64,000 nucleotides of DNA, taken from NCBI RefSeq assembly GCF_009371975.2, contig NZ_VIKT02000007.1:1-64000 (forward strand). The letters run 5' to 3'. The notes below the pieces were generated by a model. That model was not told where the DNA came from. It was given only the letters and a program-made list of their open reading frames with translations, and did not search any database. Position 1 is the first letter of the stretch. Each line of letters opens with the position of its first letter. This document shows, in pieces, positions 1 to 64,000 of the stretch. The DNA comes from Microcella pacifica (lineage in GTDB: Bacteria > Actinomycetota > Actinomycetes > Actinomycetales > Microbacteriaceae). The translations under genes were made by a program, and so were the position numbers.

Positions 1-1
1 C

Positions 2-115
2 GAACACCTGCGCGGCTCCGCACTCGGGTTCCGCAACCTGACCAACTACATCGCCCGAAGCCTGCTCGAGACCGGCGGCTTCAGACCCCAACTCCTACAC
101 CCCCGATTGGGATGA
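2..115 (+). CDS. ISL3-family transposase, C-terminal end (partial)
   Basis: The frame from base 2 gives 37 residues that include GFRNLTNYIARSLLETGG and end in HPRLG before a TGA stop. This matches the usual C-terminus of actinobacterial ISL3-family DDE transposases, as recalled from the family. The rest of the gene lies beyond the window edge. The stop codon falls inside the likely terminal inverted repeat of the element, so the protein end and the element end nearly coincide. The element abuts and truncates the oxidase gene on the opposite strand. The family call is firm; the exact element is unknown. Confidence 0.75.
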   Translation, partial: EHLRGSALGFRNLTNYIARSLLETGGFRPQLLHPRLG

Positions 116-118
116 GCC
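99..118. repeat. Probable right terminal inverted repeat of the ISL3-type element
   Basis: Read inward on the minus strand, the sequence begins GGCTCATCCCAATCGGGGG. ISL3 elements typically start with a G-rich repeat of the form GG-TC-TCC. The oxidase homology on the minus strand resumes directly beyond base 118, which places the insertion boundary at about 118. The other end and the 8-bp target duplication lie outside the window, so the boundary is inferred. Confidence 0.5.
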
Positions 119-297
119 AGTTTGAGTTGCAGGGCGCCGTTGACACTGCGCAGGGCCATAGGTTCGGTGAAGCGTTGGGCTGCCGATGGGACAAACCCGG
201 TATTTTCGGTCCAGAAAAGTCCGGCGCCGCCGGCGACGATGCTGACTGTTCCGAGACCACCGAGGATCAGGGCGTGTCGTCGGCTTATGGGCTCCAT
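119..297 (-). pseudogene. Multicopper oxidase, N-terminal fragment cut by the ISL3 element
   Basis: About 60 residues remain, starting MEPISRRHALILGGLG, which is a twin-arginine (Tat) signal sequence. They are followed by an LRSVNGALQLKL segment like the start of the first cupredoxin domain of actinobacterial multicopper oxidases. A full protein would have about 450-500 residues and four copper motifs, none of which survive. Reading past base 118 runs into transposon sequence. The start codon overlaps the stop of the SHOCT gene upstream (TGATG), so it was the last cistron seen of the persulfide/metal operon. An exported copper-dependent oxidase role is known for the family; here it is lost. 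Confidence 0.65.
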
Positions 298-545
298 CAG
301 GTTCCGTCACCGAGAACACGGATTCGTTCCTGATATTCCTCCGTCGTCAGATCCCCTCGGGCATACCGCTCATCGAGCAGCTGTCGGGCGCTGCTACTTT
401 GCCTTGGCATGTTCTGCTCGTCGCGGCGGTCGCGCTTCACGCCACCTCCGAGGGAGCGAACCAAAAGAATGATCAGCAGAACGATCCCGGCGGCGATGAG
501 CACCCCGAACAGCCATCCGCCACCCATCCCGATCCCGTTCATCAT
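297..545 (-). CDS. Small SHOCT-domain membrane protein
   Basis: This 82-residue protein has one hydrophobic helix at about residues 8-32 (WLFGVLIAAGIVLLIILLV). A basic linker follows, then a C-terminal SHOCT motif at about residues 53-79 (ARQLLDERYARGDLTTEEY). SHOCT domains are short C-terminal helices found in many small membrane proteins, and their role is generally unknown. The start overlaps the stop of the preceding membrane-protein gene, and the stop overlaps the oxidase start. This indicates translational coupling. A second in-frame ATG follows the first, so the start could be one codon later. Confidence 0.7.
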   Translation of the reverse strand: MMNGIGMGGGWLFGVLIAAGIVLLIILLVRSLGGGVKRDRRDEQNMPRQSSSARQLLDERYARGDLTTEEYQERIRVLGDGT

Positions 546-928
546 GATACGTTCGCCTTTCCTTGATTTTGCTTGGGCTCACCAGTCGGATGGTGGTTTT
601 GCGGGAGCACCGCCATCGTGCTGGCCGGAGCCGAAGCCGAAGCCGAAGCAGGCGTGGGCCTGCTGAGCACCCGGTTCTCGTTCTTGCCCCTTATGGGGTG
701 TGAAGTCTTGATCGGCAACTCGGCTCGGGTATCCGCATCCTCGAGCGCGTGCCCAGGATCGGTCGGGTGATCGCGGCCTTGTGAACGATCGTCGTGGTGA
801 CTTGGGCCGTGCCACTTTGATCCGCCGCCGCCGACGAACCGCACAGCCAGAATAGTCAACAGCACCACTGCGACTGCCACAAGTAAGCCGGCTGGCCAAA
901 GACCGTTAATCGACAAGCCCTCAATCAT
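542..928 (-). CDS. Hypothetical single-span membrane protein with low-complexity tail
   Basis: The 128-residue product has a hydrophobic segment at about residues 10-33 that resembles the membrane helix of the SHOCT protein next door. A His/Asp-rich hydrophilic stretch follows, then an Ala-Ser-Pro repeat (ASASASAPAS). The repeat comes from tandem GCTTCG hexamers near base 630. No SHOCT motif is visible in this or other frames of the tail. The ATG is preceded by an AAGGAAG-like ribosome site, and the gene overlaps the next start by 4 bases. It may be a diverged paralogue of its neighbour. Function is not recognised. Confidence 0.5.
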   Translation of the reverse strand: MIEGLSINGLWPAGLLVAVAVVLLTILAVRFVGGGGSKWHGPSHHDDRSQGRDHPTDPGHALEDADTRAELPIKTSHPIRGKNENRVLSRPTPASASASAPASTMAVLPQNHHPTGEPKQNQGKANVS

Positions 929-956
929 GAGGCGTCTTCCTTTCGGTGAGTTTTAG

Positions 957-1161
957 CTAGGGGCGCACATATGCCCATCTCTCCCATTGGCCGCTGCCCG
1001 AGGTAAGCAACGGCGGAGGGCATAACGTCGATGCCAGGGCTCAGCCCGAAAGTGTCGACTCCAGCTGCCGCCATGCCGTTTTTACAGACCAACTCGCAAT
1101 ACCGCCGAAAGAGCGGACGAGTTTCGCCGAAAGCATGAATCAGGAAATGTTCCTTTGGCAT
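957..1161 (-). pseudogene. Degenerate DsrE-family sulfur-transfer protein
   Basis: The readable frame starts MPKEHFLIHAFGE and continues through a DsrE-like core (CKNGMAAAGVDTFGLSPGID, then VMPSAVAYLGQR). After GQR a +1 frame change restores a typical DsrE ending, QWERWAYVRP followed by a stop at 957-959. The uncorrected frame instead runs on to 925. One extra C near base 990 would explain this. The protein is also short, about 66 residues against 110-120 in the family, with the middle apparently missing. DsrE proteins carry sulfane sulfur on a cysteine, fitting the persulfide operon. It is most likely a dead gene, unless the frameshift is a sequencing error. Confidence 0.55.
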
Positions 1162-1169
1162 GCGATCAG

Positions 1170-1490
<321 letters not shown>

Positions 1491-1661
1491 TTAGCGGCCG
1501 GAAAAGAGCCGGGCGAAGAAACCACCCTTGGCAGACGGTTCGTTTTCATGGCCGCGGCATCGTTGAGCACTCGCAACGCCCCGCATGACCTGGTCAACGT
1601 GCTGCCCGCATCCTGCCCACGTTGTTTTCCCGCACTTCTTACACGTAACAGCCCTACACAT
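1491..1661 (-). CDS. Small Cys-rich (zinc-ribbon-like) conserved protein
   Basis: This 56-residue protein begins MCRAVTCKKCGKTTWAGCGQ and continues HVDQVM. It has cysteines at positions 2, 7, 10, 18 and 35, and a His at 21. A nearly identical block is familiar from very small actinobacterial proteins, probably metal-binding. The start is supported by an AAAGGGA site about 6 nt upstream. The frame could be opened further upstream, but that would lack a ribosome site and overlap the neighbour. It sits between the persulfide dioxygenase and the repressor gene on the same strand, presumably in the same transcript. Its role is unknown. Confidence 0.65.
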   Translation of the reverse strand: MCRAVTCKKCGKTTWAGCGQHVDQVMRGVASAQRCRGHENEPSAKGGFFARLFSGR

Positions 1662-1728
1662 GCGTTTCCCTTTCGCCTTGAAGTTCGCTCTGCGAATGAA
1701 CGCGAGCAGAGCGTGAGATGGAGGACGC

Positions 1729-3084
1729 TCAACCTTTGATGAGGGCGACGCCCGCCGAGGCAGCGTCGGCGAACAGGGCATCAATATGCACAGGATCCTT
1801 GCCGCCTCGTTGCAGCAGGCTGGCTGCGATGCCCGCGCGGTAACCGGATCCGCAGTGCACCCAGAGCCGGCCGGCGGGGACCTCCCCGATCCTGGCCAGC
1901 AGTTCATGCAACGGGATGTTCACGGCTCCGGGGATGTGCGCGGCATCGTATTCGTCGGTGCGGCGCACATCGAGGATCGTCTCCTCCTCCGGCCGACCGG
2001 CGAGCATGCCTTGCCAATCGACACGCGGGTAGGAGGTGACACCGGCCATGGGTGCCAGAGAGGCCGGATCGGTGCCAATGGCGGTGTCCGGAGAATCGAT
2101 GCCGATGCGGGAAAGATCGCGGATCGCGTTCTCCACATCTTCTCGGGCGCCGACGAGAGTGAGCTTTTTATCCCACGGCAAAATCCAGCCAAGATAGGTG
2201 GTGAAATTCGAGCCGTCGCCGTATTCGAAGCTCACCGTGCCCTCCAGATGAGTGCTGGCAAAAGCGACCCGATTGCGGAGATCGACCACCCATTCGTCGT
2301 CATCCAGACGACGACTAAGCTCATCCGGATCCAGTGACTCGGGAAGAGTCAGCTCCGCCGGACCGGGGCCCTGCGTGTTGGCCGGGCTCATGTGGGCATA
2401 GTACGAAGGGTATGCAGTAAGGTTCGCGATCAATTCCCGCACGAAGTGCTCTTCGTCAGGATCGGTGAGAGCATGATTGGCTTCGATCTGCTCGGCCACC
2501 GTGGAGGCGGACGCGCCCGTGGAGGGCCCGGAGGAGCAGAAGGATCCGAAGCCATGTGTCGGGTACAGTGCGGCCTCACCCGCGGCCTCCTGGGCCAGGC
2601 GGCGTGCCGAGGCGTATTGGTCGTGGGTGAGCGCAACGGTGTCATCGGCGCTGACCAGATCGGTGCGGCCCACCGATCCGTAGAGCAGGCTGCCGCCGGA
2701 AAATACCGCCTGCTCTTCCCCTGCTGTGACGATGTAGGACAAATGAGTGTGGGTGTGTCCGGGGGTCGCGACCGCCGTCACCCGCAGAGAGCCGACCGGG
2801 ATTGTCTCGCCGTCCGTGATTGGCTGATGCTCAAACTGAACTTCATCCGCTGCGTTGACGAGGTAGACAGCATTCTGGCTTCGTGCCAGCACCAAACCGC
2901 CGGTCAGGTAGTCATTGTGCAAATGGGTTTCCGCGACGTGCGTGATTCTCACACCAGCATCCGCCGCAGCTTGCTCAATCCGGTCCGTATCACGTTGAGG
3001 ATCGACGACCAACGCCACCTCCCCGTCATGCACGAGATACGAGCGGTCTCCAAGCTGAGGAGTATCAATCACAACCACATCCAT
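1729..3084 (-). CDS. CstB-like persulfide dioxygenase-rhodanese fusion
   Basis: The 451-residue protein joins a metallo-beta-lactamase-fold domain (about 1-230) to two rhodanese modules. The first module is Cys-less; the second has the active-site loop WVHCGSGYRAG. The fold shows the HLHNDYLTGG metal motif, a GHTHTH His and an FCSSG cysteine. This layout matches CstB/ETHE1-type enzymes that oxidise persulfide to sulfite or thiosulfate. At the place of the usual Asp iron ligand (GD before LL-x-G-x-GR-D) the sequence reads GGS, so metal binding may differ. The ATG at 3084 has a strong GGAGAAGGA site; an upstream start 13 codons earlier is less likely. Confidence 0.8.
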   Translation of the reverse strand: MDVVVIDTPQLGDRSYLVHDGEVALVVDPQRDTDRIEQAAADAGVRITHVAETHLHNDYLTGGLVLARSQNAVYLVNAADEVQFEHQPITDGETIPVGSLRVTAVATPGHTHTHLSYIVTAGEEQAVFSGGSLLYGSVGRTDLVSADDTVALTHDQYASARRLAQEAAGEAALYPTHGFGSFCSSGPSTGASASTVAEQIEANHALTDPDEEHFVRELIANLTAYPSYYAHMSPANTQGPGPAELTLPESLDPDELSRRLDDDEWVVDLRNRVAFASTHLEGTVSFEYGDGSNFTTYLGWILPWDKKLTLVGAREDVENAIRDLSRIGIDSPDTAIGTDPASLAPMAGVTSYPRVDWQGMLAGRPEEETILDVRRTDEYDAAHIPGAVNIPLHELLARIGEVPAGRLWVHCGSGYRAGIAASLLQRGGKDPVHIDALFADAASAGVALIKG

Positions 3085-3148
3085 AAGTTCCTTCTCCTCA
3101 ACATGCACGAGCGGCCGGGGCAAGCATTGGTCTTTACAGGAAAAACGT

Positions 3149-3162
3149 TACCCCCCGGGGTA
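3149..3162. promoter_or_regulatory. CsoR/CstR-type operator
   Basis: TACCCCCCGGGGTA has TACCCC and GGGGTA arms around a 2-bp centre. This is the hallmark of operators bound by the CsoR/CstR family. It lies 65 bp upstream of the persulfide dioxygenase start, where the operon promoter is expected. The operon encodes a repressor of that family, so autoregulation is the natural inference. Confidence 0.7.
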
Positions 3163-3499
3163 TAGCGCTTCCTGTGAACAACAACCCCTACATCAAAGCG
3201 GGCTATTCCTGCAATGAAGAAAATCATCGTCGATTCGGTCCGCGACCGAATTCCGTGCACGACCGAAGGCAACGTCGGTGGTTCGGCTTATAGCACAGCG
3301 GACCGACCGGCGGCACCGCCATGGAAAGCCGAAAGAACACCGCCATCATTTGGCAAAAGCCACAGGGACAGCCCGCCAGGCGTGCCGTCGTTCCTCTCGA
3401 TAAGTAGCGGTGGTGTCCGGTGAGGGTTCCCCTTACGGGCATGCAATCTGGGCTGACGCCTGTGACCGAGTGTTCAGTGCGCGCTGTATAGTTCAGTCC
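3163..3499. other. Divergent intergenic region between persulfide operon and cmtR
   Basis: No gene is supported in these 337 bases. The left end carries the persulfide-operon promoter. The right end holds the cmtR promoter, with a TATAGT hexamer and two TTCAGT direct repeats (3473-3478 and 3492-3497, 19 bp apart) around it. These repeats could be part of a CmtR operator. Short open frames on both strands have no coding character. Confidence 0.5.
3487..3492 (+). promoter_or_regulatory. -10 hexamer TATAGT of cmtR (leaderless start)
   Basis: TATAGT ends 7 nt before the cmtR ATG, so transcription would begin at or next to the start codon. No Shine-Dalgarno sequence is present. A leaderless mRNA is inferred. 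Confidence 0.5.
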
Positions 3500-3859
3500 A
3501 TGCTGACTATTGCTTCGCGTCTCGACGTGATGAACCGCCTGGGTCGTGCACTGGCCGACCCCACTCGATCCCGGATCATCTTGACCCTGCTCGACCATCC
3601 CGCTTACCCGGCGGAACTGGCCCGAGATCTGGACCTGACACGCCCGAACGTGTCCAACCACCTGGCATGCCTGCGCGATTGCGGGATCGTCGTCTCCGAG
3701 CCCGAGGGCCGTCGGACACGATATGAGATCGCCGATTCGCACCTGGCGCAGGCGCTGACGGCACTGGTCGATGCCACCCTGGCAGTGGACGAAGACGCCC
3801 CGTGCATCGATCCCGCCTGCTCGCTTCCCGGATGCGACGCAGCTGGGGAGGGCGCATGA
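3500..3859 (+). CDS. cmtR: CmtR-type ArsR-family cadmium/lead-sensing repressor
   Basis: The 119-residue winged-helix repressor contains GRALADPTRSRIILTLL and LTRPNVSNHLACLRDCG. The two cysteines of the recognition region (LACLRDC) and a third in the C-terminal tail (DAPCID) match the three Cys ligands of mycobacterial CmtR. That protein releases DNA on binding Cd(II) or Pb(II). The tail has two further Cys residues (ACSLPGC). Its stop overlaps the cadD start (ATGA), so regulator and exporter form a two-gene operon. The ATG at 3500 gives the normal family length; upstream in-frame codons have no ribosome site. Confidence 0.85.
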   Translation: MLTIASRLDVMNRLGRALADPTRSRIILTLLDHPAYPAELARDLDLTRPNVSNHLACLRDCGIVVSEPEGRRTRYEIADSHLAQALTALVDATLAVDEDAPCIDPACSLPGCDAAGEGA

Positions 3860-4458
3860 TCCTCACCTCGGTCTTGCAGGCGATGGGCCTGTTCGCAGCG
3901 ACCAACATCGACGACATCATCGTGCTCTCCCTCTTCTTCGCGCGAGGGGCAGGCCAGCGCGGCACTACCGCCCGCATTCTGGCTGGCCAGTACCTCGGAT
4001 TCGCAGGCATCCTCGGTGCCGCGGTCCTGGTGACCATCGGTGCCGGAGCATTCCTGCCCTCGGCAGCCATCCCGTACTTCGGTCTCATCCCTCTGGGCCT
4101 CGGCCTCTGGGCCGCATGGCAGGCCTGGCGCGGAGACGATGACGACGATGACGACGAGGCCAAGGTTGCCGGCAAGAAGGTCGGCGTGTGGACAGTCGCA
4201 GGCGTCACCCTTGCCAACGGCGGCGACAACATCGGCGTCTACACCCCTGTCTTCCTCAGCGTGGAACCTCTCGCAGTAGTCGCCTACTGCATCGTCTTCC
4301 TCGCGCTCGTCGCGGTCCTGGTGGCCCTGGCAAAGTTCGTCGCCACCCGCCCCCCGATCGCCGAAGTGCTCGAACGCTGGGAGCACATCCTCTTCCCCAT
4401 CGTTCTCATCGGCCTCGGCATCGTGATCCTCGTCAGCGGCGGAGCCTTCGGACTCTGA
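3856..4458 (+). CDS. cadD: CadD-family cadmium resistance membrane transporter
   Basis: The 200-residue integral membrane protein starts MILTSVLQAMGLFAATNIDD. It shows about five to six hydrophobic spans and a cytoplasmic loop with a run of seven Asp residues near residue 97. The NIDDI motif in the first span and a second NGGDNIGVY motif are typical of CadD/LysE-superfamily cadmium exporters. Coupling to cmtR through an ATGA overlap and a GGGGAGG ribosome site supports a metal-inducible efflux cassette. The acidic run is notable but lies in the known variable loop. Confidence 0.85.
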   Translation: MILTSVLQAMGLFAATNIDDIIVLSLFFARGAGQRGTTARILAGQYLGFAGILGAAVLVTIGAGAFLPSAAIPYFGLIPLGLGLWAAWQAWRGDDDDDDDEAKVAGKKVGVWTVAGVTLANGGDNIGVYTPVFLSVEPLAVVAYCIVFLALVAVLVALAKFVATRPPIAEVLERWEHILFPIVLIGLGIVILVSGGAFGL

Positions 4459-4521
4459 CGTAGCGGCAGCGATCCAAACGGCCCCGACCGGGCGCACCCC
4501 TCTCGGTTCAGACCGCGACAC

Positions 4522-5280
4522 CTACCTGCAGCCAGTCCTGCGTGATCGCGGCAACAAGACCGCCACGGAGCGCTGCAAAAACCCCGCCACCAAGCGAACG
4601 AAGCCACAGGTCATGCCCTTGAACTCCGGATCCCGCGGCGGAGCCAACACGATCCGGGTCGCGAGGGTCCCCGCGAACGCGGCTGCCGCCGCGGTGACCT
4701 TCCCCTTCCCACCGATCGCGGCCTCCCGGTCCCAGACCAGCGTCTTGGACACCGCGCCGACCTGCGAGATCAGCTGCCACATTCCCGCTAGCAGATCCCC
4801 GGCCTGACGCGAGGGCAACATCACCGCGGTGAGGAACCGAGAAAACGTGAGCGTCATCACCAGAACCGGCAACATTGCCGCCTGCCCGAACCCGACCGGG
4901 ATCCGCGGCTCAGGGAACCACAGGTCCATCTGCGCCGCGACGCCGGGCTCGTGCACGAGCCGGTCGGCCGGATCGACACCGACATACTCTGGACGGATCT
5001 GCCGCAGCCGGTCCTTGAGGATCGTGATCGAGTGTTCCCACCCGATCCGCTCCGCGATCACCGTCGCCGGCATCTTCGCGTCCACCATCAGCAGCTTCCG
5101 CACCTCCGGCTCCACGGCATCAACCAGCGACCCCCTCGAGGGCCGCTGATACGACGGCGGCCCCTCGGACGCCAACGCCGCACGCACCGTGTTCCGAGCG
5201 ACCCCGAGATACCGCACGATCGCCTTGATCGGCATGCCCTCGGCCTTATGCAGTCGGCGGATCTCCGCCCAATCTTCCAC
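4522..5280 (-). pseudogene. istA: IS21-family transposase IstA, truncated
   Basis: The N-terminal half of an IS21 IstA is present. It has a helix-turn-helix (IKAIVRYLGVARNTVRAAL), then the start of the DDE domain (AQMDLWFPEP, KTLVWDREAA) up to APPRDPEFKGM. Family members are about 400-500 residues; homology stops near base 4616 and the frame then reads unrelated sequence to a stop at 4522. The partner gene istB is absent. A GTG at 5280 with GGAGG upstream is the preferred start; a GTG at 5289 is the alternative. The copy cannot transpose. The sequence at 4459-4616 beyond the break is not recognised. Confidence 0.75.
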
Positions 5281-5358
5281 TGAAATCACCCTCCAAGAGT
5301 GTCGGAGGGGTCAACATTCACCCGTCGCCACCGGGTCAGTATTCACGCGACGTCGACA
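5281..5358 (-). mobile_element. IS21-type terminal end with internal repeats
   Basis: Read on the minus strand, the end starts TGTCGACGTCGCGTGAAT at 5358. It contains two copies of a GTGAAT-N2-TGACCC repeat before the istA ribosome site. IS21 ends characteristically begin with TG and carry multiple short direct repeats bound by IstA. The opposite end of the element was lost with the 3' part of istA, so this is a relic. Confidence 0.65.
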
Positions 5359-5780
5359 CCTGGTCCTGCCTCAATGGCTCGCCGGGTTTGGAGGAGACGG
5401 TGGGCGGGTGTTCGATGCGGTCGCGCTCGTTATTGGGCACGGTGTGCTCCTGTTCTTGGAGCACGGTGCTCCAAGTACTGATACGCCGTAGGAGCCGGAG
5501 TCACCACCTTGGTCTTCTCTGGCGCGGGGTGTTTAGCGCGCCCGCCCTCGAAGAAGGCCCGCTCCGGGCCTTCCGCGTTTAGCGCAGGCCTCGCTGTTTA
5601 GCGCGACGAGGCTTCAGCGTTCAGCGCATACGGAACACGTTTAGCGCGAACAGCGCCGAACCCCTGAGCAGGCAACTGCGCTTCGCTGATCCCGTGCCAC
5701 CGGCGTGCCTTGAGAGATGGCACGACCCGGGTAAGCTGAACACTGCAAGAGGCCTGATAAATCAAGAAATAAGGCCCTTC
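5359..5780. other. Gene-free stretch between IS21 relic and tRNA-Gly
   Basis: No gene is supported in these 422 bases. The stretch contains the GTTTAGCGC repeat series (5531-5647) and a perfect 7-bp stem with 5-nt loop at 5554-5572 (AAGGCCC, loop GCTCC, GGGCCTT). The last 60 bases should carry the tRNA promoter. The sequence looks like accessory-region junction DNA. Confidence 0.5.
5531..5647. repeat. Short direct repeats GTTTAGCGC (five copies)
   Basis: GTTTAGCGC occurs at 5531, 5577, 5596 and 5639, with one variant GTTCAGCGC at 5619. The last four copies are 19, 23 and 20 bp apart, close to two helical turns. No protein or RNA gene explains them. They could be binding sites of an element-encoded protein or remnants of an element end. 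Confidence 0.6.
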
Positions 5781-5851
5781 GGGGATGTAGTTCAATGGTA
5801 GAACTTCAGCTTCCCAAGCTGATAGCGCGGGTTCGATTCCCGTCATCCCCT
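5781..5851 (+). tRNA. tRNA-Gly (anticodon CCC)
   Basis: A full cloverleaf is visible. The acceptor stem is GGGGATG with CATCCCC, the anticodon stem TCAGC/GCTGA encloses the loop TTCCCAA (anticodon CCC), and the T-arm loop is TTCGATT. CCA is not encoded. The 3' 23 bases recur at 5913-5935. The gene marks the border between the accessory region on its left and the chromosomal backbone on its right. Confidence 0.92.
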
Positions 5852-5912
5852 CTGACCCGCCGACAGTCATCTCGGCACACTGCTCGACGCGCAGACGCTC
5901 ACCGCGTCTGCG

Positions 5913-5935
5913 GGGTTCGATTCCCGTCATCCCCT
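5913..5935 (+). repeat. Duplicate of the tRNA-Gly 3' end (att-like)
   Basis: These 23 bases are identical to 5829-5851, covering most of the T-arm and the 3' acceptor strand. No D-arm or anticodon arm precedes the copy, so it is not a second tRNA. A partial tRNA 3' duplication is the standard footprint of tRNA-targeting integrases. Only 61 bp separate the copies, so any element between them has been lost or collapsed. Confidence 0.6.
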
Positions 5936-5955
5936 TTGTGTTTGCTTCTGGCTGC

Positions 5956-5972
5956 GCCGCCGCTCCTGCGGC
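5956..5972 (+). repeat. Post-tRNA hairpin, copy 1 (short form)
   Basis: GCCGC, loop CGCTCCT, GCGGC forms a 5-bp stem. The same core, with loop CGCTTCT, follows the tRNA-Ile and tRNA-Ala genes at 54052 and 54259, where the stems are 10 bp. A related TTCCGCG stretch follows each copy. It may serve in tRNA transcript termination or processing; no U-run follows. Confidence 0.45.
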
Positions 5973-6037
5973 TCAGTACGCTGCGGGCAAACCGATTCCG
6001 CGGGGGCACCGAATGACGGATGTTAGGGGAGGTCACC

Positions 6038-6433
6038 ATGTCCAGGAGCACCGCACGCATCGTCGCCGGTGTTCTGGCTGTGCCGGCGCTGCTGTGGGGA
6101 GTCGCGCTGGTGGTGATCGTGACGGCGGACCTGCCGCCGCTCGGGGGAGCGGCCGCAGGCCTGCCGATCGCGAGCGTCGCACTTATGTCGCTGTCGGGAG
6201 CGATCGTTGCGGCCATCGTGGCGAGGCGGGGGCGTGAGCATCGGGGGGATGCTCCGCCCCGGCCCTTCGCCGCTGCGACCATCACGGCGAGCGCCGTCGT
6301 CGTCGCCTCGGCGATCGCCCTCGCGCTCGGGCCGGTGGTGACACCCGCTCCCGCCGTCGCCGACCCCGGGATCGGGACCGAGCAGCGCATCGTCTTCGGC
6401 GACCACAGCGGGCACGTCGGCTACGAGCCCTAG
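6038..6433 (+). CDS. Hypothetical membrane protein
   Basis: The 131-residue protein has three likely membrane spans, at about residues 8-30, 40-62 and 80-102. A short C-terminal tail follows (GTEQRIVFGDHSGHVGYEP). The ATG at 6038 has a GGGGAGG ribosome site 6 nt upstream, which decides the start over an ATG six codons earlier. It is the first gene right of the tRNA-Gly scar and runs towards the helicase gene. No family is recognised. Confidence 0.5.
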   Translation: MSRSTARIVAGVLAVPALLWGVALVVIVTADLPPLGGAAAGLPIASVALMSLSGAIVAAIVARRGREHRGDAPPRPFAAATITASAVVVASAIALALGPVVTPAPAVADPGIGTEQRIVFGDHSGHVGYEP

Positions 6434-6460
6434 GCGCGAGAGTCCGCGCACGGGTCACCG

Positions 6461-7822
6461 CTACGCGGCGGGGCCGTCCACCGCTCGACCTATGAGGGGC
6501 TCGACGTCGGCCATGAAGCGGCGCACGTTGTCGTCGACGATGATGTCGCTCGGGCGCAGCGGGCGCGTGAGGTGCAGCCCCTCGAGCGATCGGATGCGGC
6601 TGAGCGCCACGTAGGTCTGGCCGGGAGCGAACGCGCGCGGGCCGAGGTCGACGATCGCCTGGTCGTAGGTGGAGCCCTGCGATTTGTGGATCGTGACCGC
6701 CCACGCGAGACGCAGGGGAAACTGCGTGAACTCGGCGATGACGTCCTTGCTCACCGACTTCTTCGCCGAGGAGTAGGTGTACTTGTACTTCTCCCACGTC
6801 GCCGGCAGCACCTCGTGGCTCTCGCCGTCGACTTCGACGCGCACCGTGCGACCGATGCTCTCGACCGTGCCGAGCGTGCCGTTCACCCACCGCGGCGGCC
6901 CGTCGCCGCTCGTGTCGTTGCGCAGGAACATCACCTGCGCTCCCACCTTGAGCTCGAGCTGCTCGTCCGCCGGGTAGCCGCCCGCCCCGCCGAACTCGCC
7001 GATGATCTCGGCACGGGCGGTCTTGGAGTCTCCGGGCAGGCGGCGCAGGGCATCCCGATTGATGCGCGTGACGGTCGCGTTCGTCGTCGCGAGGGTCAGC
7101 ACGCCCTCCTCGGGTGCGGGGCGCGAGCCGGCCTCGTTGAGGGCGCGCCCGATCTCGGGCGTGACGGTGCCGTGGCGCACGGCGGTGAGCATGGCGCGAA
7201 AGTCGGCGTCCTGCTGACGGTGGATGGTCTGCAGCTCGACGATGCGCAGATCCGTGTACTGCCACACGGCCGCATCGAAGAACCACATCGAGCGGTAGTG
7301 GTCGGCGTAGTAGGCGCGCTCTCCCTCATCGCGGCCCGGCACGGGGGGGAGCTGGTACGGGTCGCCGAAGAGCACGACCTGAGCCCCGCCGAAGGGCTCG
7401 TGGCGACGGGCGCGCGACTGGCGCAGGCGACGGTCGATCGCGTCCATGAGGTCGGCGCTCACCATCGAGACCTCGTCGATGACGACGGTGTCGACGCTCG
7501 CGAGCAGCCGGCGCAGCTCCGGCGGATCGTCGAGGTCGTGATCCGCGATGAGCCCGATGGGCAGTCGGAAGAGTGAGTGGATCGTCTGCCCGCCCACGTT
7601 CAGTGCGGCGACCCCCGTCGGCGCGCACACGATCGCCGTGCGGTCCGTCGTCGTCAGGTAGGTCTCGAGCAGGGTCGACTTGCCGGTGCCCGCGCGGCCC
7701 GTGACGAAGACGTGGTCGCGCGTCGACTCAATGAGCTCGAGCACGGCGGACTGCTCGGGGCTCAGCGTGGTGCCGTCGGGCGAGCGCCTCGCGCCGTCCG
7801 CTACCGCGTCGGGTGCCGCCAT
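6461..7822 (-). CDS. PIF1/RecD-like ATP-dependent DNA helicase
   Basis: The 453-residue protein has the superfamily-1B helicase motifs in order. These are Walker A GRAGTGKSTLL near residue 45, Walker B VVIDEVSMV, the ALNEAGSRP region and the late TYVALSRIRSLEGL motif with its arginine finger region. The family unwinds DNA 5' to 3' and acts in repair or at blocked forks; many bacteria carry such stand-alone copies of unknown exact role. The ATG at 7822 follows an AGGAG site; a longer upstream frame lacks one. It is transcribed divergently from the gene at 7894. Confidence 0.85.
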   Translation of the reverse strand: MAAPDAVADGARRSPDGTTLSPEQSAVLELIESTRDHVFVTGRAGTGKSTLLETYLTTTDRTAIVCAPTGVAALNVGGQTIHSLFRLPIGLIADHDLDDPPELRRLLASVDTVVIDEVSMVSADLMDAIDRRLRQSRARRHEPFGGAQVVLFGDPYQLPPVPGRDEGERAYYADHYRSMWFFDAAVWQYTDLRIVELQTIHRQQDADFRAMLTAVRHGTVTPEIGRALNEAGSRPAPEEGVLTLATTNATVTRINRDALRRLPGDSKTARAEIIGEFGGAGGYPADEQLELKVGAQVMFLRNDTSGDGPPRWVNGTLGTVESIGRTVRVEVDGESHEVLPATWEKYKYTYSSAKKSVSKDVIAEFTQFPLRLAWAVTIHKSQGSTYDQAIVDLGPRAFAPGQTYVALSRIRSLEGLHLTRPLRPSDIIVDDNVRRFMADVEPLIGRAVDGPAA

Positions 7823-7881
7823 GACGCTCCTGCCTGCGTTCGGGAGCCTCCACTGTATCCGGCGAGCTGCTGCACGAACCG

Positions 7882-7887
7882 TAGGCT
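7882..7887 (+). promoter_or_regulatory. -10 hexamer TAGGCT (leaderless start)
   Basis: TAGGCT ends 6 nt before the ATG at 7894. This matches the TANNNT-N6-start pattern of leaderless actinobacterial genes. The GAGG next to the ATG is too close to act as a ribosome site. Confidence 0.4.
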
Positions 7888-7893
7888 GAGGGC

Positions 7894-8844
7894 ATGAAGC
7901 GGGCACCCCTGGTCTGGGGAGGAGCGGTGGCGGCAGTGGCCGCAGCGGGCGCGGGCCTGCTCGCCCTCGTCATCGGCGCCACGGCCACGCCGGAGGCACA
8001 CGTCGAGCGTTATCTGCAGGCGCTCGCGGCCGATGACCTCGTGACCGCCTCGCGCCTCGCCGGACTCCCCGAGGGGTCGCCCACCCCGGTCGGCGACGCC
8101 GGCGAGCCCGCCGTGCTCGCCGTGCTCGGCCGCATCGAGCGCGGAGACGACCGGGTCGCCATCATCGCGGAGTACGGGGGCCCCACGGATGCGGCCACCG
8201 TCATCCTCACCCTCGCCCCCGCCGAGCCCCTGCTCGGCATCATCCCGCAGTGGAGCTTCACGACCCCTCCCGTGCGCAGCCTCGAGGTCGGCGTGGACCA
8301 GCACGACGAGTTCCTCATCAACGACGAGCGCCTCGCCGCTGCCGCCGCGGGCGAGACCGCCCGCGTCACCGGGTTCGTGCCCGCGCGGCTCGAGATCGGC
8401 ATCGCCGACCCCTACGTCGACGGTCGGTCGGTGAGCGTGCGCCTCACCGGTGCCGCGCCCCGCGTCGTCGTGCTCGAGGCCGAGCCGACCGCGCGGCTCG
8501 AGCGCGGCGTGCTGCAGGAGGTCGAGGCGTTCCTCGCCGACTGCGTCGAGCAGGAGGTCCTGCAGCCGGCCGGCTGCCCCTTCGGCCGAGCGATCGACGA
8601 CCGCGTGCTCGGGCTGCCGCAGTGGGAGCTCGTGAGCGACCCGGTCGTGTCTCTCACCGCATCGTCGACTCCCGGCACGTGGGAGGTGCGTGCTCTCGCC
8701 GAGGTGGGCCTGCGCGTGACGGTGCAGCGCTTGTTCGACGGGCGCATCTCCGATGTCGACACGACCCTCACGGCCACAATCACGGGCGAGGTGGTCATGC
8801 GAGACGGCATGCCCCGGCTGACGATCGCCCCGCCGCGCAGCTAG
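7894..8844 (+). CDS. Conserved-looking secreted or membrane-anchored protein, unknown function
   Basis: The 316-residue protein has an uncleaved signal or anchor helix at about residues 7-29. A large soluble part follows with two similar alternating beta-rich halves and a Cys pair (ADCVEQEVLQPAGCPFG). The first segment (HVERYLQALAADDLVTASRL) resembles the DUF4878/NTF2-like lead-in of lipoprotein-type domains, but this is weak. The protein should lie outside the membrane. It stands alone between two convergent or divergent genes, with no operon partner on its strand. Confidence 0.65.
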   Translation: MKRAPLVWGGAVAAVAAAGAGLLALVIGATATPEAHVERYLQALAADDLVTASRLAGLPEGSPTPVGDAGEPAVLAVLGRIERGDDRVAIIAEYGGPTDAATVILTLAPAEPLLGIIPQWSFTTPPVRSLEVGVDQHDEFLINDERLAAAAAGETARVTGFVPARLEIGIADPYVDGRSVSVRLTGAAPRVVVLEAEPTARLERGVLQEVEAFLADCVEQEVLQPAGCPFGRAIDDRVLGLPQWELVSDPVVSLTASSTPGTWEVRALAEVGLRVTVQRLFDGRISDVDTTLTATITGEVVMRDGMPRLTIAPPRS

Positions 8845-8871
8845 ATGATGCGCTGCTAGGAGGCGTCGAGC

Positions 8872-10935
8872 CTAGGAACGGGTGCGATCGGCGCGTTGCG
8901 CGAGCATGTCGTTGTAGGCATGCAGCTCGGCGTCGCCGTCGCGCTCCGCCTGCCGGTCGCGCCGCTTCGACTCGCGACTGTCGGATCGGCTCCACGACAG
9001 CATGACGAGCAGCGCGAGCGCGAGGGTCGGAATCTCGCCGACGCTCCACGCGATGCCACCGCCGGTCTGCTGGTCGGCGAGCGGCGCCTGACCCCACTCG
9101 CGGCCCATCGCTCCGTACCACTCCGGCAGCAGGAGGCCCGTGCCCGTGAGCAGGAAGAGTCCGAAGAAGGCGTGGAACGCCATGGTCGCCATGAGGATGA
9201 GCAACCGGATCGGGTACGGCGGCCGAGAGGGGGCGGGGTCGATGCCGATGAGCGCATTGACGAAGAGGAAGCCGCTCAGCAGGAAGTGCAGGATCATCCA
9301 CTGGTGCCCCACATGATCGGTCACAGCCCACGAGAACAGGGGCGAGTAGTAGAACGCGAGGAGCGACACGGCGAACACGACGGCTGCGACGAGGGGGTGC
9401 CCGACGACACCGGCGAAGCGCGAGTGGACGATCGCGAGAATCCACTCCCGCGGCCCCCTCGACCCGTCGGTGCGCGCGTGGATCGCGCGCGCCGCGAGAG
9501 TCACGGGCGCGGCGAGCACGAGCAGCACGGGAATCGCCATGCTCAGCAGCATGTGCCCGAGCATGTGCACGCTGAACAGGTACGGCTCGTAGACGGCGAA
9601 CCCTCCGCTCGTCACCGCGAACAGCATCGCCATGCCCGCGACCCACAGGATCGTGCGGTGCACGGGCCAGCGGTCGCCACGCCGGTGGAGTCGCCACGCG
9701 CCGGCCAAATAGAAGAAGGCGCCGAAGACGGCGAGGAGCGCCCACAGCAGGTTGAGATCCCACTCCGTCGCGAGTCGCCACGGCTCGAACGGCGGCGGCA
9801 GGGGCGAGCCCGTGAGCAGCTCGGCGGGCGTCGGGTCGGCGAGTTCCTCGGCGGGTACCTCCTCGACGGGAGGCGCGGTGCGCGCGAGCGCCGTGGCGAT
9901 GCCGGAGGCCGCGCCCATGACGACGAGCTCGGCGACGACGATCGCCCACAGGGATGCTCGGGGCCGGACCGCGCGCTGCACGCGAGCGATGAGCACGCCG
10001 CGGTAGGCGGCGCCGAACGCCCCGAGTGCGACGAGCGAGACGACCTTGGCGATGAGGAGCGCGCCGTACGGCGTTGCGAGACCCTCGAGCGTGCCGACGC
10101 GGATCTGCGCGCTCACGAGCCCGGAGACCGCGACGACGATGAAGGCAATGAGGGCGAGGGTCGAGTAGCGCGCGAGCACAGCGCCGAGTCGATCGCCGAG
10201 AGCGCGGCGCGCGAGCACGAGAGTGAGCAGGCCCCCAACCCAGACGGCCGCGAAGACGCTGTGCAGGTACACGGCCGTGACCGCCGCGTCGTGGTCGGCC
10301 GTGCCGCCCGCGTGCCCCGTCTGCGCGACCGGCCACACGGCGGCGACGGCGAGCACGAGCACACCGGCCAGGAGCGCGGGCGAGCGCACGGCGAAGCACA
10401 GCACCGTGACGACGGCCGCCATGAGCGCGGTCGCGAGCCACGCCTGCCCGAGCTCGCGCTCGGTGAAGAATGAGGCGAGCAGCTGGCCGAAGCGGTCGTC
10501 GAGCGTGATCGGCTCGAGGAAGACGCTGAGGAAGATGAAGAACCCCGTGGCGCCGGCCCCGAGTGCCCACAGGGCCGCGCCCGCCGCCGCCACGTCGAGT
10601 GCGCGATCGTAGGCGGGCGTGTCGCGCGCGAGCGCGAGGAGTGACAGGAGGAGCGCGCCGATCGCGGCGGAAGCGCCGAGCGTCGTCGCGAGCTTCGCGA
10701 TCGGCAGTCCGTAGCGCACGACCGGTCCGGGGTCGAGCACGAGGGGAGCCTCGGCGGCCCCACCGACGACGAGGGAGACGAGGAGGGCGAGGAGAGCGGC
10801 GGCGCCGAGGGCGACGATGGCGAGCACTCCCCACGGGAGGCCCTCGCGCTCGACAGGGCCCGAACCGGGGCCGCCGGGGGCGCGGCGCGCGGCAGCACTC
10901 TGCGTCGTGCGGGTCGCGGGTGGCGACGTCGTCAT
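8872..10935 (-). CDS. CopD-CtaG fusion: copper import / cytochrome oxidase assembly protein
   Basis: The 687-residue polytopic protein joins a CopD-like half (about 1-340, eight or so spans, with the GHAGGTADHDAA loop) to a CtaG (caa3-type) half with the membrane His motif HMLGHMLLS. Such fusions are common in actinobacteria and are thought to move copper across the membrane for cytochrome c oxidase assembly. The start at 10935 follows AGGAAGG; the frame can be extended 40 codons further but with no ribosome site. The gene is monocistronic and convergent with 7894-8844. Substrate and direction are inferred from the family. Confidence 0.85.
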   Translation of the reverse strand: MTTSPPATRTTQSAAARRAPGGPGSGPVEREGLPWGVLAIVALGAAALLALLVSLVVGGAAEAPLVLDPGPVVRYGLPIAKLATTLGASAAIGALLLSLLALARDTPAYDRALDVAAAGAALWALGAGATGFFIFLSVFLEPITLDDRFGQLLASFFTERELGQAWLATALMAAVVTVLCFAVRSPALLAGVLVLAVAAVWPVAQTGHAGGTADHDAAVTAVYLHSVFAAVWVGGLLTLVLARRALGDRLGAVLARYSTLALIAFIVVAVSGLVSAQIRVGTLEGLATPYGALLIAKVVSLVALGAFGAAYRGVLIARVQRAVRPRASLWAIVVAELVVMGAASGIATALARTAPPVEEVPAEELADPTPAELLTGSPLPPPFEPWRLATEWDLNLLWALLAVFGAFFYLAGAWRLHRRGDRWPVHRTILWVAGMAMLFAVTSGGFAVYEPYLFSVHMLGHMLLSMAIPVLLVLAAPVTLAARAIHARTDGSRGPREWILAIVHSRFAGVVGHPLVAAVVFAVSLLAFYYSPLFSWAVTDHVGHQWMILHFLLSGFLFVNALIGIDPAPSRPPYPIRLLILMATMAFHAFFGLFLLTGTGLLLPEWYGAMGREWGQAPLADQQTGGGIAWSVGEIPTLALALLVMLSWSRSDSRESKRRDRQAERDGDAELHAYNDMLAQRADRTRS

Positions 10936-11054
10936 GCGGGCGGCCTTCCTACTCTCCTCGAGGCTAGACGACGCCGCTGAGGACGAGGCGAGCCGAGCAT
11001 CCCGTCTCGCCGTCGTGAGCCGCCCGGCACCGCTGGCCACAGACTGCGCCCACA

Positions 11055-11091
11055 CAAAAAAGGCGGCCCCGCGCGATGCGCGGAGCCGCCT
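11055..11091 (-). terminator. Rho-independent terminator of hup
   Basis: A GC-rich stem (AGGCGGC pairing with GCCGCCT, extended inward by CCGCG/CGCGG) is followed on the minus strand by TTTTTT. It lies 25 bp past the HU stop codon. Confidence 0.85.
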
Positions 11092-11115
11092 GATCGTCAG
11101 GTACGGGGGTGAACC

Positions 11116-11388
11116 CTACTTGGCAGCGGCCTTGAGCTTGCTGCCGGCGCTGACCTTCACGCCGTAGGACGCGGCGATCTGGATCGTCTCACCCGTCTGG
11201 GGGTTGCGGCCCTGGCGCGCCGAGCGGTGGGTGCGCTCGAAAGCGATCCACCCGGGGATCGAGACCTTGGTGCCACTGGCGACGGCGCCGGAGACGACCG
11301 AGAACAGGGCGTCGACGGTGCGGTTGACGTCAGCCTGGCTCAGGCCGGACTCAGCGGCCACTGCGGCGACGAGCTCGGAACGGTTCAT
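11116..11388 (-). CDS. hup: HU-family nucleoid-associated protein
   Basis: The 90-residue DNA-binding protein has the HU/IHF fold. An N-terminal helical dimer part (MNRSELVAAVAAESGLS) is followed by GWIAFERTHRSARQGRNPQT, the beta-arm signature, and a short Lys-rich tail. It lacks the long PAKKA-type tail seen in mycobacterial HU. It bends and compacts DNA as a homodimer. GAGGAC precedes the ATG, and a strong terminator follows. It lies downstream of the ribosomal-protein genes on the same strand but is probably an independent unit. Confidence 0.95.
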   Translation of the reverse strand: MNRSELVAAVAAESGLSQADVNRTVDALFSVVSGAVASGTKVSIPGWIAFERTHRSARQGRNPQTGETIQIAASYGVKVSAGSKLKAAAK

Positions 11389-11460
11389 GGTGTCCTCCTC
11401 GGACCTCAGTTGTGCTGGAGACGACTCTCCAGCAGTGTGTGCTGTCGAGCCGCCTTGACG

Positions 11461-11766
11461 CTACCAGCTTGACTTGGTGATTCCGGGCAACTCACCACGG
11501 TGAGCCATATCCCGGAAGCGGACGCGCGAGATGCCGTACTTGGTGAGGACACCGCGCGGGCGGCCGTCGATCGCGTCGCGCGAGCGGACGCGGACGGGGG
11601 ACGCGTTGCGGGGCAGCTTCTGCAGACCCTTGCGCGCGGCCTCGCGGGACTCGTCGGTGCCGTTCGGGTCGACGAGGGCCTTCTTCAGCTCGAGTCGCTT
11701 CGCGGCGTAGCGCTCCACGACGATCTTGCGCTGCTCGTTGCGCGCGATTTTGCTCTTCTTCGCCAT
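11461..11766 (-). CDS. rpsN: 30S ribosomal protein S14 (zinc-free type)
   Basis: The 101-residue S14 starts [20 protein letters not shown] and includes the [19 protein letters not shown] signature. It is the long form with no cysteines, so it does not bind zinc, unlike the short S14 with a zinc knuckle. It is the last gene of rpmB-rpmG-rpsN, which neighbours zur and znuBCA. In Streptomyces and mycobacteria such zinc-free paralogues are Zur-controlled. Whether a zinc-binding S14 exists elsewhere in this genome cannot be seen here. Confidence 0.95.
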
Positions 11767-11769
11767 GAC

Positions 11770-11937
11770 TTAGCGCTCCTCGCGGAATTCGACGTGCTTG
11801 CGGATGACCGGGTCGTACTTCTTGAGCACGAGGCGGTCGGGGTCGTTGCGACGGTTCTTGCGGGTCACGTAGGTGTACCCGGTGCCGGCGGTCGACCGAA
11901 GCTTGATGATGGGACGGACGTCCTGCTGCTTGGCCAC
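11770..11937 (-). CDS. rpmG: 50S ribosomal protein L33 (zinc-free type)
   Basis: This 55-residue protein begins with GTG and reads [20 protein letters not shown] and [16 protein letters not shown], the L33 pattern. No cysteines are present, so the CxxC pairs of zinc-binding L33 are replaced. The GTG start touches the last base of the rpmB stop (TAGTG), and rpsN follows 3 bases after the stop. The three genes are clearly one operon. Confidence 0.92.
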
Positions 11938-12173
11938 TAGATCTTCTCCCCGCGGGCGATGAGGTCCTTGACGACGGACTCGATGCCGCGCGCGTCGATC
12001 ACCTTGATGCCCTTCGCCGACAGGGTCAGCGTGACGTTACGGCGAAGCGACGGCACGAAGTACGTCTTCTTCTGGATGTTCGGGTCGAACCGGCGCTTGG
12101 TGCGGCGGTGCGAGTGCGAGATGTTGTGTCCGAAACCGGGAACGGCTCCGGTCACCTGGCAGACGGCTGCCAT
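11937..12173 (-). CDS. rpmB: 50S ribosomal protein L28
   Basis: The 78-residue L28 starts [20 protein letters not shown] and has [14 protein letters not shown], close to the actinobacterial RpmB2 type. Only one Cys is present, so no zinc knuckle is expected. The ATG at 12173 follows AGAGGAG. It leads the rpmB-rpmG-rpsN operon. A perfect 18-bp inverted repeat lies 26 bp upstream. No clear Zur palindrome is visible in front of it. Confidence 0.95.
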
Positions 12174-12198
12174 GGCTCCTCTTTTCTTCTGGGCTACC

Positions 12199-12216
12199 GT
12201 GCGGCGAACGCCGCAC
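12199..12216. repeat. Perfect inverted repeat in the rpmB leader
   Basis: GTGCGGCG and CGCCGCAC are exact reverse complements separated by AA. The site lies 26-43 bp before the rpmB ATG, in the likely 5' leader or promoter. It could be an RNA hairpin (7-bp stem, 4-nt loop) or a protein site. A second perfect palindrome, GAACCGGTTC, lies at 12245-12254. Confidence 0.6.
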
Positions 12217-12384
12217 CCAAGGTCACTTGTCGGCACGCAGATCTGAACCGGTTCCGGTCGTGTAGCGGGTGACCGGGGAACAGTGCGCACAAGGACGAGC
12301 GGATGTCCGCTCGGCACAATCGCCTAGCTTACGTCCTGCAGGGCCCGTGTCGCAACGCGGAGGCCGGGGCGCTCGGGGGCGCGG

Positions 12385-12780
12385 CTACTGCTGCCGGGCA
12401 TCCGCGGTGCACTGCGGGCACAGGCCGAAGACATCCACGACGTGCTCGGCCGCCGTGAAGCCGTGCTCGGTCGCGACGCCGCGCGCCCACGACTCGACCG
12501 CGGCGGCCTCGATCTCGACCGTCATGCCGCAGCGGCGGCAGATGAGGTGGTGGTGGTGGCTGCCCGGCGTGCACGCGCGGTAGAGCGCCTCGCCCTCCTG
12601 CTGCAGCGAGTCGGCTTCGCCCTCCTCCGTGAGGTCGGTGAGCGCCCGGTAGACGGTGGCGAGGCCGATCGTCGAGCCCGAATCGCGCAGCGAGCCGTGC
12701 AGGGCTTGAGCGCTCACGAAACCCTCGGCCGTCGAGAGGGCCGTGCGTACTGCCTCGCGCTGCCACGTGTTCCGCTTCAT
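12385..12780 (-). CDS. zur: Zur: Fur-family zinc uptake repressor
   Basis: The 131-residue Fur-family regulator has a winged helix (TIGLATVYRALTDL), the HHHH metal region (GSHHHHLICRRCG) and a second Cys pair (GLCPQC). The two CxxC pairs hold the structural zinc; the His cluster forms the sensing site. The start overlaps the znuB stop (ATGA), so zur is the last cistron of znuA-znuC-znuB-zur and probably controls its own operon. Context identifies the metal as zinc. The convergent spacing to rpmB suggests a shared zinc-response locus. Confidence 0.9.
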   Translation of the reverse strand: MKRNTWQREAVRTALSTAEGFVSAQALHGSLRDSGSTIGLATVYRALTDLTEEGEADSLQQEGEALYRACTPGSHHHHLICRRCGMTVEIEAAAVESWARGVATEHGFTAAEHVVDVFGLCPQCTADARQQ

Positions 12781-13649
12781 GTCGCCTCCAGCGTACGCCG
12801 CGACGGTGCTGACAGGCGGCGCGAGGTCGCCGAGAGGCGACGGGAGCCGACGATGCGGCACACGACGTAGATCGCGAACGAGATGGTCGTGATGTAGGGG
12901 CTGATGGGGAGCGAGCCGCCGATCGCGAGCAGGATGCCCCCCACGGCCGAGACGAAGCCGAAGACCATGCTGAGCACGGGCACGAGCACGGGGGAGCTAG
13001 AGACGCGCAGAGCGGCGGCGGCCGGCGTCACGAGCAGGGCGAGCACGAGGAGCGCCCCGATGACCTGCACCGAGACGGCGACTGCGAGGCCCAGGAGCAC
13101 CATGAAGATGAAGGAGAGCGGGCGCCCCGGCACCCCGCGAGCGTGGGCGACCTCGGGATCGAGGCTGTCGAACGTGAGAGGGCGCCACACGACGATCAGC
13201 ACGAGGAGCACGAGCACGCTGATCGTGATGAGCAGTCCGAGCTGCGGGATGTCGACGCTGATGATCTGGCCCGTGAGCAGCCCGAACTTGTTGCCGCTGC
13301 GCCCCGGGTAGAGGGCGAGGAAGAGGATGCCGAGCCCGAGCCCGAAGGGCATGAGCACGCCGATGATCGAGTTGCGGTCGCGCGCCCGCGCGCCGAGGAG
13401 TCCGATGAGCGCGGCGGCGACGAGGGAGCCGACGAGGGAGCCCGCGACGACGTTGAGGCCCAGAAGGAGGGCAGCGGCAGCGCCTGCGAAGGAGAGCTCG
13501 CTGATGCCGTGCACCGCGAACGCCATGTCGCGCTGCATGACGAAGACGCCGATGAGCCCGCCGAGGATGCCGAGGACGGCGGCGGCGATGATCGAGTTCT
13601 GCACGAGCGCGAGCAGCTGCACGTACGTCTCCCAGTCGACCGTGATCAT
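12777..13649 (-). CDS. znuB: Zinc ABC transporter permease ZnuB
   Basis: The 290-residue membrane permease of the ABC-3 family has about eight to nine hydrophobic spans. It includes the conserved segment MAFAVHGISELSFAGAAAAL. It would pair with ZnuC to import zinc delivered by ZnuA. The start overlaps the znuC stop by 4 bases and the stop overlaps the zur start by 4. The C-terminal tail is Arg/Ser-rich and cytoplasmic. Confidence 0.92.
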   Translation of the reverse strand: MITVDWETYVQLLALVQNSIIAAAVLGILGGLIGVFVMQRDMAFAVHGISELSFAGAAAALLLGLNVVAGSLVGSLVAAALIGLLGARARDRNSIIGVLMPFGLGLGILFLALYPGRSGNKFGLLTGQIISVDIPQLGLLITISVLVLLVLIVVWRPLTFDSLDPEVAHARGVPGRPLSFIFMVLLGLAVAVSVQVIGALLVLALLVTPAAAALRVSSSPVLVPVLSMVFGFVSAVGGILLAIGGSLPISPYITTISFAIYVVCRIVGSRRLSATSRRLSAPSRRTLEAT

Positions 13650-14467
13650 GCGATCACCTCGTGGTGGTGGTCGCCGTCGGGCACGCCCACGACGATGACA
13701 CGGCCCCGCGAACGGATGACCTCGACGCTCGTGCCGTACAGGCCGCTCAGCACGTCGTCGCGCAGCACCTCGTCGGGAGTGCCGATCGTGAAGCGGCCCT
13801 GGGCGAGGTACAGGATGCGGTCGACCATGCCGAGCACGGGGTTCACATCGTGGGTGACGAAGACGACGGCTGTGCCGTGGTCGCGCCGACGCGCGTCGAT
13901 GAGCTCGCTCACCTCGCGCTGGTGGTGCAGGTCGAGGCTCATGAGCGGCTCATCGCACAACAGCAGCACCGGGTCGTCGGCGAGAGACTGGGCGACCCGC
14001 AGGCGCTGCTGCTCGCCGCCCGAGAGAGTGCCGAGGGGTCGGTCGGCATAGGCGTCGGCTCCGACCGCGGTGAGCAGGGCATCCACGCGATCGTGGTCGG
14101 CGCGCGTCGCGATCGGCGGACCCCAGCGGTGACCGTTGACGCCCAGCATGACCAGGTCGCGGCCGCGCAGGGGAGTGCCCGGCGGCACGATCTTCTGCTG
14201 GGGAATGTAGCCGACGCGGCGTGCGCCACGACGAGCGGGATGCCCGGCCACGAGCACCTCGCCCGCGTCGAGCCGCTGCTGCCCGAGCATCGCGCGCAGC
14301 AGGCTCGTCTTGCCCGAGCCGTTCGCGCCGAGGACGGCGAGGAACTCGCCGGGCGCGATGTCGAGGTCGAGCCCGCTCCACAGCCCGCGGCCGCCGAAGC
14401 CGAGAGCCCCACCGCGGATGCTGAGAACCGGGGCGGGGCGTTCGGAGCCGAGAGTGTCGGGTGTCAC
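13646..14467 (-). CDS. znuC: Zinc ABC transporter ATPase ZnuC
   Basis: The 273-residue ATPase has Walker A GANGSGKTSLL, signature LSGGEQQRL, Walker B VLLLCDEPL and the switch His (FVTHDV). The GTG at 14467 overlaps the znuA stop (GTGA) and gives normal family length. A longer frame exists but would lie deep inside znuA. ZnuC powers import through ZnuB. The D-loop reads MSLDLHHQREV. Confidence 0.92.
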   Translation of the reverse strand: MTPDTLGSERPAPVLSIRGGALGFGGRGLWSGLDLDIAPGEFLAVLGANGSGKTSLLRAMLGQQRLDAGEVLVAGHPARRGARRVGYIPQQKIVPPGTPLRGRDLVMLGVNGHRWGPPIATRADHDRVDALLTAVGADAYADRPLGTLSGGEQQRLRVAQSLADDPVLLLCDEPLMSLDLHHQREVSELIDARRRDHGTAVVFVTHDVNPVLGMVDRILYLAQGRFTIGTPDEVLRDDVLSGLYGTSVEVIRSRGRVIVVGVPDGDHHHEVIA

Positions 14468-15495
14468 GCGGCCGTCAGCGCCGACTCCACGGCCTCGACG
14501 TTCGCGCGCATCCATGACACGTAGTCTTCCCCCTCCGGGAGGGTTTCGACGAACGAGACCACCGCGATGCCCGCAGCCTCCGCGGCGTCGCGCACGCGCT
14601 GGGTCTCCGGGCTCTCGGTCTGCTCGTTGTAGGCGAGCAAGCGCACGTCTCCCGAGTCGATGAGGTCGAGGGTCTGCTGGAGCGCGAGCGGGGGTACGTC
14701 GGCACCCTCCTCGATCGCCTCGGAGAACTCCTCGGGCGTGCCGTCCTCGAAGCCGAGCTCGGCCAGCAGGTACACGGGCACGGGCTCCGTCGCGGCGACG
14801 GTGCCGCCCCCGAGGAAGCCGGCGAGCGCCTCCATGTCGGCCTCGAGGGACTCGAGGTCAGTCAGGAAGGCGGCGAGGTTGCTCTCGTAGGAGGCCGCGT
14901 TGTCGGCGTCCGTCTCCACGAGCGCCTCGGTGATGGCCTCGGCCACGTGCGCGATGCTGTGCACGTCGTACCAGACGTGCTCGTTGAGGCCCTCGATGTG
15001 GCCGTGGTCGTCGGCGTGATCGTCGGCGTGGTCGTCGCCGGCGTGGTCGTCGCTGTGGTCCTCGCCCGCGTGCTCCTCCTCGGCGTGGTCCTCGTCACCG
15101 TGAGCTTCCTCGGCGTGGTCCTCCTCGAGGAGTCCGCTCGCCTCGACGGCGGAGATGACGATCGCGCTCGAGCCGGAGCCGTCGACGAGCACGTCGACGA
15201 AGGGGTCGTAGCCGCCGCCGTTCTCGATGACGATGTCGGCGTTGGCGATCGCCAGCTGGTCTTGCGCACTCGCCTCGTAGCTGTGCGGGTCGATCGCGGC
15301 GCTCTCGATGATGCTCGTGACGGTCGCGAGGTCCCCCGCGAGCGACTGCGCGATGTCGCCGTACACGTTCGTGGAGGCGACGACGGAGAGGCCTTCGGCG
15401 TCGTCCGCGGGGGCGGGGCTCGCACAGCCGGCGAGGGCGACCGCGACGATGCCGCTCGTGAGGAGGGCGGGAAGGGAACGGGCGGAAGAGGTCAT
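14464..15495 (-). CDS. znuA: Zinc-binding lipoprotein ZnuA
   Basis: The 343-residue cluster-9 solute-binding protein has a lipoprotein signal with the lipobox LAGC near residue 25, so it is anchored outside the membrane. A long His/Asp/Glu-rich loop at about residues 125-170 contains many HA-DDHADDH repeats, typical of zinc (not manganese) binders. The conserved NEHVWYD motif follows. The ATG at 15495 is 20 bp from the Zur-like palindrome, so the operon starts here. Confidence 0.92.
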   Translation of the reverse strand: MTSSARSLPALLTSGIVAVALAGCASPAPADDAEGLSVVASTNVYGDIAQSLAGDLATVTSIIESAAIDPHSYEASAQDQLAIANADIVIENGGGYDPFVDVLVDGSGSSAIVISAVEASGLLEEDHAEEAHGDEDHAEEEHAGEDHSDDHAGDDHADDHADDHGHIEGLNEHVWYDVHSIAHVAEAITEALVETDADNAASYESNLAAFLTDLESLEADMEALAGFLGGGTVAATEPVPVYLLAELGFEDGTPEEFSEAIEEGADVPPLALQQTLDLIDSGDVRLLAYNEQTESPETQRVRDAAEAAGIAVVSFVETLPEGEDYVSWMRANVEAVESALTAA

Positions 15496-15516
15496 GGGAA
15501 GAGAGTAGGGCTTATC

Positions 15517-15541
15517 GAGAACGGTTGTCAAAACCATTCTC
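15517..15541. promoter_or_regulatory. Zur box at the znuA promoter
   Basis: A 25-bp imperfect palindrome has arms GAGAACGGTT and AACCATTCTC around GTCAA. Each half fits the actinobacterial Zur 15-mer (TGAAAATGATTTTCA type) with a few changes, so two overlapping boxes are possible. A TTGACA -35-like hexamer (minus strand, 15532-15527) lies inside it. Binding by the adjacent Zur is inferred. Confidence 0.65.
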
Positions 15542-15589
15542 AATAGGGTTGTGCGATATTCGTCTGGGCGCTGCCTCAGGGTGCGCAGC

Positions 15590-15595
15590 TAGCGT
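15590..15595 (+). promoter_or_regulatory. -10 hexamer TAGCGT (leaderless start)
   Basis: TAGCGT ends 6 nt before the ATG at 15602, and no Shine-Dalgarno sequence is present. This fits leaderless transcription of the Ddn-like gene. Confidence 0.4.
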
Positions 15596-15601
15596 TCGGG
15601 C

Positions 15602-16051
15602 ATGTCCAACCGCCGGCTCATGCTCTCCCTGACCGGACTGCACCGCGCGCTCCTGCGCCTGACGGGCGGGCGCCTCGGCTCCAGGCTCGGCGCGATGCCC
15701 GTCATCGAACTGACGACGCGCGGCCGCCGCACCGGCGCCGAGCGCACGACGTTGCTGACCATCGCCGCGCGCACCGGCAACACGTTCGTGGTCGTGGCCT
15801 CCCGCGGGGGCGACGACGCGCATCCGGCCTGGTACCTGAACCTCGTCGACGACCCGAACGTGCGCGTCGGCTCGCCGGGCAAGGAGGCTCGCCCCATGCT
15901 CGCGCGCATCGCCGACGAGGCCGAACGCGAGCGACTGTGGCCCGAGGTGGTGCGCGCCTATCGCGGCTACGCCGAGTACCAGCGCAAGACGAGGCGGCAG
16001 ATTCCGCTCGTGATCCTCGAGCCGCTCGCCCGCTCGTCGAGCACGAGCTAG
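15602..16051 (+). CDS. Ddn-like F420-dependent nitroreductase-family protein
   Basis: The 149-residue protein belongs to the deazaflavin (F420)-dependent nitroreductase family. It has the [17 protein letters not shown] phosphate-binding segment, then [16 protein letters not shown] near the middle. Members reduce diverse substrates with F420H2 or bind related flavins, and the natural substrate is usually unknown. It stands alone; its 3' end overlaps the 3' end of the convergent E2 gene by 4 bases. Confidence 0.8.
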
Positions 16052-17394
16052 TCGAGCAGCAGCGCCGGCTCCTCGATGATGCTCGCGACGTCGGCGAGGA
16101 AGCGGCTCGCGACATCCCCGTCGACCACGCGGTGGTCGAAGCTCGCCCCGAGCGTCGTCACGAAGCGCGGGCGCACCTCGCCGTCGACGACCCACGGCTT
16201 CTTCTTGATCGTGCCGAGCGCGACGATCGCGACCTCACCCGGGTTGAGGATGGGGGTACCGGTGTCCATGCCGAAGACGCCGATGTTGGTGATCGTGATC
16301 GTGCCGTCGGCCATGTCGGCGGGCTGCAGCTTGCCGTCGCGCGCCGTGAGCGTCATCTGCTCGATCGACTGGGCGAGCTCGCGCAACGTGAGATCCTGCG
16401 CGTTCTTGATGTTCGGCACGACGAGCCCGCGGGGCGTCGCCGCGGCGAAGCCGAAGTTCACGAAGTGGTGCACGATGATCTCGGTGTCGGTCCACGTCGA
16501 GTTCACGGTGGGGTTGCGGCGCACCGCCCACATCATCGCCTTCGCCATGACGAGCAGCGGCGAGACCTTGATGCCCGCGAAGTCGGGGCTGGCCTTGAGC
16601 CGCGCCACGAACTCCATCGTGCGCGTCGCATCGACGTCGACGAAAACGCTCACGTGCGGTGCGCTGAACGCGCTCTTGACCATGCCCGCGGCGATCGCCT
16701 TGCGCACGCCCTTGACGGGAATGCGATCCTCGCGGTCGCTCGGCCACTCGGGCGTCTGAATGTTGCGGAAGACGCTCGCCTGCTGCGCGTGGCGGATGAC
16801 GTCGTCACGCGTGACCTCGCCCGCGAGGCCCGTGGCCGGCACCTCGGCGAGGTCGACATCGAGGTCTTTCGCGAGCTTCCTGATCGGCGGCTTCGCGATG
16901 ACCGGCGCGGCGTCCGAGGCGGGCACGGAGCGCGGGCGGGGCGGTGCATCCTGCGCGGGCGGGGCGGACGCCGTCGCCGGAGCGGGTGCTCCGCTGCGGC
17001 GGCGGCGGGAGGCGACAGCACCCTTCGTGCCGTAGCCCACGAGCACGGCGCCGGGCTTCTCGTCTGCCTCGCGATCGATGGTCGAGGCGGTGTCGGCGAC
17101 GGATGCTGCGCTCGCGTCGTCCGCGGGCGCTGCGGGAGCATCCCCCTCGCCCTGCGCCCCCCGCACCGTGATGATCGCCGTGCCGACCTCGACGGTCTGC
17201 CCCTCGTCGACGAGGAGCGACTCGACCGTGCCGGTGAACGGCGAGGGCAGCTCGACGAGAGACTTCGCCGTCTCGATCTCGACGAGCACCTGGTTGACGG
17301 TCACCGTGTCGCCCGGCTTGACGTGCCAGGAGACGATCTCCGCCTCGGTCAGGCCCTCCCCGACGTCGGGGAGCGGAAACTCTGAAACGCTCAC
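16048..17394 (-). CDS. Branched-chain 2-oxoacid dehydrogenase E2 (lipoyl acyltransferase)
   Basis: The 448-residue E2 has a lipoyl domain with the lipoylated lysine at residue 44 ([10 protein letters not shown]). A charged linker follows, then a peripheral subunit-binding domain ([20 protein letters not shown]) and a catalytic domain with the HRVVDGD active-site His. It takes the acyl group from E1 and passes it to CoA. It is the third gene after E1-alpha and E1-beta, 51 bp downstream. A two-chain E1 with a single-lipoyl E2 favours branched-chain over pyruvate substrate in actinobacteria, which use AceE for pyruvate. Confidence 0.85.
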
Positions 17395-17445
17395 GGTGCC
17401 TCCAGGGGGTTCGACGCGGCTTCGGTGCGCGGACTCGTGATCAGG

Positions 17446-18441
17446 CTAGTAGGCGAGCGCGCGGTCGACGGCATGCAGGATGCGATCGACGTCGGGCAGG
17501 TACGCGCCCTCGAGCTTCGCCGGCGGGAAGGGGGTGTCGTATCCGCTCACGCGCAGCACAGGCGCCTCGAGCGAGTAGAAGGCCTGCTCGGTCACGGTCG
17601 CCGCGATCTCCGAGCCGATGCTCACCGAGCCCGGCGCCTCCTGCGCGACGACCAGGCGGCCCGTGCGGCGCACCGACTCGAGCAGCGGGGCGTAGTCGAT
17701 GGGGGAGAGCGACCGCAGGTCGACGACCTCGATGCTCGTGCCCTCCTCCTCGGCGAGCGCCGCCGCGTCGAGCAGCATGCTCACGATCGCGCCGTGCCCG
17801 ACGACCGTGATGTCGGTGCCGACGCGCACGACGCGCGAGGCGTGCAGGGGCGCGCCCGCGTCGGAGAAGTCGACCTCGCCCTTGGGCCAGTAGCGGCTCT
17901 TCGGCTCGAAGAACATGACCGGGTCGGGGCTCGCGATGGCCTCCTGGATCATCCAGTACGCGTCGTGGGGCGTCGCGGGGCTCACGAGCCGCAAGCCGGG
18001 GGTGTGCGCGAAGTAGGCTTCGGGGCTCTCCTGGTGGTGCTCCACGGCGCCGATGTGGCCGCCGTAGGGAACGCGAATGACGATGGGCAGCTGCAGGGCT
18101 CCCTCGTGCCGCGCCGTGAGCTTCGCGAGCTGCGTCGTGATCTGGTCGAAGCCGGGGAAGATGAAGCCGTCGAACTGGATCTCGCAGACGGGGCGGTAGC
18201 CGCGCATCGCGAGGCCGATCGCCGTGCCCACGATGCCCGACTCGGCGAGCGGGGTGTCGAGCACGCGGTGCGCGCCGAACCGCTTCTGCAGGCCCTCCGT
18301 CACGCGGAACACCCCGCCGAGCGGCCCGATGTCCTCTCCCATGAGCAGAACCTTGTCGTCCGCCTCCATGGCGGCCGCGAGACCCTCGGTGAGGGCCTTC
18401 GTCATCGTGAGCGTCTGCACGGTCGCTGCGTCCTCCGCCAT
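17446..18441 (-). CDS. 2-oxoacid dehydrogenase E1 beta subunit
   Basis: The 331-residue subunit starts MAEDAATVQTLTMTKALTEG. It contains the pyrimidine-binding region (VLLMGEDIG) and the C-terminal transketolase domain with EVVDLRSLSPID. It forms an alpha2-beta2 E1 with the upstream gene, using thiamine diphosphate to decarboxylate a 2-oxoacid. The ATG at 18441 overlaps the E1-alpha stop (TGATG), which fixes the start; longer frames are chance extensions across E1-alpha. The substrate is probably branched-chain. Confidence 0.88.
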   Translation of the reverse strand: MAEDAATVQTLTMTKALTEGLAAAMEADDKVLLMGEDIGPLGGVFRVTEGLQKRFGAHRVLDTPLAESGIVGTAIGLAMRGYRPVCEIQFDGFIFPGFDQITTQLAKLTARHEGALQLPIVIRVPYGGHIGAVEHHQESPEAYFAHTPGLRLVSPATPHDAYWMIQEAIASPDPVMFFEPKSRYWPKGEVDFSDAGAPLHASRVVRVGTDITVVGHGAIVSMLLDAAALAEEEGTSIEVVDLRSLSPIDYAPLLESVRRTGRLVVAQEAPGSVSIGSEIAATVTEQAFYSLEAPVLRVSGYDTPFPPAKLEGAYLPDVDRILHAVDRALAY

Positions 18442-19556
18442 CACGCCTCCCCCTCGAACGAGGCCTCGTACTGGGCGAGCCACTCGCGCTGAGCATCCAT
18501 GACGGGATGCGCCTCGCTGTACACGTGCGCGAACATCGACGCGGCGGCGGGCGGCTCGAGCGCGAGCGTGCGAGCCCGCGCGTCGGCGGCGACGTCCTCC
18601 GCCTCCTCGGCGACGCTCGCGAAGAAGGCATCGCCCTCGCCCTGCGCCCGAAGGTAGGTCTCGAAGCGGCTGATCGGGTCGCGCTCCTGCCAGTAGCGGA
18701 ACTGCTCCTCGTCGCGGTACTTGCTCGGGTCGTCGCTCGTCGTGTGCGCCCCGATGCGGTAGGTGAGCGCCTCGATGAACCGAGGCCCGGCGCCGCTGCG
18801 CGCCGCGTCGAGGTTGGCTGCGGTCACGGCGTAGCTCGCGAGCACGTCGTTGCCGTCGATCTGCACGCTCTCGATGCCGAAGCCGCGCGGTCGAAGATAC
18901 AGCGGTGTGCGCGACTGCACCCGCACGGGCACCGAGATCGCCCAGTGGTTGTTCTGCAGGAAGAACACCTGCGGCGTCTGGTAGCTCTGCGCGAAGACGT
19001 AGGCCTCGTTCACGTCGCCCTGGCTCGTCGCGCCATCGCCGAAGTAGACCATGACGGCCGTGTCGACGTCGGGGTCGCCCGTGCCGACCTTGCCGTCGAA
19101 GGCGACACCCATCGCGTAGCCGGTCGCGTGGAGCGCCTGCGAGCCGATCACGAGCGTGTAGAGGTGGAAGTTGCCGGTCTCCTCCGGCACCCAGCCGCCG
19201 TGCGTCTGGCCGCGCAGCATGGCGATGATGCGCACCGGGTCCAGGCCGCGGATGTAGCCGACGGTGTGCTCGCGATAGGCGGGGAAGAGGTGGTCCTGGG
19301 CCTTCGCGGCGAAGCCCGAGCCGGCCTGCGCGGCCTCCTGGCCGATGCTCGGCACCCACAGGGCCAGTTGGCCTTGGCGCTGCAGGTTGCCCGCCTCGAC
19401 GTCGAAGCGGCGCATGACGCTCATGACGCGGTGGAACTCGCGCAGCTGGTCGTCGCCGAGCGCGTCGACGTAGGGAAGGTACTGCTCGGTGGCGTCGCTC
19501 GCGACGCGCTGGCCGTCGGGAGCCAGCAGCTGGAGGGTGTCGGCCGTGTACGACAT
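18441..19556 (-). CDS. 2-oxoacid dehydrogenase E1 alpha subunit
   Basis: The 371-residue subunit has the thiamine-diphosphate motif GDGATSQGDVNEA in the middle, preceded by the REHTVGYIRGLDP substrate-channel region. It starts MSYTADTLQLLAPDGQRV. It heads the E1-alpha, E1-beta, E2 operon and lies 35 bp after a HisC-like aminotransferase on the same strand. No E3 gene follows, so dihydrolipoamide dehydrogenase must be encoded elsewhere. The start is chosen by length; the upstream GGAATCC is a weak ribosome site. Confidence 0.88.
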   Translation of the reverse strand: MSYTADTLQLLAPDGQRVASDATEQYLPYVDALGDDQLREFHRVMSVMRRFDVEAGNLQRQGQLALWVPSIGQEAAQAGSGFAAKAQDHLFPAYREHTVGYIRGLDPVRIIAMLRGQTHGGWVPEETGNFHLYTLVIGSQALHATGYAMGVAFDGKVGTGDPDVDTAVMVYFGDGATSQGDVNEAYVFAQSYQTPQVFFLQNNHWAISVPVRVQSRTPLYLRPRGFGIESVQIDGNDVLASYAVTAANLDAARSGAGPRFIEALTYRIGAHTTSDDPSKYRDEEQFRYWQERDPISRFETYLRAQGEGDAFFASVAEEAEDVAADARARTLALEPPAAASMFAHVYSEAHPVMDAQREWLAQYEASFEGEA

Positions 19557-19591
19557 GGATTCCACTCTAGGCCCGCGACGCGGTGCCCCGG

Positions 19592-20698
19592 TCAGAGGGT
19601 GCGGACAACCTCGCCACAGATTCTGAGGAGGGTCGCGACAGACTCCTCCTCGCCGATGGAGACGCGGATGCCCTCGGGCGGGAAGGCGCGCACGACGAGA
19701 CCGGCGGCGCCGAGCGCCTCCGCGATGCGGGATGTTCCGTCTCCCGTCGGCAGCCACACGAAGTTGCCCTGGCTCACGGGCACGGCCCAGCCCTGCTCGC
19801 GCAGTGCCTCCTGCACGCGCGCGCACCGCGCGGCGAGCACGCCCACGTTCGCCAGCAGCTCGTCCTCCACCTCGAGCGCCGCGAGCACGGCGCGCTGCGC
19901 GGCCTCCGTGACGCTCAGGGGGATGGCCGCGCTGCGAGCGGCGTCGAGGATCGGCACCGGCCCGATGCCGTACCCCACGCGCAGCCCCGCGAGGCCGTAG
20001 GCCTTCGAGAAGGTGCGCAGCACGACGAGGTTCGGGTAGCGGCGCAGCAGCGCGGCGCCGTCGACGGCGCTGGAATCGCGCACGAACTCGGCGTAGGCCT
20101 CGTCGAGCACGACGAGCAGGCTCGGCGGCACGGCGGCCATGAGCTCGGCGAACTCCTGCGCCCCGACCACGGTGCCCGTCGGATTGTTGGGCGAGCAGAT
20201 GATGAGCACGCGCGAGCGGTCGGTGATCGCGTCGCGCATCGCGGGCAGGTCGTGCCGGGCATCCTCGGTGAGTGGAACGCGCACGCCGACCGCACCTGCC
20301 ACCGTGATGAGGCCCGGGTACGCCTCGAAGCTGCGCCAGGCGTGCACGACCTCGTCCCCGGCACCGGCGGCGGCAGAGATGAGCTGCGAGAGCACAGAGA
20401 CGGAGCCTGCGCCCACGACGACCTCGTCGGTCGTGACGCCGTGCCGCGCTGCGAGGCGCTCGCGCACGGCGAGAGCCGAGGCATCCGGGTATCGATTGAT
20501 GTCGAGGTCGCGAATCGCGGCAAGCACGGCGGGGTGCGGCGGGAAGGGGTTCTCGTTCGAGGAGAGCTTGAAGGCGTCGGCGGCGGCGGGCTTGCCCTGC
20601 TTGTAGGCGGGCAGCGCCACGATCTCGGGGCGCAGGCGCACGGCGCGCGCGGCCTCGAACAGGGCATCGGTGGGGGCGTCGGTGCGGGCGTCGGTCAC
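19592..20698 (-). CDS. HisC-like aminotransferase (histidinol-phosphate/aromatic)
   Basis: The 368-residue fold-type I PLP enzyme has [29 protein letters not shown] and the PLP-lysine motif [14 protein letters not shown]. These fit HisC and the closely related actinobacterial aromatic aminotransferase Pat, which sequence alone cannot separate. It is not in a his operon but directly upstream of the keto-acid dehydrogenase genes. That favours an amino-acid catabolic or broad-range role (aminotransferase making the 2-oxoacid, then E1/E2). Confidence 0.8.
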
Positions 20699-20778
20699 GC
20701 CCTCAGCCTACGTCGCGTCGCCCGCGGTTCACCCGCTGCTCATTGCGGGCGCGGGGCGCAGGTGGGCATAGTGGAGTC

Positions 20779-21180
20779 ATGAAGCGATTCCTCGTGCGAC
20801 TGCTCATCAACTCGGTGGCCCTGTGGCTCACCACCCTCATCGTCACGGGGGTCGAGGTGGTCTCGTACGGCCCGCAGGGCGACACCCTCGCCTACGTACT
20901 CACGCTCCTGCTCGTCGCCTTCATCTTCGGCCTCGTCAACGGCATCATCGGCAATCTCATCCGCATCGTGGCCTTCCCCCTCTACATCCTCACGCTCGGG
21001 CTCATCGCGCTCCTCGTGAACGGCCTCCTGCTGCTGCTCGTCGCGTGGATCTCAGACCTCATCGGCTTCGGGCTCACGGTCGAGACCTTCTGGTGGGGCG
21101 TGCTCGGCGCGGTCGTGCTGGGTCTGCTGAGCTGGCTCATCGGCATCCTGCTGCGGCCCATCGTGGGGCGCTCGCGCTGA
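20779..21180 (+). CDS. Phage-holin-like (superfamily IV) four-span membrane protein
   Basis: The 133-residue protein has four hydrophobic spans and starts MKRFLVRLLINSVALWLTTL. This matches the family annotated as mycobacterial 4-TM phage holin, which is widespread on bacterial chromosomes and not linked to prophages. The GNLIRIVAFPLYILTLGL segment is the conserved core. A CATAGT hexamer lies 6 nt before the ATG with no proper ribosome site, so it may be leaderless. No phage genes are nearby. Confidence 0.75.
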   Translation: MKRFLVRLLINSVALWLTTLIVTGVEVVSYGPQGDTLAYVLTLLLVAFIFGLVNGIIGNLIRIVAFPLYILTLGLIALLVNGLLLLLVAWISDLIGFGLTVETFWWGVLGAVVLGLLSWLIGILLRPIVGRSR

Positions 21181-21252
21181 CGCTGGCCTGACCCGCCCGG
21201 AGCCCGCGGGCCGGGAGCTCGGGGACTCCGGCGGCGCTCGCGTTCCTCGCGG

Positions 21253-22761
21253 TCATGACGGCGGGATGCGCGTGGCCGTGAACCGCAGGACGGTCCCCTC
21301 CGCGCCGCCCCCGCCCGAACCCGGCAGGGCATCGACGCGGGTGCGCAGCTCGTCGATCGTGGAGGCGTCCACGCGCTCAGCAGTCGCGCGGTAGCGGTCG
21401 AGGTCGTGCGCGGCGAGGGCGCCCGTCGCTCCCGCGGCGCTCGCGGTGCCGGCACGCAGCGCTTCGCTCTGCACGACGAGCGCCTCCGTCTCGCGACGCA
21501 CCCCCGACAGCCCCGGCACGAGGTCTTCGCGGTGCTCGATGACGATCGCCGGATAGTCGCCGAGCACGGGCAGATCGCCGCTCGGCGAGCCGACCGTGAC
21601 GAGACCGGCCGTGGTCCACTCGCCCGACTCGGCCAGTCGCGTCGCGATCGCGCCGCCCTGCGAGTAGCCGGTGAACACGACGCTCGAATCGCCCGTCGCG
21701 CCGGCCGTCGCGAGGGCGCTGCGCACCGCCTGCAGCGAGGAGGCGTCCTGGTCGGCGACGAGGGCGACGTTGCTCGCCATGTCCCACGGCTGCGCGCCGC
21801 CGAGAACCGCAGTCGAGTCGGTGCCGGCGATGTAGACCTCGAAGTGCGCCCCGTCGGGTCCTTCGTAGCGCTCGACGCGCACGGGGGCGCTGGAGTCGGG
21901 GATGCGGTGCACGCGCTCAGCGACCGAGCCCGGCGCTGCGATCGCCGTGCCCGCGGGAGCGCCGTCGGCGGTCGCACCGCCCGAGCGGCGCAGATCGGTG
22001 AGCACGGGCTCGACCCGCACGGGCGCCGTGCCGCGCACCCCCGCGAGCGTCGCGAGGCCGAGCACGGCCGTGGCCGCACCGGAGACGCCGGAGAGCCCGA
22101 GACCGGTCTCGCCCAGCGCGGCGACCAGGGGCGGGGGAACACCGACAGCGCCGAGTGCGGTGTCGTCGACGAGCGTGAGAACCCAGCGCATCGCCTCGAC
22201 GAGTTGCGGTTCGCTGAGCGGGCGGTCGCCCCCGGGGGCCGCGGCGACGGCGGTCGCGACGAGCGCCTGGCGGTGCGATTCGGGCAGCAAGCGCCAGCCC
22301 GCGGCGATCATGCCCGCACCGGTGAGCACGCCGGGCAGGATCACGAGCCCGAGGCGGCTTGCGAGCCAGCCCGCTGCAGACGCATAGTGCGCGGCGAGGC
22401 TCTCGAGCCACGAGCCCAGGGTGCGCTCGGTCTGACCGGCGACCTCCGCCACAGACTGCACCGCGGCGGCGAGCCACGCCAGATCCTCCGCGAGGACGAG
22501 CAGCGCGTGCTCGTCCTGCTCGAGCTCGAGCGCGAGGCTCGCGTCGACGCTCGAGCGCACACCCCGCACGCGCACGGCCTGATCGCTGCAGACCGAGGAG
22601 GCCGCTCGCAGGGCATCACGGCGCGCGAGAAGCGCCTCGGGCGCGACGACAGTCGTGCCGCCTCCGCGGATGATGAGCGGAGCATCCTCGGTCGTCAGTG
22701 ATGGCTGAGGGTGCGGCGCTCTGCCCGTCCTGTCCTCCTGCGGCCAGGCCGTCTCGGTCAC
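21253..22761 (-). CDS. Alpha/beta-hydrolase-domain protein paired with a WXG100-like protein
   Basis: The 502-residue protein has an N-terminal helical part (about 1-230). A hydrolase domain follows, with the nucleophile motif FTGYSQGGAIA near residue 370 and a likely acid/His region near IVIEHREDLVPG. Hydrophobic glycine-rich segments in the middle could contact membrane. The GTG start overlaps the stop of a small WXG100-like gene (GTGA). The pairing resembles type VII (ESX) substrate modules, in which a small WXG protein partners a larger protein, but no secretion genes are in the window. Substrate is unknown. Confidence 0.6.
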   Translation of the reverse strand: MTETAWPQEDRTGRAPHPQPSLTTEDAPLIIRGGGTTVVAPEALLARRDALRAASSVCSDQAVRVRGVRSSVDASLALELEQDEHALLVLAEDLAWLAAAVQSVAEVAGQTERTLGSWLESLAAHYASAAGWLASRLGLVILPGVLTGAGMIAAGWRLLPESHRQALVATAVAAAPGGDRPLSEPQLVEAMRWVLTLVDDTALGAVGVPPPLVAALGETGLGLSGVSGAATAVLGLATLAGVRGTAPVRVEPVLTDLRRSGGATADGAPAGTAIAAPGSVAERVHRIPDSSAPVRVERYEGPDGAHFEVYIAGTDSTAVLGGAQPWDMASNVALVADQDASSLQAVRSALATAGATGDSSVVFTGYSQGGAIATRLAESGEWTTAGLVTVGSPSGDLPVLGDYPAIVIEHREDLVPGLSGVRRETEALVVQSEALRAGTASAAGATGALAAHDLDRYRATAERVDASTIDELRTRVDALPGSGGGGAEGTVLRFTATRIPPS

Positions 22762-23009
22762 GGGGCCGCCTCGAGGCGCCCGGCAGCACCGAGCAGGGCG
22801 TCGCTCGCGACCTCGCACGATGCCGCGACCCGGCGCACGCGCCCCAGCTGCACCATGAGGGCCTCCTCGAAGGCGCGCTGCGCGGGCCCGCGCCAGTCGC
22901 TCGCGACCTCGCCGGGCGGGAGGCGGGGCACGAGCTCGCGCAGGCTCGCCGCGACGTCGGCCATGATGCGCGATCGTGCGCGCAGAAGCTCTGCCTCGAG
23001 GGCACTCAC
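22758..23009 (-). CDS. WXG100-like small helical protein
   Basis: This 83-residue, mostly helical protein has a central turn with SDWRGPAQRAFEEAL, a W-x-G motif between two long helices as in ESAT-6/WXG100 proteins. The GTG start at 23009 has a GGAGGAG site about 4 nt upstream; a longer frame to 23156 has no support. Its stop overlaps the start of the hydrolase gene, so the two are translated together. A C-terminal YxxxD/E secretion tag is not evident. Homology is by pattern only. Confidence 0.6.
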   Translation of the reverse strand: MSALEAELLRARSRIMADVAASLRELVPRLPPGEVASDWRGPAQRAFEEALMVQLGRVRRVAASCEVASDALLGAAGRLEAAP

Positions 23010-23165
23010 GGGCTCTCCTCCCTGCCGGTTTCCGGTGCCGAGCGCGGGTGCGCCCCGCCATGGTGCCGAGCACGTGCGCTCCACGATCGCCACCCCGAGC
23101 GATGGGGAGGCGACGGCGGGCAGGGCCCGCGTGTGGAGGAGGGGGAACTGGGACACAATGGGGGC

Positions 23166-23690
23166 ATGAGCTTCGACCGGGTGCAGCGGGAGCCCGGTCT
23201 GTTCTGCATCTGCTTCGTATGCACGGGCAACATCTGCCGCTCGCCCATGGCCGAATCGGTCTTCCGCTCCCTCATCCAGGCGCGCGGACTACAGAACCGT
23301 GTGAGCGTGCGCTCCGCTGGCACGGGGGAGTGGCACGTCGGCGAGCACAGCGACGATCGCACTCTCGCCTCGCTGCAGGCTCGCGGCTACGAGGGTCGCG
23401 GCCACCGCGCGCGGCAGTTCGACGTCGACTGGTTCGACGACCTCGACCTCGTGATCGCCTTCGACCGCAGCCAGGAGCGCATCCTCAAGAACTGGGCGCC
23501 GAGCGATGAGGCCCGGTCGAAGGTGCACCTCCTCATGAGCTTCGACCCCGACAACGGCGGCGTGCTCGACGTGCCCGACCCCTACTACTCCGACGCCGCG
23601 ATGTTCGACACGGTGCTCGGCATGATCGAACGCGCGTGCGAAGCGCTGTTCCGCCAACTCGAACCCGGACTTCGACAGGGAGCCTCATGA
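23166..23690 (+). CDS. Low-molecular-weight protein-tyrosine phosphatase
   Basis: The 174-residue enzyme has the P-loop VCTGNICRSPMAES (C-x5-R-S) near the N-terminus and the general-acid motif VPDPYY near residue 140. Both define LMW-PTPs. In actinobacteria such enzymes dephosphorylate tyrosine phosphoproteins, and some are secreted (PtpA). The ATG at 23166 is preceded by CACAAT 6 nt away. The stop overlaps the purB start (ATGA), an unusual coupling to purine synthesis. Confidence 0.9.
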   Translation: MSFDRVQREPGLFCICFVCTGNICRSPMAESVFRSLIQARGLQNRVSVRSAGTGEWHVGEHSDDRTLASLQARGYEGRGHRARQFDVDWFDDLDLVIAFDRSQERILKNWAPSDEARSKVHLLMSFDPDNGGVLDVPDPYYSDAAMFDTVLGMIERACEALFRQLEPGLRQGAS

Positions 23691-25081
23691 GCCCGCTCAG
23701 CATCCAACCCCTCAGCCCGCTCGACGGCCGCTACCGCGAGCAGGTCGCGGGGCTCGGCGAGCACCTCTCCGAGGCGGGCCTCAATCGGGCGCGCATCCAG
23801 GTCGAAGTCGAGTGGCTCATCCACCTCACCGACCACGGGCTGTTCGGGGCGCGTCGACTCACCGCCGACGAGGCGCGCCAGCTGCGCCACATCGTCACCG
23901 ACTTCGACGACGCTGCGATCGACGACCTCGCGCGGCGAGAGGCCGTCACGCGGCACGACGTCAAGGCTGTCGAGTACTACGTGCGCGACCGCCTCGCCGA
24001 CCTCGGGCTCACCGAGATCGCCGAGCTCACCCACTTCGCCTGCACGAGCGAAGACGTCAACAACCTCGCCTACGCCCTCACGATCCGCGCCGCCGTGCGC
24101 GACGTCTGGATGCCCCGCGCCCGCGAGGTCGTCGCCGCGCTGCGCGAGCGCGCGCTCGCGCTGCGCGAGACGCCCATGCTCGCCCACACGCACGGTCAAC
24201 CGGCGACGCCGACGACCGTGGGCAAGGAGCTCGCGGTGACCGTCCACCGCCTTGAGCGCCTGCTCGCCTCGGTCGACGAGGTCGAGTACCTGGGCAAGTT
24301 CTCCGGTGCGACCGGCACGTTCTCGGCGCACCTGGCCGCGGACCCCGAGCACGACTGGATCGGAGCATCCCGCGATTTCGTCACGGGGCTGGGCCTCACC
24401 TGGAACCCGCTCACGACCCAGATCGAGTCTCACGACTGGCAGGCGCAGCTCTACCAGCGCATCGCGCACACGGGTCGCGTGCTGCACAACCTGTGCACCG
24501 ACGTGTGGACGTACATCTCGATGGGCTACTTCCGGCAGATCCCGCAGCCGGGTGCGACCGGGTCGTCGACGATGCCGCACAAGATCAACCCGATCCGCTT
24601 CGAGAACGCCGAGGCGAACCTCGAGCTCTCGGCGGCGCTGCTCGACTCCCTCGCCACGACGCTCGTCACGTCGCGCCTGCAGCGCGACCTCACCGACTCG
24701 ACGACGCAGCGCAACATCGGCGTCGCCCTCGGGCACTCGGTTCTCGCGCTCGACAACATTCTCAAGGGGCTCGGCGAGATCGCGATCGATGAGGATGCCC
24801 TGGCTCGCGATCTCGAGGGCAACTGGGAGGTTCTCGCCGAGGCCATCCAGACCGTCATCCGCGCCGAGGTGACCGCGGGGCGCAGCTCGATCGCCGACCC
24901 CTACGCGATGCTCAAGGAGCTCACGCGCGGCCATCGCGTCGGCGGCGATGAGCTGCGCGCCTTCATCGAGCGGCTCGACATCCCCGCCGAGGCGAAGGCT
25001 CGACTGACCGCGCTGAGCCCCGCCACCTACGTGGGCCTGGCCTCGCAGCTCGTGGACTACATCGAGCCGGCAGGCGGGTAG
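23687..25081 (+). CDS. purB: Adenylosuccinate lyase
   Basis: The 464-residue lyase has the fumarase-superfamily signature GSSTMPHKINPIRFEN and the catalytic-region segments TSEDVNNLAYAL and HTHGQPATPTTVG. It cleaves adenylosuccinate and SAICAR in purine synthesis. Its N-terminus (LSPLDGRYREQVAGL) is of the E. coli-like PurB type, and the length agrees. The ATG overlaps the phosphatase stop, with AGGGAG upstream. Confidence 0.95.
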   Translation: MSPLSIQPLSPLDGRYREQVAGLGEHLSEAGLNRARIQVEVEWLIHLTDHGLFGARRLTADEARQLRHIVTDFDDAAIDDLARREAVTRHDVKAVEYYVRDRLADLGLTEIAELTHFACTSEDVNNLAYALTIRAAVRDVWMPRAREVVAALRERALALRETPMLAHTHGQPATPTTVGKELAVTVHRLERLLASVDEVEYLGKFSGATGTFSAHLAADPEHDWIGASRDFVTGLGLTWNPLTTQIESHDWQAQLYQRIAHTGRVLHNLCTDVWTYISMGYFRQIPQPGATGSSTMPHKINPIRFENAEANLELSAALLDSLATTLVTSRLQRDLTDSTTQRNIGVALGHSVLALDNILKGLGEIAIDEDALARDLEGNWEVLAEAIQTVIRAEVTAGRSSIADPYAMLKELTRGHRVGGDELRAFIERLDIPAEAKARLTALSPATYVGLASQLVDYIEPAGG

Positions 25082-25114
25082 CGACGCGCGGGAGTCCTCG
25101 CTGCGGAGACTGCT

Positions 25115-25354
25115 CTAGTCGTGCGGGGTGTCCGGCGGCGCCTCGCCGTCGGCGGGCTTGTTGGGCGTGACCGCAAGCATGAGCATCGCGAGCACGACGA
25201 GGTCGAACACGAAGGTGCCGCCGAAGAACAGCAGCGACAGCACGAGGTCGCGCGTGACGAGGAAGATCACGCCGCCGAGGAAGACGGCGACGAGCGCGGC
25301 CAGGCCGACGAGTTCGGCGGGGCGCAGCTTCTCGCGCCGGCGGGGTTCAGTCAT
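25115..25354 (-). CDS. Small two-span membrane protein
   Basis: The 79-residue protein has a basic start (MTEPRRREKLRPAEL), two hydrophobic helices (about 14-34 and 38-62) and a Pro-rich tail. Its ATG overlaps the stop of the upstream membrane-protein gene (ATGA). Similar short proteins accompany DUF308-type genes in related genomes, as I recall, but no function is assigned. It converges on purB. Confidence 0.6.
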   Translation of the reverse strand: MTEPRRREKLRPAELVGLAALVAVFLGGVIFLVTRDLVLSLLFFGGTFVFDLVVLAMLMLAVTPNKPADGEAPPDTPHD

Positions 25355-25938
25355 GACGCGGTGTGCTCCTTCAGCTGTGTAGACCACCGCGCGCTCAAGC
25401 CCGCGATGACGAGGAAGACGCCGAGGACGACGGCGTAGGCGCCGAAGAAGCCGACGGCGCTCACGGGGTCGCCGACGAAGGCGAGCACGACGGCGAGCGC
25501 GAGCGTGCCCGCTCCGATCACGACGGCATCGCGGGCGAGCGCGCTGCGGTCGCGGTGACGGATGCCCCACACGAGTTCGAGGCCCCCCGCGAGCACGGCG
25601 AACCCGCCGACGAGCAGCACGAGCATGCCGAGCCCCGCGGTCGTGGTGGTCGCGACGACGAGGAGCGCGAGGAGGCCCGCGATACCCGTGATCACCGCGA
25701 GTCCGCGGTGGAGGAGCTTGAGGGGCTCGCCCCGCCGCATGCGCACGTCGGTGAGGACGAGGACGGCCGCCGTGGCGAGGCCGAAAGCGCCGAGCATGAT
25801 GAGCCCGATGAGCGCGGAGTGGTCGGCGATGAAGGTGATGCTGAGCCCGACGATGAGGGCGGGGACGGCGCGTAGGACGGGGGCCAGCCAGAGAGAACGG
25901 GGGGCGGCGCTCGCGTCGGCGGAGGGCGCGGTGGTCAT
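25351..25938 (-). CDS. DUF308/HdeD-like membrane protein
   Basis: The 195-residue protein has about six spans arranged as three hairpins, with IVGLSITFIADHSALIGLIM and VWGIRHRDRSALARD. The pattern resembles HdeD/DUF308 proteins. The ATG at 25938 is preferred by length and context over an upstream in-frame codon. It is co-translated with the small two-span protein after it. The role is unknown; family membership is moderate. Confidence 0.6.
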   Translation of the reverse strand: MTTAPSADASAAPRSLWLAPVLRAVPALIVGLSITFIADHSALIGLIMLGAFGLATAAVLVLTDVRMRRGEPLKLLHRGLAVITGIAGLLALLVVATTTTAGLGMLVLLVGGFAVLAGGLELVWGIRHRDRSALARDAVVIGAGTLALAVVLAFVGDPVSAVGFFGAYAVVLGVFLVIAGLSARWSTQLKEHTAS

Positions 25939-26009
25939 GGGCCCATCGTAGAGCCGCGCGCCGAGAGGCACCTGCGCGTGCTTCCGGGTTCAGGCGGGCC
26001 GCAAGCGCT

Positions 26010-27404
26010 CTACACGCGAGGCATGTCGGCGAAGCGCGACAGGTGGCCCTGGAAGGCGACCGTGATCGTGTTGGTGGGGCCGTTGCGGTTCTTCGCGACG
26101 ATGAGGTCGGCCTCGCCGGGGCGGGCGCTCTCCTTCTCGTACGCGCTGTCGCGGTGCAGGAGGATCACCATGTCGGCGTCCTGCTCGAGCGATCCCGACT
26201 CGCGCAGGTCGCTGAGGGCGGGCATCTTGTCGGCACGCTGCTCGGGCCCGCGGTTGAGCTGCGAGAGAGCGACGACCGGCACCTGCAGCTCCTTGGCGAG
26301 GAGCTTGAGTGCACGGGAGAACTCGCTCACCTCCTGCTGGCGAGACTCGACACGCTTGCCGCTCGTCATGAGCTGCAGGTAGTCGATGATGACCATCTTG
26401 AGACCCACGGTCTGCTTGAGGCGACGGCACTTGGCGCGAATCTCGGGCAGCGTCATGTTGGGGCTGTCGTCGAGGTAGAGCGGGGCATCCGCAATGCGAC
26501 CGCGCGTCGCGGCGATCTTCGTCCAGTCGTTCGTCTCGAGCGTGCCCTTGCGCATGGAGTGCAGCGGAATGGCCGCCTCGGCCGAGAGCAGGCGCATCGC
26601 GATCTCGCTGCGCCCCATCTCGAGGGAGAACACGATCGTGGGCAGGTCGTGCTTGATCGCGGAGGAGCGCGCGAGGTCGAGCGCGAGCGTCGACTTGCCG
26701 AGCGCGGGTCGGGCGGCGATGAGCACGAGCTGGCCGGCGTGGAGGCCGTTCGTGAGGGCGTCGAGGTCGTGGAAGCCGGTCGGCACGCCCGTCATCTTGC
26801 CGTCGAGCCCGCGAGCGGCCTCGATCTCATCGATCGCCTCGCCGACCGCCTCGGTGAGCGGCACGTAGTCCTCCGACTGCGAATCGCCGGAGACGTTGTA
26901 GATCTCGGCCTGCGCGCTGTTGACGAGGTCGGTGACCTCGCCCTCGCTCGCGTAGCCCATCTGCACGATGCGGGTGCCGGCCTCGACGAGTCGGCGCAGC
27001 ACCGCCTTCTCGGCGACGAGAGAGCCGTAGTAGCCCGCGTTGGCGGCGGTCGGCACGATGCCCGTGAGGGTGTGCAGGTAGTCAGCGCCGCCCGCCTTCG
27101 TGAGCGACGCGGTCTTCGTGAGCTCGTCGGTGACCGCGATGACGTCGGTGGGCTCGCCGTGCGAGTACAGCGAGAGGATCGCCTCGAAGATCACCTCGTG
27201 CTTGGGCAGGTAGAAGTCGAGGCCGCGCACGGCCTCGATGACGTCCGCGACGGCGTCCTTGCTCAGCAGCATGCCGCCGAGCGCGCTCTGCTCGGCGAGG
27301 AGGTCGTGCGGCGGGACGCGATCGGCGGATCGATACTCGGCGGTGCCCCGCGACTCGGAGGAGCCGCGACCGTCGGTCGCGGTGGAGATGTGTGCGATGG
27401 ACAC
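26010..27404 (-). CDS. dnaB: Replicative DNA helicase DnaB
   Basis: The 464-residue helicase has the N-terminal helical domain (LLAEQSALGGMLLSKDAVAD) and a RecA-like C-terminal domain. The latter shows Walker A ARPALGKSTLALD, Walker B MVIIDYLQLM and the SRALKLLAKELQVPV segment. It unwinds the fork as a hexamer. No intein is present. A loader candidate, dciA, lies 21 kb away next to recF. A DnaA-box cluster lies 194-280 bp upstream. Confidence 0.95.
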   Translation of the reverse strand: MSIAHISTATDGRGSSESRGTAEYRSADRVPPHDLLAEQSALGGMLLSKDAVADVIEAVRGLDFYLPKHEVIFEAILSLYSHGEPTDVIAVTDELTKTASLTKAGGADYLHTLTGIVPTAANAGYYGSLVAEKAVLRRLVEAGTRIVQMGYASEGEVTDLVNSAQAEIYNVSGDSQSEDYVPLTEAVGEAIDEIEAARGLDGKMTGVPTGFHDLDALTNGLHAGQLVLIAARPALGKSTLALDLARSSAIKHDLPTIVFSLEMGRSEIAMRLLSAEAAIPLHSMRKGTLETNDWTKIAATRGRIADAPLYLDDSPNMTLPEIRAKCRRLKQTVGLKMVIIDYLQLMTSGKRVESRQQEVSEFSRALKLLAKELQVPVVALSQLNRGPEQRADKMPALSDLRESGSLEQDADMVILLHRDSAYEKESARPGEADLIVAKNRNGPTNTITVAFQGHLSRFADMPRV

Positions 27405-27597
27405 TGCTTCCCCTCCCCGGTGCGACGCAGGGCCCTCGTCAGGAAGGGCCCGTCGCGCGTGACGTGTCGTGTGGTGGACACCAGTGTGCCCAGGTTCGTT
27501 CTACTCCCCGCCGCCGACATTCCGATCGCGGAAGAAGAGTGGGAGGGGGAGAGACGGTTCACTGTAGGGACGGGCGCGGGAACCCCTCAAATCGGCC

Positions 27598-27684
27598 TGT
27601 GGATAACTCTGTGGAGGGATTCCGCGAAACGCCGGTGATGATGTGAGCAGTCTGTGGACTGGCCTGTGGAGTATCCGTGGATTT
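27598..27684. promoter_or_regulatory. Cluster of DnaA-box-like sites upstream of dnaB
   Basis: A perfect box TGTGGATAA lies at 27598-27606. It is followed by TGTGGAGGG (27610), TGTGGACTG (27653), TGTGGAGTA (27665) and CGTGGATTT (27676), all in the same direction. The perfect box is secure; the others share only the TGTGGA core. They might tie dnaB expression or DnaA titration to replication, or be a minor DnaA reservoir. Confidence 0.5.
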
Positions 27685-27830
27685 TTTCGAGCAAATGCCA
27701 CTTGATCAGGGTTTTTTCTCTCACACCTCTGTGTGCAGAAAGAGGTCTCAACCCCCACCTGAACCTTCGGGCGGTCGCCGTCCCTACTGTGCACAAACAC
27801 GCCGTTGCACACTTGACAGCGGGCATGCAG

Positions 27831-27862
27831 AAGGGGTACCCGCCACCAGGCGGATACCCCTT
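27831..27862 (-). terminator. Terminator-like hairpin after rplI
   Basis: AAGGGGTACCCGCC and GGCGGATACCCCTT pair around a 4-nt loop (ACCA) with one mismatch, giving a very stable stem 20 bp past the rplI stop. No T-run follows on the minus strand, so it may need Rho or simply protect the 3' end. Confidence 0.6.
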
Positions 27863-27881
27863 CGAGGTCGTGCTGCGGCGG

Positions 27882-28334
27882 CTAGGACGCGGCGACGACG
27901 CGCAGAGTGATCGTCGCGACGATGCCGTCGCGCAGCTTGAGGATCGCCTCGTGGTCTCCCGTCGACTTCACGGGGGAGACGATCTCGATCATGCGCTTGT
28001 CGACCTGTCCGTGGCCGGCAGCGGCCACGGCATCCGCGACATCGCCGGTCTTGACCGAGCCGAACAGGCGACCCTCGGAGCCCGCCTTGACGGCGAGCGT
28101 CACGGGGTTGGCCTCGAGCCGTGCCTTGAGATCCTGAGCCTCCTCGATCGTGGCGTGCTCGCGCGCGGCGCGAGCGGCCTTGATCGTCTCGATCTGCTTC
28201 TCGCCACCGCGCGACCACGCGACGGCCAGACCCTGAGGGATGAGGTAGTTGCGGGCGTACCCGTTCTTGACCTCGATGACATCACCGGGGGCGCCGAGGC
28301 CCGTGACGTCCTGCGTGAGGATGAGCTTTGACAT
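27882..28334 (-). CDS. rplI: 50S ribosomal protein L9
   Basis: The 150-residue L9 starts [20 protein letters not shown] and has the [15 protein letters not shown] signature. A long helix and a C-terminal domain follow. It is the last gene of rpsF-ssb-rpsR-rplI, 10 bp after rpsR. Upstream in-frame extension overlaps rpsR and is rejected. Confidence 0.95.
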
Positions 28335-28344
28335 CGTGTGCTCC

Positions 28345-28605
28345 CTAGCGTCCCGCGCCTGCGTACGGCAGCAGGGCCATCTCGCGCGCGTTCTTGACGG
28401 CGCGGGCGATGAGGCGCTGCTCCTGCACGGAGACTCCGGTGATACGGCGGGCGCGGATCTTCCCGCGCTCCGAGATGAACTTGCGGAGGGTGGCGACGTC
28501 CTTGTAGTCGATGATGCCGACCCGGATCGCCTTCGCGGGCGCGGCGTTCTTCGCGCCCTTGCCACCGCGTGGCTTGCGGCGGTCGCCGCTGCTCTTTCCT
28601 GCCAT
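28345..28605 (-). CDS. rpsR: 30S ribosomal protein S18
   Basis: The 86-residue S18 has the signature [19 protein letters not shown] and [20 protein letters not shown]. No cysteines are present, so it is not the zinc-binding form. It lies between ssb and rplI in the conserved operon. Confidence 0.95.
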
Positions 28606-28668
28606 GGTGTTGTTGTCCTTCGGTACTAGTCGTGAGGTTGTCGGTAGGCCGCCGTCGAGGCACGCGGC

Positions 28669-29190
28669 CTAGAAGGGGGTGTCGTCAGAGAACGAGCCGG
28701 GCGTGTTCCACACGTCGCCGCCGGACGCCGACTGCTGACCCGAGTTCGCGGGAGCATTCGATGATGCGCCCCACGGCTCGTCAGCAGGAGCGCCGCTGCG
28801 CGCGCCGCCGGCGCCGCCGCTGCCACTGCTCGTGCGCGTGACCTGAGCCGTCGCATAGCGGAGGCTCGGGCCGATCTCGTCGATGTCGAGCTCGATGGAG
28901 GTGCGCTTCTCGCCCTCCTTCGTCTCATACGAGCGCTGCTTGAGGCGGCCCTGCGCGATGACGCGGCTGCCCTTCGTCAGGGTGCTCGCGACGTGCTCGG
29001 CGAACTCGCGCCAGACGCTCGCGCGCAGGAAGAGGGCTTCGCCGTCCTTCCACTCGTTCGACGCGCGGTCGTAGGTGCGAGGAGTCGACGCGATCGTGAA
29101 GTTCGCCACCGCGAGCCCGCTCTGCGTGTACCGCAGTTCAGGGTCGGCCGTGAGGTTGCCCACGACGGTGATGATCGTCTCGTTCGCCAT
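28669..29190 (-). CDS. ssb: Single-stranded DNA-binding protein
   Basis: The 173-residue SSB has an OB-fold domain (about 1-115; [20 protein letters not shown]). A Gly/Ser/Ala-rich linker and an acidic tip ending DDTPF follow; the tip recruits replication and repair proteins. It lies 2 bp after rpsF in the rpsF-ssb-rpsR-rplI operon. Confidence 0.95.
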
Positions 29191-29192
29191 GA

Positions 29193-29588
29193 CTACTCCG
29201 CTGCCTTGGCGGCGGGCGCCTTCCCCGCGGCTGCGGCGCGTGCCGCCTTGGCCTCGGCGCGCGCGGCGTTCTCAGCGTTGATCGACTCGGCGCGCGCGGC
29301 GGCCTCCTCGGAGCGGAGGACCTTCGTGCGCATGACGGCCTCGCTGAGCTTGAGCTGACGATCCAGCTCCTGCGTCGTGGCCGAGGTCGCCGTGAAGTTC
29401 ACGACGGCGTAGATGCCCTCGTTCTTCTTGTTGATCTCGTAGGCCAGTCGGCGGCGGCCCCAGATGTCGACGTTCTCGACCGTTCCGCCGTCGTTGCGCA
29501 CGACTCCCAGGAACTTGTCGAGGCTCGGAGCGACAGTGCGCTCATCGATCTCGGGGTCGAGAATGACCATCAATTCGTACTGATGCAT
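29193..29588 (-). CDS. rpsF: 30S ribosomal protein S6
   Basis: The 131-residue S6 starts [20 protein letters not shown] and includes [20 protein letters not shown]. An Ala/Lys-rich C-terminal tail extends the usual 95-100 residues. It leads the operon. The ribosome site is GGAGGTGG, and a 19-bp inverted repeat lies 30 bp upstream. Confidence 0.95.
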
Positions 29589-29617
29589 GACTCACCCACC
29601 TCCTTCGGACTCGAACG

Positions 29618-29636
29618 GCTGCAGACGGTCTGCAGC
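29618..29636 (-). promoter_or_regulatory. Inverted repeat in the rpsF leader
   Basis: GCTGCAGAC and GTCTGCAGC are exact reverse complements around one base, 30-48 bp before the rpsF ATG. It may be a leader hairpin or protein site. Many bacteria have an S6:S18-binding leader here, but the known bulged motif is not visible. Confidence 0.4.
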
Positions 29637-29687
29637 AGGAGGGTATGGCATCGTGTCGCCGGGCAGAGCCCGGACAACCTTCGCAGT

Positions 29688-31139
29688 CTAGTCCGATGCC
29701 TCTCGGGACTCAAACCACCGGCGCAACCGCCGCTCCGCCTCCTCCTCGCCGAGCGGTCCCTCGTCGAGGCGCAGCTCGAGCAGGAACCGGTAGGCCTCAC
29801 CGACGAGGGGCCCGGGGGGCACGTCGAGAACGGCCATGATGCGCTCGCCGTCGAGGTCGGGCCTGATCGCGGCGAGCTCCTCCTGCTCCGCGAGCCGCGC
29901 AATGCGCTTCTCGAGCTCGTCGTAGGCGCCGCGCAGTCGGGCCGCCTTGCGCCGATTGCGCGTCGTGACGTCCGCACGGGTGAGGATGTGCAGTCGCTCG
30001 AGCTCGTCCTCGGCGTCCCGCACGTAGCGGCGCACACCCGAGTCGGTCCAGGGCGCATCGCTGTACCCGAAGAACCGCAGGTGCAGTTCGATGAGCCTGC
30101 TCACGCGCTTGATGGTGTCGTTGTCGAAGCGCAGCGCCGTCAAGCGCTTGCGCGCGAGCTTCGCGCCGACGACGTCGTGGTGGTGGAAGGTCACGACGCC
30201 GCCCGATTCGACTCGCTTGGTCGCAGGCTTGCCGATGTCGTGCAGCAGAGCGGACAGCCGCAGGACGAGATCGGGAGGTGTCACGGAGCCGGTCGTCGCG
30301 CCCGCTCGAGCACCCTCGAGCTCGATCGCCTGGTCGAGAACCGTGAGCGAGTGCTCGTAGACATCCTTGTGATGCGCGTGCTCGTCGACCTCCAGGCGGA
30401 GGGCGGGCAGCTCGGGCAGCACGACCTCCGCGATGCCCGTCGCCACGAGCAGTTCGAGTCCCCGTCGCGGGGCCGCTGTCAGGAGTAGCTTGGTGAGCTC
30501 GTCGCGCACGCGCTCCGCAGAAATGATCTGCAGCCTCTCCCGCATGCTGTGCATGGCGACCACGACCGCGTCGTCGACGTCGACCTCGAGCTGCGCGGCG
30601 AATCGCGCTGCACGCAGCATGCGCAAGGGGTCGTCCCCGAATGACGACTCGGCCGTGCCCGGTGTCGCCAGCCGGTGCTCGAGAAGGTGCTCAAGGCCCC
30701 CCGTAGGGTCGACGAGGGTGAGCTCCGGCAGGCGCAGGGCCATCGCGTTGATCGTGAAGTCGCGACGCCCGAGATCCCCCTCGAGGGTGTCGCCGAAGGC
30801 CACCTCGGGCTTGCGCGAATCCGCGCCGTACGCATCGCTGCGGTAGGTCGTGATCTCGACGGTCGTGCCGCCCAGGCGCGCGCCGATCGTGCCGAAGGCC
30901 CGCCCGATGTCCCAGTGGGCATCCGCAACGGGGCCCACGATCCTGACGATGTCGTCGGGGCGCGCCGAGGTGGCGAAGTCGAGATCGTTGACCGGTCGCC
31001 CGAGAAAGGCATCGCGCACGGGGCCGCCCACGAGCGCCAACTCGTGACCCGCCGACTGGAAGCGCTCGGCGAGAGCCAGAATGGCGGGATCCGAGGCCAG
31101 GGTCTGCAGTCGGGTGACGGCCGCAGCCACGCTCTCCAT
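29688..31139 (-). CDS. cca: CCA tRNA nucleotidyltransferase
   Basis: The 483-residue enzyme has the nucleotidyltransferase head LVGGPVRDAFLGRPVNDLDF, the RRDFTINAMAL segment and a C-terminal HD domain (LSALLHDIGKPATK). It adds or repairs the 3' CCA of tRNAs, needed because the tRNA genes here do not encode CCA. The start may be the ATG at 31139 or a GTG two codons earlier at 31145. A palindromic AGTCTAGACT at 31149-31158 gives a -10 for both this gene and the divergent DUF6049 gene. Confidence 0.93.
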   Translation of the reverse strand: MESVAAAVTRLQTLASDPAILALAERFQSAGHELALVGGPVRDAFLGRPVNDLDFATSARPDDIVRIVGPVADAHWDIGRAFGTIGARLGGTTVEITTYRSDAYGADSRKPEVAFGDTLEGDLGRRDFTINAMALRLPELTLVDPTGGLEHLLEHRLATPGTAESSFGDDPLRMLRAARFAAQLEVDVDDAVVVAMHSMRERLQIISAERVRDELTKLLLTAAPRRGLELLVATGIAEVVLPELPALRLEVDEHAHHKDVYEHSLTVLDQAIELEGARAGATTGSVTPPDLVLRLSALLHDIGKPATKRVESGGVVTFHHHDVVGAKLARKRLTALRFDNDTIKRVSRLIELHLRFFGYSDAPWTDSGVRRYVRDAEDELERLHILTRADVTTRNRRKAARLRGAYDELEKRIARLAEQEELAAIRPDLDGERIMAVLDVPPGPLVGEAYRFLLELRLDEGPLGEEEAERRLRRWFESREASD

Positions 31140-31148
31140 AGTCACCAG

Positions 31149-31158
31149 AGTCTAGACT
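31149..31158. promoter_or_regulatory. Palindromic shared -10 element (AGTCTAGACT)
   Basis: TAGACT occurs on both strands of this 10-bp palindrome. On the plus strand it ends 7 nt before the DUF6049 ATG at 31166, suggesting a leaderless transcript. On the minus strand it ends 9 nt before the cca ATG at 31139. One site could therefore serve two face-to-face promoters. Confidence 0.45.
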
Positions 31159-31165
31159 TCATCGC

Positions 31166-33181
31166 ATGTCGGTCGAGCGGGGGCACAGGGGCTCCCGCGC
31201 GACATCTCCCCGAATCGCGTCGAGCGCTGTCACCCTTCTGCTCGCGGTGGGCGTCGCCCTCGGAATTTTTCCTCTCCCCCCGGTTGCTCCCGCAAGTGCG
31301 ACGGTGTCAGATGCCGAGGCCGACGGCATCGCGGTCGTCGCCGCGCCGGCCGAGGCAGGGCTCGTGCGCCAGGGCACGATGCTCACCGTGCGCGTCACCG
31401 TGCGCAACGACACCGCACAGACCCTCCCCGCCGGCGAGGTCGTGCTCTCCGTCGACCCCGCGGTGGCGACCGGCCGGGAGCTCTCGGCGTGGTTCGATGA
31501 GGATGCTCCGCCCGCGCTCGACCGCGCGGTGGCCCGCGACACGGTGAGGGCTCTCGAGCCCGGCGCGGTCGCGGTGCTCGATCTGCGGGTCGGGGCCGGT
31601 GAGCTCGGCGTCGACGATCGCTCGGGACCGCGCCGAGCCCTCGTCGAGCTGCGCGCCGATGGCGCCGTGCTGGGTTCCGACCCGACCTCGGTCGTGTGGC
31701 TGTCCGCAGCAGAACCTCTTCCGGTAGGACGGTCGGCGATCGTCCTGCCGCTCACGACTCCTGGCATCGAGACGGCGCTCCTCTCCACGGAGCAACTCGC
31801 ACGGCTCACGGCGGAGGGCGGTTCCCTCACGAGAACCCTCGACGCGGCGGCCGAGCATGACGTCACGCTCGCACTGGACCCGCGCATCGTCGCCTCGACG
31901 CGCATCCTCGGCGAGGACGCACCTGAGAGCGCGAGCGCGCTGCTCGAGCGGCTCGAGGCCAGCGAGGGGGACTCCTTCGCCCTCGCCTGGGCCGATGCCG
32001 ACCCCGCGCTCCCCGTCCTCGCCGGTGCCGCGCCGCTCGAGGCCCCTGATCGCGCTCCCGAGGGGGACGCGCAGTCGTCACGCGAGGATTTCGCCGCGTG
32101 GACGCACGCGACGACCGCGGTCGCCTGGCCCTCCGCGCCCACCACCTCCGATGAGGCCCTCGCCGCACTCGTCGAATCCGGAGCGCAGACGATCCTCGCG
32201 CCGAGCTCTCGCCTCTCGAGCGGGGGACCGCTGCTGACCGTCGAGGGCTCCCGCGTGCTCTCGGTCGACAGTGCCCTGTCCACCGCGCTCGCCGACGCCG
32301 CGTCAGCGCGATCCTCCCAGGCCTGGACGAACGCGGTCGCTCGCGCGAGTGCGCTGCTCGCGGCCGCCGCCGCCGAGGAGCGGGACGTCATCGGCGCCGT
32401 CGACCGCGACGCGAGGAGCGCCCTGCGTCTGACCGACCTCCTCGACGCGCTCGACGCGCTGCCGTGGCGCACCTCCGCGTCTCTCTCGACCCTCCTGCTA
32501 GGCACACCCAGTGGCGCGGCCGACGTGAACGACGAACCAGCCGACGACGCACTCACCGAGGCCATCGCGAGCGCACTCGCCGCCGAAGAGGCCGATCGCG
32601 CTTTCGCGAGCATCACGGCTGATCCGGCAGCACTCATCGCGGAGCGGCGCCTCGAGCTGCTCGCCGCGTCCTCGCCCGGGTGGGCCCACGAGCGCATGGA
32701 TGCCCTCGCCGGCTTCGTCGCGTCCTCCGAGCGACTGAGGTCGTCGGTTCAGGTCGTCGACAGCAGTCCGATCCTGCTGCTGACTGACCGCACCTCCGTG
32801 CCGATCACGATCCAGAACGCGCTCGATACAACGGTGACCGTGTTCGTGAGCGTTGCCCCCGCCACGGGTCAGCTGCGCGTGCTCGACCAGCGCGTCGAGG
32901 TCACGCTCGAGCCCGACTCGAGCGCTCAAGCGCTCGTTCCTGTCCAATCGCTTACCAACGGCACCGTCGACATCACCGTATCGTTGCGCGACTCCGAGGG
33001 CCGCCCTGTCGGAGAGTCCACGAGCTTCGAGCTCAATCTGCAGGCCGGATGGGAGACCGCGGGCACCATCGCCATCGCCGCCGTCATCGCCCTGCTCTTC
33101 GCGATCGGCATCATCCGCAACATCCGCAAGCGCCGCCGCCGCCGCGCGGCGAATGAGCGGGAGACGGAGGACGCGTCGTGA
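31166..33181 (+). CDS. DUF6049-family secreted, membrane-anchored protein
   Basis: The 671-residue protein has an N-terminal signal (about 18-45) and a long extracellular region that starts with a beta-rich segment. One C-terminal span (about 635-655) is followed by a very basic tail (RNIRKRRRRRAAN). This layout and its place before murJ match the actinobacterial DUF6049 family, whose function is unknown but is suspected to relate to the envelope. The murJ GTG overlaps its stop (GTGA). Confidence 0.8.
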   Translation: MSVERGHRGSRATSPRIASSAVTLLLAVGVALGIFPLPPVAPASATVSDAEADGIAVVAAPAEAGLVRQGTMLTVRVTVRNDTAQTLPAGEVVLSVDPAVATGRELSAWFDEDAPPALDRAVARDTVRALEPGAVAVLDLRVGAGELGVDDRSGPRRALVELRADGAVLGSDPTSVVWLSAAEPLPVGRSAIVLPLTTPGIETALLSTEQLARLTAEGGSLTRTLDAAAEHDVTLALDPRIVASTRILGEDAPESASALLERLEASEGDSFALAWADADPALPVLAGAAPLEAPDRAPEGDAQSSREDFAAWTHATTAVAWPSAPTTSDEALAALVESGAQTILAPSSRLSSGGPLLTVEGSRVLSVDSALSTALADAASARSSQAWTNAVARASALLAAAAAEERDVIGAVDRDARSALRLTDLLDALDALPWRTSASLSTLLLGTPSGAADVNDEPADDALTEAIASALAAEEADRAFASITADPAALIAERRLELLAASSPGWAHERMDALAGFVASSERLRSSVQVVDSSPILLLTDRTSVPITIQNALDTTVTVFVSVAPATGQLRVLDQRVEVTLEPDSSAQALVPVQSLTNGTVDITVSLRDSEGRPVGESTSFELNLQAGWETAGTIAIAAVIALLFAIGIIRNIRKRRRRRAANERETEDAS

Positions 33182-34899
33182 GCGCGACACCGTCCCCCGG
33201 GGAGCCTGGGCCCGGGGAGCCGGGACCAGAGGCACCGGTGTCAGGGGAGCCGACACCCGGCCCACCCTCGGAGAGCTCGAGCCTTCGACGGGCGAGTCTC
33301 ATGCTCGCTTCCGGCACGGTCGTCTCCCGTCTCCTCGGCTTTGTGAGCGCCGTCATGCTCACGCAGACGATCGGCGCGCTCGGGTCGGGGGCGAACACCT
33401 TCGCTCTCGCGAACCAGTTGCCCAACAATATCTACGCGATCATCGCGGGCGGCGTGCTGAGCGCCGTTCTCGTGCCGCAGATCGTGCGAGCCCACAGCCA
33501 CGCCGACGGGGGTCGCGCCTACCTGAACCGCCTCATCACGGTCGGGCTCGTGGTCTTCCTCCTCGCCGCCGTCTTCGCGACCCTCGCCGCGCCCGCCCTC
33601 GTCGCGCTGTACGCGAGCCCCGCCGACGGCGCGACCGGTCGAGGATTCACCGAGCAGGAGCTCGCCCTCGCCACAGCCTTCGCCTACTGGTGCCTGCCCC
33701 AGGTGCTGTTCTACGCCCTGTACACGCTGTTCGGCGAGGTGCTCAACGCCCGCAAGGTCTTCGGCCCCTTCACGTGGGCCCCGGCGCTCAACAACGTCGT
33801 CACGATCGCGGGCCTCCTCCTGTTCGGCGTGCTCTTCGACGCCGACGTGCGCGATGCAGCGCAGTGGACCCCCGACATGATCGCCGTCCTCGGAGGCTCC
33901 GCCACGCTCGGCGTCGTCTGCCAGGCTCTCGTGCTCCTGCTCTTCTGGCGACGCGCGGGGCTGACGTTCCGCCCCGACTTCCGCTGGCGGGGAGTGGGGC
34001 TCGGGGCCACGGGGCGCGCCGCCGGGTGGGTCTTCGCGATGATCGTCGTGATGCAGCTCGGCGGGCTCGTGCAGACGCGCGTCGCCTCCGAGGCGGCCAC
34101 GGCCGATGATGCCTCGCTCATGGTCATGCGCACGGCGTGGCTGCTGTTCATGCTGCCGCACTCCGTGGTCGTCGTCTCGATGGTGACGGCGTACCTCACG
34201 CGCATGAGCGCTCGAGCCCGAGACGGCGACATCGCGGGCATTCGCGAGGACACTCGCACCGCGAGCATCCTCACCGTCCTCTTCATGGCCCTCGCGGCCA
34301 CTGGCCTCATCGCTCTCTCCGTGCCCATCGCCCGCATCTTCAGCGCCCCCGCCGTCGACCAGATCGCCATCGTGATCGCGGCCTTCGCGGTCGGGCTCGT
34401 GCCCTTCAGCGCCTACTTCGTCATCCAGCGCGTCCTCTACGCGCTCGACGACACCCCCCTCGCGTTCTGGCTGCAGGCCGCCCACACCGGCTTCTTCGTC
34501 GCCGGAGCGCTCGCGTGCCTCGCGCTGCCCACCGCGTGGATCGTTCCCGGAATCGGTCTCGTCACCTCCGCCGCGGGGGCCTTCCAACTCGTCCTCGGCG
34601 CGAGCGCCCTCTCCCGGAGGATCGGCGCCTTCGGCATGAGGACGGTGTGGCTGCGTGTCCTGCAATCGACCGGCGCGGGCGTGCTCGCCCTCGTCGTCGG
34701 GCTCCTCGCGAGCGGCGCGCTCGGGGCCTTCGCGCCGGGAGGGTTCGCGCGCGAGACGATCCCGGGTGCGATCGTCACGATCGCGGCCGTCGGCCTCCTC
34801 ATCGTCGTCGTCTACGCGCTCACGCTGTGGGTGCTGCGGGTTCCGGAGGCCACGCGTCTCGTCCGTCACGCTCGAGAGCGAGCTCGTCGCCGCCGCTGA
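33178..34899 (+). CDS. murJ: Lipid II flippase MurJ (MviN)
   Basis: The 573-residue polytopic protein has about 14 spans. A Pro/Gly-rich cytoplasmic N-terminus of about 40 residues precedes ASGTVVSRLLGFVSAVMLTQ and NQLPNNIYAIIAGGVLSA. These are typical of MurJ, which flips lipid II outward for peptidoglycan synthesis. There is no C-terminal pseudokinase extension as in mycobacteria; the protein ends in a short basic tail. It is coupled to DUF6049 and precedes trxB. Confidence 0.92.
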   Translation: MSATPSPGEPGPGEPGPEAPVSGEPTPGPPSESSSLRRASLMLASGTVVSRLLGFVSAVMLTQTIGALGSGANTFALANQLPNNIYAIIAGGVLSAVLVPQIVRAHSHADGGRAYLNRLITVGLVVFLLAAVFATLAAPALVALYASPADGATGRGFTEQELALATAFAYWCLPQVLFYALYTLFGEVLNARKVFGPFTWAPALNNVVTIAGLLLFGVLFDADVRDAAQWTPDMIAVLGGSATLGVVCQALVLLLFWRRAGLTFRPDFRWRGVGLGATGRAAGWVFAMIVVMQLGGLVQTRVASEAATADDASLMVMRTAWLLFMLPHSVVVVSMVTAYLTRMSARARDGDIAGIREDTRTASILTVLFMALAATGLIALSVPIARIFSAPAVDQIAIVIAAFAVGLVPFSAYFVIQRVLYALDDTPLAFWLQAAHTGFFVAGALACLALPTAWIVPGIGLVTSAAGAFQLVLGASALSRRIGAFGMRTVWLRVLQSTGAGVLALVVGLLASGALGAFAPGGFARETIPGAIVTIAAVGLLIVVVYALTLWVLRVPEATRLVRHARERARRRR

Positions 34900-35007
34900 C
34901 ATGGCCATCCGGTGAACAGCGCCGGGGCCGGAATAGCGCCGACCTAGACTGTGTTGGCACGGATAGCGTGTCGCACAGCGCGCACGAATCGGCAGTCGAG
35001 GGGAATC

Positions 35008-35967
35008 ATGCGTCAGGTCATCATCATCGGGTCCGGCCCCGCCGGCTACACCGCGGCCATCTACGCGGCGCGCGCCAACCTCGAGCCCTTGCTCATCGCC
35101 TCGTCCGTCGAATTCGGCGGCGAGCTCATGAAGACGACCGACGTCGAGAACTTCCCCGGCTTCCCCGAGGGCATCATGGGCCCCGACCTCATGACGCGCA
35201 TGCAACAGCAGGCGGAGCGCTTCGGCACCGAGATCGTCTACGACGACGTCACCGAGCTCGAGCTCGGCGGCGACGTCAAGGCCGTCACCCTCGGAAACGG
35301 CGACCGCCACGAGGCGCTCGCGATCATCTACGCGACCGGCTCGGCGTACCGCAAACTCGGCCTCGAGGACGAGGAGCGTCTGAGCGGCTACGGAGTCTCG
35401 TGGTGCGCCACGTGCGATGGTGCCTTCTTCCGCCAGAAGACCGTCGCGGTCGTCGGCGGCGGCGACTCGGCCATGGAGGAGGCGACCTTCCTCACGCGCT
35501 TCGCCGACAAGGTCTACGTCATCCACCGCTCCGAGACGCTCAGGGCCTCCCCGGCGATGCAGGATCGCGCCATGAAGGACCCGAAGATCGAGTTCCTCTT
35601 CAACAAGAGCGTTCAGCACATCTACGGCGGCGACCTCGTGACGGGTGTCGGCCTCGTCGACACGATCACGGGGGAGGAGTCGACTCTCGATGTGAGCGGA
35701 CTCTTCATCGCGATCGGCGCCGACCCGCGCACTCACCTCGTGCACGGCTCCCTCGAGCTCACCGAGCACGGCACGATCGCCGTCGAGGGCCGATCCTCGA
35801 GGACGAGCCTTCCCGGCGTCTTCGCAGCGGGCGACGTTCTCGACCCCACCTACCGGCAGGCGGTCACCGCCGCGGGCAGCGGCACGGTCGCGGCACTGGA
35901 TGCCCAGCACTACCTCGAGGGACTGACCGACGAGCTGCGCGCTCCCGTCGAGTCCGTTCCCGCCTGA
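35008..35967 (+). CDS. trxB: Thioredoxin reductase
   Basis: The 319-residue flavoenzyme has the FAD motif GSGPAGYTAAIYAARA, the redox pair WCATCDGAFF and the NADPH motif VGGGDSAMEEA. The terminal GDVLDPTYRQAVTAAGSG segment also fits. It reduces the thioredoxin encoded 45 bp downstream. The start follows GAGGGGAA. Earlier in-frame codons lack a ribosome site. Confidence 0.95.
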   Translation: MRQVIIIGSGPAGYTAAIYAARANLEPLLIASSVEFGGELMKTTDVENFPGFPEGIMGPDLMTRMQQQAERFGTEIVYDDVTELELGGDVKAVTLGNGDRHEALAIIYATGSAYRKLGLEDEERLSGYGVSWCATCDGAFFRQKTVAVVGGGDSAMEEATFLTRFADKVYVIHRSETLRASPAMQDRAMKDPKIEFLFNKSVQHIYGGDLVTGVGLVDTITGEESTLDVSGLFIAIGADPRTHLVHGSLELTEHGTIAVEGRSSRTSLPGVFAAGDVLDPTYRQAVTAAGSGTVAALDAQHYLEGLTDELRAPVESVPA

Positions 35968-36012
35968 TCAGCGCACCACGACACCGAACCCCGCACGAGC
36001 TAAGGAGATCCC

Positions 36013-36336
36013 ATGTCCACACGAGACGTCACCGACGCCACCTTCGAGTCCGAGGTCCTGCAGAGCGAGAAGACGATCATGGTCGACTTCTGGGCGGAGT
36101 GGTGCGGCCCGTGCCGCGCTGTCTCGCCGATCCTCGACGCCATCGCGACCGAGAACTCGGAGAAGATCGATATCGTCAAGCTCAACGTCGACGACAACCC
36201 CGAGACGGCGATGAAGTACCAGATCACGTCCATCCCCGCCATGAAGGTGTTCCGCGGAGGCGAGGTCGTCAAGACCGTCATCGGTGCGAAGCCCAAGCCG
36301 GCGCTCGAAGCCGATCTCGCCGAGTTCCTCGCGTAG
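36013..36336 (+). CDS. trxA: Thioredoxin
   Basis: The 107-residue thioredoxin has the active site WCGPCRA and the cis-Pro motif SIPAMKVF. AAGGAG lies just upstream. It forms a unit with trxB and is followed by a hairpin at 36376-36407. This pair is a standard neighbour of parAB and rnpA in actinobacteria. Confidence 0.95.
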   Translation: MSTRDVTDATFESEVLQSEKTIMVDFWAEWCGPCRAVSPILDAIATENSEKIDIVKLNVDDNPETAMKYQITSIPAMKVFRGGEVVKTVIGAKPKPALEADLAEFLA

Positions 36337-36375
36337 AGCGCGCTCCTCGACATCGCGACGCGTCCGCGCGCACCG

Positions 36376-36407
36376 AAGGCCCGCCCCCGATCCAGGGAGC
36401 GGGCCTT
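36376..36407 (+). terminator. Terminator-like hairpin after trxA
   Basis: AAGGCCCGC pairs perfectly with GCGGGCCTT across a 14-nt loop, 40 bp past the trxA stop. Only a weak T-rich stretch follows. Confidence 0.6.
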
Positions 36408-36476
36408 CTGCGTGTCTGCGCCTATCCTGGGGAGGGAGCACGACACCTGACGTCGGACCGAACGGGATGCACGACC

Positions 36477-37814
36477 ATGACCATTTCGCGTGAGGGCACG
36501 AACCTCGACCCCTGGTACGGGCACTATGCCGAGCGCACCGCCGGCCTGAGCGCCTCCGAGGTGCGCGCACTGTTCGCGGTGGCCTCACGGCCCGAGGTCG
36601 TCTCTCTCGCGGGCGGGATGCCCGCCGTCTCGGCCCTGCCGCTCGACACCGTCGCGGCCTCGATGGAACGCGTCATGACCGAGCGCGGCCCCGCGGCCCT
36701 GCAGTACGGCTCGGGTCAGGGGACCCCCGAGCTGCGCGAGCACATCCTCGAGATCATGGCCCTCGAGGGAATCCGCGCCGGCGTCGACGACGTCGTCGTC
36801 ACGACGGGCTCCCAGCAGGCCCTCGACCTCGTCGCAAAGCTCTTCCTCAACCCCGGCGATGTCGTCATCGCCGAGTCGCCCTCCTACGTGGGAGCGATGG
36901 GCATCTTCCGCTCGTACCAATCGGAGGTCGCCCATGTACCGATGGACGACGACGGGATGATCCCCCACGCCCTCACGGAGCGCATCGCCTCCCTGCGCGC
37001 GGCCGGCCGGTCGATCAAGCTCCTGTACCTCATCCCGAACTTCCACAACCCTGCCGGGGTGACTCTGTCGGCCGAGCGCCGCCTCGAGATCCTCGATATT
37101 GCGCGCAAGAATGACATTCTGATCATCGAGGACAACCCATATGGGTTGTTGTGGTTCGATCGACCGGCTCCGCAGGCGATGCGCTCCGTCGACGACGAGG
37201 GCATCGTCTACCTGGGCTCGTTCTCGAAGACCTTCGCGCCGGGGTTCCGGGTGGGGTGGGCGCTCGCACCGCACGCCATCCGCGAGAAGCTCGTCCTCGC
37301 CGCCGAGTCGGCCATCCTGAGCCCGAGCTCGCTCAATCAGATGATCATCAGCGACTACCTCGATCGTGCCGACTGGCGCGGCCAGGTCGACGTGTTCCGC
37401 GGGCTCTATCGCGAGCGCCGCGACGCGATGCTCGATGCCCTCGACCACTACTTGCCCGACCTCACCTGGACCGTGCCCAACGGGGGCTTCTACGTGTGGC
37501 TCACGCTGCCCAGCGGTCTCGACTCCAAGGGCATGCTGCCCCGCGCCGTCAAGGAGCTCGTCGCCTACACACCCGGCACGGCGTTCTACGCCGACGGCTC
37601 CGGCCGCGAGGCCCTGCGTCTCGCCTTCTGCTATCCCGAGGCCGACCAGGTGCGGGAGGGCGTGCGTCGACTCGCGACCGTCGTGCGCAGCGAGACGGAG
37701 CTGCTGCAGACGTTCTCGCCCACCGGTCCCATCGAGACCGTGCACCGACCGCACGCGAGCGCGCCCGCTCCGCAGTCAGAGCCCCTGCACCCGGCCGAGC
37801 GGGGCCCGCGATGA
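36477..37814 (+). CDS. Class I/II PLP-dependent aminotransferase (2-aminoadipate type)
   Basis: The 445-residue fold-type I enzyme has the GGMPAVSALP start typical of the LysN/2-aminoadipate group. NFHNPAGVTLS, EDNPYGLLWF and the PLP-lysine motif GSFSKTFAPGFRVGW follow. No GntR DNA-binding domain is attached, so it is not a MocR regulator. The substrate cannot be told from sequence. Its stop overlaps the ligase gene by 4 bases, so the two probably work in one path. Confidence 0.82.
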   Translation: MTISREGTNLDPWYGHYAERTAGLSASEVRALFAVASRPEVVSLAGGMPAVSALPLDTVAASMERVMTERGPAALQYGSGQGTPELREHILEIMALEGIRAGVDDVVVTTGSQQALDLVAKLFLNPGDVVIAESPSYVGAMGIFRSYQSEVAHVPMDDDGMIPHALTERIASLRAAGRSIKLLYLIPNFHNPAGVTLSAERRLEILDIARKNDILIIEDNPYGLLWFDRPAPQAMRSVDDEGIVYLGSFSKTFAPGFRVGWALAPHAIREKLVLAAESAILSPSSLNQMIISDYLDRADWRGQVDVFRGLYRERRDAMLDALDHYLPDLTWTVPNGGFYVWLTLPSGLDSKGMLPRAVKELVAYTPGTAFYADGSGREALRLAFCYPEADQVREGVRRLATVVRSETELLQTFSPTGPIETVHRPHASAPAPQSEPLHPAERGPR

Positions 37815-38779
37815 CGGGGGGCGGCCCGCGGGCCGAACGCGTCGTCGTGCTGGCAGGAGGGATCTCCCACGAGAGAGACATCTCGTTGCGCTCCGGCCGA
37901 CAGGTCGCCGACGCTCTCGCCGCCCACGGTCTGCACGTCGAGCTGCGCGACCCTGACGCCTCCCTGCTGCCGAGCCTCATGGCGGAGCCGCCCGACGTCA
38001 TCTGGCCGACGCTGCACGGAGCGAGCGGCGAGGACGGCGCTCTGCGCAGCCTCCTCGAATTCCTCGGCCTGCCGTACGTCGGCTCCTCCGCGAGCGCGAC
38101 GCGACTCGCCTGGGACAAGCCCACGGCCAAGTCGCTCGTCGGCCGGGTCGGGGTGCCCACACCGCACTCGATCACTCTCACGCGGGACGCCTTCCGCGAG
38201 CTCGGTGCCGAGAGCGTGCTCGACGTCGTGCGCGGCGAGCTGCCGCCTCCTGTCGCCGTCAAGCCGGCCCAGGGCGGCTCGGCGCAGGGCGTCAGCCTCG
38301 TCGACACCGACGAGGAGCTGAGGCGGGCCATGGTGCTCGCGTACACGTACTGCGACGTCGCCCTCATCGAGCAGCGCATCCGCGGCACCGAGGTCTGCAT
38401 CGGCGTCATCGACACGGGGGATGGCCCCGTGGCGCTGCCCCCCGTCGAGATCGAGCCGCTCTCGGGCTTCTACGACTTCGAGGCGCGCTACAACGCGGGA
38501 GCGACGCGGTTCTACGCCCCCGCCCGCATCGACGGCGCCGTCGCAGAGCGCGCCACCGAGGTAGCCCTCGCCTCGCACGAGGCTCTCGGCCTGCGCCACC
38601 TCAGTCGCATCGACCTCATCATCGACGGCACGGGCACGCCGTGGTTCCTCGAGGCGAGCGTCATGCCGGGGCTCACCGAGACCTCGACCCTCGCGCTCGC
38701 GCTCGACGCCGCCGGGCACGATGTCGGGTGGGTCTACGCAGAGCTCGCGCAGGCAGCGGTGCGCGACGCGCGGCGCTGA
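37811..38779 (+). CDS. D-alanine--D-alanine ligase-like ATP-grasp protein
   Basis: The 322-residue protein has the Ddl N-terminal motif VVLAGGISHERDISLRSG, an ATP-grasp core (VAVKPAQGGSAQGVSLV) and a C-terminal metal/substrate loop. Canonical Ddl has E-x-N-T-x-PG there, but this protein reads EASVMPGLTETS, so the usual Asn metal ligand is replaced by Ser. It may be a ligase with altered substrate or a divergent second Ddl. It is coupled to the aminotransferase (ATGA overlap) and sits between trxA and parB. Its identity as the cell-wall Ddl is uncertain. Confidence 0.7.
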   Translation: MTGGGPRAERVVVLAGGISHERDISLRSGRQVADALAAHGLHVELRDPDASLLPSLMAEPPDVIWPTLHGASGEDGALRSLLEFLGLPYVGSSASATRLAWDKPTAKSLVGRVGVPTPHSITLTRDAFRELGAESVLDVVRGELPPPVAVKPAQGGSAQGVSLVDTDEELRRAMVLAYTYCDVALIEQRIRGTEVCIGVIDTGDGPVALPPVEIEPLSGFYDFEARYNAGATRFYAPARIDGAVAERATEVALASHEALGLRHLSRIDLIIDGTGTPWFLEASVMPGLTETSTLALALDAAGHDVGWVYAELAQAAVRDARR

Positions 38780-38796
38780 GCGAGGGTCGCCGCGGT

Positions 38797-39750
38797 TCAG
38801 CGGAAGCCGGGTTCGCCCAGCTCGCCCAGGATGCGATTGAGGTCGGCCACGGTCGCGAAGTCGATCACGACCGTGCCCTTTTTCTGACCGAGGGAGATCG
38901 CGACCCGAGTGTCGAGCCGATCGCCGAGGCGCTCCGCGATCTCATTGAGCTGACCCTGGCGGCCGCCGGCCGCGGGCTTGCGCTTCGCCGCGCCTCCCGC
39001 CGCACCCTTGCCGGTGACCGCCTGGGCGGCCGCCTCGGCTTGACGCACCGAGAGCTCCTCGTTCACGATCTTGTCGGCAAGGCGAGCCATGGCATCGACC
39101 GACCCTGTGGAGAGGATCGCGCGCGCGTGACCCGCCGAAAGCACCCCGGCGGCGACGCGGGACTGCACGGCCTCGGGCAGGCGCAGGAGACGCAGGGTAT
39201 TGGTGATCTGAGGGCGCGAGCGGCCAAGGCGCTCCGCCAGCTGCTCCTGCGTGATACCGAAGTCCTCGAGCAACTGCTGGTACGCGCTCGCCTCCTCGAG
39301 CGGGTTCAGCTGAGCGCGATGGAGATTCTCGAGCAGAGCATCCCGCAGCATGGCGTCGTCGGCGGTATTGCGCACGATCGCGGGGATCGCGTCGAGACCG
39401 GCGAGGGTGGATGCTCGCAGTCGACGCTCGCCCATGATGAGCTCGTAGCGCGGCTCGCCGGCACCCGCTCCCGTGCGCTCGCGCACCACGATGGGCTGCA
39501 GCACCCCGAACTCGCGCACGGAGTGCACGAGCTCCTCGAGCGCTTCAGGGTCGAACTCGGTGCGCGGCTGCTGCGGGTTGGGCACGATGTCGGCCGGCGC
39601 GATCGCCGCGAGGCGGGCCCCGGGAACGGCGGAGAGATCTCCCTCCGCCGGTGCTGGCTGAGGGAAGAAGACGTCGACCGGCCGATCGCCGTCGGCCATC
39701 GGAATGAGCGCGCCGATGCCGCGGCCGAGCCCCGTTCTCTTGGTCGCCAT
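38797..39750 (-). CDS. parB: Chromosome partitioning protein ParB
   Basis: The 317-residue CTPase/DNA-binding protein begins MATKRTGLGRGIGALIPM. It has the GERRLRAS arginine-rich motif and the helix-turn-helix (QEQLAERLGRSRPQITNTLR) that recognises parS. The start overlaps the parA stop (ATGA). Two parS sites lie within 1.7 kb. A longer frame reaching into parA is rejected. Confidence 0.95.
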   Translation of the reverse strand: MATKRTGLGRGIGALIPMADGDRPVDVFFPQPAPAEGDLSAVPGARLAAIAPADIVPNPQQPRTEFDPEALEELVHSVREFGVLQPIVVRERTGAGAGEPRYELIMGERRLRASTLAGLDAIPAIVRNTADDAMLRDALLENLHRAQLNPLEEASAYQQLLEDFGITQEQLAERLGRSRPQITNTLRLLRLPEAVQSRVAAGVLSAGHARAILSTGSVDAMARLADKIVNEELSVRQAEAAAQAVTGKGAAGGAAKRKPAAGGRQGQLNEIAERLGDRLDTRVAISLGQKKGTVVIDFATVADLNRILGELGEPGFR

Positions 39751-40643
39751 CAGGTTGCCGCGCCTCTCTGTGCGATCTCGGCGGCCGCCTCGAGGTACGA
39801 GAGGGAGCCGGGGGAGCTGGTGTCGTAGCTGATGACGCTCTGCCCGTAGCTGGGCGCCTCGCTGATGCGGACGGAGCGGGGGATGAGGGTCGTGAGCACC
39901 TGGTCGGGGAAGTGCTGGCGCACGTCGTCGGCGACCTGGTTCGCGAGGTTGGTGCGCGAGTCGTACATCGTCAGCAGGATCGTCGAGACGCGCAGCTCGG
40001 GGTTGAGGTGCTTCTCGATGAGTTCGATGCTGTTGAGTAGCTGGCTCAACCCCTCGAGCGCGTAGTACTCGCACTGAATGGGGATGAGTACCTCGCGAGC
40101 CGCGACGAACGCGTTGATCGTCAGGAGGCCGAGCGAGGGGGGGCAGTCGATGAAGACGTAGTGCACGGGCTCATCGAGCTGAGCGAGGTACGCGTCGAGC
40201 GCGGTGCGCAAGCGCTGCTCGCGTGCGACGAGGGAGACGAGCTCGATCTCCGCCCCTGCGAGATGGATCGTGGCCGGCACGCAGTAGAGGTGCTCGAACT
40301 CGGGGCTCTTCTGCACGACGTCCTGCAGGGCAGAGTCGCCCACGACGACGTCGTAGACGCTCGCGGTGTCGGCGCGGTGCTCCACACCGAGAGCCGTCGA
40401 GGCGTTGCCCTGGGGGTCGAGGTCGATCACGAGCACTCGTGCACCCGACCGGGCGAGGGCCGCCGCGAGGTTCACGGTCGTCGTCGTCTTGCCGACACCG
40501 CCCTTCTGGTTCGACACGGTGATGACGCGCGTCGACTCGGGCAGCGGAAAGGCGCGAGCCTCGAGCGCCATGCGCCGACGGGTGATGTCGGCGATCTCCC
40601 GTGCCAGCGGCGTGGTGTCGTCGTAGGTGCCGTCCGTCGTCAC
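39750..40643 (-). CDS. parA: Chromosome partitioning ATPase ParA (Soj)
   Basis: The 297-residue deviant-Walker ATPase has NQKGGVGKTTTTVNL near residue 45, VLVIDLDPQGNAST and IDCPPSLGLLTINA. It moves ParB-parS complexes during chromosome segregation. A GTG start fits the frame and family; a parS site lies 21 bp upstream. The gene follows rsmG on the minus strand. Confidence 0.95.
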   Translation of the reverse strand: MTTDGTYDDTTPLAREIADITRRRMALEARAFPLPESTRVITVSNQKGGVGKTTTTVNLAAALARSGARVLVIDLDPQGNASTALGVEHRADTASVYDVVVGDSALQDVVQKSPEFEHLYCVPATIHLAGAEIELVSLVAREQRLRTALDAYLAQLDEPVHYVFIDCPPSLGLLTINAFVAAREVLIPIQCEYYALEGLSQLLNSIELIEKHLNPELRVSTILLTMYDSRTNLANQVADDVRQHFPDQVLTTLIPRSVRISEAPSYGQSVISYDTSSPGSLSYLEAAAEIAQRGAAT

Positions 40644-40663
40644 CGATGAGCCTCCCGCTCGAA

Positions 40664-40679
40664 TGTTTCACGTGAAACG
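40664..40679. promoter_or_regulatory. parS site (15/16 match)
   Basis: TGTTTCACGTGAAACG matches the universal parS consensus TGTTTCACGTGAAACA except for the last base. The inner 14-bp palindrome is perfect. It lies between parA and rsmG. Confidence 0.93.
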
Positions 40680-40722
40680 GGCGCTGTCCTCAGCGCCCGT
40701 CCTGATCCCTGGGCGATGCGCC

Positions 40723-41364
40723 TCAGGATGCCCCGACCACTGTAGCCCGAAACAACCGGGTCGCCTCCGGCAGGAGGTCCCCGCCGAGCTCGAGCACCTC
40801 GTGCTCGTGAATGCCGTGCCGTCGCAGCACGGATCGCGCCGCCGTGATCTCCTCGTGGATGCGCGCCCCCTTGAGGAAGAGCAGCTGGCCACCGGGGGGG
40901 AGGAGCGGAACGGTCAGGGGGACGAGCTTGGTCAGAGCGCTCACCGCTCGGGCGGTCACCTGGTCGAACGGGCCGGCTTCCACGGCGTCCTCGGCGCGCG
41001 CTCGCAGCACCGTGACGTTGCGCAGGCCGAGGCGTTCGGTCTCCGCGAGGAGCCACGTCGTGCGCCTCTCCATGGGCTCGATCAGCACGAGCTCGACATC
41101 CGGTCGCGCGATCGCGAGCACAAGACCGGGCAGACCGGCGCCGCTGCCGACGTCTGCGACCCGGGCGCCGGCGGTCAGCAGAGGGGCGACGAGCGCGCAG
41201 TTGAGGAGGTGGCGCGACCACAGTCGAGCGGCCTCCAGCGGTCCGATGAGACCGAGCTCGTCACCCTCCTCCGCGAGGTGCTCCGCGAACTCGCGGGCGT
41301 GCTCCAGACGATCGCCGAGGATCTGGCGTGCGCTCTCCGGTTCAGGCTCGAGATCAGTCGTCAT
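40723..41364 (-). CDS. rsmG: 16S rRNA (guanine-N7) methyltransferase RsmG
   Basis: The 213-residue methyltransferase has the SAM motif VADVGSGAGLPGLVLAI and the ARAVSALTKL segment of RsmG (GidB). The family methylates G527 of 16S rRNA. The ATG is built from the end of the upstream parS site, leaving no room for a normal ribosome site. Translation may depend on coupling or on a weak site. It is in the usual khpB-rsmG-parA order. Confidence 0.93.
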   Translation of the reverse strand: MTTDLEPEPESARQILGDRLEHAREFAEHLAEEGDELGLIGPLEAARLWSRHLLNCALVAPLLTAGARVADVGSGAGLPGLVLAIARPDVELVLIEPMERRTTWLLAETERLGLRNVTVLRARAEDAVEAGPFDQVTARAVSALTKLVPLTVPLLPPGGQLLFLKGARIHEEITAARSVLRRHGIHEHEVLELGGDLLPEATRLFRATVVGAS

Positions 41365-41379
41365 GTTTCACGTGAAACA
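41364..41379. promoter_or_regulatory. parS site (perfect)
   Basis: TGTTTCACGTGAAACA is an exact match to the bacterial parS consensus. It spans the first bases of rsmG and its upstream gap. Together with the site at 40664 it flanks rsmG, 700 bp apart. Confidence 0.97.
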
Positions 41380-41385
41380 TGCGCG

Positions 41386-41871
41386 CTAGGCGCGACGGAT
41401 GACCGTGTGCCGCTCCGCGCCCTCGCCCTCGGACTCCGAGGTGAAGCCGCGCTCGGCGACGAGATCGTGCACGAGCTTGCGCTCGTAGCTCGACATCGGC
41501 GGGAGGGCGGCTGAGGAGGCCCCCTCCTCGATGCGCTCGACGGCACGATTCACGAGACGCTGAAGCTCTTCCGCGCGGGCATCGCGCGAGCCGGCGATGT
41601 CGAGGATGAGACGAGAGAACTCGCCCGTGCGCGCGAGCACCGCGAGTCGCGTGAGCTCCTGGAGGGCGGAGACGGTCTCGGGCTTCGAGAGCGTGCGCAG
41701 AGCATCCGGCTCCTCGGCCGCGACCGAGAGGTACACCCGACCCGCACGCTCCTCGATGTCGAGGTCGCCGTCGAGGTCGGCGATGTCGAGAAGCTCCTCG
41801 AGATAGTCGGCTGCGACCTCGCCCTCATCGAGCACGGGGTCGATGGTCGTGGGGGTGGCGTCGTCGCTCAT
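41386..41871 (-). CDS. khpB: KhpB/Jag-type RNA-binding protein (KH-R3H)
   Basis: The 161-residue protein has a KH-like domain (about 20-100) and a C-terminal R3H domain with SSYERKLVHDLVAERG, including the R-x3-H motif. It lacks the long N-terminal Jag domain of Firmicutes, as is normal in actinobacteria. It binds RNA and is linked to cell-wall and division control in other bacteria. The ATG overlaps the yidC stop. Confidence 0.9.
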   Translation of the reverse strand: MSDDATPTTIDPVLDEGEVAADYLEELLDIADLDGDLDIEERAGRVYLSVAAEEPDALRTLSKPETVSALQELTRLAVLARTGEFSRLILDIAGSRDARAEELQRLVNRAVERIEEGASSAALPPMSSYERKLVHDLVAERGFTSESEGEGAERHTVIRRA

Positions 41872-42824
41872 GACTTCTTCTTCTTCGCTCGTTGCTTGCT
41901 CACGGGTTGCTGGCGCTGCGGCTTCTTCGGCTCCTCGACGGCGACCGTGCCGGGTGCCTCATCGTCGGGGTCGGGGATGCCCTTGCGCTGGCGCTTCCGT
42001 GCCAGCCGTGCCTCGCGGGCCTGCGCCGCCTCGCTGCCCGGGGTCGGCATGTTCCTGATCACGATGAACTGCTGCACCATCGTCCAGATGTTGGAGGTGA
42101 ACCAGTAGAACATCACGCCGATCGGGAACGCGAAGCCGGAGAAAACGAAGACCAGCGGCAGCAAGTAGAGCATGATGCGCTGCTGCCGGTACATCGGCGA
42201 CGCCTTCATCTCGGGCGACTGGTTCTTCGACATGATCTGCAGCTGCGTGATGAACTGCGATCCGGTCATAAGGATGACCAGGATGACGGCGATGATGATG
42301 ACCGCGACGTTGCCCTCGGAGCTTGCGATCGAGCTGCCCAGGGGTGCGATGCCGAAGAGCTCCGCACTGCCGAACTCGGCCGAGAGTCGTGCATCGAGCA
42401 GGCCGACGCCCGGACGGTCTGCGTAGGCGTCATTGAGGACGGAGAAGAGACCGAAGAAGATCGGCATCTGCAGAAGAAGCGGCAAGCACGATGAGAGCGG
42501 GTTCGTGCCGTGCTTCTTGTACAGGGCCATCGTGTCGCGCGACATGGCCTCGCGCGAGAACTGGTCCTTCTTGCCCTTGTACTTGTCTTGGATCTTCTTG
42601 AGCTCGGGAGAGATCTCCAGCATCTTGCGCTGGCTCTTGATCTGGCGGACGAAGACCGGGATGAGCGCTGCGCGCACGACCACCACGAGACCGCAGATTG
42701 ACAGTACCCAGGTGATGCCTGCCGCCGATTCCATGCCCGCCATCGTGAGGAGGGAGTGGAAGCCGACGAGGATCGCCTCGATGACCCACTTGATGGGCCA
42801 GAGGATGCCACCGATGATGTCCAT
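41868..42824 (-). CDS. yidC: Membrane protein insertase YidC
   Basis: The 318-residue insertase has about five spans and the conserved hydrophilic-groove region with LIPVFVRQIKSQRKM. FGLFSVLN and a basic C-terminal tail (KKPQRQQPVSKQRAKKKKS) that can bind ribosomes follow. It helps insert membrane proteins with or without Sec. It is co-directional with yidD, 8 bp downstream of it. Confidence 0.95.
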   Translation of the reverse strand: MDIIGGILWPIKWVIEAILVGFHSLLTMAGMESAAGITWVLSICGLVVVVRAALIPVFVRQIKSQRKMLEISPELKKIQDKYKGKKDQFSREAMSRDTMALYKKHGTNPLSSCLPLLLQMPIFFGLFSVLNDAYADRPGVGLLDARLSAEFGSAELFGIAPLGSSIASSEGNVAVIIIAVILVILMTGSQFITQLQIMSKNQSPEMKASPMYRQQRIMLYLLPLVFVFSGFAFPIGVMFYWFTSNIWTMVQQFIVIRNMPTPGSEAAQAREARLARKRQRKGIPDPDDEAPGTVAVEEPKKPQRQQPVSKQRAKKKKS

Positions 42825-42832
42825 GCGGAGGG

Positions 42833-43153
42833 CTACGCCTTTCTCTCGAGAGTGATGAAGCCGAACCGGGTGCGCCGGTAGGGGGAGTGTGCGGGAAGGG
42901 GGACGTCATCGATGCCGCCCTCCGCCCAGGGGTGACAGCGAGCGAGCCGGCGGGTCGTCAGCCAGGCGCCCTTCAGGACGCCGTGCTCCTGCACCGAGCG
43001 CAGACCGTAGGCGGAGCAACTCGGGTAGTACCGGCAGACGTCGCCATAGAGAGGAGAGATGACAGCCCGGTAGACGTGCAGCACGGCGACCACCGCGTTG
43101 CGGGGGATGAGCGCGATCACCCGGAGCACGCGCAGCACGCCCGTACTCCTCAC
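42833..43153 (-). CDS. yidD: Membrane protein insertion efficiency factor YidD
   Basis: The 106-residue protein has YRAVISPLYGDVCRYYPSCS and GAWLTTRRLARCHPWAEGG, the defining YidD motifs with three conserved cysteines. The GTG start overlaps the rnpA stop (GTGA). It lies between rnpA and yidC in the standard order. Confidence 0.93.
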   Translation of the reverse strand: MRSTGVLRVLRVIALIPRNAVVAVLHVYRAVISPLYGDVCRYYPSCSAYGLRSVQEHGVLKGAWLTTRRLARCHPWAEGGIDDVPLPAHSPYRRTRFGFITLERKA

Positions 43154-43485
43154 GTCATCACCACCCGTCGAAGACCACCCTCGATGTCAGAACGCAGGGT
43201 ATCCCAGCCAGCGTCGACAGCCCCTGGGAGTGCGCGGATCACGATGTCCGCCGTGGTCGGCACGAAGGATGCCGCCGCGCAGATCGCGCGCAGACGACGA
43301 CGCACGCGATTGCGGTGCACCGCGTTGCCGACCTTCGAGGACACGATGAAACCGAAGCGGGGGCCCGCCTCCTCGTCGCTCGGAGCGCAGTAGATCACCG
43401 CGACGGAGGAGGATGCGCGACGACCACGACGCACGATGCGGCGGAAGTCCTCACCGCGCAGAATGCGGTGCGCGCGCGCGAGCAC
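43150..43485 (-). CDS. rnpA: Ribonuclease P protein component
   Basis: The 111-residue protein has RILRGEDFRRIVRRGRR and the signature GNAVHRNRVRRRLRA. It is the protein subunit of RNase P. The GTG at 43485 gives the usual length. An ATG at 43542 would overlap rpmH by more than 40 bases and is less likely. Confidence 0.9.
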   Translation of the reverse strand: MLARAHRILRGEDFRRIVRRGRRASSSVAVIYCAPSDEEAGPRFGFIVSSKVGNAVHRNRVRRRLRAICAAASFVPTTADIVIRALPGAVDAGWDTLRSDIEGGLRRVVMT

Positions 43486-43498
43486 CCCGAGGGCTCGA

Positions 43499-43636
43499 CT
43501 AGGCCGAGAGCTCGGTGCGCCCCTTGCGGCGACGAGCCCCAAGGATCGCCCGACCGGCGCGCGTGCGCATACGGAGGCGGAAGCCGTGCACCTTGGCGCG
43601 ACGGCGATTGTTGGGCTGGAACGTGCGCTTGCTCAT
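43499..43636 (-). CDS. rpmH: 50S ribosomal protein L34
   Basis: The 45-residue L34 starts [20 protein letters not shown] and contains the [13 protein letters not shown] end. GAGGAG lies 8 nt upstream. It heads the rpmH-rnpA-yidD-yidC-khpB-rsmG-parA-parB run, divergent from dnaA. Confidence 0.97.
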
Positions 43637-43935
43637 GATCTGATCTCCTCGGCCCGCGAGGGCTGCGACGACGGAAGGGAAAGCTGTCTGCCACGGTCGA
43701 CGACGAGCGCAGACAGAAGTCAACCGGTTAACAATAGGTCCGCCGGGTCGGGCGGTCAAACCGTACAGCGCGAGGGCGAACATTATCCCCATGATCACGC
43801 TGATCGTTGGTCACGACATGCCCGGTCGAACTACAGTAGGCAGACGGTCCGCAACTCGCCCGCGAGCAGCCCAGGCTGCACGCCTCCTGCCGGCCAGCCC
43901 CCTTCACGACCACACCAGAGATGAGGACATCCGTC
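43637..43935. promoter_or_regulatory. rpmH-dnaA divergent promoter region
   Basis: These 299 bases hold the rpmH and dnaA promoters and no gene. A DnaA-box-like TTATCCCCA lies at 43783-43791 and could take part in dnaA autoregulation. No further clear box is seen. Confidence 0.6.
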
Positions 43936-45348
43936 ATGACGGACGACACTGAGTCACCACAGGAGCTGTGGAACTCAGTGCGCACCGCGCTGACAACGGA
44001 TGAGCGCATCACGCCGCAGCTGCACGGGTTCATCAACCTCGTCGAGCCGCGCGGCATCATGGCGGGCACCCTCTACCTCGAAGTGCCGAACGAGCTCACG
44101 CGCGGCATGCTCGAGCAGCGCATCCGGTTGCCCCTCCTCACCGCCCTCACGACCGTCGCCGGCGACAACGTCTCGAGCTTCGCGATCGTCGTGAACCCCG
44201 AGATCCAGAACGAGGGCCTCGAGGCCTCCCTCGAGACGACCGACTCCTCGGCCCCCTACATCGAGCAGTCGACCACCCCGCCGCCGAGCGAGGCGGGCGG
44301 GCGCCGCGGTGACAGCCGGCTCAACCCCAAGTACAGCTTCGACAACTTCGTCATCGGCGGCTCCAACCGGTTCGCCCACGCCGCGGCCGTCGCCGTCGCG
44401 GAGGCCCCCGCGAAGGCGTACAACCCCTTGTTCGTCTACGGGGAGTCCGGGCTCGGCAAGACCCACCTCCTGCACGCGATCGGGCACTACGCCGAGAGCC
44501 TCTACCCGGGCATTCGCGTGCGGTACGTCTCGAGCGAGGAGTTCACGAACGACTTCATCAACTCGATCGCGAACAACCGGGCCAGCGTCTTTCAGTCGCG
44601 CTACCGCGAGATCGACATCCTGCTCATCGACGACATCCAGTTCCTGCAGGGCAAGGACTCGACGCAGGAAGCGTTCTTCCACACCTTCAATACGCTGCAC
44701 GACCACAACAAGCAGGTCGTGATCACGAGCGACCTGCCGCCCAAGCACCTCACGGGGTTCGAGGACCGCATGCGCAGCCGCTTCGAGTGGGGTCTCATCA
44801 CCGACGTGCAGGCGCCCGACCTCGAGACCCGCATCGCGATCCTGCGCAAGAAGGCGCAGAACGACCGCCTCCAGGTTCGCGACGACGTGCTCGAGTACAT
44901 GGCCTCGAAGGTGTCGAGCAACATCCGCGAGCTCGAGGGCACGCTGATCCGCGTCACCGCGTTCGCCAACCTCAACCGCACGCCCGTCGACCTGCAGCTC
45001 GTGCAGACCGTCCTCAAAGACCTCATCACTCTCGATGAGGACAATGTCATCGCGCCGGTCGACATCATCAACCACACCGCGGCCTACTTCAAGCTCACGG
45101 TCGACGACCTCTACGGGTCGTCCCGCTCGCAGGCCGTCGCGACCGCGCGCCAGATCGCGATGTACCTGTGCCGTGAACTCACCAACCTCTCCCTCCCCAA
45201 GATCGGTCAGCTGTTCGGCAACCGAGACCACACCACGGTCATGTACGCGAACAAGAAGATCAGCGAGCTCATGAAGGAGCGCCGGTCGATCTACAACCAG
45301 GTCACCGAGCTCACGAGCCGCATCAAGCAGAACAACCGCTACAGCTGA
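43936..45348 (+). CDS. dnaA: Chromosomal replication initiator DnaA
   Basis: The 470-residue initiator has domain I (about 1-90), a short linker and an AAA+ domain. The AAA+ domain shows Walker A YGESGLGKTHLLH, Walker B LLIDDIQFL and the domain IV DNA-binding signature GNRDHTTVMYANKK. The ATG at 43936 is favoured by GAGG upstream; an ATG five codons earlier is possible. The linker domain is short compared with Streptomyces DnaA. Confidence 0.96.
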   Translation: MTDDTESPQELWNSVRTALTTDERITPQLHGFINLVEPRGIMAGTLYLEVPNELTRGMLEQRIRLPLLTALTTVAGDNVSSFAIVVNPEIQNEGLEASLETTDSSAPYIEQSTTPPPSEAGGRRGDSRLNPKYSFDNFVIGGSNRFAHAAAVAVAEAPAKAYNPLFVYGESGLGKTHLLHAIGHYAESLYPGIRVRYVSSEEFTNDFINSIANNRASVFQSRYREIDILLIDDIQFLQGKDSTQEAFFHTFNTLHDHNKQVVITSDLPPKHLTGFEDRMRSRFEWGLITDVQAPDLETRIAILRKKAQNDRLQVRDDVLEYMASKVSSNIRELEGTLIRVTAFANLNRTPVDLQLVQTVLKDLITLDEDNVIAPVDIINHTAAYFKLTVDDLYGSSRSQAVATARQIAMYLCRELTNLSLPKIGQLFGNRDHTTVMYANKKISELMKERRSIYNQVTELTSRIKQNNRYS

Positions 45349-45796
45349 GCGCACATCGCAGCGACGTGTGTCTGCCCTTCGCCCGCCGGGGCGTCTGCCG
45401 AGCACGTACCAGCGTGGTGATGTGACGCACAGCCGCGCCGCGTCAGTGACTTTTCGCACACTGGGGACAGCCTGTGGATAACTGCCCCGGTAGTGGGGAG
45501 CGATTGTTGAATGACAACGCGAGGCTGTGGGCTCCCGCTCTGCGCCACCCCGCGGAGTGCACGGATTCCCTCTCCCGTTCCCACTACTCCTCCACAAGTT
45601 ACACACATGTGGTTCAGCCAGCCCCCGCGGCCCCTGCAGGGTTATCCACACTGTGCACAGTGGTTAACACTGTTGTTCTTGATTCTCTTCAGGGAAATGG
45701 CGAGAGATAACTTTTCCCCGCCCGCCGAACGACACATCCGCTGTGCCAGTATGGGAGACCCGGGATTCCGGTGAGGGACGACCGAGAGGCAGCCGC
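45349..45796. other. Chromosomal origin oriC (dnaA-dnaN intergenic)
   Basis: The 448-bp gap between dnaA and dnaN holds perfect DnaA boxes on opposite strands, TGTGGATAA at 45473-45481 and TTATCCACA at 45642-45650. Weaker sites such as TTACACACA at 45599 are also present. An A+T-richer stretch at 45660-45715 next to the second box could be the unwinding element. Position and boxes together identify oriC; function is inferred. Confidence 0.85.
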
Positions 45797-46939
45797 GTGA
45801 AGTTCCAGGTCAATCGCGACGTTCTGAGCGACGCCGTGTCGTTCGCCGTCAAGCTCCTTCCCCAGCGCACTACTCTGCCGATCCTGAGCGGTGTTCTCGT
45901 GCGGGCCGAGAACGGCGCCGTCACCCTCTCCTCGTTCGACTACGAGGTCTCGGCGCAGACGACGATCGCCGCCGACGTGACAGAGGAAGGCACGATTCTC
46001 GTCTCGGGCCGGCTGCTCGCCGACATCGCGTCGCGGCTCCCGGCCGCGCCCGTGGAGTTTGTCACGACCGAGTCGAAAATCGCCGTCACGTGCGGCTCGG
46101 CCCGCTTCACTCTCTCGAGCATGCCCGTCGAGGAGTACCCGAGCCTGCCCGATGTCGACGGCCCGAGCGGCATGCTGCCGGGCGAGGACTTCTCCGACGC
46201 CGTCGGTCAGGTTGCCGTGGCCGCCTCGCGCGACGATGTCACGCCCGTCATCACGGGAGTGCAGCTCGAGATCGTCGAGAACCGGCTCTCGCTCGTCGCC
46301 ACCGACCGCTACCGCGTCGCCGTGCGCGAGATTGACTGGGAGTCGACCGCCGTGGACGTCGGTGTCACGGCTCTTGTGCCGTCGCGCACGCTCTCGGAGA
46401 TCGGCAAGATCTTCGCTCACAGTTCGGCTGTGACGGTCACGATCGTCACGGGCGGAGACCGTGAGCTCATCGCGTTCTCCGCCGACAAGAAGACCGTCAC
46501 CTCGTTGCTCATCAAAGGCAACTTCCCGCCCGTCAAGCGGCTCTTCCCCGAGACCGTCGACAACTACGCCGTCATGAACACCGCTGAGCTCGTCGAGGCC
46601 ACACGCCGCGTCGCCCTCGTGCTCGAGCGCGACGCCGCACTGCGGTACTCCTTCAGCGATGACGGTCTGACCCTCGAGGCCATCGGCTCCGAGAACGCTC
46701 AGGCCTCCGAGACGATCGATGCGCACGTGACGGGCGGCGAGACCACCGTCTCCCTCAAGCCGCAGTTCCTCATCGATGGACTTGCTGCCGTGCACAGCGA
46801 GTTCGTGCGACTGTCGTTCACGAAGACCGACAACCCCAACAAGCCGGGGCCGGTGCTCATCACGAGCCAGTCGTCGAAGGATCAGCCCGGGTCAGACAAC
46901 TACCGCTACCTGCTGCAGCCGAACCTGCTTCTGCGCTGA
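45797..46939 (+). CDS. dnaN: DNA polymerase III beta clamp
   Basis: The 380-residue clamp starts with GTG (VKFQVNRDVLSDAVSFAV). It has three repeated clamp domains and ends with the PNLLLR-type tail. It encircles DNA and tethers polymerase. The GTG matches the usual actinobacterial start; a longer frame back to 45743 runs into oriC. Confidence 0.95.
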   Translation: MKFQVNRDVLSDAVSFAVKLLPQRTTLPILSGVLVRAENGAVTLSSFDYEVSAQTTIAADVTEEGTILVSGRLLADIASRLPAAPVEFVTTESKIAVTCGSARFTLSSMPVEEYPSLPDVDGPSGMLPGEDFSDAVGQVAVAASRDDVTPVITGVQLEIVENRLSLVATDRYRVAVREIDWESTAVDVGVTALVPSRTLSEIGKIFAHSSAVTVTIVTGGDRELIAFSADKKTVTSLLIKGNFPPVKRLFPETVDNYAVMNTAELVEATRRVALVLERDAALRYSFSDDGLTLEAIGSENAQASETIDAHVTGGETTVSLKPQFLIDGLAAVHSEFVRLSFTKTDNPNKPGPVLITSQSSKDQPGSDNYRYLLQPNLLLR

Positions 46940-46944
46940 GTCGC

Positions 46945-48159
46945 GTGCACGTCACGCACCTCACGCTCGTCGACTTCCGCAACTACGCGCGGGCCGATGT
47001 CGAGCTCTCACCCGGCACGACCCTCTTCGTGGGGCGCAACGGGCAGGGCAAGACGAACCTCATCGAAGCCATCGGCTATCTGAGCACGGTCTCCTCCCAC
47101 CGGGTGTCGACCGACCAGGCACTGGTGCGAGCCGGTCAGGAGTCGGCGATCGTGCGCATGCGCGTGCAGCACGAGGAGCGCGCGCTCGTCATGGAGCTGC
47201 AGCTCAACCGCACGGGGGCCAATAAGGCCCAGGTGAATCGCGGCGCGGTACGCACTCGAGAACTGCCGAGATATTTCGCGAGCGTACTCTTCGCACCCGA
47301 GGATCTCTCGCTCGTGCGCGGCGAGCCCTTCGGTCGCCGCGCCTATCTCGACGCCCTCGTCGTGCAGCGATCGCCGCGGTTCGCGGGCATCATCTCGGAC
47401 TACGAGAGGGTTGTGCGGCAGCGCAACTCCCTCCTCAAATCGGCACGTGCCTCTCGGCTGCCCGCCGACTCCCTCACGACGCTCGACGTGTGGGACGACC
47501 GTCTCGTGGAGCTCGGCACCGCTCTCATGGTGGCGCGGCATGAACTGGTCGAGCAGCTGCGGCCGCGCATCTCTCAGGCGTATCGCGCGGTCGCCGGCGA
47601 TGAGCACGACACCGGCGTGAGCATCCAGCGCAGCATCGATGCGGATGCTCCCACCGACGCTGCGACGACAGCCCCCGTCGAGGCTGCCGAGGCCGGGGGA
47701 GACCCCGTGATCGTCGCCGCGGCCTTCCGGGAGCGCCTCGCATCCCGACGCCGCGACGAACTCGATCGTGCGGTGACGCTCGTGGGGCCCCACCGCGATG
47801 ACCTCGTGCTCGACCTCAACGGGCTGCCCGCACGCGGCTACGCGAGTCACGGCGAGAGCTGGTCGTTCGCCCTCGCCCTCAAGCTCGCCTCGGCGGAGGT
47901 GCTGCGCGTGGATGCTGTCGCCGGCGATCCCGTGCTCGTGCTCGATGATGTCTTCGCCGAGCTCGATGAGGGGCGCCGCGAGCGTCTTGCCGATGCGATC
48001 GTCGACTACGAGCAGGTGCTCATCACCGCCGCCGTCGGCCGCGACGTGCCGGAGCGACTGCGCGCGACCACCGTGCGCATCGCGGCGGGCGCGATCGTGG
48101 AGCCCGATGCGGAGGTGGCTCCTACCGAGGGGGCTGCACACGGCGGGCGCGATGAGTGA
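46945..48159 (+). CDS. recF: DNA replication and repair protein RecF
   Basis: The 404-residue SMC-like ATPase has Walker A GRNGQGKTNLIEAIGYLST, the LFAPEDLSLVRGEP segment and Walker B VLVLDDVFAELDEGRR. It helps load RecA at gaps. The GTG is 5 bp after dnaN. An Ala/Thr-rich insertion at about residues 230-250 is unremarkable. Confidence 0.94.
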   Translation: MHVTHLTLVDFRNYARADVELSPGTTLFVGRNGQGKTNLIEAIGYLSTVSSHRVSTDQALVRAGQESAIVRMRVQHEERALVMELQLNRTGANKAQVNRGAVRTRELPRYFASVLFAPEDLSLVRGEPFGRRAYLDALVVQRSPRFAGIISDYERVVRQRNSLLKSARASRLPADSLTTLDVWDDRLVELGTALMVARHELVEQLRPRISQAYRAVAGDEHDTGVSIQRSIDADAPTDAATTAPVEAAEAGGDPVIVAAAFRERLASRRRDELDRAVTLVGPHRDDLVLDLNGLPARGYASHGESWSFALALKLASAEVLRVDAVAGDPVLVLDDVFAELDEGRRERLADAIVDYEQVLITAAVGRDVPERLRATTVRIAAGAIVEPDAEVAPTEGAAHGGRDE

Positions 48160-48661
48160 CGACGCACCACCCCCGGAGTCGGAGGCGAGTGCCGTCTACC
48201 GGCGCATGCGGCGCGTCTTCGGCGACCCCTCGATGCGGTCGTCGGATGCTCGCAAGCGTGCGGCGGGGGCGCGCACGCGAGGAGCGTCATCACCGTTCGG
48301 TGCGGGGCGCGAGCCCGCGGGACTCGACGACGTCATCGATTCACTCACGCGCGTCATGGGGTGGACCTCCCCGCTCGCTCGCGGCGAGCTGCTCTCGGCG
48401 TGGTCGAGCATCGTGGGGGAGGACGTCGCGGCGCGGTCGCAGCCCGTGGGCATCGAGGAGGGTGTGCTGAGCATCCAGTGCGATTCGACCGCGTGGGCGA
48501 CGCAATTGCGCATGATGCAGGGCGATATCCTGACCTCGATCGTGCGCACGTTCCCCGACGCCGGCGTCGCGAGCGTGCGGATTCTCGGCCCGGGCGCGCC
48601 CAGCTGGAAGCGCGGCCCGCGGTCGGTGCCCGGTCGTGGCCCACGGGACACGTACGGCTAG
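48152..48661 (+). CDS. dciA: DciA-like (DUF721) putative helicase loader
   Basis: The 169-residue protein has a disordered start (about 1-60). A DUF721 domain follows, with WSSIVGEDVAARSQPVGIEE and TAWATQLRMMQGDIL. DUF721/DciA proteins are the ancestral loaders of DnaB in bacteria without DnaC or DnaI. The ATG overlaps the end of recF by 8 bases, and gyrB follows 160 bp later. The recF-dciA-gyrB order is typical of actinobacteria. Confidence 0.85.
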   Translation: MSDDAPPPESEASAVYRRMRRVFGDPSMRSSDARKRAAGARTRGASSPFGAGREPAGLDDVIDSLTRVMGWTSPLARGELLSAWSSIVGEDVAARSQPVGIEEGVLSIQCDSTAWATQLRMMQGDILTSIVRTFPDAGVASVRILGPGAPSWKRGPRSVPGRGPRDTYG

Positions 48662-48741
48662 GAAGGCGAATCACTCCACCACAGCGTCAAAATCTCCCCA
48701 GAGGGCCTTTCTGGCGCCTCTGAGTACGCGTTTCTTGGTAG

Positions 48742-50817
<2,076 letters not shown>

Positions 50818-50886
50818 CCGCGCCGCGCGTGATCGAGCAGCGCGAACCGGCACCCCCACTCCACCACCACCGAAGGCAGCAGCACC

Positions 50887-53483
<2,597 letters not shown>

Positions 53484-53487
<4 letters not shown>

Positions 53488-53891
53488 GTACAGTCGCCGA
53501 GAAGCTGCAACGCAAGTCGCAGCGCAGCGCCCCCGTCAAGCAGGTGCGCCTCAAGCTCGTCTACATCGACTTCTGGTCGGCGGTGAAGCTCTCCTTCCTC
53601 GTCGCCATCTGCCTGTCGATCGCGCTCCTCATCACGACACTCATGATCTGGGTCGTGCTCTCCTCGCTCGGCATCATCAACGACCTCGACGCGCTCTTCG
53701 CCGAGATCCTCGGAGAAGATGCCCTGAGCCTCGCCGAGATCCTCTCGCTCGGGCAGGTCATGTTCTTCGCGAGCATCGTCGCCGTCCTCAACGCCGTCGG
53801 CGGCACCGTGCTCGGAGCCGTGAGCGCGCTCATCTACAACCTCAGCGTCAAGCTCACCGGCGGCCTCCTCGTCGGATTCACCAACAACTGA
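53484..53891 (+). CDS. DUF3566 transmembrane protein
   Basis: The 135-residue protein has a basic start ([20 protein letters not shown]), two or more spans at about 33-60 and 90-120, and a Gly-rich C-terminus. This matches the DUF3566 family that follows gyrA in actinobacteria. The GTG overlaps the gyrA stop (GTGA). Its function is unknown. Confidence 0.85.
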
Positions 53892-53967
53892 ACGACCCCT
53901 CCCCGCATCGCCTCGGCGCGAATTGGGGGAGGGTGACCGGGTGCTGTACAGTCGTATCCGGTCTCAC

Positions 53968-54041
53968 GGGGATATAGCTCAGGCGGTTAGAGCGCTTCGC
54001 TGATAACGAAGAGGTCCGAGGTTCAAGTCCTCGTATCCCCA
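53968..54041 (+). tRNA. tRNA-Ile (anticodon GAT)
   Basis: A complete cloverleaf has the acceptor GGGGATA/TATCCCC, anticodon loop CTGATAA and T-loop TTCAAGT. CCA is not encoded. It follows DUF3566 and precedes tRNA-Ala, the common gyrA-tRNA-Ile-tRNA-Ala order. Confidence 0.97.
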
Positions 54042-54051
54042 CGCATTGTCT

Positions 54052-54078
54052 GTCACGCCGCCGCTTCTGCGGCGTGAC
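54052..54078 (+). repeat. Post-tRNA hairpin, copy 2
   Basis: GTCACGCCGC and GCGGCGTGAC pair perfectly (10 bp) around loop CGCTTCT. The wider 43-bp block 54050-54092 recurs at 54257-54299 with one mismatch. It starts 11 bp after tRNA-Ile. Confidence 0.8.
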
Positions 54079-54175
54079 GTCGGTTCCGCGAGGCGCGTGC
54101 GAGCGCCTCGCTTCGCGAATCGGCGCTCATGGGCCGACGAGAGCGGCGCGACAGGTTCGCTAAACTGAAGACCGC

Positions 54176-54248
54176 GGGGCCTTAGCTCAATTGGTAGAGC
54201 GCCTGCTTTGCAAGCAGGAGGTCAGGAGTTCGATTCTCCTAGGCTCCA
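54176..54248 (+). tRNA. tRNA-Ala (anticodon TGC)
   Basis: A complete cloverleaf has the acceptor GGGGCCT/AGGCTCC with one G-T pair, anticodon loop TTTGCAA and T-loop TTCGATT. CCA is not encoded. A T6 run and the second 10-bp hairpin follow directly. Confidence 0.97.
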
Positions 54249-54258
54249 CGTTTTTTCT

Positions 54259-54285
54259 GTCACGCCGCCGCTTCTGCGGCGTGAC
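54259..54285 (+). repeat. Post-tRNA hairpin, copy 3
   Basis: This copy has the same 10-bp stem and CGCTTCT loop as the copy after tRNA-Ile. It starts 11 bp after the tRNA-Ala end, with T6 between. The T-run lies before rather than after the stem, so it is not a standard intrinsic terminator. Confidence 0.8.
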
Positions 54286-54445
54286 GTCGCTTCCGCGAGA
54301 CGAGCGCGGTCGTCTCGCTTTGCGGTGCGGCTCACCCTGCTGGGGCACAGCGCGCTCATGCTCGACGCGCGACCGCATGCTTTGCGGTGCACAGGCACTG
54401 CTCACGGAGGCGTGCCACTCTGGGGCGCGAGCCCGAGCGGGGCTC

Positions 54446-54485
54446 CCGGACGAGGCATCCCGTACCCGGACAGCGACAAGACGGG
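54446..54485 (+). promoter_or_regulatory. Guanidine-III riboswitch
   Basis: The 40-nt element contains CCGGACGAGG, then CCCGTACCCGG, then ACAAGACGGG. These match the conserved blocks of the guanidine-III (ykkC-III) class described from Thermobifida. CCCGT can pair with ACGGG as in the class pseudoknot. The ribosome site GAGGAG of gdx follows 3 nt later, so ligand binding would act on translation. The downstream gene is the expected exporter. Confidence 0.88.
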
Positions 54486-54501
54486 TCGAGGAGACTGCGT
54501 C

Positions 54502-54828
54502 ATGTCGTGGATCATTCTGGTGGCATCGGGGATGCTCGAAGCCGTCTGGGCAACGGCCCTCGGCGAGTCGAAAGGCTTCACCCGGGTTGGGCCGACCATC
54601 GTGTTCGGCGTTGCCCTCGCCCTCAGCATGGTGGGCCTGGCCTACGCGATGCGCGAGATACCCACGGGCACGGCCTACGCCGTGTGGGTAGGCATCGGCG
54701 CAGGGCTCACCATCATCTGGGCTATGCTCACCGGCGCCGAGACCGCCTCGGTCATCAAGATCGTGCTCGTGCTCGGCATCGTGGCGTGCGTCGTCGGGCT
54801 CAAGTTGGTGAGCGACGCCGGAGCCTGA
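54502..54828 (+). CDS. gdx: Guanidinium exporter Gdx (SugE, SMR family)
   Basis: The 108-residue four-span SMR protein has the conserved membrane Glu in the first helix (ASGMLEAVWATAL) and the GTAYAVWVGIGAG motif of the Gdx/SugE branch. Gdx exports guanidinium in exchange for protons. The riboswitch directly upstream confirms the assignment over drug-exporting EmrE types. The ATG at 54502 follows GAGGAG. Confidence 0.92.
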   Translation: MSWIILVASGMLEAVWATALGESKGFTRVGPTIVFGVALALSMVGLAYAMREIPTGTAYAVWVGIGAGLTIIWAMLTGAETASVIKIVLVLGIVACVVGLKLVSDAGA

Positions 54829-54861
54829 ACCGAGCCGGTGCGCGGGGCCCCACCACGCAGA

Positions 54862-54891
54862 AGCGGCGCCGACCCGGAGGGCGGCGCCGCT
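54862..54891. terminator. Bidirectional terminator-like hairpin
   Basis: AGCGGCGCCG and CGGCGCCGCT pair perfectly (10 bp) around a 10-nt loop. The hairpin sits between the convergent gdx and the gene at 54908-55486. No T-run is present. Confidence 0.6.
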
Positions 54892-54907
54892 CGTCGTGCA
54901 GCAAGAC

Positions 54908-55486
54908 TCAGGGCTTGGCGGAGGTCTCCACGGGAACACCATCGTCTTCGGCCTCGACCCACAGGTCGTCGTCGGCGCGCAGCGTCTGCCACGCGGCGTA
55001 GGCGATACCGGCGGCGGCGACGACGCCGAGCCCGATGAGGATGTAGGTGCCGGGGCCGGGCTTGGGCTTGACCTCGATGAGTCCGACGCGCTGACCGGCC
55101 TTGGTCGCGAGCTCGCGACCGGACGCGGATGCTGACTTGAGGGCATCCCGCAATTGCTTGTTGCGCGCGATGTCGAGAACCGCGATCGCCGACCCGAGGG
55201 CGCCGGAGACAGCAGGGAGAACGTCGTCGGTGAACTTATCGCGAGTCGCGCTCGCAGCGGAGCGCACCGAGCCGACGCCGGCGTCGATTCCCGGCTGCAC
55301 GCGCTTCTCGTAGGCGCTCTTCACGCGGGGCGCGACATCATCGCGCGCGACGGTGGCAGCTTCGCGGCTCGCAGCACGCAGAACCTTTGCGGCGTGCTCG
55401 AGGACTTCGCGCTGCTCACTCCAGACATCCGACGCCGACCCACGGAGCTTCTTGATGTCGCGACGGCGCTTGCGTGACAGTCCCAT
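54908..55486 (-). CDS. Hypothetical helical protein with C-terminal membrane span
   Basis: The 192-residue protein has a basic start (MGLSRKRRRDIKKLRGSA). A long Ala/Lys/Glu-rich helical region with apolipoprotein- or stress-protein-like periodicity (about 20-140) follows. It ends in one span (TYILIGLGVVAAAGIAYAAW) and an acidic tail. GGAGG lies 9 nt before the ATG at 55486, which decides against the in-frame ATG at 55495. It is convergent with gdx. No family is recognised. Confidence 0.6.
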   Translation of the reverse strand: MGLSRKRRRDIKKLRGSASDVWSEQREVLEHAAKVLRAASREAATVARDDVAPRVKSAYEKRVQPGIDAGVGSVRSAASATRDKFTDDVLPAVSGALGSAIAVLDIARNKQLRDALKSASASGRELATKAGQRVGLIEVKPKPGPGTYILIGLGVVAAAGIAYAAWQTLRADDDLWVEAEDDGVPVETSAKP

Positions 55487-55613
55487 GGTCTTCATCCTCC
55501 AGCAGGTGGCGATCGGTGACCTGTCCATCCTGGCACTGATGCGGAAGGCTCCCCAACGGCACAGACCGAATGCTCAGGATTCCCCCCGAGTCGAGCGTGG
55601 AAGAATAGACGGC

Positions 55614-56156
55614 ATGACGATCCACACCGCTGTCGCGACCATTCACACCAACCACGGCGACATCGTCGTCAACCTCTACGGCAACCACGCGCCCAAGACC
55701 GTCGACAACTTCGTCGGTCTCGCGACCGGAACCCGGGAGTGGACCCACCCGCAGACCGGCCAGGCCACGACCGAGCCGCTCTACAACGGGGTGATCTTCC
55801 ACCGCATCATCACCGACTTCATGCTGCAGGGCGGCGACCCGCTCGGCCAGGGCATCGGCGGCCCCGGCTACGAGTTCGACGACGAGATTCACCCCGAGCT
55901 GCAGTTCACCGAGCCCTACCTGCTCGCCATGGCGAACGCCGGCAAGCGCGGCGGCCGCGGCACCAATGGCTCGCAGTTCTTCATCACGACGGTGGCGACG
56001 CCCTGGCTCAACGGCAACCACACGATCTTCGGTGCGGTGGCCGACGATGCCTCGCGCAAGGTCGTCGACGCCATCGAGGCTGTGCCGACCGGTGCCGGTG
56101 ACAAGCCCCTCGAGGACGTCGTCATCTCGAGCATCGAGGTGGCGCAGGCCGCGTGA
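55614..56156 (+). CDS. Cyclophilin-type peptidyl-prolyl isomerase
   Basis: The 180-residue cyclophilin has FHRIITDFMLQGGDP, RGTNGSQFFIT and the NHTIFGAVADD end. These are the core active-site blocks of PPIases. No signal peptide is present, so it is cytoplasmic (PpiA-like of actinobacteria). Its stop overlaps the rhomboid gene start (GTGA). The start at 55614 has no clear ribosome site. Confidence 0.93.
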   Translation: MTIHTAVATIHTNHGDIVVNLYGNHAPKTVDNFVGLATGTREWTHPQTGQATTEPLYNGVIFHRIITDFMLQGGDPLGQGIGGPGYEFDDEIHPELQFTEPYLLAMANAGKRGGRGTNGSQFFITTVATPWLNGNHTIFGAVADDASRKVVDAIEAVPTGAGDKPLEDVVISSIEVAQAA

Positions 56157-56986
56157 GCGACCCGGGCGCCGCGACCGGCGCGACGGTCTGCTACCGGCAC
56201 GCCGATCGGCGCAGCCTGATCCGCTGCCAGCGCTGCGGCCGTCCCATCTGCCCGGAGTGTCAGACACCCGCTCCCGTCGGCGTCCACTGCCCCGAGTGCC
56301 GTGCCGCCGCGGCGGCGGCCGCTCCGCGTCGCCCCTCGCGCATTGCGCGCGCCTTCCGCCGCGGCAGCAGCGTGCCGGTCGTGACCTACACGATCATCGC
56401 CGTCACGACGCTCGCGTTCCTGCTGCAGTGGCTCACCCAAGGGCTGCTGACGCAAGCGTTCGCCTACTTCCCGCCCCTTACGGTGCCAGAACCGTGGCGA
56501 ATGCTCACCGTCGCTCTCGTGCACAGCGAGCGCTCGGTCTTCCACATCCTCGTCAACATGTACTCGTTGTTTGTGCTGGGGTCCCTGCTGGAGCGGCTCA
56601 TCGGACGATCCCGGTTCCTCGCGGTGTACGGGCTCTCGATTCTCGGCGGGTCGGTGGCTGTGCTCTGGCTCGCCCCCGACTCAGCCGTCGTCGGTGCCTC
56701 CGGCGGCATCTTCGGGCTGCTGGGGGCTCTCTTCGTGATCCAGCGTCGACTGGGAGGGGGGAGCATCCAGCTCATCGCCCTCATCGTCATCAACCTGGGG
56801 CTCGGCTTCGTCATCCCCGGCGTCTCCTGGCAGGCCCACGTCGGCGGGCTCGTCGTGGGGGCGCTGACCGCGCTCGTCCTGCTGCGTACACGACGGGTCG
56901 ATCAGCAGAGGCGTCAGGCTCTCCTGCTGGCCGGCGTCGGGGCGGTGCTCATCCTCGCGACGGCGGCCCGGTTTGCCCTCGCCTAA
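56153..56986 (+). CDS. Rhomboid-family intramembrane serine protease
   Basis: The 277-residue protein has an N-terminal zinc-ribbon/B-box-like segment (IRCQRCGRPICPECQTPAP) with several Cys pairs. Six or seven spans follow. The catalytic Ser is in GASGGIFGLLG, and the His is in WQAHVGGLVVG. Rhomboids cleave membrane proteins within the bilayer. The GTG overlaps the cyclophilin stop. Substrates are unknown. Confidence 0.9.
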   Translation: MSDPGAATGATVCYRHADRRSLIRCQRCGRPICPECQTPAPVGVHCPECRAAAAAAAPRRPSRIARAFRRGSSVPVVTYTIIAVTTLAFLLQWLTQGLLTQAFAYFPPLTVPEPWRMLTVALVHSERSVFHILVNMYSLFVLGSLLERLIGRSRFLAVYGLSILGGSVAVLWLAPDSAVVGASGGIFGLLGALFVIQRRLGGGSIQLIALIVINLGLGFVIPGVSWQAHVGGLVVGALTALVLLRTRRVDQQRRQALLLAGVGAVLILATAARFALA

Positions 56987-57013
56987 ATCGGTCGAGTATT
57001 AACTGAGGGAAAG

Positions 57014-57044
57014 TTATCCACACCTGATTCCACACTGGGGATAA
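57014..57044. promoter_or_regulatory. Pair of DnaA-box-like sites between rhomboid gene and crgA
   Basis: A perfect TTATCCACA lies at 57014-57022 and an opposite-facing TGGGGATAA (one mismatch) at 57036-57044, in a short A+T-richer gap. They could bind DnaA near a division gene. Chance is possible for the second site. Confidence 0.5.
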
Positions 57045-57098
57045 TCACAGACGTGTAGTTCCACCCCCGGTCGGGGGGCGTGTTCGCAGAAGCCCCGA

Positions 57099-57335
57099 TC
57101 AGCGCCAGCGTGTCGTCATGAGGAAGCCGATGAACATGATGCCGAAGCCCACCATGATGTTCCACGGGCCGATGCTCGGCACCGGCCACGAGCTCTGGCT
57201 CACGTAGTAGATGAGAATCCAGACGAGGCCCACGAGCATGAAGCCGAACATGACCGGCTTGAACCACACCGGGTTCGGAGTGTCCTTGCTGCTCGGAGTG
57301 GGCGTGTTCTCGGAATCGCTCGTCGTCCAGGCCAT
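57099..57335 (-). CDS. crgA: Cell division protein CrgA
   Basis: The 78-residue protein has two spans (about 24-46 and 58-74) and NPVWFKPVMFGFMLVGLVWI, typical of actinobacterial CrgA. It interacts with FtsZ, FtsI and other division proteins. It is transcribed opposite the rhomboid gene and divergent from sortase E, which is standard. Confidence 0.93.
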   Translation of the reverse strand: MAWTTSDSENTPTPSSKDTPNPVWFKPVMFGFMLVGLVWILIYYVSQSSWPVPSIGPWNIMVGFGIMFIGFLMTTRWR

Positions 57336-57376
57336 GGGGCGATTCTAGCCCGACCCGCCACCCCAGCACCTTCGCC

Positions 57377-57382
57377 TACAAT
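57377..57382 (+). promoter_or_regulatory. -10 hexamer TACAAT of srtE (leaderless start)
   Basis: TACAAT ends 6 nt before the GTG at 57389, and no ribosome site is present. This is a strong example of the TANNNT-N6-start pattern. Confidence 0.45.
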
Positions 57383-57388
57383 GAGCGC

Positions 57389-58165
57389 GTGGCCAAGAGC
57401 ACGCAGTCGACGTCCCCCGTGAGCATCACGGGCATCCTCGGCGAGCTCCTCATCACCGCCGGAGTGCTCGTCATGCTCTTCCTCGGCTGGTACGTCTGGC
57501 TCAACGACATCGTCACAGGGTCGGTGCAGCAGGGCGCTGCCGTGGACGTTCAGCGCGAGCTGCAGCAGGAGTGGGAGGACGACCTCGCCACCCAGCCCGA
57601 ACCGGAACCCGAGGAAACGACCGAGCCCGGTACTCCACTCGACCCGCCGGTCGCCGTCGCGCCCGCAGCGGGGGAAAGTTGGGGTGCGCTCATCGTGCCG
57701 CGCTTCGGCGAGGACTACGTGCGCGCCATCGGCGAGGGCGTCGACCCGGCCACCGTGCTCAACAGTCGCACCCTCGGCGTGGGGCACTACGCCGAGACGC
57801 AGATGCCGGGTGAGCTCGGCAACGTGGCCCTCGCCGCCCACCGCAATACCTGGGGCGGGGCCTTCAGCGAGGTGGGCGAGCTGCAGCTCGGCGACAACCT
57901 CTACGTCGAGACGCGCGACGGCTGGTACCAGTACGCCTTCCGCGGGCTCGAGTACGTGTGGCCGAGCGGTGTCGAGGTACTGCTGCCCGTGCCGCAAGCG
58001 CCCCAGGTGGAGCCGGGCGAGCACATTCTCACCCTGACCACGTGCAACCCGCGCTTCTCGACTGCGGAGCGCATGATCGCCTACGCCGTGCTCGAAGACT
58101 GGCACCCCCGATCGGGCGGCGCGCCTGCGGAGATCTCCGGTCTCGTCGAAGCGTCGAGCCGGTAG
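57389..58165 (+). CDS. srtE: Class E sortase
   Basis: The 258-residue protein has a short cytoplasmic start, one span (about 15-38) and a sortase domain. The catalytic His is in ALAAHRNTWGG and the Cys in LTLTTCNPRFS, followed by the Arg in STAER. Class E sortases anchor LAxTG-type proteins to the wall in actinobacteria. A small membrane-protein gene and pabA/trpG follow on the same strand. Confidence 0.9.
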   Translation: MAKSTQSTSPVSITGILGELLITAGVLVMLFLGWYVWLNDIVTGSVQQGAAVDVQRELQQEWEDDLATQPEPEPEETTEPGTPLDPPVAVAPAAGESWGALIVPRFGEDYVRAIGEGVDPATVLNSRTLGVGHYAETQMPGELGNVALAAHRNTWGGAFSEVGELQLGDNLYVETRDGWYQYAFRGLEYVWPSGVEVLLPVPQAPQVEPGEHILTLTTCNPRFSTAERMIAYAVLEDWHPRSGGAPAEISGLVEASSR

Positions 58166-58181
58166 GGACGAGAGGACAAGC

Positions 58182-58346
58182 ATGTACGCAGCACTCTGGC
58201 GGGTACTCCCCGGCCCCCTCGCCGTGCGCGTGCTCATCGTGCTCGTGCTCGTGGCGAGCATCCTCTTAGCTCTCGTGACGTGGGTGTTCCCATGGATCGC
58301 GGAGACGTTCCTCCAGCAGGAGTCTGTCGTGGAGTCGATGTCGTGA
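58182..58346 (+). CDS. Small single-span membrane protein
   Basis: This 54-residue protein starts MYAALWRVLPGPLAVRVLIV and has one hydrophobic span (about 16-40). It then has WVFPWIAETFLQQESVVESMS. GAGAGGAC lies 4 nt upstream of the ATG, and its stop overlaps the next start (GTGA). It is co-transcribed with srtE and pabA/trpG. Position and coding overlap support a real gene; function is unknown. Confidence 0.7.
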   Translation: MYAALWRVLPGPLAVRVLIVLVLVASILLALVTWVFPWIAETFLQQESVVESMS

Positions 58347-58990
58347 AGGTTCTCGTCATCGACAACTACGACAGCTTCGTCTACACCCTCGACGGGTACC
58401 TGCAGCAGCTCGGTGCGCACACGACGGTCGTGCGCAATGATGTTGTCGACGCCGATGGCGTTGCCGAGCTGATCGGCGGGTACGACGCCGTGCTGCTCTC
58501 GCCCGGGCCCGGCAACCCTGCCTCGGCCGGCATCTCGATCCCGGTCGTCCACGCCGCCATCGCCTCAGACAACCCGCTTCTGGGGGTGTGCCTCGGGCAC
58601 CAGGCGATCGCCGAAGCGCTCGGCGGGGTCGTCACGCATGCCGAGGAGCTCATGCACGGCAAGACCTCGCTCATCGAGCACGACGAGAGCCCCTTCTTCG
58701 CGGGCGTGCCGCAGTCGTTCCGAGCGACGCGCTATCACAGCCTCGCGATCGTCGACGGCACCGTGCCCGAGTCGCTCCTCATCACCGCTCGCACCCCCGG
58801 CGGGGTCATCATGGGCGTGCGGCACCGTTCCGCACGCGTGCATGGCGTGCAGTTCCACCCCGAGTCGGTGCTCACCGAAGGCGGGTACCGGATGCTCGGC
58901 AACTGGCTCGCGGAGGCCGGGCTCGCCCAGGCCGCCGTGACCGCACGCGACCTCACGCCGCTCGTGAGCTCGGCCACGCTCGAGGGCTGA
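58343..58990 (+). CDS. pabA: Glutamine amidotransferase (PabA/TrpG)
   Basis: The 215-residue class I amidotransferase has the nucleophile Cys in LLGVCLGHQAIAEAL and the His/Glu of the triad in VQFHPESVL. It supplies ammonia to aminodeoxychorismate or anthranilate synthase; sequence alone does not decide which. No trpE or pabB is nearby. The GTG start overlaps the small membrane gene's stop and begins VKVLVIDNYDSFVYTL, the typical start. Confidence 0.85.
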   Translation: MKVLVIDNYDSFVYTLDGYLQQLGAHTTVVRNDVVDADGVAELIGGYDAVLLSPGPGNPASAGISIPVVHAAIASDNPLLGVCLGHQAIAEALGGVVTHAEELMHGKTSLIEHDESPFFAGVPQSFRATRYHSLAIVDGTVPESLLITARTPGGVIMGVRHRSARVHGVQFHPESVLTEGGYRMLGNWLAEAGLAQAAVTARDLTPLVSSATLEG

Positions 58991-59016
58991 GCGGGCTCGC
59001 CCGCGCCGCGAGGCGC

Positions 59017-60735
59017 CTAGTCGTCGTCGCCGGAGCCGTTGCAGTACCGCAGCGTGACGGCGGAGTTTTGCGGATGATCGCCGGGAGCCAGTGACTGACC
59101 GGTGACCGTCTGGCCCGTGCAGCTGGAATCGCCCTGCACCGTCACGCTCAGCTGCAGCGCGCTCATCTGCGAGGTCGCTTCACCGATCGTCTCGCCGCGC
59201 ACGTCGGGCACGGTCACGAGCCCGTTCGAGATGACGAGATTGACCGAGTCGCCCTCGCGCAGCTCTGCCCCGAACTCCGGGTCGGTGCGGATCACGACGT
59301 CGGGCCGCACGTTCGGCGAGTTCTCGCTTGCGACCGTGCCGACCACGAGACCGCGCTCTTCGAGCTCGGCCTCCGCTTGCTCGAGCGTGAGAAGAGTGAG
59401 GCTCGGTACGTCGACGAGCGGGGCGCCCGAGGAGACGTACACCTCGATGTCCTGACCAGGGCTCACCGCGATGCCCGCCGGCGGCTCGGTGCGGAGGATC
59501 TGCCCCTCGGGGATGTCGGGAGTCGACTCGGTGAAGGGCACCGGCTCGAGGCCGAGGTCGATGAGCTCCTGGGCGCCATCCTCGTACTGCTGGCCGACGA
59601 GTTCGGGAACCTCGATGGCGACCGAGCTCGTGAGCGGTGTCTGCTCGAGGTTGAAGACCCAGTAGAGGACGGCCGCGACGATGACGATCATGACGGCGAT
59701 GCCCGACCAGATCCAGGCGACCGGGGGTCGCGTCTGGCTGCGGCTGCGGCGCTCCTCGTCGTCGACGCTCAGCTGTCGCATGGCCGACTCGGTGCTCGCG
59801 GTCGCCTGCGGGTTGACACCGAACAGGGTGGAGCTGAAGTCGGGACCGCTCTCGGGCCGCATGACGGGCGCGCTGCCGCCGAGTGCGGCGGCAACCTCTG
59901 TGCGGAACTCCGCTGCCGACTGAAACCGCGTGAAGCGGTCTTTCGAGAGCGCGTGCATGACGACGGCGTCGAGCGCGGGAGTCACCTGCGGTGCGAGAGT
60001 GCTCGGCGCTACCGGGGGCTCGCTCACGTGCTGATACGCGACCGCGACCGGAGAATCCCCCTGGAACGGCGGACGCCCCGTGAGCATCTCGAAGAGCACG
60101 ACACCGGTCGAGTAGAGATCGGTGCGGGCATCGACGGTCTCGCCGCGCGCCTGCTCGGGCGAGAAATACTGGGCGGTGCCCAGGATGCTGCTCGTCTGCG
60201 CGACCGTCGCCGCCGAGTCGGAGATTGCACGAGCAATGCCGAAGTCCATGACCTTCACCTGGCCGGTGGGGGTCACCATGATGTTGCCCGGCTTGATGTC
60301 GCGATGCACGACGCCCGCGCGGTGCGAGTACTCGAGCGCCGTGAGCACTCCCTCGATGATGCGTGCGGCCTCGGCGACGGGCAGCGGACCGTCGGCGATG
60401 ATGTCCTTGAGCAGGCGACCCTCGACGTGCTCCATGACGATGAACGGAACCACCGTCTCGCCGGCCCCCGACTCCGTGACGACCTCCTCGCCCGCATCGA
60501 AGACGCGCACGATGGTGGGGTGGGCCATGCGCGCCGCGGCCTGCGCCTCCTGGCGGAATCGCGTGCGGAAGACCGGGTCGCTCGCGAGGGCGGACTTCAG
60601 CAGCTTGACGGCGACGCGCCGGCCGAGCTTGGCGTCCGTTGCCACGTGCACGTCGGACATGCCGCCGCGGCCGATGAGGGCCCCCAGCTCGTAGCGGCCC
60701 GCGAGCACCCGCGAACCCTGCGCGACATCGTCCAT
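59017..60735 (-). CDS. pknB: Ser/Thr protein kinase PknB with PASTA domains
   Basis: The 572-residue kinase has a Hanks-type kinase domain (about 8-275: IGRGGMSDVHVA, HRDIKPGN, DFGIARA). A juxtamembrane part and one span (about 350-372) follow, then three extracellular PASTA repeats starting VPELVG, VPSLTL and VPDVRG. PASTA repeats sense muropeptides or lipid II. The kinase controls cell-wall synthesis and division. A longer frame upstream lacks a ribosome site. Gene order (PBP, PknA, PknB) is canonical. Confidence 0.92.
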   Translation of the reverse strand: MDDVAQGSRVLAGRYELGALIGRGGMSDVHVATDAKLGRRVAVKLLKSALASDPVFRTRFRQEAQAAARMAHPTIVRVFDAGEEVVTESGAGETVVPFIVMEHVEGRLLKDIIADGPLPVAEAARIIEGVLTALEYSHRAGVVHRDIKPGNIMVTPTGQVKVMDFGIARAISDSAATVAQTSSILGTAQYFSPEQARGETVDARTDLYSTGVVLFEMLTGRPPFQGDSPVAVAYQHVSEPPVAPSTLAPQVTPALDAVVMHALSKDRFTRFQSAAEFRTEVAAALGGSAPVMRPESGPDFSSTLFGVNPQATASTESAMRQLSVDDEERRSRSQTRPPVAWIWSGIAVMIVIVAAVLYWVFNLEQTPLTSSVAIEVPELVGQQYEDGAQELIDLGLEPVPFTESTPDIPEGQILRTEPPAGIAVSPGQDIEVYVSSGAPLVDVPSLTLLTLEQAEAELEERGLVVGTVASENSPNVRPDVVIRTDPEFGAELREGDSVNLVISNGLVTVPDVRGETIGEATSQMSALQLSVTVQGDSSCTGQTVTGQSLAPGDHPQNSAVTLRYCNGSGDDD

Positions 60736-60823
60736 CGTCACCGTATCCTCACTGCTGCGTCTGACTCGATCACAGTGTAGGTGGTCGCGGTGCACGGCCA
60801 CCCGATGATCGGGCGGGAAGCTC

Positions 60824-62491
60824 TCACTCCTCGGCGATGGGTACGGCGAGCTCGTTGGAGCGCTCGGACTGCAGGGAGCCGCACTGCGCCACGTAGGTGA
60901 CGCGCAACTGGCCGCTGTCGGCGAGGGTCACGATGAGGCTTGTCGCGGAGGCGGGGAGCGGGTTGCCCTGCGCGGGGGTTCCGCCGACGATCGTCACGTT
61001 GTAGCCCTCGAGGCTGTAGCCGGCGGGGCAGTTGTCGTAGCGAGGCCAATTCAGTGTGACGTCGCTTCCCGCGGGGTACGGCCCTTCCCCCGGTGCGATC
61101 GCGAGATTGCTCGGTTGCGGCGGGGTCGGGATGTTCGTGTAGAAGTACACCGTGAGGAGCGTGCCGGTCTGCACCTCGCCGCGGATCGGCGTCGTGCGAT
61201 ACGAGCGGCCCTGCTGATCCTGGCTCGGGGCGATGTTGCCGTCGACCTCTTCGATGCGCAGGTCGAGGCCGGCCGCCTTCTCCTGCACCTGGGCGCGCGT
61301 GAGGCCCACCCACTCCTCCTCGACGATGTGCACGGTGTCGACCGTGGGCTTGGGAGACGGAGTCTCGATCTCGGTCGGCTCGACGCTCGATGTATCGGTC
61401 GGCACGGGAGTGGGTTCGTTCGGCTCGGCGAAGACGGCGATGAGCACGCCGACCAGGGCGAGCAGCAGCACGCTCGACAGGGCGATGAGGGGCCACGTCC
61501 ACGGACTGCGCTGCGCCGGAACCGGTTGGGGCGCGGTCGTCGTGGCTGCGGAGCCGGCCATGCTCGGCAGAACCCTCGTCGCATCCTCCGAGGCGACGGC
61601 GCCGAGCACCTGGGTCGCCTCGGTTGCCGCCCCACCCGTGATGGCGGGCACGATCGCCGCCGCCGCGCCCACATCCCCACGGCGCAGGGCCTGCGCCGCG
61701 CGGGCGAAGGCCTGCGCGGAGGCAGGACGCTCGGAGGGCTTCTTGGCGATCGACGCGAAGATCAGGTTGCGGACGGGCTCGGCGACGGTCACCGGTAGCT
61801 CGGGCGGCGCCTCGTTGATCTGGGCCATCGCGATCGCGACCTGCGACTCGCCCGTGAACGGCCGGCGGCCGGCGAGGGCCTCGTAGGCGACGATGCCGAG
61901 GGAGTAGACGTCGGTGGAGGGTGAGGCGGAGTGCCCGCTCGCCTGCTCCGGTGACAGGTACTGCACCGTGCCCATGACCTGCCCGGTCGCGGTGAGCGGC
62001 ACCTGGTCGGCGATACGAGCGATGCCGAAGTCGGTGATCTTGACCCGCCGGTCGGGGGTGATGAGCAGATTGCCGGGCTTGATGTCGCGGTGCACGAGCC
62101 CCGCCTGGTGCGCCGCGTGCAGAGCCGACGCCGTCTGGGCGATGATGTCGAGCACCTGATCGGCGGGCAGTACCCGCTCGCGCTCGAGGATCGTCGAGAG
62201 CGCCTCGCCGGGCACGAGCTCCATGACGAGGAAGGCGCTCCCCTCCTCCTCGCCGTAGTCGTAGACGTTGGCGATGCCCTCGTGGTTGACGAGCGCTGCG
62301 TGGCGGGCCTCGGCGCGGAACCGCTCGAGGAACCCGGGGTCGCCCATGTACTCGTCTTTGAGGATCTTGAGTGCGACGGTGCGGCCGATCACGAGGTCGG
62401 TCGCCTGCCATACCTCGCCCATGCCGCCGATCGCGATGCGGGAGAGCAACTGGTAGCGCCCACCGAAGGTGAGCCCGCTCGTAGGCCTCAT
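60824..62491 (-). CDS. pknA: Ser/Thr protein kinase PknA-like
   Basis: The 555-residue kinase has a kinase domain (about 12-275: IAIGGMGEVWQA, HRDIKPGN, DFGIARI). A regulatory linker and one span (about 335-357) follow. The extracellular tail has a PASTA-like unit (WVGLTRAQVQEKAAGLDLRI) and a distal Cys-containing beta-rich region. Mycobacterial PknA lacks a PASTA domain, so this extracellular part is larger than usual. Its start overlaps the PBP gene stop by 4 bases. Confidence 0.88.
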   Translation of the reverse strand: MRPTSGLTFGGRYQLLSRIAIGGMGEVWQATDLVIGRTVALKILKDEYMGDPGFLERFRAEARHAALVNHEGIANVYDYGEEEGSAFLVMELVPGEALSTILERERVLPADQVLDIIAQTASALHAAHQAGLVHRDIKPGNLLITPDRRVKITDFGIARIADQVPLTATGQVMGTVQYLSPEQASGHSASPSTDVYSLGIVAYEALAGRRPFTGESQVAIAMAQINEAPPELPVTVAEPVRNLIFASIAKKPSERPASAQAFARAAQALRRGDVGAAAAIVPAITGGAATEATQVLGAVASEDATRVLPSMAGSAATTTAPQPVPAQRSPWTWPLIALSSVLLLALVGVLIAVFAEPNEPTPVPTDTSSVEPTEIETPSPKPTVDTVHIVEEEWVGLTRAQVQEKAAGLDLRIEEVDGNIAPSQDQQGRSYRTTPIRGEVQTGTLLTVYFYTNIPTPPQPSNLAIAPGEGPYPAGSDVTLNWPRYDNCPAGYSLEGYNVTIVGGTPAQGNPLPASATSLIVTLADSGQLRVTYVAQCGSLQSERSNELAVPIAEE

Positions 62492-63942
62492 CTGCTCAGC
62501 ACCGCCTCAAGAACTCTCTTCGCGATCGGAGCCGCGATCTGGTTGCCGAACGCGGACTGCCCCTGCCCGCCGCCGTTCTCGATCACGACAGCGATCGCGA
62601 CCTGCGGGTTGTCGGCGGGGGCGAAACCGGTGAACCACAGGGTGTAGGGCTCGGTCTCACCGTTCTCGGCCGTGCCGGTCTTACCCGCCACGTCGACGCC
62701 TTCTATTCTGGCATTAGACGCGGCCCCGTTGGCGACCCCCTCGACCATGAGTGCCGTGAGCTCCGTGGCGGTGGATCGCGCGATCGGCTGACTCAGCAGT
62801 ACGGGCTCCGGGGCGTCGATCGTCGCGAGGTCGGGGGCGACGATGCGCTCGAGCAGGGTCGGTTGCATGAGGTTGCCGCCGTTCGCGATCGCGGCGCTCA
62901 CCATGGCCACCTGCAGGGGCGTCACGCGCACGTCGTACTGCCCGAACGACGAGAGCATGAGCTGGGCCTCATCCATTCCCGTGGGAAAGGTGCTCGGGGT
63001 CGCGGTGAGCGGAATCTCGTGCGCGGTGCCGAATCCGAACGCGGTCGTGTAGTCGGCGAGCGTCTGCTCGCCCAGCTCGCGGCCGAGCTCCGCGAAGGGG
63101 ATGTTGCAGCTCAGACGCAACGCCGTCTCGAGGGTCGCGGTGTCGCCGGGGCCGCACGTGCTGTTGTTCGAGTTGGTCACGATCGACGAACTCAGCGGCA
63201 GGGTGAGACTAGCCGGGTTGGGGAACTCGTCGTCGGCGTCGAAGGCGCCGCTGTCGAGCGCCGCTGCCGTGACGACGAGCTTGAAGACCGAGCCGGGAGC
63301 GTAGAGGTCGCCGGTGATCGCGCGATTGATGAGCGGGTCACCGTCGGCAGCGAGCAACTCGTCGTAGACCTCCAGCACTTCGGAGGTGCTGTGCGAGGAG
63401 AGCCGGTTCGGGTCGTAGCTCGGCGTCGACACGAGCGCGAGGATGCGCCCGGTCGCCGGCTCGATCGCGACGATCGAGCCGGTCAGGTCGCCCATCGCCT
63501 CGTAGGCGGCCTGCTGCACGACCGGGTCGACGGTCAGCTCGACCGCGGCCCCCCGCGGGCTCTGGCCGGTGACGATCGCGCTGAGCTGGTCGAGGAACTG
63601 CTCGTTGGCTGTGCCGGTGAGGAAGTCGTTGAAGGCCGATTCGATGCCCGTGACGCCCTGGTTGAGCGTGAAGTAGCCCGTCACGTGGGCGTACGGGAAG
63701 GGCTCGGGATAGGTGCGCAAGAACTCGTACTCGTCGTCCACCCGCACCGACTCGGCGATCGGGGAGTTGCCGACGAGGATCGGCCCGCGTTCTGCCGAGT
63801 AGCTCGCGTAGAGCGTGCGCACGTTGCGATCATCCGCCTGAAGATCGTCGACCGCGAACACCTGGATGACGCTCGTCGACACGAACAGGGCGAGGAACAT
63901 CGCGAGCGTCGCGACGCTCACTCGGCGCAATTCCTTGTTCAT
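62488..63942 (-). CDS. pbpA: Class B penicillin-binding protein PbpA
   Basis: The 484-residue transpeptidase has an N-terminal anchor (about 9-30). A non-penicillin-binding domain and a transpeptidase domain follow, with SxxK (GSVFK), SxN (SCN) and KTG (AGKTGTAENG). Together with a RodA-type glycosyltransferase it cross-links peptidoglycan. Its ATG overlaps the stop of the upstream rodA-like gene (TGATG). Length agrees with PbpA rather than FtsI. Confidence 0.92.
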   Translation of the reverse strand: MNKELRRVSVATLAMFLALFVSTSVIQVFAVDDLQADDRNVRTLYASYSAERGPILVGNSPIAESVRVDDEYEFLRTYPEPFPYAHVTGYFTLNQGVTGIESAFNDFLTGTANEQFLDQLSAIVTGQSPRGAAVELTVDPVVQQAAYEAMGDLTGSIVAIEPATGRILALVSTPSYDPNRLSSHSTSEVLEVYDELLAADGDPLINRAITGDLYAPGSVFKLVVTAAALDSGAFDADDEFPNPASLTLPLSSSIVTNSNNSTCGPGDTATLETALRLSCNIPFAELGRELGEQTLADYTTAFGFGTAHEIPLTATPSTFPTGMDEAQLMLSSFGQYDVRVTPLQVAMVSAAIANGGNLMQPTLLERIVAPDLATIDAPEPVLLSQPIARSTATELTALMVEGVANGAASNARIEGVDVAGKTGTAENGETEPYTLWFTGFAPADNPQVAIAVVIENGGGQGQSAFGNQIAAPIAKRVLEAVLSR

Positions 63943-64000
63943 CAGTCCTCCACCACCAGTCGCGGTTGGTGGCGCACGCTGTCGCTCAGCCTCAGAAGGA
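63942..64000 (-). CDS. RodA/FtsW-family protein, C-terminal end (partial)
   Basis: The last codons read LLRLSDSVRHQPRLVVED before a stop that overlaps the pbpA start. The hydrophobic body lies beyond the window. Position directly upstream of pbpA in the pknB-pknA-pbpA cluster is where RodA/FtsW lies in actinobacteria, so identity is by context only. Confidence 0.5.
   Translation of the reverse strand, partial: LLRLSDSVRHQPRLVVED

Follow-up and report, generated by a model that had tools for sequence, protein, structure and literature searches.

Riboswitches of the guanidine-III class (ykkC-III, RF01763) occur chiefly in actinobacteria and in association with efflux genes, according to a review (PMC12186494), and another source names emrE and speB among the genes that ykkC-III precedes (PMC2864571), genes of the gdx/emrE type being a known association of the class according to both. 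The ligand contacts of guanidine-III RNA are reported as nucleotides C6, G7 and G17, and the source that gives them proposes that the ligand, once bound, disfavours alternative folds and makes the ribosome site accessible (PMC5696562). On the side of the exporter, residues E13, W16, S42, Y59 and W62 are described for Gdx-Clo, with Trp16 as the Gdx-Clo residue at a position held by Gly or Ala in the Qac subtype (PMC7695847).

The window, that is, the whole 64,000-nucleotide stretch of DNA analysed, contains an ordinary guanidine-III/gdx unit, a clear example of this known kind. The covariance model RF01763 matches positions 54426 to 54489 of the forward strand over the full length of the model (1-67) with 54.2 bits (E = 2e-8 in the 64 kb window), exceeding the gathering cut-off of 36 by 18 bits in the very check that the first-pass annotation had proposed, and at E ≤ 0.001 this is the single guanidine-III match in the 2.72 Mb genome of 62 contigs. 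The same annotation had placed all conserved blocks within 40 nt and the ribosome site 3 nt beyond them, and both statements hold: the core spans 54446-54485, its first base coinciding with the start given there, and the Shine-Dalgarno sequence AGGAG occupies 54489-54493, 3 nt past the core end at 54485, which is also the last paired base of P2. The interval then drawn leaves out the 5′ P0 hairpin (54429-54445), which is part of the Rfam model.

The aptamer comprises (i) the P0 hairpin, GAGCCC-GAGCG-GGGCUC, on the forward strand, read from the Rfam structure line and from folds, and (ii) an H-type pseudoknot core (54446-54487, forward strand), delimited by mapping the sequence to the numbering of Huang et al. 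2017 (PMC5696562). The conserved blocks follow one another in the order CCGGACGAGG from 54446, GUACCCGG at 54462-54469 and GCGACAAGACGGG at 54473-54485, with zero mismatches to the core pattern. Both pseudoknot helices are present, P1 with four pairs (54446-54449 with 54466-54469) and P2 with five (54459-54463 with 54481-54485), the latter followed by two non-pairs, 54458/54486 and 54457/54487. All three ligand-contact nucleotides are conserved, C6 being the C at 54451, G7 the G at 54452 and G17 the G at 54462. Judged by these sequence features, the element is almost certainly a guanidine-III riboswitch functioning as an ON switch, and a response to guanidinium is predicted, guanidine being a toxic compound. 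The P0 hairpin appears in folds of 54426-54489, 54426-54520 and 54400-54540, and is not formed in a plain fold starting at 54421, where the stretch pairs otherwise.

The gene directly downstream, gdx (54502-54828, forward strand, with ATG at 54502 and the stop at 54828), encodes a predicted SMR-family guanidinium exporter of 108 residues. Its product matches the Pfam family Multi_Drug_Res (PF00893) with 65.6 bits against a cut-off of 23.7, which places it in the SMR family, and carries the Gdx-type residues E13, W16, S42, Y59 and W62 that it shares with Gdx-Clo, which places it in the Gdx subtype. Among solved structures, those closest to the product are 8vxu (E = 3.5e-17) and 6wk5 (E = 3.6e-17, aligned over 104 residues), the latter presumably Gdx-Clo, and the EmrE structure entries rank behind them at E = 1.7e-7 or weaker, bearing out the earlier assignment of a Gdx exporter at this place. 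The protein differs from its subtype in matching the NCBIfam equivalog model SugE below the cut-off (90.1 versus 126 bits), although this is the best of the 20 NCBIfam models listed; the low score bars the name SugE and does not bar the Gdx subtype. Among the best Gdx matches in a named collection are two Microcella alkalica genomes, with 78 and 80% identity, which makes a Microcella-like member of the Microbacteriaceae the probable source. As gdx is the sole SMR match in the genome at E ≤ 0.001, the locus adds one clear riboswitch/exporter pair, with no second guanidine-III RNA or SMR pump found in the genome.

Comparable units are widespread in the family. A guanidine-III RNA match occurs in 145 of 299 family genomes (137 of the 299 above the cut-off) and in 51 of 396 genomes across the phylum (42 above the cut-off); the 29 phylum loci, many of them on the reverse strand, enter no count. 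The family search returned 146 matches and 141 were analysed, those left out (G226, G139, G107, G265:C2 and G096) all lying below the Rfam cut-off; a further locus, L172, was missed by the core pattern, giving 140 loci, and a gdx homologue stands directly downstream in 130 of them. Dropping L068, where the start was misplaced by the script, and L133, with its 47-nt spacing, leaves 128 loci for the energy tests. Within the genus, gdx was found in 11 of 26 genomes (8 of 19 when completeness is 90% or more), preceded by the riboswitch core in 11 of 11. Among the best 80 relatives, two gdx genes are without a core match at up to five substitutions, one locus, L230, fitting just the looser of the two patterns used; riboswitch-free gdx genes are thus too few for a control set, and second SMR genes and other open reading frames were used in that role.

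Of the 128 family loci, 117 have A-U as pair 16-37, 10 have C-G and one has a non-pair there, and the first pair of P1 is C-G in 91, G-C in 36 and G-U in one; by fixed offset, pair 14-39 is canonical in 74, pair 12-41 in 109 and pair 13-40 in a single locus. The P0 hairpin reaches at least four pairs in 127 of the 128 loci, but shuffles form similar pairs (483 of 600), and it was set aside as evidence by itself. A further reading takes the aptamer as a decayed or non-functional relic, to which the five pairs and two end non-pairs of P2, set against seven pairs in the Thermobifida fusca crystal RNA, would lend some colour, as would the 15 of 26 genus genomes in which gdx was not found (11 of the 19 at least 90% complete). 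Such decay is very improbable given the score well above the cut-off, the exact core pattern, the intact ligand contacts and the open exporter frame; moreover, the absence of a pair between positions 13 and 40 is a family rule and no peculiarity of the window. A functional riboswitch is by far the preferred reading.

Several family loci display other arrangements. In nine of the ten loci without gdx, the guanidine-III-like RNA stands before a membrane protein of approximately 82-105 residues (L083, L098, L110, L136, L147, L159, L161, L162 and L173); two of the proteins were tested against profiles, and both hit the NCBIfam model for the CBU_0592 family membrane protein (L110 with 37.1 bits and L162 with 42.2, the cut-off being 25) and nothing in Pfam; the remaining seven were assigned by visual inspection. 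A variant core, with GACGACG replacing GACAAGACG, is carried by L147, L159, L161, L162 and L173, five of the nine. The membrane-protein loci possibly comprise a guanidine-linked gene that is not commonly mentioned in connection with the class, or else an aptamer with a changed ligand. Elsewhere, L293 (genome G074) has one in-frame stop in gdx behind an intact-looking riboswitch, and at L152, which looks degenerate, no intact gdx was found after the guanidine-III core. A second SMR gene starts 200-600 nt after the first in 35 of the 128 loci, forming a tandem behind one guanidine-III RNA, as in L113, L126, L127, L149, L155 and L170.

The surroundings of the window's unit agree with the first-pass annotation, which had located it in the origin region right after two tRNA genes: DnaA (43921-45348) is followed by DnaN, a RecF-like SMC_N protein and GyrB, then GyrA (50887-53487), a DUF3566 protein, tRNA-Ile(GAT) at 53968-54042 and tRNA-Ala(TGC) at 54176-54249, both tRNA genes found on the forward strand by the tRNA scan. 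The one-gene unit claimed there is plausible insofar as the next long reading frame, 54908-55528, lies on the other strand; that this frame is itself a gene receives no profile support, no Pfam or NCBIfam family matching it at E ≤ 0.001. The tRNA genes are context and not mechanism, because six of the 11 genus gdx genes occupy this gyrA-tRNA place, following tRNA-Ile and tRNA-Ala (the window, L284, L285, L286, L288 and L289), and five lie elsewhere. The latter five display a different P2 of the A-U type; tRNA-Met is close by on the other strand at three of them (L287, L291 and L292), the genome of L293 has one 2.9 kb downstream (at L097), and at L290 the tRNA scan covered the first 1600 bases. 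A tRNA neighbourhood as a general rule was ruled out, with gyrA near 3 of 140 family loci, in stretches of mostly 6 kb on each side, and 15 of the 140 having a tRNA no more than 3 kb away. The same 27-nt hairpin, with a 10-bp stem and -18.6 kcal/mol, follows both tRNA-Ile (54052-54078) and tRNA-Ala (54259-54285); these are the only two copies in the genome within three mismatches, without a T-run behind either, and may be duplicated signals for termination or for tRNA 3′ processing.

An extended -10-like element of the form TGnYAnnnT, TGCCACTCT at 54413-54421 on the forward strand, would put the transcript start just before P0, from which we infer a leader that begins at about P0 and does not depend on transcription of the tRNA genes. 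Among the 128 family loci, 60 have the motif at a distance of 50 to 21 bases upstream of the core, its first base mostly falling at -37 to -31; 20 shuffles gave a mean of 3.0 and at most 7. In the window the motif is present in a weak form, it is absent from L059, the window's nearest relative, and a scan for generic sigma-70 or consensus promoters and terminators found nothing.

A plain fold of the leader brings the aptamer strand GCGACAAGAC (54473-54482) into pairing with GUC-AUG-UCG-U across the start codon, while GGUC pairs with GACU at the Shine-Dalgarno end, so that AGGAG lies in the loop except for its last G. The resulting candidate OFF hairpin (54473-54508, forward strand) has 14 pairs and -17.9 kcal/mol when the segment is folded alone, is also obtained in longer folds, and comprises the stem GCGACA/UGUCGU, an A·A mismatch, GACG/CGUC, GGUC/GACU and the loop GAGGA. 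P2 and this hairpin are mutually exclusive because both use the same strand. From a short leader starting near P0, at the putative promoter, the switch would operate as follows: (i) without guanidine, GCGACAAGAC, which supplies one strand of P2 and some of the ligand core, would pair over the start codon, and the adjoining GGUC with GACU, leaving the ribosome site in a hairpin loop and the start codon buried; (ii) with guanidinium bound, the same strand would be locked into the pseudoknot with its triple helix; and (iii) the start region would then be free and the exporter made. Taken as a whole, the explanation that a guanidine-III riboswitch turns on translation of the Gdx exporter by way of such an OFF hairpin is probable. 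The hairpin was first noticed in the fold of the window and then tested on relatives, whose sequences were already visible before the test was designed. Its outer stem, GCGACA/UGUCGU, forms in 11 of 11 genus gdx start regions folded alone, these loci being closely related and nearly identical there.

The family comparison reveals a constraint on the sequence around the start codon. The triplet GTC occupies positions -3 to -1 in 90 of 130 riboswitch-gdx genes, compared with 19 of 584 control reading frames from the same loci with a Shine-Dalgarno site, the controls being script-called frames of at least 200 codons as distinct from annotated genes, and the start codons being assigned by a script that uses frame, alignment and Shine-Dalgarno score. 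It persists in 24 of the 39 representatives that share less than 75% protein identity and in 51 of 77 when the limit is 85%; of the 35 SMR genes that stand second at a gdx locus, one has it before any of its candidate starts. The second codon encodes Ser in 75 of 128 gdx genes and is then TCN in every case (75:0), compared with a TCN:AGY ratio of 592:265 for the other Ser codons of these genes (p = 8e-12) and of 28:43 for Ser2 of control genes; in the 39 representatives the figures are 21:0 versus 172:84 (p = 7e-4). A broader reading offers itself, namely that in this family the aptamer needs no separate expression platform, the invariant GCGACAAGAC being itself the anti-start strand and the gdx start GUC-AUG-UCN, with its TCN codon for Ser2, being held by selection to pair with it; we regard this as slightly less probable than its opposite.

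The constraint around the start codon is left unexplained by an account in which the riboswitch acts mainly through RNA stability, the ligand-bound, folded aptamer blocking RNase E as it scans from the 5′ end and so protecting the gdx mRNA, with the start-codon hairpin secondary or accidental. Protection from RNase E is reported for guanidine-III in a review that cites Richards and Belasco 2021 (PMC12186494), and the predicted transcript start lies close to the aptamer, as this account would have it. As the main mechanism, it is rather unlikely; stabilisation and the OFF hairpin can act together, and sequestration of the start region is here preferred as the principal one.

Energy calculations, made on secondary structure without pseudoknot or ligand, speak for the OFF hairpin too. 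In the window, opening positions -13 to +3 costs 14.9 kcal/mol when the RNA is free to fold and 5.8 when the core plus 4 nt is kept unpaired, a core-dependent masking of 9.1 kcal/mol, compared with a mean of 2.0 in natural control contexts and reached by 2 of 60 controls. Over the 128 loci, masking averages 6.5 kcal/mol versus 2.3 in control contexts; it is stronger than the mean of the controls for the locus concerned in 114 of them and, among the 39 representatives, in 33 (p = 9e-7, P-values taking no account of remaining relatedness). The 6.15 kcal/mol of the representatives drops to (i) 2.9 when the core is shuffled (own higher in 31 of 39), (ii) 3.0 with control linkers (own higher in 32 of 39), and (iii) 3.7 with control codons 2-4 (own higher in 32 of 39). 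Averaged over the family, the pairing probabilities make the expected partner at -3 to +5 the likeliest one for eight of the nine CGACAAGAC bases (mean probability 0.32-0.51), the exception being the A opposite the first base of the start codon.

Other results are less favourable to the hairpin. Taken singly, 55 of 128 loci reach p ≤ 0.05, and position -4 has little complementarity to the aptamer strand in the family comparison. Locus-specific covariation of linker and aptamer was looked for and not found, start contexts borrowed from other riboswitch loci being equally effective (24 of 39 representatives, p = 0.20); true covariation cannot be shown here because the pairing strand is invariant. 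Outside the family, own masking exceeds control in 23 of 38 loci, with a mean of 3.4 versus 2.0 (p = 0.044), a small effect measured against control contexts taken from the family's genes, the loci being drawn from 40 relatives placed outside the family by taxonomy, four of them MAGs that lack a genus name, with L206 and L226 skipped for long spacing. GTC precedes the start in 17 of these 38, and in 42 of the 78 with a core among the best 80 named relatives, family included.

The most direct objection comes from published in-line probing by others on T. fusca RNA, in which, as summarised in PMC5696562, P1 and P2 are uncleaved without guanidine and just the third strand, A5-G12, changes, so that the authors take P1 and P2 as duplexes under all conditions. 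Since the OFF state needs P2 to be open and the published probing has it formed, the standing of the specific hairpin at 54473-54508 in the cell, a model prediction, was lowered from somewhat favoured to evenly balanced. The alternative that follows keeps P2 formed with and without ligand and moves only the third strand, some other competitor, e.g., a local linker hairpin, hiding the Shine-Dalgarno sequence, and GTC having another cause; the linkers do vary between loci, some containing strong local hairpins such as GGTCCgaaaGGACC in L116, and GTC is a minority outside the family. This arrangement is a serious possibility that nevertheless falls short of being probable, as it has to accommodate the rarity of GTC before other genes of the same genomes (the 19 in 584 given above) and the fact that the predicted masking needs the true core, falling by more than half when the core is shuffled. 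The opening of P2 into the start-codon hairpin keeps its place as the leading candidate for the OFF state, at even odds.

If this OFF state is right, the gdx coding sequence would itself be part of the switch, and a synonymous change of codon 2 should weaken regulation while aptamer and protein stay intact. If it is wrong, the GTC and TCN constraint at the start codons needs another cause.

Compared with the T. fusca guanidine-III riboswitch (crystal structure 5NWQ), the window's element preserves the P1/P2 pseudoknot core, the C6, G7 and G17 contacts and the place before the ribosome site, and differs in its shorter P2, with two of the seven crystal pairs replaced by non-pairs. The two also differ in spacing: the Shine-Dalgarno sequence is 16 nt away in T. 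fusca (PMC5696562), whereas in the window it follows 1 nt after the base matching the 3′ end of the crystal RNA, and this short distance is what allows the aptamer strand to reach the start codon. In its predicted logic the element resembles the add adenine riboswitch type, in which the ligand likewise prevents a hairpin that hides the ribosome site and start codon (PMC10907184); the aptamers are unrelated, and in the window the sequestering strand is predicted to come from within the aptamer core. Where the sources cited here name no particular competing structure or refer to Shine-Dalgarno access, the comparison would give the guanidine-III class a specific OFF state, one that is cheaply tested.
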